Assembly: GCA_003990745.1 (NCBI GenBank)
Contig: RBNI01000341.1
Span: forward strand, 1-33,141
Origin: Jimgerdemannia flammicorona
Taxonomy: Eukaryota; Mucoromycota; Endogonomycetes; Endogonales; Endogonaceae
DNA length: 33,141 nt
Direction: 5' to 3'
The notes under the pieces are model-generated. The model was not told the origin of the DNA, did not search any database, and worked only from the letters and a program-made list of their open reading frames with translations. The position numbers and the translations under genes are program-made. This document shows positions 1-33,141 of this stretch, piece after piece (positions within the stretch are counted from its first letter, which is position 1; each line of letters begins with the position of its first letter).

Positions 1-17
1 AAAAAAAAAAAAAAAAA
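1..17 (+). repeat. Poly-A tract at window edge
   Basis: Seventeen A residues begin the window. Poly-A tracts elsewhere in the locus mark 3' ends of LINE-type insertions, so this may be the tail of an element lying to the left. The edge prevents a decision. Confidence 0.5.
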
Positions 18-496
18 GTAAGTTTAAAGTATATCTGCCTGTAGGCTTACTAGTTCTCTTGCTTTTTCTTTGCTTTAAACTATTTCAATCTGAGGTTTAT
101 TTACTCTAGATACTGAAGATATTTATATAAGTTTGTTAGCTATAAGGTTGCTAAGTTATGACTATGTTTCCTGTGAGTCACTTTTCACAAGTGTGGATCC
201 TTGACATCTGTGAGATTTCAATGATTGTCAAAATTCAACATCTGTTAAATCTCAACATTTGTGAAATCCTAACATTTGTTAAAGTTTCTATGTTTGTGGA
301 ATGACGGTTATTTGTAAGGCTATACTATATTTGGAAATCAGATTCAGGTACCATGATCAAATGTCTATTCCCCTGATTCATGTTCCTAATTCGGATCAAC
401 CATCACAATACATATAATCGCACCTAGACTCAATGATGTGATTATATCGAGTGACTATAAAGCGAATGGTACCATTGAAAAAAAGCCACAGAATCA
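18..496. other. AT-rich spacer, no gene
   Basis: I see no coding frame here. The only structure is the 17-bp tandem repeat at 202-286. Confidence 0.5.
202..286 (+). repeat. Five imperfect 17-bp tandem units
   Basis: Units start at about 202, 219, 236, 253 and 270, with a core close to CAACATTTGTNAAATCT. The last three (236-252, 253-269, 270-286) are most alike and the first two are more diverged. This is a small minisatellite with no evident function. Confidence 0.6.
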
Positions 497-850
497 TTAC
501 GCCCAGCTACTCCGGCCCGGCATCTTTCCTCCACCTCTCTTCTGCGTCGTCACTCTCTTCGATCTGGACGGGGGCGTCGCCATGACCAGGGGTGCTGGCC
601 ACTTCAGCTCCTTTGGCTTGATCTTGGCGCAAATCGCCGCGATGTGGTCCTGGTTGAGCTTGCACAGGGCGCGCTGGGTCGCGTCTAGCTTCTCCACAAA
701 GCCCAGCATGAGGCAGTAGGCCAGCTTGAGGTTGCAAATGTCGGTGCGGGCCGAGGGGATGGGGGCCTGGAGGGCAAGGACGAGATGAAAGAGACCTCCG
801 GCAACCGACAGCGAGTAAAGACGAAGCGTCCGCGCTGCGATAAAGACAAG

Positions 851-867
851 AAAAAAAAAAAAAAAAA
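851..867 (+). repeat. Poly-A tract inside last intron of the split gene
   Basis: Seventeen A on the plus strand lie 14 nt outside the acceptor of the final exon. In gene orientation it is a poly-T, which could simply be an expanded polypyrimidine tract or a small retro-insertion. Confidence 0.5.
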
Positions 868-1581
868 CAGATCAACGGTCATTGTTCAAAGAAATGGAGG
901 AGATTCGCACTCGAAAATTTCGCGATGAAGAAACAAACACACCGACGACCGTGAAGCCCCAGACCAGTTCCTGGGCCAAATTCCAAACGTCGCGCAACTC
1001 TCATCCTAGCTTCACGTCCATCTACTCCTTCGCGCGGGAGCAACGAGGGAGATCTCGCCGCAGTCAATCTCGGGCTTCCAATGCAGCCCATGAAACTCAA
1101 CAAGAACATCCATCTTGTAGCCGCTACGCGCACGATCTGCTGGATCCCGTTTCTTATTTCGACGCTCAGACGTAGCGTTGAGCGTTACTTCGCCGCTACA
1201 TAGAAATAAAAGAAATCATAGCTTTACTTGAATATTCAGAGCAAGAGACGATAAATCATGATGCAGAGCGGGAAAACTTACTAGGAAACGCGGTAGTTGG
1301 GCGCCTGTCGGACCGTTGCATCGAGCAAGAGCATGATGTTGCGGCAAAGGTGCTCCTGCTCCGACATATTGTTGTTGTTCGGGCTCGTGACGGAGTCGAC
1401 TCTGGACAGATGGAGACCGCAGTTAGCAATAATAAAAACAAAAATCGAAATGAATTCAATCCCGACTTACATCCTGTGCATCAAGTACTTAATATTCCAT
1501 TCTTTCGGCGTCATCGCTCGGACGTCCTGCATGTCGTCGACCTTTGGCAAGAAGAACGTCAATCGCAAATCAACATCGGAG

Positions 1582-1663
1582 GGTACTTACAGCAAGTGGA
1601 GCGTTGAACAAACCAGCTTCGGAGCGTGAAGGTTGGTACTCACAGCAAGTAGAGAGTTGAAAA
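1582..1663 (-). repeat. Direct duplication of a splice-donor region, 53-bp offset
   Basis: GGTACTTACAGCAAGTGGAG at 1582 and GGTACTCACAGCAAGTAGAG at 1635 are near-identical copies, each continuing about 9 nt further. On the minus strand both encode an exon end followed by a GT donor (GTAAGT and GTGAGT). The gene therefore has two tandem donors, one of which is redundant. Confidence 0.65.
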
Positions 1664-2000
1664 CTGATCTTGGTCGCGGGGGAGCTCTGGCAGAGTAAAC
1701 ATGGTCTCCTCCGGCAGCGACAGCCGCATGGGTTTCAGATACGGATCCAACAGATTTGCCGTCGGCCCGTGCTGGCCGGAGTGGTCGATAATGTGGTAGA
1801 AAAGAGGGCTAGAGAAAAATAGATAACGCTGTTAGATCAGATAAAGCAACCGCAGGACAACGAAGCATCTCCACTCACTCGTAAAGACACCTTGTCTTTG
1901 GAAGCGCTGCCCGATACTTGTGGACGAGCTCTCGCATCGCAGCCCATTCGTCCGCCGTTAGCACCTGCCCGCCGTCCTTCCCTGTAATGTCCGGCTCGTT

Positions 2001-2016
2001 GAGAATACTGGAATCC
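2001..2016. repeat. Left 16-bp target-site duplication of the 6.2-kb insertion
   Basis: GAGAATACTGGAATCC occurs here and again at 8208-8223. The flanks outside the two copies belong to one gene reading frame on the minus strand. The sequences inside them are unrelated. Confidence 0.85.
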
Positions 2017-2161
2017 GGGGGGAGGGAGTGTGTCGGGGTGGGGTAGGGTAGGGTGGGGTTGGGTTGGGGCTACCGGTGTGGTATGAGGACCTTGTGTTTA
2101 TTATAGATTAGTTAATAAAGGGGCCTAGTGCTCATGAAAAAAAAAAAAAAAAAAAAAAAAA
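2017..2161 (+). repeat. G/T-rich left end plus inner poly-A (2137-2161)
   Basis: The segment opens with GGGGGGAGGG and repeated GGGGT / TAGGG-like words to about 2070, then about 65 bp of unique sequence and 25 A. It looks like a very short, 5'-truncated poly-A element of its own. With the outer poly-A at 8171-8207 it gives the insertion two internal tails on the same strand. Confidence 0.5.
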
Positions 2162-3512
2162 CAATAATAATAGCCAGGTGGCTTCTAGCCACCGCGAAAT
2201 ATTTCCCAAATGACTTTCCAAGATGCGAAGACACAACCCTGCGAAAGTCTAAAGGTATTCACAGAGAGATTTCGGCGGTTCGTCACTGCAGCAGGGTGTA
2301 GAGAGGCCGTGCAGTGCGTTCACAGCAGGATGCCTTGTGGCAGTGGGGGGGAGGTAGGGATGTTTATGGCAGTTTGTCGATACAACAGGGAGTAGAGTGT
2401 GGGGGGACAGAGGGGAATGAAGGAAAGAGTAGTGTGGCGCATGCCATCTCGTTAGGGGCACGTGCCTCAACCCGAATCGAGGCCTTGTGGAACGACGATT
2501 AGAAAAAGCGCGGAGGCTCTGAAATGGTATGAGACCGCTAGAAATACATCTCGGAAGGCTATGCACGGACTCCCCATATAGTTGTAGTATTTTTAGTGGT
2601 AATATTACGTATAAATACTGGATCCATAGAATTGCATTAAAGGGCAGTCTGAAATCTGGAGTAAGTAGCGTGCATTCAGCAGGGATCGGACATCCAAGGA
2701 ATCCACGTACGATAGGTCGCTTTTCAGGCTCCTCCGGTGGCTCTAAGACACATTTCATAGTAAAATCGTTAGCAAACCCGTCCCGATAGATCCAACAATG
2801 CCGTATCACGTGACGTTTTCGGCATCTGGATATGCTAATTAATACCATACAAGGGATATCTGCTTGCATCTGAGTCCAATTTTCCAGTCAAGATACAATG
2901 GGAGCAGATGCGCCCAGAGCAGATACCAGAAAAAAATTGAAGTGATGCTGGATGGACGGGGTGATGCTCTGCTTGATTTCTGATGACATTTTTGTAAGAA
3001 AGAAGTGTGGCGAGTTTGTCAATAGAAATCTTGGTGAGAAAAGGAGGTCTCATAATAAATCAGTGTCAAGTTGTCAGTAGCCTTTGCGAGTTTTGCCGTT
3101 TTTTGAGATGAATTTGCCTTGAACGACTTATTTTAGCATACACGTATATACATCGATTGGCGGTCTTTCTTGGGCCTCAAATAACCATTGGCAATAAGCT
3201 TTTCGGACTGTATTTGTTAGTGCCCCGAACGTGCCCCGTTTCGATCGGGACGTCCCGTTCGTGGAAAAAAAAAATACGTCAGCGACGTTCTGCCAATGGT
3301 CGTCGTTCTGCAATAATCGATTTGTAAACGGAACCAATAGATGTCGCCGTTTCAGAAAAACCTTGCTCGCGTTCATTCTGGGCCTCTCTCCAGAGATTCT
3401 CAAGCATATCAACGGTGACTACGCAGTCGACTGTCCGACCCCGTGGAGTTATTATGTAAATGCGTTTCCGTCTTGGGAAGTTTATTACGATTTGAGGCTA
3501 ACTAATGACATA
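2162..3512. other. No convincing gene; small hairpins
   Basis: Open frames here, up to about 206 codons at 2249-2869 on the minus strand, have no recognisable domain and no intron or codon pattern I trust. Inverted repeats are visible at 2177-2193 (GGTGGC, 5-nt loop, GCCACC) and around 3225-3262, including the palindrome CGGGACGTCCCG at 3246-3257. Their role is unknown. Confidence 0.4.
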
Positions 3513-4880
3513 TTAATCATCCTTAATGTCCTTCAAGATGGGAAAGTCATTTACATATTTTCTGTAATCGTCGTCGAGTTTACGCCAACTTGCTATCGAA
3601 TCTTGTAAACTTGTCGCATCAAATTTAGGAACTGGTGACCTACGGATATTGTTAAAACATTGTCGTATTCCTTCCATCTCCTCAGCCTTTTCATTCCAAA
3701 AAAACTGTATCTGCTTCAGAGTTTCGTCTATTTCGTAAAGGAGTACGGAGGAAACATTGGCCACATGGAACCGTTCCCGATACTTTAAGACGTCAGATAA
3801 CACTTCTATATTTGTGGAGAAATATATATAGGTCATGACATTCAGATCACTGACGCCTCCAGGGTAGTTACAAGCTACGAACGTAAAAAAAATTATACTT
3901 GCCTCCAGTTTTCTCAGCACGCGAATTCAAGAGATAATGGTAAAGAAAAACTCCCCCGCCTAGGATTAAGGCCCCACCTCCCGTTCCAACTGCGACAGCG
4001 GCAACAGTACCAACCCCTAAAGCGTATGGTTTGGAAGCTTCAAGCGTCCTGGCCCCCGTTGTCAAACTTCTTGATTCACTCTCTAAATTCTTACTGCTGA
4101 TGAGGAACTTCACACTCTGGTTGGTGAAATTCGTCTTGTGGTTTTGGTTTGCCTTATCGATATCTTCCAAGGTATGGTACATCTCTTTGGCATCTTTGCA
4201 TAGCCTTTCAACAAGGTCTGTATAGAAATCCAGACGTACTAAAACCTCCGAGAGTACCTTGGGGTCTGCAAGGAGTTCCAGAGTATCCGCAATCACCTGG
4301 AGAAAAATATGGTAAATCAACGTGTTTCAAACAATTCTATTCAATGTAGATTAAAATTAATACTCATAATTATCATATATATACCTTGGACGATGTGGCA
4401 CAGCGCTTTGCCAATGTCACTGTTTCAGATATCAGCTTTCGATAATTTTTTTCGACCAGAGCCATGATATTGGCTAACTCCACTTCGGCTGGGCAATTGA
4501 CCTTCTTGTGGTCTTCTAAAAACTTCAAAGTTTTACTAACTTTGGCTTTCATATCTGTGAAATCATAGGTCGAGGTATTGGGAGCACTCTCCGTTCTGTC
4601 GGGCGTAATCACCATCAGAAAATATACCTCGATGGTGGAATCAGACTCAAAGACGTCAATTCATCGGTGGAAATAGCAAAATACCTGACCGTTTCATCGT
4701 CCTGAGTATTCGAATCATGGATCAAGGTTTCGAGAGCATCCTTTATTCTGTCGGGCGTATTGTATTCATCATCAGAAAGAAGTACCTCGATGGTGGAATT
4801 AGAACCAAAGACGTTAATTCATCGGTAGTGATAGCAACATACCCGGCTGCCACATCGTTCTGAGTATTGCTTCGAGCCAT
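3513..4880 (-). CDS. Predicted helical pore-former-like protein, component 1 of a divergent pair
   Basis: Minus-strand gene with proposed exons 4880-4786, 4747-4628, 4595-4385, 4296-3899 and 3849-3513. All junction phases agree, giving 386 codons plus stop. Introns are 38, 32, 88 and 49 nt; the first two are unusually short. If they are not real, the start could be the ATG at 4615. The N-terminal part holds two copies of a motif (TTDELTSLVLIPPSR and STDELTSLSLIPPSR), one per duplicated exon. Long amphipathic helices follow, then a Gly/Ala-rich hydrophobic segment at about residues 232-265 (VGTVAAVAVGTGGGALILGG within it) and a C-terminal helical region with W-x3-DDDYRKY. Helical bundle, central hydrophobic hairpin and about 390 residues fit the general architecture of ClyA / HBL / xenorhabdolysin-type alpha-pore-forming proteins. 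That link is by architecture only. It has no signal peptide. A similar-looking gene runs divergently at 5781. Confidence 0.55.
4596..4868 (-). repeat. Tandem duplication of an exon-plus-intron unit (about 115-121 bp per copy)
   Basis: The stretch 4596-4710 recurs at 4748-4868. Each copy contains the same acceptor end (CTGTCGGGCG on the plus strand), a short intron and the exon encoding the DELTSL...LIPPSR motif. The reading phase is preserved across both copies. Confidence 0.75.
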
Positions 4881-5780
4881 GAGATTCGAACAGTATGTTG
4901 AAATTGCCAAGATGGACAAGTAAGCAATCTGCTCACGAATCGCGCAAATCAGGGATTTGTGCATATCGGTGAAACCTTCATGACAATTGTGTAAGTATTG
5001 GTGTTGCAAACATATGAGGCGAAGTTTATTAAAAGTACTTTATGGTATCTGGATTGGTTCCTTTTTTGAAAAATTTCATCTCATATGTGAGATCCCGAGC
5101 GAGGTGACTATTTCCCGTTTCCCACACCACTTTGAGAAGTTCCTATCACGCCATTTTGCAAAACATGGAGTATACACCTGATGGTGTCTTCACAGGACTG
5201 AAACACGCTGCTGTATTAATTTCTACCGATTCATACACACCGACGCGAGCTAAGGAGATAATATATCAATGTCCGTTTCCTAGGTATAGTTGTATTTTCG
5301 GAGGTGAAAAATTATTGTCCACCTGATATGCTTACAAAACAAAGGGTCAACAGACTTCATATTGTAATTGTTTGGGTGGGCAATTGATTTCATAAACAAT
5401 ACGGTGTCATAAACGGAGTCGCGTTTCTGCTGACGCCCGATTTTTGCATATTGCACAAGTTGACAAGTACAATACTCCAACAAATGAAGTTAGATCATGA
5501 GTGGGAGTAGTTTATAGTAGTGTTTTGGTGCTAAGAGATTGATCAACTATTTGAGAGATATATCTCTCCTTGTCCCATTAGCTCTGTCAATTTTTCTTTT
5601 GCTTGTTTCGGAGTAGTATGTTTGTATGTTTGTGGATAAATATTTGGTATGCATGTGAAACGGGACCCGTGTACAATATCTTCGATTAGCATCTTACATA
5701 CTTTGCTGCTCCCGGATATATTCCTTTCTCATGTTTTCTCATGTGAAGATTGCTTTTGGAAGACTATACTCATTAATAAC
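4881..5780. promoter_or_regulatory. Shared upstream region of the divergent gene pair
   Basis: This 900-bp gap lies between the starts of the two divergent genes and should contain both promoters. I see no TATA box I would defend. A perfect 16-bp palindrome, GAGAGATATATCTCTC, sits at 5553-5568, about 210 bp upstream of the plus-strand start, and could be an operator-like site. Open frames here look like chance. Confidence 0.35.
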
Positions 5781-7005
5781 ATGGTCATATCCACATTCCC
5801 TGAATACCAATTCAATAATTCACCAGCACAACTACACGTTATGATGAGCAATGATGTGGTGCCTGTCCTCGGTGGTGTTGTCTCGACGTCCAAAATCGCC
5901 ATTTCCGATCCTTTTCATACACTTCAATTTAATCCCAACGACCTTCCGAACTTTTTACTGCTTCAGACTGCAACAGAAAACACGATCAAGTTACTTGACG
6001 AATTCGCGACGTCAGATATCTCTGCTTACCGATTGATCATCTCCGAACAGGCAAGGCGCCCTGAAAGCCTGGCTATATCATTCCGTCAGTTCGCACTGAG
6101 CACCACCGACAAGGCGTTAGGCTGGGCGTTGTTCGCTAGGGAGGTCCAGACGCATGCCGAAAACATCTATACCGAGGTCAACTCCCTTACTGATGTGGCC
6201 GAAACCGTCAAATGGATGGCCGAGAGAGCTGCGGCTGAAATCAAACAGATCAGAGTGTCACCAATGAAATCCGCCGTGGGTTGAAAGCGTTGCGGAATTC
6301 TGTTTTGAACTCGGAGCCCAAGGAGAACTCTTGGATTCTCAGTCTTAGAAAAATCCCACGCAATGATCTCTTGCTGAGTGCACTGTTCTTTATCGGAGGC
6401 ATGATAGGATACGTAAAAGGAAATATCGTAATTGGATACGCCATCGTAAGTTATCTGCTGCAGTATGGGGATGTGATATATCAGAGTGCATTCAACAAAT
6501 CTTGATTGAATATTGGATATTTCAGTTTTTAGGTACAATCGCTTTTCTCCTGAGCCGTACTTACGAGGCCCCATTGGAAACGCAAAGCCTGGAACAAGGT
6601 TAATGTCAATTATCTCTTGAGGCGAGCTTTTTGAATCTTTCTATTGCTTTTCGTTTACTCACAACTGCCCCTTCCCCAGTCGTCAACTTACAAGCACGGT
6701 TAGACCATCTCTCGGAGAATGTCGAGGAGTATTTGGCAAATCTTACAGATGGGTTCAACCAATTCCGCCGTCTGATGGCGACCCTTCATCACAATCTCAA
6801 AGGCATGAGTAGTTTAAGAGATGTAATGGGGGTGGGACGAACCAGGATTCAGATGAGCTCTCTCGTGATCATCAAGGAGCGGTGGGACGATGTTAGAACG
6901 GGTTGGAAGGAGTACGCCGGTGTTGTTACTTATCTGGCTAATCGATCACATACAATTGAGGTGCAGGATGACCAATATACCTCAGAGCAGAGGTTATATG
7001 TGTGA
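5781..7005 (+). CDS. Predicted helical pore-former-like protein, component 2 of the divergent pair
   Basis: Exon 1 starts at ATG 5781 (in-frame upstream ATG at 5649, downstream at 5841). The frame shifts between 6207 and 6281: either a 47-nt intron (6207-6253, weak donor) or a one-base break, so the gene may be damaged. Further introns 6446-6525 (GTAAGT...TTTCAG) and 6599-6679 (GTTAAT...CCCCAG) join in phase, and the stop is at 7003-7005. The product is helical: an acidic/amphipathic N-terminal half containing AREVQTHAENIYTEVNSL, a central hydrophobic hairpin that begins LLLSALFFIGGMIGYVKG and continues across the 6446-6525 intron, then a coiled-coil-like tail with LDHLSENVEEYLANLTDGF and W-D-D-V-x3-W-K-E-Y. 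Length (about 355 codons) and layout mirror the minus-strand neighbour, so I infer a two-part system. Family assignment is by architecture only. Confidence 0.5.
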
Positions 7006-7035
7006 TTCTCTGCCCCCACCCATTTTTTTTTCTTT

Positions 7036-7037
<2 letters not shown>

Positions 7038-7074
<37 letters not shown>
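7038..7074 (-). repeat. 37-nt poly-T directly after the plus-strand gene
   Basis: Thirty-seven T preceded by a T-rich run with two C, beginning about 18 nt after the stop at 7005. Read on the minus strand it is a poly-A tail, so a second small retro-insertion in the opposite direction is possible. Confidence 0.5.
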
Positions 7075-7075
<1 letters not shown>

Positions 7076-8169
7076 GTGATATAAATATAATTTGTTAACA
7101 GATAAAAGTGGTATTATGCAAAAGAGTTTGGTTTCGAATTGTTTTTTCATCGCCAACTACGAGATACCCATGCACTATATTTCACATGAGTTCAAAATAC
7201 ATCGTTGTGCGATCGGGTTGAATTTATATATATAAATCTGGCAATATTAAAATAAGTAACTTGTATATAAACCAAATAACTGATAAGCAGGAAATGTAGA
7301 AGAAAAATCAAAGAAATATAATACCGAATATCTGGAGGTTATTCGCCGTTTGAGAATTCACGTATAAAGCTTGGAATTACGTTGTACTTAGAAATAAAGC
7401 AAGAAATGCGTTGAAAGAGACATTATGTAAACGGGTTAATCGCCAATAAGGGGTTGCGTGAATGTCCCGTAATGTTCAAAAAAGTTCCATTTGCTCACCG
7501 CAGTATTCAAACTTGTCATAGCGTCGATCGTCGATATCACTAGTCCAGTCGGCGTCGTAAGAGCCGGATAAACGTTTATGTCGTTTGTTACGGATGTCGT
7601 TATTACGGATGCCGTTACTCCCGCTTAAATCGTTGTCGTTTCGGAGGTTGTTTCGGGCTTTTAGGATTTTTCGGACTTCCTTAGCTTGACAGATGTATCC
7701 GCCGGAGTTGCGGAAGGATTAATGCGCAGGCGTAGGTTACATGCCGTAGTTGCGAACTTTGTTTCGAACTCTAGATTTGCGTCCATTTTTTCGGCTGTAT
7801 AGTTCGTATGGCTGCCATGTTGGCCTTTGCCATTATCTTCACGCTGTTTTGACCTCTGTTCTCCCTCTCCTTGCGATAACAATCTCGCTCGCGATGTTTG
7901 CAATATCAATAAAAATGCCGCTTTTTGTCAAAAAATATATAATCACAACACATTACAACAGAAATATATAGTAAAGTAAACCTTAGATTTAGATAAAATG
8001 CAGAGGAGGAGGAGGGTAATATAAAAAATAAGTATAATTATACAGAAAAGATACAGTAAGTAGAATATATCAATATAGTAAAAATGACAAGTATAGAAAT
8101 AAAAAAGAGAAAAATCAGAAATATACAAATGTACCAATATAAAAAAGAAAATTCACATTTACTATATTT

Positions 8170-8170
<1 letters not shown>
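7075..8170. other. AT-rich stretch, no gene seen
   Basis: No frame with recognisable content. Around 7590-7620 there is a 15-bp near-repeat (TTACGGATGTCGTTA / TTACGGATGCCGTTA). The stretch is bounded by inverted homopolymers, 37 T on the left and 37 A on the right. Confidence 0.4.

Positions 8171-8207
<37 letters not shown>
8171..8207 (+). repeat. 37-nt poly-A at the right end of the insertion
   Basis: Uninterrupted A37 immediately before the right copy of the 16-bp repeat. Tail directly abutting the target-site duplication is the expected 3' end of a LINE-mobilised insertion. Confidence 0.8.
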
Positions 8208-8212
<5 letters not shown>

Positions 8213-8223
8213 TACTGGAATCC
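8208..8223. repeat. Right 16-bp target-site duplication
   Basis: GAGAATACTGGAATCC, identical to 2001-2016. Confidence 0.85.
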
Positions 8224-8698
8224 ACCTGGTCCTTTGGCACCCCATCGTCGTCAGACAAAATCGCATCTATCCATTCCTCGTCGTCGGTGTCGCTTGAAGC
8301 TTCAGCTTCCTCCTCGAGAAAGACATTGGCATCTAACTCGTGCTGGACAACCACCGAGGACGAACTCAACTCGGAGTCACTTTCATTGCTGTTCAACATT
8401 TGTTGGCCCACACCGTTCGTTCCAGCTTGTCGTTTTGGAGTTGGGCTGTTGTCTGAATCACAGAATCTCTTCCGCGTGTTTTCGTTGCGAGCTGCCGTCC
8501 ACTCGACCTATTAAAAGTTGGTTCATTATGAACGAATTATCCCTCAATGCTGCTCAATTCCATGTAAGATTTCAACTTACTTGCGCCAACGAGTCCTTTG
8601 CTATAGCCAATATCTCCTGTTCCTTGAAATATCGGTGTTTTCTCTGTGCCGCGGCAAGCGTCCACCATTCACGAACCTCTTTCGAAATTTTCTTCTTC
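8208..8698 (-). pseudogene. 5' part of the gene split by the insertion
   Basis: Minus strand. An exon of about 8698-8581 encodes a basic, aromatic stretch (EVREWWTLAAAQRKHRYFKE) and ends at donor GTAAGT. A 73-nt intron (8508-8580) follows. The next exon runs 8507-8208 in phase 0 and encodes ENTRKRFCDSDNSPTPKRQ, a Ser/Asp/Glu-rich acidic region (SDTDDEEWIDAILSDDDG) and then VDSSIL, where it enters the duplicated 16 bp. The identical 16 bp at 2001-2016 continue in the same frame into NEPDITGKDGG. The two halves are therefore one gene. The true first exon was not identified: the sequence upstream of 8698 has no in-frame ATG, and the end at 8698 may be an AG acceptor. Confidence 0.65.
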
Positions 8699-8786
8699 AA
8701 ATTAAAAACATAAAGAGAAATATATTTCAGCTCCATAAAAACAACGGTAAATCTGAAGCTATCATATCAAGTGTGCAAACAGTTGT

Positions 8787-8954
8787 ATGCCCAAGACGGC
8801 GTTCCATCCGGAGATGCCATATCTCAAGCATACTGCTAAAGAGATTGTCTTGAAGCCCGACCTGCCATCCGGTGTGATCGGTTACAACCTGGCCACATGC
8901 CCAAGACGTACTGCTAAAGAGATTGTCCTGAAGCCCGACCTGCCATCGGTGTGA
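8787..8954 (+). pseudogene. Fragment of an unrecognised gene with internal duplication
   Basis: ATG at 8787 opens a 55-codon frame whose motif TAKEIVLKPDLPS occurs twice (starting at codons 16 and 42). It comes from a direct duplication of about 60 bp at about 8830-8875 and 8908-8960. The second copy runs out of frame into TGA at 8952. Codon use looks like real coding sequence, but I do not recognise the family. It is probably the start of a gene broken by local duplication. Confidence 0.35.
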
Positions 8955-9006
8955 TCGGTTGCAGCTTTATGACACTGATCTATCAAGAAAATTACACACC
9001 CGGTGT

Positions 9007-9248
9007 TTATTGAGAGCAGTCAGAGTACATCGCAATCTTAATAAATTCGTCATCTGCTTTATCTTTTACAAGATCCTTGCATCGGGAAATAATGGCTTCT
9101 AGTGCTTCATGAAAGTAGTTGTGCCATCTGGTCCATCTGTCTTGGAGTAATCTGTTTTCTGCGAATAGTTCATCGTTGCTTAACCATGACAGGAAGTCGA
9201 CTTCATTCCATTGATCGGGATTCTTTTTGTTGAAATACTCCGAGAATT
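9007..9248 (-). CDS. Terminal exon of an unidentified gene (partial)
   Basis: On the minus strand a polypyrimidine-rich intron end (TTGTATTTGCAG) precedes an open exon of about 80 codons. It encodes FSEYFNKKNPDQWNEVDFLS, WLSNDELFAENRLLQDRW and a charged helical tail ending at TAA 9007. The acceptor at 9249-9251 and the aromatic/acidic composition support coding. The upstream part of the gene is not clear: a poly-A tract (9295-9312) lies inside the intron and no preceding exon joins in phase. I know no family for it. The gene may be truncated. Confidence 0.45.
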
Positions 9249-9294
9249 CTGCAAATACAAAAGCAGCAAAGGTAAGATAGCTGCTATTCCCAAC

Positions 9295-9312
9295 AAAAAA
9301 AAAAAAAAAAAA
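9295..9312 (+). repeat. Poly-A tract, 18 nt
   Basis: Eighteen A inside the putative intron upstream of the exon at 9007-9248. It may be another small LINE-type tail. No flanking duplication was recognised. Confidence 0.45.
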
Positions 9313-9896
9313 CGTAAGACAAGGAACAGTAAACAGAGTTTACTGAAGTTGGATGGTAACATCGGGTCGGGTTAAGAACCGGAAAAGGGGTGTTTCGGAG
9401 AATGTTTTATTCGCCACTGGAATCAAAGAGGGTAAGTTCAGCAGTTACTGGACGGAAGAAACGCGACGCGTGTGTTCAAGAAAAACGTTTGTTGATTCGC
9501 GTGGCTTATGCAGCATGACGTCACATGTTCACTTTGTCTGGTTTGTTTTTTGGTTTTTGTTACAGTACGCATGCCAATTTGATGACGTCACTCGTAAATC
9601 AATACAGTTTATATAATTATGATTATATGCCACCCTAAATTGATTTGCAATTACCCTTTGGCCTTCAAAGAGAAATATAATTCTTCAGAAAACTGCCTTC
9701 ATTGACGTAGTAACGCCTATCCAGGAGTACAATATATTTCGTCGAGCTATATTCATGATCGATCCCGAGCGTTACGAAATGGTAAGACAGCACCATTCGG
9801 AAAAAACTATGCTGTCCTACACCGCTGTCTCGGATTGAATACAAAAACCCTGATATTCCCTTCATCCCCTCCTGTTCTCAACTTTTGTCCCTTAAC
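9313..9896. other. Upstream region of the membrane-protein gene, no other gene
   Basis: Open frames on either strand here lack recognisable content. The region contains the CRE-type sites at 9516 and 9583 and a related TGACGTAG at 9703-9710. Confidence 0.4.
9516..9590. promoter_or_regulatory. Two perfect CRE/ATF palindromes
   Basis: TGACGTCA occurs at 9516-9523 and 9583-9590, about 310-380 bp upstream of the ATG at 9897, with a one-sided variant TGACGTAG at 9703. TGACGTCA is the consensus bound by CREB/ATF-type bZIP factors, which in fungi often report cAMP or stress signals. Regulation of the downstream gene is inference. Confidence 0.45.
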
Positions 9897-10661
9897 ATGG
9901 CTGAGCCAAACCTTGTCACCGCAATTGCCTTGAAAGGTGCCATCGTCGCAGTAGGATTGAATGCATTCTGGAACGTCGTCAGAACATGGAGCAAAATACA
10001 GGACAAGAAGATCCCGGTCCTCAAGATTCTCATGACCCTCGCAATATCAGCCAAGGGCGCTGTGCATGGACTATACGACATGCCCCTATATGATTCGTGT
10101 TTCGCCGTTGCGAAGACTGAAGCCAGCCTATACCACTTGGCCATGACCACCGCCGGCTGGATTTTGCTTGCACGAGCAACGACGGTCATAGTATCAGCCC
10201 CGAGATTCGCGATGGCGATGGAATATTTCCTCCTGTCAGTCAGAATCGCTTCAAGTGTACTCGATGGTTTCAAGTCTCACGCGATAACAGCTAATGATGG
10301 CACTTGCATATACGTTGAGGATTTCGCAAGCAGGACGTTTTACGAAGTCGTTGACCTCTCCATCGATGTTTACGTTACCATCGCCATCACTATTTATCTC
10401 ACCAATCATGCATCGAAACTCAACCGGAAACTGGGTGCCGCCGTCGTTTCATCGAACCTCCTTCGCACCTTGCTCCTGCTGACCTTCAACATCACTACCA
10501 TCGTCATCAACTTCCTTCCATATGCGTCATGGCAACCAATCGTTTGGCTGGCAACGAACATTATGTATGTCCTAATGGTTGCCTACGACTCCGATATGAT
10601 CAAGATGATGAAATCGATTCCACCATACAATAACGGTCACCATCAAGCCTATGTAGAATAA
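9897..10661 (+). CDS. Seven-helix integral membrane protein, GPCR-like topology
   Basis: Intronless frame of 254 codons. ATG at 9897 has a good context (AACATGG), and the open frame extends only four codons further upstream, without another ATG. Hydrophobic segments lie at about residues 8-28, 43-61, 80-101, 105-124, 150-170, 184-208 and 213-231, giving seven helices. Basic loops (WSKIQDKKIP at 31-40, HASKLNRK at 171-178) suit the cytosolic side, which puts the N terminus outside. On that model Cys68 (loop 2-3) and Cys137 (loop 4-5) face outward and could form the disulfide typical of 7TM receptors. No retinal lysine pattern, transporter motif or signal peptide is evident, and I cannot name the family. 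It is the only clearly intact gene in the window, and its CpG content and codon use are normal. Confidence 0.75.
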   Translation: MAEPNLVTAIALKGAIVAVGLNAFWNVVRTWSKIQDKKIPVLKILMTLAISAKGAVHGLYDMPLYDSCFAVAKTEASLYHLAMTTAGWILLARATTVIVSAPRFAMAMEYFLLSVRIASSVLDGFKSHAITANDGTCIYVEDFASRTFYEVVDLSIDVYVTIAITIYLTNHASKLNRKLGAAVVSSNLLRTLLLLTFNITTIVINFLPYASWQPIVWLATNIMYVLMVAYDSDMIKMMKSIPPYNNGHHQAYVE

Positions 10662-12093
10662 TATGATATGATTTGGTCGACGGAGCCGGTGGCAGTGCAT
10701 GACAAGGAAGAGGCCAATTGGGCCCTGCTATTACTGTATGTTTTTGATCATGTGGTTTGCATTCTATCGCAATTCGTTATTGTTGTTGTTTTCAAAGCAT
10801 ATGTATTCCCACCAATATAACTGTACTTTATTTCTGTGTGCATCTGAGTAGAAAGGCAGCGTAGACGCTCGTATCCCCTTTGATAGATATGTTCCGACAC
10901 CCATTTCCTTCTATTTTCCCCCCCAAGAAAAAACAAAATAAAAAACGAAAAATAGTAAAGTTGGATCCTTGGATTATCGCATCTTTTCAATATGTATGCT
11001 ACCCACATGGATTGGCAATCTCCTAATATCGCATATGGTAATATTACCGGTTTGTCCTCCAACGTTTGACTCCGACAGTGCCATTTTAGATCCGGCAGGA
11101 TACTATTCCTCGCGTGTATCTATGGCATCTAGTGTTTACGACTTTCCCATTTCCTCCTAGATAGAAAGCACATGGCGTTCAAGGCAACCACTTGAATCAC
11201 GTCCCTTGATATTATTCGCCAAAATGAGTGGGGCGATGGACACATGTACCCTATGGCAGGTTAATAAACACGAACGACTTCGAGTGTCTCGGGCCAGTCG
11301 GGTACGTGAAGGGTTTGGGGGAGGGACGATACGGTTACCTTTATAACATTTCTCTATTTTGTAAACCGACAAGCACATCTTTCACCCGGTTCATTAGTTA
11401 TCCAGTATACGAGTTTGCGTTCTCCCTTGGTTTTACAATATTATCAATTTTTGCGAGCGCCGTGCAAAGTTATGCTACCAAGGCATCCCCTTCCTCTTAT
11501 CTTAATCAACCGTTGCGTCATATTCAAGGTTTTGTGAATCATAAATTAGTATCGCTATCTCACTGTAACATATATTTTTTTATGGGTTGTGTGACGACTG
11601 AGACTGAGAAACCTATTTAACTCTCTGATTTGATTTTTTTAATATTTAGAGGAAATAATTTGCCAATTATGTGATTGATTCAAGTTGGTTTGAATTTGTC
11701 CTGTGACAAATTTGAATCATCCAGGAGTTGAATTCTTTATGTGAGAAATTTGAACTGATTCAAATTTTTCATATGACAAACTTGATTCAAACTTGAACTC
11801 TAGTGAGAGAGGCTCTTGGGATTACTCAAACAAGTTGGTCAATAAGCCTGCTGAAAAGGGCTAAAATTTTATAATTTTTTAATAAAACCCCCCCAAAGTC
11901 TCTTCAAAAGTAATATATAAAATAACTACAAAATATAGAAAGTCTGTTAAAGATATATAAAATATCTACTGATTTCTCTTTCTTTTCTTTTAAGTTTCTA
12001 AAAAAATTTATTGTAGCAATATATAGCCTTTAAAGTTCTATAACAAATACTCAATAATAGGTTGTTTAAAACTTCCTCATTCTCTATAACTAT
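10662..12093. other. Intergenic transition zone; no gene recognised
   Basis: An open frame at 11228-11620 (+) has no recognisable features. From about 11640 the sequence becomes AT-rich and almost free of CpG. Imperfect TTGAATTTG / CAAATTTGAA words recur in both orientations at 11690-11800, probably the remnant of an old repeat. Confidence 0.4.
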
Positions 12094-13664
12094 TGTTACA
12101 TAGTGGTTGCTGAGTCCTTCAAATATGCCAGATTCTCTTCAAGGTGTATCTCTTAGACTAATCAAGTTTGTTATAAGCAAGTTCTTATTGGAGTGCCTTC
12201 TCAAGATCTTATAGTCCTCAAACTTCTTATCTTTAAACTGTCTTATTATCTCTTAGATTACTTGTAAGGAAGTATGTATATTGCACTAAGTAGACTAAGT
12301 GGACTGAGTAGACTGACTTTATTTCAGAGGAAATAAGAGGGGTATTTATACAAAATATAATTCAATGGTTGCTAAGATATAAAGCTAAATATAAATTCTA
12401 ATAACTAAAATAAAATACTAGGACAGAAAAAACTACTAAGTTCCAGTGTCAGTACTGATGGTTGTATAGATTTAAGATATTGGTATAATTCAGTATTACA
12501 TCAGAATGCTGGTGCTGGCATTCTTTAGTATCACATCAGAATGCCAGTACTGGTATAATTCAGTATAACCAAAGGACTTTTAGAGCAGAATGTTCAAGAC
12601 CATAGGGGCTTCATCTTTATCAGAGGTCAGGATGTCTTTGAAAGAAATGAGATCTGCAAATTTGTCATCATTATATAGGTCATGTATTTCATATATATCA
12701 CATGTTTCACATATATTACGTGAGATGACATTATCACTAATAACATTATCACATTTGGCAGTAGCAGGAACAAGGAGGTCTGGGGCTCTCTAGTCTATAA
12801 GGTTCTCTTCCACAAAATAGGGGACAAATGTGGGATCTTGGGAAGATCTAACCTGGATACTTGGATCTTAGAATACTGAGATCAATCCTTGCAGGAATTG
12901 GTCTGGGTTATCCTGGAGGATGGGATACCAGAAGTCTTCTACTTCATCACTATCAAGAGTGATAGTAGACTGGACTTCTGTAGCCACCCTGGCTTCTAGT
13001 GCATTGATACAGTAGACTGACAGGTCTCTGAAGTCTGAGACTCTAACATACTCTAAGTTAGGGATTGACTATGGTATATACCTGAAGATCTGGTGAATCT
13101 TCTTAGCTGTTCTTGTCTCATGTATATCTATAGAAGTGGCATCTTGTAACTCTTGAGGGCTGGTCTGTGGGAACTCCCAGCAGAGGAAGTTTCCTATTTT
13201 GTACTCCTGCTATATTTGGAGATATTTGATAGCAATGGTGATCCTTGTTTCCATTTCACAGCAATAGAGGATATAATGATAAGGGTCACCAGTACCCAGG
13301 TTAACACTAAGAGTTCTTCTTGAGCAGGTCCTCATGGCTCTTCTAATGTCTTGGAATATCTTTTCTTCAACTGAGGTATCTTAGTGGTTCCTTGATCTTG
13401 AGATTTGGCAAGCAGCAGGCATTTTGTTTGTAGTAAGTCTTTGAGCTATTTTGGGATTAGTGGGTCTTATTGGTTGCTACTACTGCAGTTCCTTAATCCT
13501 TCTTTTATATTCCTCAAGATACCCATACTGTGGTTACAATGACTCACAGTTGGTCATCATTACTCATCTTATATACCATATGATCTTCTTGTGCTCCAAT
13601 CTGGTGGCTTGTAAGAAAAGGCTGTCTCCTATGCTGATGTCATTATTCTGGAGTCACTGTTACA
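12094..13664 (-). repeat. Element 1, 3' LTR
   Basis: It is homologous over its whole length to 19349-20920. It starts TGTTACATAG and ends CACTGTTACA on the plus strand, forming the usual short inverted TG/CA ends. About 1.57 kb is long for a fungal LTR; part is taken up by a decayed reading frame. Confidence 0.9.
12585..13370 (-). pseudogene. Decayed reading frame inside the 3' LTR
   Basis: The minus strand carries the same coding frame as the 5' LTR copy (19836-20620), with stops at different codons. Shared blocks include YVRVSDFRDLS, DNPDQFLQ and SFKDILTSD. This copy has stops at, for example, the positions where the other reads Q or W, and is open where the other has TAA and TAG. Confidence 0.55.
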
Positions 13665-13674
13665 TCTTCCTCCT
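13665..13674 (-). other. Element 1 polypurine tract
   Basis: On the minus strand AGGAGGAAGA directly precedes the 3' LTR, the expected position of the plus-strand primer. Confidence 0.7.
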
Positions 13675-13679
13675 GAATA

Positions 13680-15130
13680 AGGATCTACTCAAGTATCCTT
13701 ATTTATTGGTTCAGTCCTGAAAAAATTGCTAATCCTATAACCTCTGACAAGAGATCAAAAAGTGATGTTTATAGACTAGCATCTTCTCTTTGTATTTTGG
13801 TATAATGGTGAAGAGTTACTCCCTTCATATAGAGCAAGGGCCTGATTCTAATCTTAACCAATCAGTTGATGGTTCAAACTCCTCTGGCTTTGAAAGTCTC
13901 ATAGATGAGTATTTTCTAGTACTGTATCTCTTAGAGAATAATCCAGACAGATAGCCTGCTGGTCACAGGACATGCTGTTATGATTCGTGGACTAGAACCT
14001 TGCAGGTGGTCATCATATTTTGCTTCTCTTGTATAAGTTCATAGTACTTCTTGAGTCTGTTCCTATGTACCATGGTAGGCAGTATGGTCCTTGAGATTTT
14101 TCTAAGCCAGAAGGCAGTTTTCTTGATATGTTGCACATAGAAAAGTTCTTCCTATTTGGGCTCCAGTTTTCATAATCATAAGGCTTCTATCATATTTCAA
14201 TACAGTAGGACCTTTTCTCCAATTTGGATGAGTTCTAGGGTCTTATAATTCTTTTCTGCATTCTTCCTTATCAGTGCTTGTGACTTGATGATATAATCTT
14301 CAGCCTTCTTCCTGATTTGGTGTAGTCTCCAGATTTCTGCATCAACCCATCTCCAAGTTAGGTCTAGATTTGTGACTAAGGTTCCATCAGAATCTTCTTC
14401 TCTGAAGAGCAGTTCTCTTGGGGTAAAGTGTGTGCTCTGTGACCATATGTCTCATAGGATAGAGAGAGCAGTTGGGAGATAGTTAGTCCAATTCTCATAT
14501 GTCTCTGAGATCTTTACCAGGATGTTCTTGAGAGTCTTGTTGATTCTCTCTATCTGTCCATTTCCTTGAGGGTGGTATGTAGTAGTCTTGATGTGCTAAA
14601 TCTTGTATTTCTGATATATTATCTTATAGAATCCATTGATAAATTCTGTACTGTAGTCTGTTGTGATTTGCTTTGATGTCTTATAGTGGCAGATGATTTC
14701 TCAGTACAGGAAGTTAGCTATAGAGAGGACATTGGCTTCTTGTAATGCTCCTGCTTCTATCTATTTGGTAAAGAGGTCTACAATAACTATAATATAGCAG
14801 TTTCCTGATAGTATTACTGATAGTGGCCCAATAATATCTATTATGATGTAGTGGAAGAGATAGACTCAATTCTTGATGATCTGGGTGCCTGGTCTTACTG
14901 ATCTTGTTTCTGTTTTTGGTACTTGTCACACTCTTTGACAAATTGGTACAGGTCTTCTTCTATTTTAGGTCACCACATGGCTCTTCTTGCCTTGACATAT
15001 ATGTTGGTTCCTCCTTGGTGTTCTTGCTCATATACTTTCTTCATTACTTGATACTTCTTATGTTTGAGTATTACTAGCTTTCCTTCTTTTCTGAGCATAG
15101 TATTACCTAGTTCAAACTATTTCCAAGTCT
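13680..15130 (-). pseudogene. Element 1 integrase
   Basis: The N-terminal zinc-binding part reads VYEQEHQGG...KECDKYQK; His and Cys of the HHCC set appear replaced by Tyr at one position each. The catalytic core follows: DIIGPLS, then TTDYSTEF, then YHPQGNGQIERINKTLKN, supplying the D, D and E of the DD35E triad. Several TAG/TGA/TAA codons and frame changes interrupt it. The domain is last in the polyprotein, next to the polypurine tract, as in Ty3/gypsy elements. No chromodomain was recognised after it. Confidence 0.75.
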
Positions 15131-15289
15131 GGTTGATGATGGTAATTGTCCAGGGTTCAAGGTAGTTGGGCATCTTCCACTGCACAAGGTAGCTGATTAA
15201 TCCATAGTATAACTCCTTATTCATGTTGAAATAGTCTTGATGGAGGTATTTCAGAGTGTCCTTGAGAGTGCATCAGCATTAGTGTTGGT

Positions 15290-15703
15290 TCTTCCTGAGC
15301 AGTACTTGACAGTACAGTCATACTCTTACAGCCTGTAGATCTATCTGGTATATATTTCTTTGAAGTTCAGAGTGTGGAATAGCCAGGTAAGAGCAGAATG
15401 GTCTGTTTGAATAGTGAAGTATTTCTCAACTAGGTAGTAGTGGAACTTGTCTACTGCCCAAACTACTGCTAAGCATTTGAGCTTGCATAACTCATAGTTC
15501 TATTCCACTCTATGGGTACCTTGGCTTGCATAGGAGATGACATATTCATGTCCATCTTTCTTCTGAGCTAGGACTGCTCTAAGTCCTATAACACTTGTAT
15601 CTGTCTGCAGGATGAATTCTAGGTTCCAATCTAGTCTTCTGAGGATAGGTACTTGAGTCAACCTGGTCTTGAGTTTATTGAAGGTTTCTTGGTATTCTTT
15701 GAT
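15290..15703 (-). pseudogene. Element 1 RNase H domain
   Basis: Downstream of the RT core the minus strand reads LEFILQTDTSVIGLRAVLAQ, the usual opening of the retroelement RNase H (D with the following TSD-like turn), then QTDHSALTWLFHTLN near its end. A stop precedes the block at about 15704 and two more follow. It would remove the RNA strand of the hybrid during reverse transcription. Confidence 0.7.
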
Positions 15704-16620
15704 CTATTTGAATTTGGTTTCCTTCTTCAGTAGCTCATAGATAGGTGCTGCAATATTGGAGTATCCTTTGATGAATCTTCTGTAGTAGCTGGCCAGTTCA
15801 AGGAAGATATGGACTTCTGTGGTTGTTCTGGGTCTTGGGTAGGCTGCAACAGCCTCAATCTTTATAGGGTCTGTGTGGATTCCAGTCTGGTTGATGAGGT
15901 GTCCTAGGTAGGTGATTTCCTGAACTACAAACTTATATTTCTTGGGCTTGATATAGAGGCCATACTCCTTGAGCTTCTTGAGAGCAAGCTGTATGTGGTT
16001 AATATATTTCTGTGTAGTATTGCTAAAGATGATCACATCATCAATATAGACAAAGAGCCATTTTCCAATCTCATTACTGAAGACTCTGTTCATCATTCAC
16101 TAGAAGCTTGCTGGGGCATTACATATTCCAAATGACATTCGCAGATAGATATAAGTGGTATTAGATATGATAAAGGCTGATTTCTTACTGGTATCTTGAG
16201 TGAGACCAATCTGATAGAAGCCTGAAAACAGATCCAAGGTGGTGTAGTATTTGGCTTTACTTCCAAGAGTGGTAAGGATTTCTTGAATATTTGGCAAGAG
16301 CTACCTATCCTTCTTGGTGATGGTATTGAGCTTCTTGTAGTCAATGCAGAGTCTTGGTACAAACTCTCCAGGCTTGCTTCCTTTCTTTGGGACAAGGACA
16401 ATGGGTGAAGTCCAGGGACTGATAGCTTGCTTAATGATTCTGGCTTCTTCTATTTCCTTGAGTTCTGCTTGTAGCCATTCTCTGTAGGCAGGTGGTATAT
16501 GTCTGACTTTCTGATAGATGGGCTTGGTATTGCCAATGTCAACTTCATAATAGTACTTGAGTTCTTAATTATAGATATTCCTAAAGTCTGTAGCAAGTAC
16601 TCCTTCATTCTGATGCAGGA
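15704..16620 (-). pseudogene. Element 1 reverse transcriptase
   Basis: The minus strand encodes SPWTSPIVLVPKKGS, LCIDYKKLN, TTLDLFSGFYQIGL, FGICNAPASF and, after stops near 16096, KWLFVYIDDVIIFSNT. YIDD is the catalytic box and the D of TTLDLFSG is the third metal ligand. YGLYIKPKKYKF...ITYLGHLIN and LELASYYRRFIKGYSNIAAP follow, as in Ty3/gypsy RT. Two stops in the 16090-16100 region and one near 16310 break it. The dUTPase lies immediately upstream. Confidence 0.88.
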
Positions 16621-16734
16621 TCTTGAGAAGTTGTTCTTCCAGGGAAAAGTTTTCTCCAATAGTATATATGTACTTGTTCTGGTCCCTGTCTTTCTTGTAT
16701 TCAAGTTTAGTAATCTTAGTGGCAGTATAGACTC

Positions 16735-17115
16735 CTCTTCCAGTAGATCCAAAGCCTTGTTCTCCTCTCTTGGTCTTGATGAGTTTGATGACTTCTATGA
16801 TCTTGGGCTTTTTGATTTCGTGGATCAGCATCTGGCCAATCCTGTCATACTTCTTGACTTTGAATGGAGTGATGGGGTTGTGATTCCTGACTATGAGAAA
16901 GATCTTGCCAGTGTAATCAGGGTCAATTACTCCTCCTTCAACTGAGATTTTGCTTTTGGCCAGACTGCTCCTGGTCTTGATAATTCTGACATGGTTCTCT
17001 GGCAGCTTGACTCCAATTCTAGTGTCAAGTAGGGTGGTAGTCTGTGGTTCAAGGATAGTATCTTAAATGCTGGCAAGATCCATTCCTATGGCTCCTTCAG
17101 TCTTGTATTCTGGGA
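16735..17115 (-). pseudogene. Element 1 dUTPase domain, five motifs present
   Basis: The minus strand between protease and RT encodes the five conserved dUTPase motifs in order. Motif 1 is GAIGMDLAS (near 17080). Then TRIGVKLPENHVRIIKTRSSLA contains motif 2 (RSSLA), followed by motif 3 GGVIDPDYTGKI, motif 4 DRIGQMLI and motif 5 RGEQGFGSTG (near 16740-16770). From just after motif 1 to motif 5 there is no stop; a single TAA follows motif 1. dUTPase hydrolyses dUTP to dUMP and keeps uracil out of new DNA. In retroviruses it sits either in pro or between RNase H and integrase. Placement between PR and RT is different. Confidence 0.85.
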
Positions 17116-17159
17116 TCTTGGCTTCAGGGTAAAACTTCTTAACCTTAAGGGTGATGTCT

Positions 17160-17500
17160 GATTCTTATTCCTCCTCATCATCACTATCAGCTTGAAGCTT
17201 GGGGGGCTGGTCATTTTCTTTGGCTTTCTTTTTTGCTTCAGTGGCTTCTTGCTCATATTTCTGTTGGCAGATTTTCCTGACTTCACTGATACAGGACCAG
17301 CAGTCATTCAGATGTTCAGAGCAGTACATCCTAGTACCATAGGGGCATCTTTCTTGAGGGGCATAGCCATCAATGATCTTGTTGTACCACTGCTCATCTG
17401 TGAGCTTAGGTGTCTTGTTCTTGTTCTTGTTCTTGTTCACCAAGTGTATGAAAACTTCTGTATCCTTCTCATCTTCTTCCTTCATATTGGATAGAACTCC
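17160..17500 (-). pseudogene. Element 1 linker between protease and dUTPase, Cys-rich
   Basis: An open frame of about 106 codons contains NKNKNKNKTPKLTDEQW, a cysteine cluster (ERCPYGTRMYCSEHLNDCW, then CISEVRKICQQ) and an acidic end (ADSDDEEE) before a stop next to the dUTPase. The spaced C-x6-C-x6-C-x2-C pattern could bind a metal. I know no named domain for it. Confidence 0.45.
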
Positions 17501-17529
17501 TTTGTGGACATTAATAGAGACTCATACCT

Positions 17530-17968
17530 TTCTTCCTCTATAGTTGATCTGCATCTTCTGAGCATTGAGGTCAATGATAGCCTTGGCCTTATGAAGCTAT
17601 TGGTTGCTAATGAGAATGTTATAGTTGGTGGTGCTTATAACAATCACATCTACTGGGATGGTAGCTCCTCCTATCTTGATGGAGACTTCTCAGATTTTGC
17701 CAAAGGGGGTAGCTCATGTACTATCTACTGTAATATAGACCATCTTGATGGACTCTTCAATGTCCCAACCTAGGTGGTCAATTGTCTTCTTGCTCATGAG
17801 GCATCCTCTAGCACCAGTATCAATGATAGTATCAAAGATACAATCTTTGATCTGACATGGGGTATAGGCTGATGTCTTATACTGGCCTTCAGATTCTTCC
17901 TGTGCATTGTGAGCTTCTACAATCTTGTACTCTTGATTCTTGGCAGTAGTTGTAAGTCTTACTCTCAA
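17530..17968 (-). pseudogene. Element 1 aspartic protease
   Basis: The minus strand reads CIFDTIIDTGARGCLMSKKT: DTGA is the catalytic triplet of retropepsins. After a stop, GGATIPVDVIVISTTNYNIL and KAKAIIDLNAQKMQINYRG match the second half of such proteases (flap and ILG/W-like core). One expected Trp is a TAG. It would process the Gag-Pol polyprotein. Confidence 0.78.
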
Positions 17969-18099
17969 TTGCTGTCTAAAGGCAGAGACTTTGGCTAGCT
18001 GTCCAAAAGTAGCATTGACCTTCTGTTTCTTAAGGTCCTTGTAGATATCATACTGATGGATCTTGGTCTTGTGTAGCTTCTGTTCCTTCTTTCTTTTGC

Positions 18100-19300
18100 T
18101 TTCTCCTGAGACTGGAGTAGTGTCTTCAATGATTTGTCAAGCAGCTTCATCTAACTCCATGTCTTGATCAATCTCCTTGGGTTGAGTCTTGCTTTGAATG
18201 GTGACAGCTGGGATCTTCTTTGGTCTTCCAACTGGCTTGCTGTTGCTCTTTTTATCATAGGACTTGGACTGGGTTCTGGTACCATCAGTAGCAAGGTAGA
18301 ATTTGAGCTCCTTATAGTATTCTTCATCATCAGTATCTTCAATCTCCTTGATGACTACTGCATTGGTTTGTTCTCTAGTTCTGCTAGCATTGCTTGGTTG
18401 GGCTTTGCATCTTGTTTCAGTTATACAATTCTTTGTATAGTGGCCTTCTTCTCCATATCTGAAGTATGTGATATTGCATTCTTCTGTAGCAGCTACAAAT
18501 CTCTGCACTGGTCTCCTGTTGGCACTTCAGACTTCTCTAACAACATCACCAAGGTGTACAGTCATCTCAGTGAACTGCTTGATAAGTTCCTCCACTGGGT
18601 CGGCTTTGACTGTCTTGGGGGTAGGTGGGGTTGGTTGTCTGTTTACAACTGTAGTAGGTATGATACTAGTTGGCTTTGATGGCTCCATATTAATGCCAGT
18701 TATTTTTTCCATTGAGTATTCGGTAGGGTGTCTGGCAGTCCAATATCTCTGTACAAAGACCACTTTCTGATCAAGGGTCAGTGTGGTTGGGGTAGACCAG
18801 ATTGCTAGGGCAATTTCAGAGTGAACTCTTTTGAGAAAGATTGAATCTGCTATTTGTTTCTTAAGGGCATCATTATAGCAAGCCAAGACAATCTGGTGGC
18901 AGATTCAGATATAGAATGAGTTGGAATCTTCACTAAGTCTCTGGCAGATAGTATTGAGTTGATCCTTGAGAGCTTGCTTGATCTCTGCAGTATAGTATGT
19001 TGTTCTAAGGAAGGCCTTCATGTTGGCAAGTTTGGCTGCACTATTATCAGCAATAGTGACTATATTAAACTTGTCTCTGGCAGGTCCTCTGAGGCTAACT
19101 GGTAGAAGGGCCAATTGTATATCCACACCAAGAGCTCATATGGTGGCAAATTGTTCAAAGTCTTCAATGAAGATCAGGATTGACCCCCCAGTAGTATATC
19201 TATAGAATGTGGGGGGATATATTTCCATCTTGTCTTGAATTCTTATAGGAGTGACTCTTATAGTCAGAGTAGTTATTGTAGTAGTTGTTCATTTTTCAGC
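18100..19300 (-). pseudogene. Element 1 gag
   Basis: Reading minus from about 19300: KMEIYPPTFYRYTTGGSILI, then a capsid-like helical region (LRGPARDKFNIV, LRTTYYTAEIKQALKDQLNT). A zinc knuckle follows near 18430-18490. Where C-x2-C-x4-H-x4-C is expected it reads YFRYGEEGHYTKNC: the first two Cys are both Tyr, each explained by a single G-to-A change (C-to-T on the other strand, CpA to TpA). A basic/acidic tail follows. In-frame TGA codons near 18905, 18527 and 18137 are at positions where CGA would fit. Confidence 0.72.
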
Positions 19301-19328
19301 TTAAAAGTGAGGGATTCATCTTGAATCA

Positions 19329-19345
19329 CCAGCTAATGGGCACCA
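19329..19345 (-). other. Element 1 primer-binding site
   Basis: TGGTGCCCATTAGCTGG on the minus strand starts 3 nt inside the 5' LTR. Beginning with TGG, complementary to a tRNA CCA end, is the usual form. I did not identify the tRNA. Confidence 0.65.
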
Positions 19346-19348
19346 AGT

Positions 19349-20920
19349 TATTACATAGTGGTCACTGAGTCTTTCAAATATGCCAAATTCTCTTCAAGGT
19401 ATATCTCTTAGACTAACTCAAGTTTATTATAAGCAAGTTCTTATTGGAGTGCCTTCTCAAGGTCTTATAGTTCTCAAACCTCTTATCTTTAAACTGTCTT
19501 GTTATCTCTTAGATTGCTTATAAGGAAGTGTGTATATTGCACTGAGTAGACTGAGTGGACTGAGTGGACTGACTTTATTTCAGAGAAAATAAGAGGGGTA
19601 TTTATACAAAATATAATTCAATGGCTGCTAAGATATAAAGCTAAATATAAATTCTAATAACTAAAATAAAATACCAGGACAGGAAAAACTACTAAGTTCC
19701 AGTGTTGGTACTGATGGTTATACAGATTCAGGATGCTGGTATAATTCAATGTTACATCAGAATACTGGTACTGGTATTCTTCAGTATCATATCAGAATGC
19801 TGGTACTGGTATAATTCAGTATAACCAAAGGACTTTTAGAGTAGAATGTTCAAGACCATAGGGGCTTCATTCTCATCAGAGGTCAGGATGTCTTTGAAGG
19901 AGATGAGGTTCACAAATTTGTCATCATCACATAGGTCACATGTTTTGTGTATGTTGTGCATTTTACATATATTGTATAGGATAATATCATCACTGATGAC
20001 ATTATCATATTTAGCAGTGGCAGGAACAAGGAGGTCTGGGGCTCTCCAGTCTATGAAGTTCTCTTCTACAAAATAGGGAACAAATGTGGAGTCTTGGAGA
20101 GGTCTAACTTGGATGCTTGGACCTTGAAATACTGAGATCAATTCTTGCAGGAATTGGTCTGGGTTATCCTGGAGGATGGGATACCAGAAGTCTTCTACTT
20201 TGTCACTGTCAAGGGTAATAGTAGACTGGGCTTCTGTAGCCACCCTGGCTTCTAGTGCATTGATATAGTGGGCTGATAGGTCTCTGAAGTCTGAGACTCT
20301 AACATACTCCAAGTTGGAGATCGAGCATAGTATATGTCTGAAGATCTGGTAAATCTTCTTAGCTATCCTTGTCTCATGTATATTCATAGAAGTAGTATCT
20401 TGTAACTCTTGAGGACTGGCCTGTGGGAACTCCTAGCAGAGGAGGTTTCCTATTTTATACTCCTACCATATTTAGAGGCATTTGGTAGCAATGGTGATCC
20501 TTGTTTCCATTTCATAGCAGTAGAGGATATAATGATAAAAGTTACTAGTACTCAGGTTGATACTAGGAGTCCTTCTTGAGTGGGTCCTCATGGCTCTTCT
20601 GATGTCTTGGAACATCCTTTTTTCAAATGAGGTACCTTGGTGGTTTCTTGACCTTGAGATTTAGCAAGCAGCAGGCATTTTATTTGTGGTAAGTCTTTGA
20701 GCTATTTTGAGATTGGTAGGTCTTATTGGTTGCTGCTACTGTGGTTTCTTGATCCTTCTTTTATATTCCTCAAGATATCCATACTATGGTCACAATGACT
20801 CACAGTTGGTCATCATTGCTCATCTTATATACTGTATGATCTTCTTGTACTCCAATCTGGTGGCTTGCAAGAAAAGGCTGTCTCCTGTGCTGATGTCATC
20901 ATTCTGGGGTCACCATTACA
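19349..20920 (-). repeat. Element 1, 5' LTR
   Basis: Full-length partner of 12094-13664, ending CACCATTACA before CTAT on the plus strand. Its first bases are TATTAC rather than TGTTAC, consistent with a G-to-A change at the terminal dinucleotide. Confidence 0.9.
19836..20620 (-). pseudogene. Coding frame inside the 5' LTR of element 1, unknown protein
   Basis: On the minus strand a frame runs from about 20620 (MFQDIRRAMRTHSRRTPS...) through three stops near 20430-20470, then open for 183 codons from 20387 to 19836. It includes YVRVSDFRDLSAHYINALEA, DKVEDFWYPILQDNPDQFLQ, FVPYFVEENFIDWRAPDLLV and an acidic C-terminal end near TSDENEAP. The 3' LTR copy is open across those three stops except for one, and has its own elsewhere, so the ancestral LTR probably coded about 250-300 residues. 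It matches no gag, pol or env motif I know. Confidence 0.55.
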
Positions 20921-21781
20921 CTATAGAACTATAAAGTTGATCTGAGTGAAATACTACTATTATATTAAACTCTAAAGAAATCTCAATACTATAAATCAAA
21001 TTGTAGAATAGACTTCTGGATTTGAGGTATACTATCTTTTATATATACTTGATCATATAAAGTAAAATAAATATTATATATATCTTAATCAGTATAGATA
21101 GAAGAACTGGTATACTATTTAAAAAATATATTACTGACTTTATCATATTTTACTCAAACTGAAATTTCTCAAGTTGAAAATATACTCTAGATTAATCTTA
21201 ATTCATTTGATCTTACTGCAATATATTACAAATGATGATTATATGATCTGATGAGAGTATCATAAATGAGTGATATATAAAAAGACAAATAAGATAAATA
21301 AGATAAATATAGAAATGAGATACTAAAACTCCTGAATACTGAAGCCTATATCAGTATCATAACAACTATATTACTTAATCAATATATTATCAAAAATATT
21401 TATTCTGATTATAAATCTAAAAGTAATTATCCTGAATATAAAAGTTATTTATTTTGTAAATAAATAACTAAAGCAGTTATATATCAAATTAGTCATATAT
21501 ACTTAGCTAAAAAACTATAAAATATTACTTAATCAATATATATAAATATCTCAGCAATTATATTTAAAATAAACTAGTTCTTAGTTAAGTATAAAGTTTT
21601 CTCTATATATACTCCTCTAAGTTTCTTAGTAATGAATCCTAAGTTACTCTAGTATTTCTGACTAAACTTTAAAAACTTAGCTAACTTTTACCAGAACTAA
21701 GAACTAGTATATAAATCAAAAATAAAACTCTTTTAAATCTGAATTATAAGAGATTTAGTCTATATATAATATATGAATAAG
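20921..21781. other. AT-rich repeat relic, no gene
   Basis: Very AT-rich, CpG-free sequence with no open frame of note. It continues the target DNA on the other side of element 1 (CTAT duplication), so element 1 inserted into already degenerate repeat DNA. Confidence 0.45.
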
Positions 21782-24096
21782 TTTTTTTTTTTTTTTATAG
21801 TTACTTGGACTTCTACTTTATTACCTGATTATCAATCTATATTATATCATTACAGACTCTCTCTCCCTCCCCTCACCCAATTCTCTAAGAGATCTCTCCT
21901 CTCTTTCTCTCCTCTCTCCCTCTCTCTCTCTATCTTTCTAAAATGCTACTATTCTTCTAGCTACTCCTATTCTTCCTCTACTCTGCTAGTATATTTTTTC
22001 TATCAGTCTTCTATAGAGCCCACCCCCAGGGCCCCACTCCTTCCATCAGTCATTCAAAAGATCCAATATTATCTACTCTCATCTTACCATCTATACTCTA
22101 AGCACTAACTGCTATCTCTCCTCAAATACATACAGCTAATGTCCAGTAAGCCCAATCTAAATAGCCAGCACTCACTTAAGAGTTAACCACTCATCTCCAA
22201 CCCCTCTCACCAGCTACCACTGCAGCTTCCCCCACCTTCTTTCCACTATAGATCCTAGTGGATAGACCTTCAAATAATCTTTAATTACTCTCCAAAAGTC
22301 TTTCACCATCTCACACTCCCCCAACCATACTCTGGGGTCTGCACCACCCTATCCTCCTGTTTGATATTAAAGTACTCTTTGTACTTCAATACTCTCCCAT
22401 TTACCAAATATTCAGACCAATAGTTTAGTATCACATTTTACTATAGGAGTCTCCACTATACTACTCAGAACTTGGGAGAGATCTACCACACTATCTGCTG
22501 GCTCAATAACTATACTTTATTTCAATTTTACTCCTCACCTATCTCTACTCCTTACCATACTGTGGACCATATACTTCTGAAGATACTTTATACTATCCTC
22601 CAGACTAAAGTCATCTATCAGAGTACCTCTCAGCAGAAGGTAATCCCACCTCTATATTCTGGGTCCCCAGTATCTCTCCTTCTCTTGCCCTGCTATCTAA
22701 TGTCTATTCAATATACTCTATCTATTATACTCTACCAGAAACTCTTAAAACACATCTTCTAGCTCTTCTCTAATATTACCAGAGAAAGCAGATCACTAGA
22801 TATGCTATAGAGAGAGAACTATACCTCCCATACTCTCTGCATAAGTAGTACTCATTTATGGCCCCTCAACTCACTAGCTTGCTTTAACCATCATACTTGC
22901 AAGAAATGTGGATACTTAGTGAAGTCTATTAAATCTAGTCTCTTCTGATCTACTGGTAATATTATTACCTCTTAGTCTATCCGACTTCTCTATCCTGCCC
23001 ACATTCAGGTTCTGGCCATCTTCAATAGTCTCTTGACCATCTATGCTGGAAAATTCAAGTGGTACCTCAAATACTACAACTTGAGCATTCAGTACACATT
23101 CAGAACCATTACTCTCTCAGCCAGGGATATGTATAGCCACCCCATCTCAGAAGAGTATTTCCCCATTCTACCAACTACTGCTTCTACTATTTTCAAGGCA
23201 GTAAAGACCCATATTCTGAGAAGTAGATTCCCAGATAATAAACTGTCTCTTTTGCTAAAACCACAGATCCAATCATATCTCTCTCTACTATTTCTCCTTC
23301 TAATACTAGAGTCTCACACTTGTACCAGTTCAGCTTAGTACTAGAGCACTCCTCATACATACTATTATAGCCCTCTTGTACAGCCATATCTTCTATAGAG
23401 CTCAGCCCAACTATCATATTATCAGTAAAGGCTCCCATCTTCCAATTTACTCCAAGAATATTTAAACCCCCCACCTTATATTTAATTCTATCTAGCAGAG
23501 GTTCCAGAGAGAGGGTATAGAGAATTGGTGACAGTAGATCTCCTTGTAGCACTCCTCTGTCTAGGGAAAATAAAAACCCCCTATATCTATTTACTAATAT
23601 TACTACTTGACTTCCCTCCAATAGTCTGATTAATGATCTTCTGAACTCTGGGGGGACTCTCACCCTCCTCAATACCCCTATCAGCCAAACTTGCCAGACT
23701 CTATCATATGTCTTTTTCTGGTCCAGAAAAATGAGCTGCCCATCAACCCCTATAGCCCATGCACTCTCAATAACTCCATACACCCAAGCTATTCTATCTC
23801 TTATCAAATATCCCCTAATAAAGCTCCTCTATTCAGTCCTCAGTATCTGCTATACTACCTCTTATAGCCTAGCCATTAGTATTTTCATCACCAGCTTGTG
23901 ATCTATATCCAAAAATATAATTGGTCTCTAATTTTTCTACTCCTCCCATCTCTTCTTATTCTTAAACAGCAGAGCTACCAGTTCTAGTCTCTGTCTCCCA
24001 ATATACTCTCTGGATCCAATAACCTCATTGCATATCTACATCATTTTCTCCAAAGCCAACTCCACACCTACTATCTTTTTCTAGAAATCCTAAGAT
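21782..24096 (-). mobile_element. 5'-truncated LINE (Tad1-like appearance), RT region
   Basis: A T15 run at 21782-21796 is the poly-A tail of a minus-strand element. Upstream of it (in element sense) lies a degenerate ORF2 with reverse transcriptase motifs. The other end is cut at 24096 by the LTR of element 2, so only the RT and C-terminal part remain. Stops are frequent and CpG is nearly absent. Confidence 0.75.
23193..24075 (-). pseudogene. LINE reverse transcriptase fragment
   Basis: The longest open piece (23807-23193) encodes GQLIFLDQKKTYDRVWQVWL, GVLQGDLLSPILYTLSLEPL and, where F/Y-A-D-D is expected, AFTDN. The catalytic double Asp is therefore damaged (A to T and D to N, both G-to-A type). 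Upstream (23808-24075) RPIIFLDIDHKLVMKIL and RTEQ/IRGYLIRDRIAWVYGV are recognisable with stops. Order and motifs are those of non-LTR retrotransposon RT. Confidence 0.8.
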
Positions 24097-25211
24097 TGTA
24101 AGAGAGTTACTTGTTAGAGTAACCATTATATAGTTCTGAAAGGGTTTTCTAGAAGTTCTGGATATTCTGAAAGACCATTTTCTTAAGGTCAAGATCAATT
24201 TCATATGAAGTATATCCTCTATACTTATTTATTTCAAGTTTGGATTGACATCTCAACCAAAGTCCTTTTTTGGACTAGTTCTGAATGTTCAGAATTTTCT
24301 GTATTTCAGGAAGTTCAAGAAACTAAGACCAGCTTAGTTAAATTGACATATTACAGCAGACAATACTCAGTTAGGAAATTTTGTGGCAGGGTTAGGAGTG
24401 AGATCTAATAGGAAGTGGATTTACTTAAGAGTAGTTTATAGGTTATTAAATAGGTTTATTTGCTATTCATGATATTGCTATGCTAGGAGTAGTTTGTATG
24501 AAGAGATATTGTGGGAAAGTGTTCAGAAATATTCTTATGTATTTGAGTCTATTAAAGTCTGAGATTCTGAGGTCTGGAGGAGGGGGTATTTATACTAGTG
24601 AGGGGCTATCTGGACTATGCTGAATGTGGATGTAGCACTTAGTACCTTACTGAGTCAAAATACAGTCACATAGTACAAGTGTGATCTGATATGTCAAGAG
24701 ATCATCTGACTGCTGAGTTAGTTCACAGTTATATTATATAAGATTAATCTAACTATGCTATGACTGCTAAGCTATTTATAGATTTAGATACTATCTGGTT
24801 AGTCTTTGATGATATCACTATTGATAATATCATCTCTGGCAAAGTCTGAGCAGTTTTCTGACTTCTGACATCATCAGTTTCAAAGGTATCATCATCTCTA
24901 TCTCTTATAAGATTAAGGCTGTCCTTGGTGGCAGTGGTTGTACAAGGATAACAGGTCTTGGTTCTCTTTTTTTTTGGACTATTGACACATTTGTGAGGAC
25001 TGGCCATTCTTGTCTAGGGTGAGGGCTCTCAATGTCATAGCTGGGGGTTCAAACCTCTCAGAAATGATATTTTCTATAATCTGAGGTAATTTCTAGTAGT
25101 AATATCTATCATGTGGATGGGCTTGAGATTGGTTTTGATAATGTTGGCTTTCTTGAGTTCAGATGAAGCATCCATCATTCTCTAACAGAGGTGATATAAA
25201 TAGAATAAATA
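24097..25211 (-). repeat. Element 2, 3' LTR
   Basis: About 1115 bp, homologous to 28989-30121 throughout. The partner has an extra 18 bp (GGAATTTCTAGATATTCT) from a local duplication near its start. Confidence 0.87.
24753..25007 (-). CDS. 84-codon frame in the 3' LTR of element 2 (hypothetical)
   Basis: ATG at 25007 and stop at 24753. The protein starts MASPHKCVNSPKKKRTKTCY, with a basic cluster like a nuclear localisation signal, then an acidic part (RDRDDDTFETDDVRSQKT). The copy in the other LTR is also open from the same ATG to the same stop, unusual among otherwise broken frames. The function is unknown. Confidence 0.35.
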   Translation of the reverse strand: MASPHKCVNSPKKKRTKTCYPCTTTATKDSLNLIRDRDDDTFETDDVRSQKTAQTLPEMILSIVISSKTNQIVSKSINSLAVIA

Positions 25212-25619
25212 GAGTTGTTTAAATGTATTTTACTTCTGCTAAGTAATGAGATCTTGTATAGTTGTGGTATATCTTAGTCTTGAGTTGATAAGTATAGTTT
25301 ATGAACCTTTAGTAGATAAGAGAGATTCTTCTCATTTTAGTTTGAGTTTGGTACTTCAGTTTTCTTTTATAATAGTACAGTATACTAAAACTAGTTGTAG
25401 AGATTCAGGGTCAGTCTTATGGTTGTAGTACTTCTTCTAGTATTCTTGTATCTTGACAGTAGGTTTGCATGCTTGCTGGCATATTTTGTATAACCAGGTG
25501 ATCTCTTCAGTAACTTGTTTTATAGTCTTGCATGTGGTTTCTGAATTAGTTCTGAGAATGACATGTGATTTTGGTGGCTTGGAGGTTGTACACTTACAAC
25601 TCTCCCCTTCTTAGTTTTT

Positions 25620-25740
25620 GATATCCTCATTGAGTCCTTCTAATTTGATCTAGTGTTGTTGTACCATTTAGATAGTTCTTGTGGCTGTATTTGTTGAGGA
25701 TTTGTTCAACTTTGTATTCTTCTTGATCATTAATAATGAC
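25620..25740 (-). pseudogene. Possible chromodomain start (weak)
   Basis: The minus strand reads PPISVIINDQEEYKVEQILN followed by KYSHKNYL, similar to the junction of integrase tail and chromodomain in chromoviral Ty3/gypsy elements (EEYEVE-x-IL). The rest of the domain is not recognisable. If correct, the RT-to-integrase region was deleted and the end of pol kept. Confidence 0.3.
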
Positions 25741-25899
25741 AGATATAGGTGGTTTTATAGTTCAGTTCAGAATTATATCTCAGACTTTTGGGGATAAGGG
25801 TCCAATATGGCTGTCAACTTTGGAAAAGTCTTCTTCAGAGTTCTTGGGTTCTCCTTTGGATAGGCAGATAGAGATGGTAAAGAGAAAGCATTTCTTGGT

Positions 25900-26325
25900 C
25901 AATTTCTTGAGCTGTAGCTTATTGATATAGGTGATCTTTAGTCCAGGGTCACTGGAGCTGAGTGGGTTCTTTTCATCTTACAGTTTGAAGTTGTGGCATC
26001 CTTTCTTGATAGTCAGAGAATGGTTTACCCAATTGATCATAGGGTTCTCTTATTTCAACTATGGGGTTCTAAGGATAATTTCATTGTCAGGAAGTGGTAT
26101 GATCTGGAGAGTAATATGTACTCAGTAGTCACCAATTTAGAAGGGCAGGTTATGGACTTTCTTGCTAATGACATGAGAGGTTCCATCAGCTATAGAAACT
26201 ACTTGAGTTTATTGTACCAGAGATATCAGGACCTTGAGTCTGTTGACTGTTTCTTCATTGATGAAGTTACCTGAGGTACTACTGTCTATCATAATATTGA
26301 CAGGTGCTTAGTTGATAAAAGCTTG
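25900..26325 (-). pseudogene. Element 2 aspartic protease
   Basis: The minus strand encodes APVNIMIDSSTSGNFINEET near 26260-26310, where D-S-G-A/T-S would be expected; the first Gly reads Ser (one G-to-A change). ADGTSHVISKKVHNLPF follows, then EIILRTP*LK*ENPMINWVN near 26040, matching the ILG-x-PWL-x3-NPxIDW block with Trp and Gln as stops. It would act in polyprotein maturation. It lies downstream of the dUTPase, the reverse of element 1. Confidence 0.72.
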
Positions 26326-26634
26326 AAGTGTAAGCAGTTTGTCTGATCTAATAGTGGTGATTTCAGTTGTAGGAGCTTTCCTTCTATTGGTTCTTCTTTG
26401 AGTCAGTTCATTGACACAAGAGAAGTAATCATCAATCATTCAGAAAGAGTACATTCCAATACTATGGAGGCATTGACCACTTGGTACATATCCATCTCTG
26501 ATTTTCTTATAAAATTGTTCTTCTTTGTTCATAGTAGGTTGGGCTGGGGCCTTGTTTAATGAGTCAAATTCTTTGGATTCTTGGATGGTAGGTAGTAGTT
26601 CAGGGACTTCCTTGACTGTCAGGGTTGACTCAAT

Positions 26635-26930
26635 TTTTTCAAATAGGATCTGGGCAATACAGAAACTAATGGGGATCTTGAAGGGTGTCCAACTATGGTT
26701 TCAGATGAGGACAATAATTTTGCCTGTATAATCTTCATCAATGACTCCTTCTTCTACTAAGAGTTCTTTCAATACTAGGCTGCTGTGACAGCATATTCTT
26801 CTAACATATCCTTCAGAGATTTGGATGCTGATTCCTGTATAGACTTGCTTGACTTCTCAGTTGGAAACTATAGCTTCTTCAACTGCATACAGGTCATATC
26901 CAGCTGCCTTTTGACTTTCTTTAATTGGGG
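26635..26930 (-). pseudogene. Element 2 dUTPase domain
   Basis: The minus strand reads SQKAAGYDLYAVEEA (motif 1, near 26885-26910), TGISIQISEGYVRRICCHSS (motif 2, with His for Arg in R-S-S), VEEGVIDEDYTGKIIVLI (motif 3, near 26722-26750) and ISFCIAQILF (motif 4, Cys for Arg). A motif 5 (glycine-rich C-terminal arm) is not visible. There are stops after motif 1 and motif 3. The domain directly follows the gag zinc knuckle, the same position as in betaretroviral gag-dUTPase-protease. Confidence 0.8.
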
Positions 26931-27039
26931 CCTTGATAGTTTGCCTTAACTTGACAAAGTTCAATATCTTGGTGGTCAGATTATTGAGGTGGTACAGAGT
27001 AGTAACAGTTGCTCATATTGCTGTTTGGGGTTTTTGGTT

Positions 27040-28320
27040 AGGGCAGATACTGGCCATGTATCCTGTCTTTTGGCAATAGAAGCATACTCCACTTCTTCAA
27101 AGTTCATTCCTTTCTCCTTCAGTGAGTTTCTTGAAGATACTCAGCTAGGTGAGTTCATGATTTCAGGGTATCCAAGAGGTGGATGTGGAGGGAGCTTGAG
27201 ATGCTTTATGCTTGAGTTCTTCTTTCTTAGTCCAAGTTTTTTTCTTGTTGTTGAATTGTCTTTAGGGCAGAATTGGTCCAGCTGTTAGAATTTACTTAAC
27301 CATAGTCTTGATTCTTACCAGATATCATTATTGATAATCACAACTAACTGGGCAGTCTTATTCTCAGATTTTCCTTGTAAGCCATTCAGGTAGTGCATTA
27401 AATAGATGGTCTGCTCTTATACCATTTCATGCTTCATCATTGGCAATATATCCTAGACCAACAGTATTCAGAAGTGACTTGAGTTTTGTACAGAAGGTTT
27501 TGAATTCCTCCTTACCATATATATCAAATTTGAGGTTGCAGAGTTTAACTTGAGATTTAGCAATCATGGTTTTACTGCAGTATTGAGCAATTATGAGTTG
27601 TTTGAGTCCAGGAGCTACAGGATGGGCTCTATATCCTAGGGTATTATTTGCTGTATTCTGGGCAATTACTACAGGTCAGGTATCTCATGTGAGGGGTTTT
27701 TCAGGAAGAGTTCACCACCATTCTTCAGTGGGTCCTCAGAAGAATGTAAAAACTCAATGAACATAAGCTGTAGTAGTAGTAAAGAGTTGTTCCAGAGTGT
27801 GGTCTTAATTATTTATCAGAAGGCAGTCAGCAACTTACTCATTGGTCCATTGATTGGCTTCAAAGTTGGTGTCAACTATACTAATGAAGCTTTAGACTTC
27901 TTGTACAGTACCATTGAAGGTAGATAGGCTCAGATTTTTGGTAGGTCAGGTCTGTTCAGCTAAGGCAGTAATGGTTGCTACCATTATTGCTATCTGGGCT
28001 ATAAGGTCTAGAATCTGTTGGTTTGCCATATTGTTTGCTGGAGGTGGTTAGACTGCTGGTAGTAGTATTACTGATACTACTTGAGGTACTGGTGCAGAAT
28101 ATGAGAGTGTTCTTTGAGTCTGTATAAGTTGCTGGAGTAGTAGTTGTGGGTCTGGAGTGAGGGCTCAATAAATAGCTGTTTGTTGCTGTGTAGATATGTT
28201 CTGTCCTGATGGAGGTACATCTCCTTTAGTAGTATATCTGGGATTAAATTCACTGAGATACTCCTCCTCCTCTTTGGCTTAGTCCCTGTGTAATTGGGTT
28301 TGCTCAGCATCAAAGTAGAC
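27040..28320 (-). pseudogene. Element 2 gag with zinc knuckle
   Basis: The minus strand from about 28320 carries broken capsid-like coding: ANQQILDLIAQIAIMVATIT, LSLSTFNGT, WTNE, then KLCNLKFDIYGKEEFKTFCT and FNALPEWLTRKI. It ends in the knuckle GVCFYCQKTGYMASICPNQK (27041-27090), in which the histidine of C-x2-C-x4-H-x4-C reads Tyr (one C-to-T change). Many stops interrupt it. It packages RNA in active relatives. Confidence 0.7.
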
Positions 28321-28988
28321 AGAATCAGTTGTATATCTGATTTCAGAAGGACTTAATTCAAGTCAAGTTCTGGTTTAGTATTGGTTTTAGGTTCAGATAG
28401 GGCTGTAGTTAGACCTGCTTCTGATTCAGGGTCAGGTTGTAGGCAGAGAGTTTCCCTTGCTTCTTCCTTAAGAATATGGTGGGCCTTGTAATTCTGAAAG
28501 CAGTAGTATAATGTAGTCTTGGTCCTAGTATGGTGAAAGTCAGTAGTGTTGAGTCACTTGGCTACAGAGACTTGAGCTTTGTGAGGAACTAAGGCTAGAA
28601 GACTGCTGCTGGTTGTCCTAGGTTGCTCAGATTTGTAGAGCTGACAAAACTCTTGTTGAGAAGAGTAAAGAAGGCTTCTATAAGACCTTCTTCATCTCAA
28701 CTTATGGGGTATAGAGCAAGGAGTTTGGTGAATAAGGTTTTGCCTATCTGCTGATTTAATTAGAGTACTTCTTTCTTTGGTGAAGTTTGTCCCACTTGTT
28801 GCAGATATAGAGGTCAAATTGTCCTTATATATTAGGTTCAATTCTCTCCAGATTGTCAGATGGTTCAGGATAAATTTCAGTTCAGAGGTTGGGCTTTATA
28901 CTAACTTATAGGAATTCTCAGAGAAGTTTGTAGCAGAGTGAGAAAACATCTTGAAGTAGAATTGGATTGTAAACTGCTACTACCAAGT

Positions 28989-30121
28989 TGTAAGAGGGTT
29001 ACTTGTTAGGGTAACTGTTATATAGTTCTGGAAGGGTTTTCTAGAAGTTCTGGATATTCTGGAATTTCTAGATATTCTGGAAGACCATTTTCTTAAGGTC
29101 AAGATCAATTTCATATAGAGTATATCCTCTATGTTTATTGATTTTAAGTTTAGGTTGACATCTTAACCAAAGTTCTTTTTTGGACTAGTTCTGGATGTTC
29201 AGGATTTTCTATATTTCAGAAAGTTCAAGAAACTAAGACCAGCTTAGTTGAATTGGTGTATCACTGCAGACAATACCCAATTAGGAAATTTTGTGGCAGG
29301 GTTAGGAGTAGGACCTAATGGGGAGCAGATTTACTTAAGAGTAGTTTGTGGGTTATTAAATAGGTTTATTCACTATTCATGATATTGCTATACTAGAAGT
29401 AGTTTGTGTGAAGGGATATTGAGGGGAAGTGTTCAGGAATATTCTTATGTGTTTGAGTCTGTTTAAGTCTGAGATTCTGAGGTCTGGGGGAGGGGGTATT
29501 TATACTAGTGAGGGGCTATCTGGACTATGCTGAATGTGGATATAGCACTTAGTGCCTTGCTGAGTCAGAATGTAGTTATATAGTATAAGTGTGATCTGAC
29601 ATATCAAGAGATTGTCTGACTGCTGAGTCAGTTCACAGTTATGTCATACAAGGCTAATCTAACTATACTATGACTGCTAAGCTATTTATAGATTTAGATG
29701 CTATCTGGTTAGTCTTTGATGACATTACTATTGATGACATCATCTTTGGCAAAGTCTGAGCAGTTTTCTGACTTCTGACATCATTAGTTTCAAAGGTGTC
29801 ATTACTTCTATCTCTTATAAGATTAAGGCTGTCCTTGGTGGTAGTGATTGTATAAAGATAATAGGTCTTGGTTCTCTTTTTTTTTGGACTGCTGATATAT
29901 TTGTGAGGACTGGCCATCCTTGTCTAGGGTGAGGGCTCCCAATGTCATAACTGGGGGTTCAAACCTCTTAGAAATGATATTTTCTATAATCTGAGGCAAT
30001 TTCTAGTAGTAATATCTATCATGTGGATGGGCTTGAGATTGGTTTTAATAATATCAGCTTTCTTGAGTTTAGATAAAGCATTTATCATTCTCTAATAGAG
30101 GTGACATAGATAGAGTAAACA
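28989..30121 (-). repeat. Element 2, 5' LTR
   Basis: About 1133 bp, partner of 24097-25211. The sequence inside it begins (minus strand) ACTTGGTAGTAGCAG, a plausible primer-binding site starting TGG 3 nt in, at about 28970-28985. Confidence 0.87.
29663..29917 (-). CDS. 84-codon frame in the 5' LTR of element 2 (hypothetical)
   Basis: Same ATG and stop as the frame at 24753-25007, with MASPHKYISSPKKKRTK at the start and TFETNDVRSQKTAQTLPK in the middle. Differences are mostly conservative or transition-derived and none creates a stop. Confidence 0.35.
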   Translation of the reverse strand: MASPHKYISSPKKKRTKTYYLYTITTTKDSLNLIRDRSNDTFETNDVRSQKTAQTLPKMMSSIVMSSKTNQIASKSINSLAVIV

Positions 30122-30149
30122 TGAACACACCTCTCTCTCAGGTTACACA

Positions 30150-31978
30150 ACTTTTGGAAAGCAACTACAATATTGTTTTTGGAGAAAAGAGACTAGTAAC
30201 ATGGTGACCAACAGACAATCTGAGGTGCATACTAAGCAGAGCAGCCTGAGCGTGTTTGACTGGCAGCAAGTGGGGAGAGGCTCTGGCCTGGGGGGAGGTA
30301 TGAGGGGGCTGCTGGCAGGTGGGGCGTGGAAGAGGAGGAGGTGGTAGTGGAGGACAGGGATCTGGGAGGGCAAGCTTTGCTGAGATGGTAAAGGAGAGAA
30401 GGCAGATGTTGGGGCTGGAGGGTTGATTGAAGAAAGGCAAGGAAACAGAGAAGGCAACAGTATATGGGGGAGTGGCCCTTGGCAGAGAGGGCAGTGGGAC
30501 TGGAGGTGTAGTGGCTGGGGGGGGGTATGACAGCTGATAGAGACGGAACTGCTAATCTGGAAAAAAATCCAGATGTGACTGTGGATAGTGAGGCTGAGCG
30601 ACTGGGGCTTGTGAGACAAGGAGATTGGGCAGATAGTGTGACAGGTCTGGCGGTGGCACCATTACTCAAGAAATAAATTTTAGCATTCGCAGTGACACTG
30701 TGCTTCTGGGGCCTAGCAGTGACAGTGAAAATGATATTGGGGCTGATTGCTAAGCAGGTGGCTGGAGTGGCATTCATAAAGTTTTTGAAGGGACTGGAGG
30801 GAGTGGAGGTGGGCTTTGAGGAGGCTGAGCCATTGGAGAAAGTGTTGAAGGTTGGATTGGTAGTTGGGAAGGTGTGTGTACCAATGGCTCGATGTCTGAA
30901 ATGGGACCCCAGAGTGGTCCAACTGTTGGTGAAAGGGGTGTCCACAGTGACAGTGATGGAGACAAGGAAGAGAGTTGAGGAGGTCATGGCAGAGTATGGA
31001 GAGGTGGTAGATATTGGATTTAGAGTCTGGGAGGGGACCTTACTCAGGACTGGAGACGTGGATGTGAGGATTCAGTTGGCAGGGAAGGAGGCAACCAAGA
31101 AGACAAGGGACTGGCCTTCTGGTATGGTCTGGGGGGCGATCGTGTGCAAGGTGACAAGGATGAAGGGGAGTGAGGAGGAGTAAGAGGATCTATTAGAAGT
31201 ACTGGAAGAGCTGAGTGGGGCAGTGGAATGGCAAGCGAAGGCTTGGAGGGCCTTTGAGGAGGTAATACACTTGGAGGTGGTGGATGGGAAGTAGATTCGA
31301 GTGAGCAAGGAGCAGTGGGAACGCAATCAGGGATGTAAAAGGCAGAGGGAACTGCTGGCAAAGATGAAGGGTGGACCTCAGAAGAAGATGAGCAGGATGG
31401 TGGACACAGGGGGGGCCAAAGTGAGTATCTGGGCAGGCGAGGGAGGTGAGAGTGCTAGAAAGGAGACTGGTGAAAACTGGGAGACAACTGGCAAGGACCC
31501 ATATGCAGATGGTATGCTGGAGGTTTGGAATGAGACATGGGAGAATTCTCTGACCCCTACTCCCCTTATCAGGCAGGGCCCAGCTTTCCGAAACAGAGTG
31601 GAGGAGGATGTGCCAATGTGGGGGGCCCAGAGGGTGCAATTTGGAGTTCCAGAGGCAGCAAACAGGAGACAAGTGGTGGCGATTGGTGAGGAGAAACTGG
31701 TGGATGTCCCAGAGGAGTGGGATGAGGCTGCGAGTGCTGGGGCTGATACCACAATACTGGATGGTGGGAGGCCAGCGACCTCTGGAGGAAAGGAGGTGGG
31801 GAACCTACTTTGGATATGCAGGATGATGAACAACCTGGTGGCCAAGGAGCTAGGTGAGGTGGATTTGAGGGTAATAAGCAACAAGCATTGGACAAGGATC
31901 CTGCAGGGGGAAGGAGTGGTGATGGCATTGAAGGCAGAAATCCTTGTAGTGTATCTGGAGGAGGAGAGCATGAGATAG
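30150..31978 (+). pseudogene. LINE ORF1 protein
   Basis: Broken open frames at 30692-31183 and 31301-31978 belong to one ORF1. The first has ARCLKWDPRVVQLLVKGVST and MAEYGEVVDIGFRVWEGTLL, which resemble an RRM-like ORF1 segment. The second is basic then acidic. Stops lie at about 31182 and 31292. ORF1 proteins bind the element RNA. A possible start is near 30200. The overlapping minus-strand proline/serine-rich frames are shadows of this G-rich strand. Confidence 0.55.
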
Positions 31979-32226
31979 ATAAGGAGCAGGAGGCAGAGAT
32001 GGTAGGAGTTGCAGGAGAGAGGGCTGAATACTGCTGGACCAAGCATCATGAACTGCAGCTCTGGCAGGAAGCCTGCCTGGAGTATTGTGAGGAATTCGAG
32101 GAGAAGGCAGATAGGGAGATGAATGAGCTGTTGGCTGGACTGGAGGCTCAGAGGGCTGAAGAGAAGGAGGTGACCATGGAATATAATCTGGATTTGGCAC
32201 AGGAGGAGATGAATATGGAGCAGTAG
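31888..32226 (+). pseudogene. ORF1 C-terminal acidic coiled-coil frame
   Basis: A 112-codon open frame, partly overlapping the previous one in another frame, encodes LQLWQEACLEYCEEFEEKAD and LLAGLEAQRAEEKEVTMEYN, a Glu-rich helix. It is probably the end of ORF1 after a frame change, or a small spacer before ORF2. Confidence 0.4.
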
Positions 32227-32269
32227 AGAAAGCTTGATAACACACCATTTTTTCACTATGAATAGTACA

Positions 32270-33141
32270 ACCAATATTTTTTCTTTGAATGTGAATGGGT
32301 TACGGGGTGCTTATTGATGTAAGAACATTTTTACTTGGCTGAAGAGATTGGAGGCTGATCTCTTCCTCTTGCAGAATGTTAGGTGTGAGGATGACTTGGA
32401 TAGACTGAAATGAACAAAGGAGTGGAGAGGTGAGGCAGTCTGGAAGGGCAAGGTTGGGATTCTGGTGCAGAAAGGCAAAGGGGAGATAAGAGACATGCAG
32501 AGCTGGGGGGATAGATTGGTCTGGGGAGAGTGGATACACACAGGTTGGGAGCCAGTTACAGTGGGCTCTTGTTACTGCTCCACAGTATGGGGTGAGCATG
32601 TGAATTGGGTGAAGGGCCTACAGGAGAGTGGAATTCTTGTAGAGGTTGGGGTAGATATGCTCGGTGGGGACTTCAATATGGTCAGAGATGTATTGAGAGA
32701 CAGAACTGATGGAAGACGAGGAGCTGAGAGTCAGAGTGGAGGACTGGCAGCATGGGAGGAAGTGGAAAGACTGAGTGCTCTGGTGGATGCAGGTAGAGAA
32801 TGTTGGGGGGATAGGAGGGTGTACATGCATTGGGCCAGGGGCCTGGGGATGAGGATTGATTGGATTCTGACAGCCAGCTGCTGGGGCTTGGATGTTTGGA
32901 AGTCACTGGAGGTGGAATGGTGTCCTTGGTCAGATCATTGGGGGCTTTTAGGGCAGGGATATTTTGGGGGGAGTGGGGACAGGCCTGGACATTGGTGCCT
33001 TAATTCTTCCTTACTAGATGATGAGATCAGGTGGGATGAGTGGGCTGATGACATTCAACTGTGAGTAGAGTGCTGGAGGCAGGAAGGTGCCCCAGTTGGT
33101 ATTCAGTGGATGAGGATGAAGGAGATGGCCAGGACCCCTAT
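32270..33141 (+). pseudogene. LINE ORF2 endonuclease domain (partial)
   Basis: The frame reads FSLNVNGLRG (catalytic Asn), LFLLQNVRCEDDLDR (where Q-E-x-R is expected, so the Glu is lost), MLGGDFNMV, MRIDWIL and SDHWGLL, the ordered motifs of the APE-like endonuclease of LINEs that nicks target DNA. TGA stops lie near 32315 and 32411 and at 33061. The last is followed by WRQEGAPVGIQWMRMKEMAR, the spacer toward RT. Confidence 0.75.

Follow-up and report, generated by a model that had tools for sequence, protein, structure and literature searches.

The segment of the Jimgerdemannia flammicorona contig RBNI01000341.1 enclosed by two copies of a 16-bp repeat, at 2001–2016 and 8208–8223 of the window (the whole stretch of 33,141 nucleotides that was analysed), is a composite locus and not one plain LINE insertion, because the right duplicate does not follow directly after the LINE's own tail but is preceded by a further 6,009 bases and a run of 37 adenines. 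The reading that we tentatively favour, with a probability of roughly 0.45, comprises two steps: a short LINE came first, and a 6.0-kb inner segment later entered the A-run of this LINE. The LINE step taken by itself, that is, the insertion of a short 5′-truncated LINE in an exon of a resident gene, giving the duplication and the broken gene, is very probable.

A preliminary description of this DNA had reported identical 16-bp repeats at both ends, an A-run directly before the right copy and a minus-strand frame running on across the repeat, and all three observations were reproduced. The repeat, GAGAATACTGGAATCC, is exact, and the window has no third site for it at up to three mismatches; as 6 of 100 shuffled sequences also gave two sites under this loose matching, the weight of the repeat lies in its exactness and position. 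At any single pair of positions, 16 matching bases would be expected by chance with a probability of 4e-10, and over 26,841 registers at a spacing of 6207 the longest run of identity was 6 when the 16-bp match and its own suffixes were set aside. The window is free of Ns, and its homopolymer runs are A25 at 2137–2161, T37 at 7038–7074 and A37 at 8171–8207. When the flanks were joined, the minus-strand frame ran on through the junction with 141 codons free of stops, against 33 and 68 codons for the other two frames; the length of this open frame, taken alone, is moderate evidence for one split exon.

The part of the resident gene upstream of the break lies on the minus strand at 8224–9249 and matches the J. 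flammicorona protein P0001 (BC938DRAFT_473564). Stronger evidence comes from the right-hand exon (8226–8507), a real gene part, since 94 of its 94 residues equal those of P0001. The broken exon continues at 1860–2000 on the same strand as the frame open over the joined flanks, and this left half had no relative in the protein database that gave P0001; all the database relatives of the window genes (P0001–P0004) were from J. flammicorona. In the BC938DRAFT assembly, P0001 is called partial, and its end corresponds to position 8226 of the window, immediately outside the right duplicate. This hints, and no more than hints, at a contig that stops at poly-A at the same site in the BC938DRAFT strain; alternatively, P0001 may end here because of a splice-donor-like GT. 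Counted from 8226, the 4,783-base contig of P0001 would reach about 13.0 kb, a point inside a stretch that recurs at 19.4–20.9 kb of the window. Similar stretches are located at 12085–13664 and 19356–20931, around minus-strand frames with RVT_1 and weak aspartyl-protease matches, and by its look 12085–20931 is an LTR retrotransposon. An empty site with a single 16-bp copy, or a paralogue of the resident gene, which the preliminary description had suggested as a check, was not found among the contigs of the same genome: apart from the window halves themselves, the joined flanks gave just two short matches, one of 74 bases with 78% identity and one of about 110 bases with 71%.

The LINE 3′ end at 2017–2136 (plus strand, with AATAAA before the tail) directly abuts the left duplicate and runs into a tail of its own, the A25 detected by the run scan. 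With this tail included (2017–2161), it matched at least 39 other contigs among the 40 of 142 candidates scored, and 29 copies (L008, L010–L037) were compared with their flanks. The 3′ end and the A-rich tail were common to all of them, and the start points differed. Six copies (L013, L022, L023, L024, L030 and L032) had a direct repeat of 10–15 bp, one copy of which adjoined the truncation point while the other followed the tail immediately, with nothing between; in the control, for which the flanks of the 28 other copies were used, no other flank equalled the match in four of the six, one did so for L013 and two for L023. A 16-bp repeat was recognised by eye in L011, where the script had picked another stretch. 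No repeat of 8 or more was found in six further copies, and the best match of each of the other 16 copies either was not flush or did not exceed the control. The sequence of the family extends further in other copies, to at least about 740 bp among the 40 candidates scored out of 540, and in L037 reverse transcriptase (RT) residues 134–210 are encoded at 7–241, on the same strand as the tail motif at 1584 and about 1.35 kb upstream of it, in degraded form (41–47% identity). RT of this kind is common in the genome contigs (150 of 7,487 candidates scored). A SINE reading of 2017–2161 was dropped in view of the family length and the RT upstream in L037. Thus, an RT-bearing family, variable 5′ truncation with a constant 3′ end and A-rich tail, and an exact 16-bp duplication were all found for 2017–2161, and an ordinary LINE insertion at this place therefore explains both the duplication and the broken gene. 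With its LINE 3′ end, poly-A, 16-bp duplication and flush 5′ junction, the locus resembles a 5′-truncated insertion made by target-primed reverse transcription, and it differs from a plain one in the 6,009 bases and second A-run between the LINE tail and the right duplicate. Another LINE, which has RVT_1 and whose 3′ end bears a T15 run, is located on the minus strand at 21782–23828; its tail end differs from that of the 2017 family.

The inner segment (2162–8170), bordered by the A25 of the LINE and the outer A37 (plus strand), is a patchwork of this fungus's own DNA. It starts at a break inside the dispersed repeat R2 (2162–2470), since the nine R2 copies shown (8 loci) continue leftward where the window has poly-A; a hairpin seen by eye near 2177–2193 belongs to R2 in other copies. 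The dispersed repeat R3 follows at 2529–2799, and an old repeat on the plus strand at 7266–8170, consisting of R4 to about 7950 and then of AT-rich R5, has 75–82% identity to its four best relatives. At L002 and L003, which represent one event because their flanks are common to both, this repeat likewise ends at poly-A, with other sequence beyond. A Ty1/copia reading, in which R3 was an LTR and R4 the end of pol, was withdrawn, and both are left without an assigned type: eight frames from L040, L065 and the window had no Pfam match, and the R3 copies stay alike past the supposed LTR end. Terminal inverted repeats of a DNA transposon were not found at the ends of the segment, the 25 longest of 146 inverted pairs being A- and T-runs. 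The T37 run (within T-rich 7023–7074) and the A37 run, equal in length, bracket 7075–8170, which may be chance or a trace of joining.

The divergent pair of intron-containing genes of the preliminary description is present in this segment, with introns in both members, although the plus-strand reading frame shifts near 6254 when compared with P0004, so that this gene is broken or has a sequence error. The minus-strand gene (3282–4964), whose helix-rich product has a hydrophobic stretch, is a relative of BC938DRAFT_479782; identity was 86% over 96% of the query, a figure lowered by gaps where the gene models differ, and 105 consecutive residues are identical at 3561–3875. The same gene has tandem duplicated exon-like segments within 4561–4868 (4625–4710 with 4783–4868, 83%; 4561–4607 with 4713–4759, 77%). 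The plus-strand gene (5781–7008) is related to BC938DRAFT_479783, with 68% identity over the later exons and 76% over exon 1. Spliced over the introns 6446–6525 and 6599–6679, its product aligns with P0004 over the whole length; these two introns bear out the earlier statement that introns are retained in the tail-sense gene, which in this respect does not have the intron loss of a processed retrocopy. The two relatives are taken as neighbours, having consecutive tags and each being located on a 13,788-base contig. The minus-strand gene is near-identical in long blocks to its relative and the adjoining plus-strand gene only 68–76% identical to its own; either a different paralogue in the BC938DRAFT strain or very fast evolution of the plus-strand gene may account for this contrast. 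No Pfam match above cut-off was obtained for the window gene pieces, P0002, P0003 or P0004, the last of which gave 11 weak matches, mostly of coiled-coil types. The structure model of P0004 was poor (mean pLDDT 47.7, all helix), and solved structures gave nothing significant for P0004 or P0003, the match of P0004 to MakE being non-significant (E 0.93). Both genes seem to encode long helices around a hydrophobic stretch (3868–4326, minus; 6239–7005, plus), an arrangement that resembles helical pore-formers and is taken as a lead only.

The set searched for a second copy or source amounts to 134.8 Mb in 7,754 contigs and probably represents only part of the genome; because the contigs appear to be numbered by size (C86, 43,853; C868, 26,202; C7510, 10,240; C7623, 10,131 bases), those shorter than about 10 kb are likely to be absent from it. 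In a review, the Jimgerdemannia genome is given as 240 Mb and the repeats of J. flammicorona as >77% (PMC10386755). Since the contigs searched probably cover only part of the genome, the absence of a second copy is weak evidence. One exon of each inner gene was found once in these contigs. At the DNA level, 3500–7265 gave only A/T-run matches in the 40 of 318 candidates scored, and it has one further match, of 79 bases at 78% (L078), among the loci fetched. A source for 3′ transduction, with the same LINE beside the same DNA, was not found in the 134.8 Mb of this probably partial genome. Note that the search for other copies of 2017–8207 advised in the preliminary description was thus productive for the LINE end, found in the contigs counted above, and yielded no second copy of the inner segment in the contigs searched. 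Among the titles and abstract openings listed by literature searches, none concerned this locus.

In the favoured two-step reading, the first step, which is well supported, would have put a severely 5′-truncated LINE copy of about 120 nt plus poly-A into the resident-gene exon by target-primed reverse transcription, generating the 16-bp duplication. In the second step, an ordinary stretch of the genome, about 6.0 kb long and including the divergent genes and repeat pieces, may have entered the LINE A-run, either as a long unspliced RNA inserted by a nested target-primed event or through DNA-level copying between A-runs in break repair. The kept introns make us lean to the DNA-level route; those in the sense gene speak against a spliced RNA as the source. 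No second duplication is recognisable because both junctions of the inner segment are poly-A, and since A-runs hide second junctions the support for nesting is indirect. The break inside R2 at the left border and the existence of the R5 right border with its poly-A elsewhere (the single event of L002 and L003) argue for two steps, as do the two kept introns. Against them, the LINE was not observed by itself in any strain, the source copy that would be expected to remain after copying was not found in the partial genome searched, and contigs of this assembly often end at LINE tails. With A-runs on both sides of the inner piece, the locus is similar to one in which an older retroelement has received a nested insertion in its A-tail; the difference is that its inner piece consists of host DNA and old repeats instead of one complete element. 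The earlier suggestion that the inner poly-A at 2161 points to nesting or 3′ transduction was the right lead.

Somewhat unlikely, and the foremost of the alternatives, is an assembly misjoin at homopolymers, by which the true site would consist of the short LINE and its tail, and an unrelated A-run-ended 6-kb piece would have been wrongly placed before the right duplicate. Both junctions of the inner segment are A-runs, of 25 and 37, its gene pair was found once in the contigs searched, and the partial P0001 of the other assembly breaks off beside the right duplicate. Additionally, among 68 minus-strand RT matches, which belong to the best 150 of 7,487 candidates with the window included and may favour one subfamily, 30 are separated from the contig start by 0.9–1.8 kb, including 22 at 1.2–1.4 kb; as the latter is the RT-to-tail distance, contigs often stop at LINE tails. 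Yet two misjoins that nonetheless reunite both exon halves would be required, the window is without Ns, and single-base runs of up to 99 in loci of the same assembly indicate that A25 and A37 could be crossed. An assembler length limit at 37 was not supported, the runs of other loci being 12 to 99 with none of 37 (window loci left out).

The insertion of 2017–8207 at once, through a single target-primed event in which the LINE was read through its own tail into the 6 kb downstream of it (3′ transduction) or the RT changed template from a 6-kb RNA to a LINE RNA, is less probable still. It agrees with the single duplication pair that encloses the whole unit, which opens with LINE sequence and closes with poly-A, and with the poly-A end that the R5 repeat also has at another site, as expected of an RNA end. 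In the LINE 3′ end, inner A-run, further DNA, outer poly-A and one duplication pair, the locus is like a 3′ transduction, but it is unlike one in having about 6 kb with unspliced introns and in the lack of a source locus, which should exist, in the partial genome searched. According to a paper on Magnaporthe grisea (PMC2104539), LINEs of that fungus have formed template-jump chimeras (WEIRD, Mg-SINE, MGL) with 14-bp direct repeats, which share the fused parts and the one duplication pair with our locus; in contrast to those copies of transcripts, genes with introns are inside here. An RNA of at least 6 kb, antisense through one gene, would be needed, and two sense introns are kept. The proposal that LINE machinery moved the gene pair and broke a resident gene is supported in its second half only, the LINE having broken the gene and made the 16-bp duplication; its transport of the gene pair is doubtful, the segment lying past the A25 of a finished LINE, keeping introns, starting inside R2 and having no second copy in the contigs searched. 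Origins of the inner segment other than the three considered here are very unlikely.

That a LINE of an early-diverging fungus moved a 6-kb unspliced divergent gene pair in one target-primed event, by read-through or template jump, and hence that genes were transported with introns and promoters kept, we consider quite improbable. If true, LINEs in a repeat-rich lineage could move whole genes with their introns and promoters, unlike ordinary retrocopies, which cannot carry them. On the favoured two-step reading, a short LINE and its A-tail would make a large unrelated stretch resemble a single mobile element, the genome being one in which contigs often end at LINE tails.
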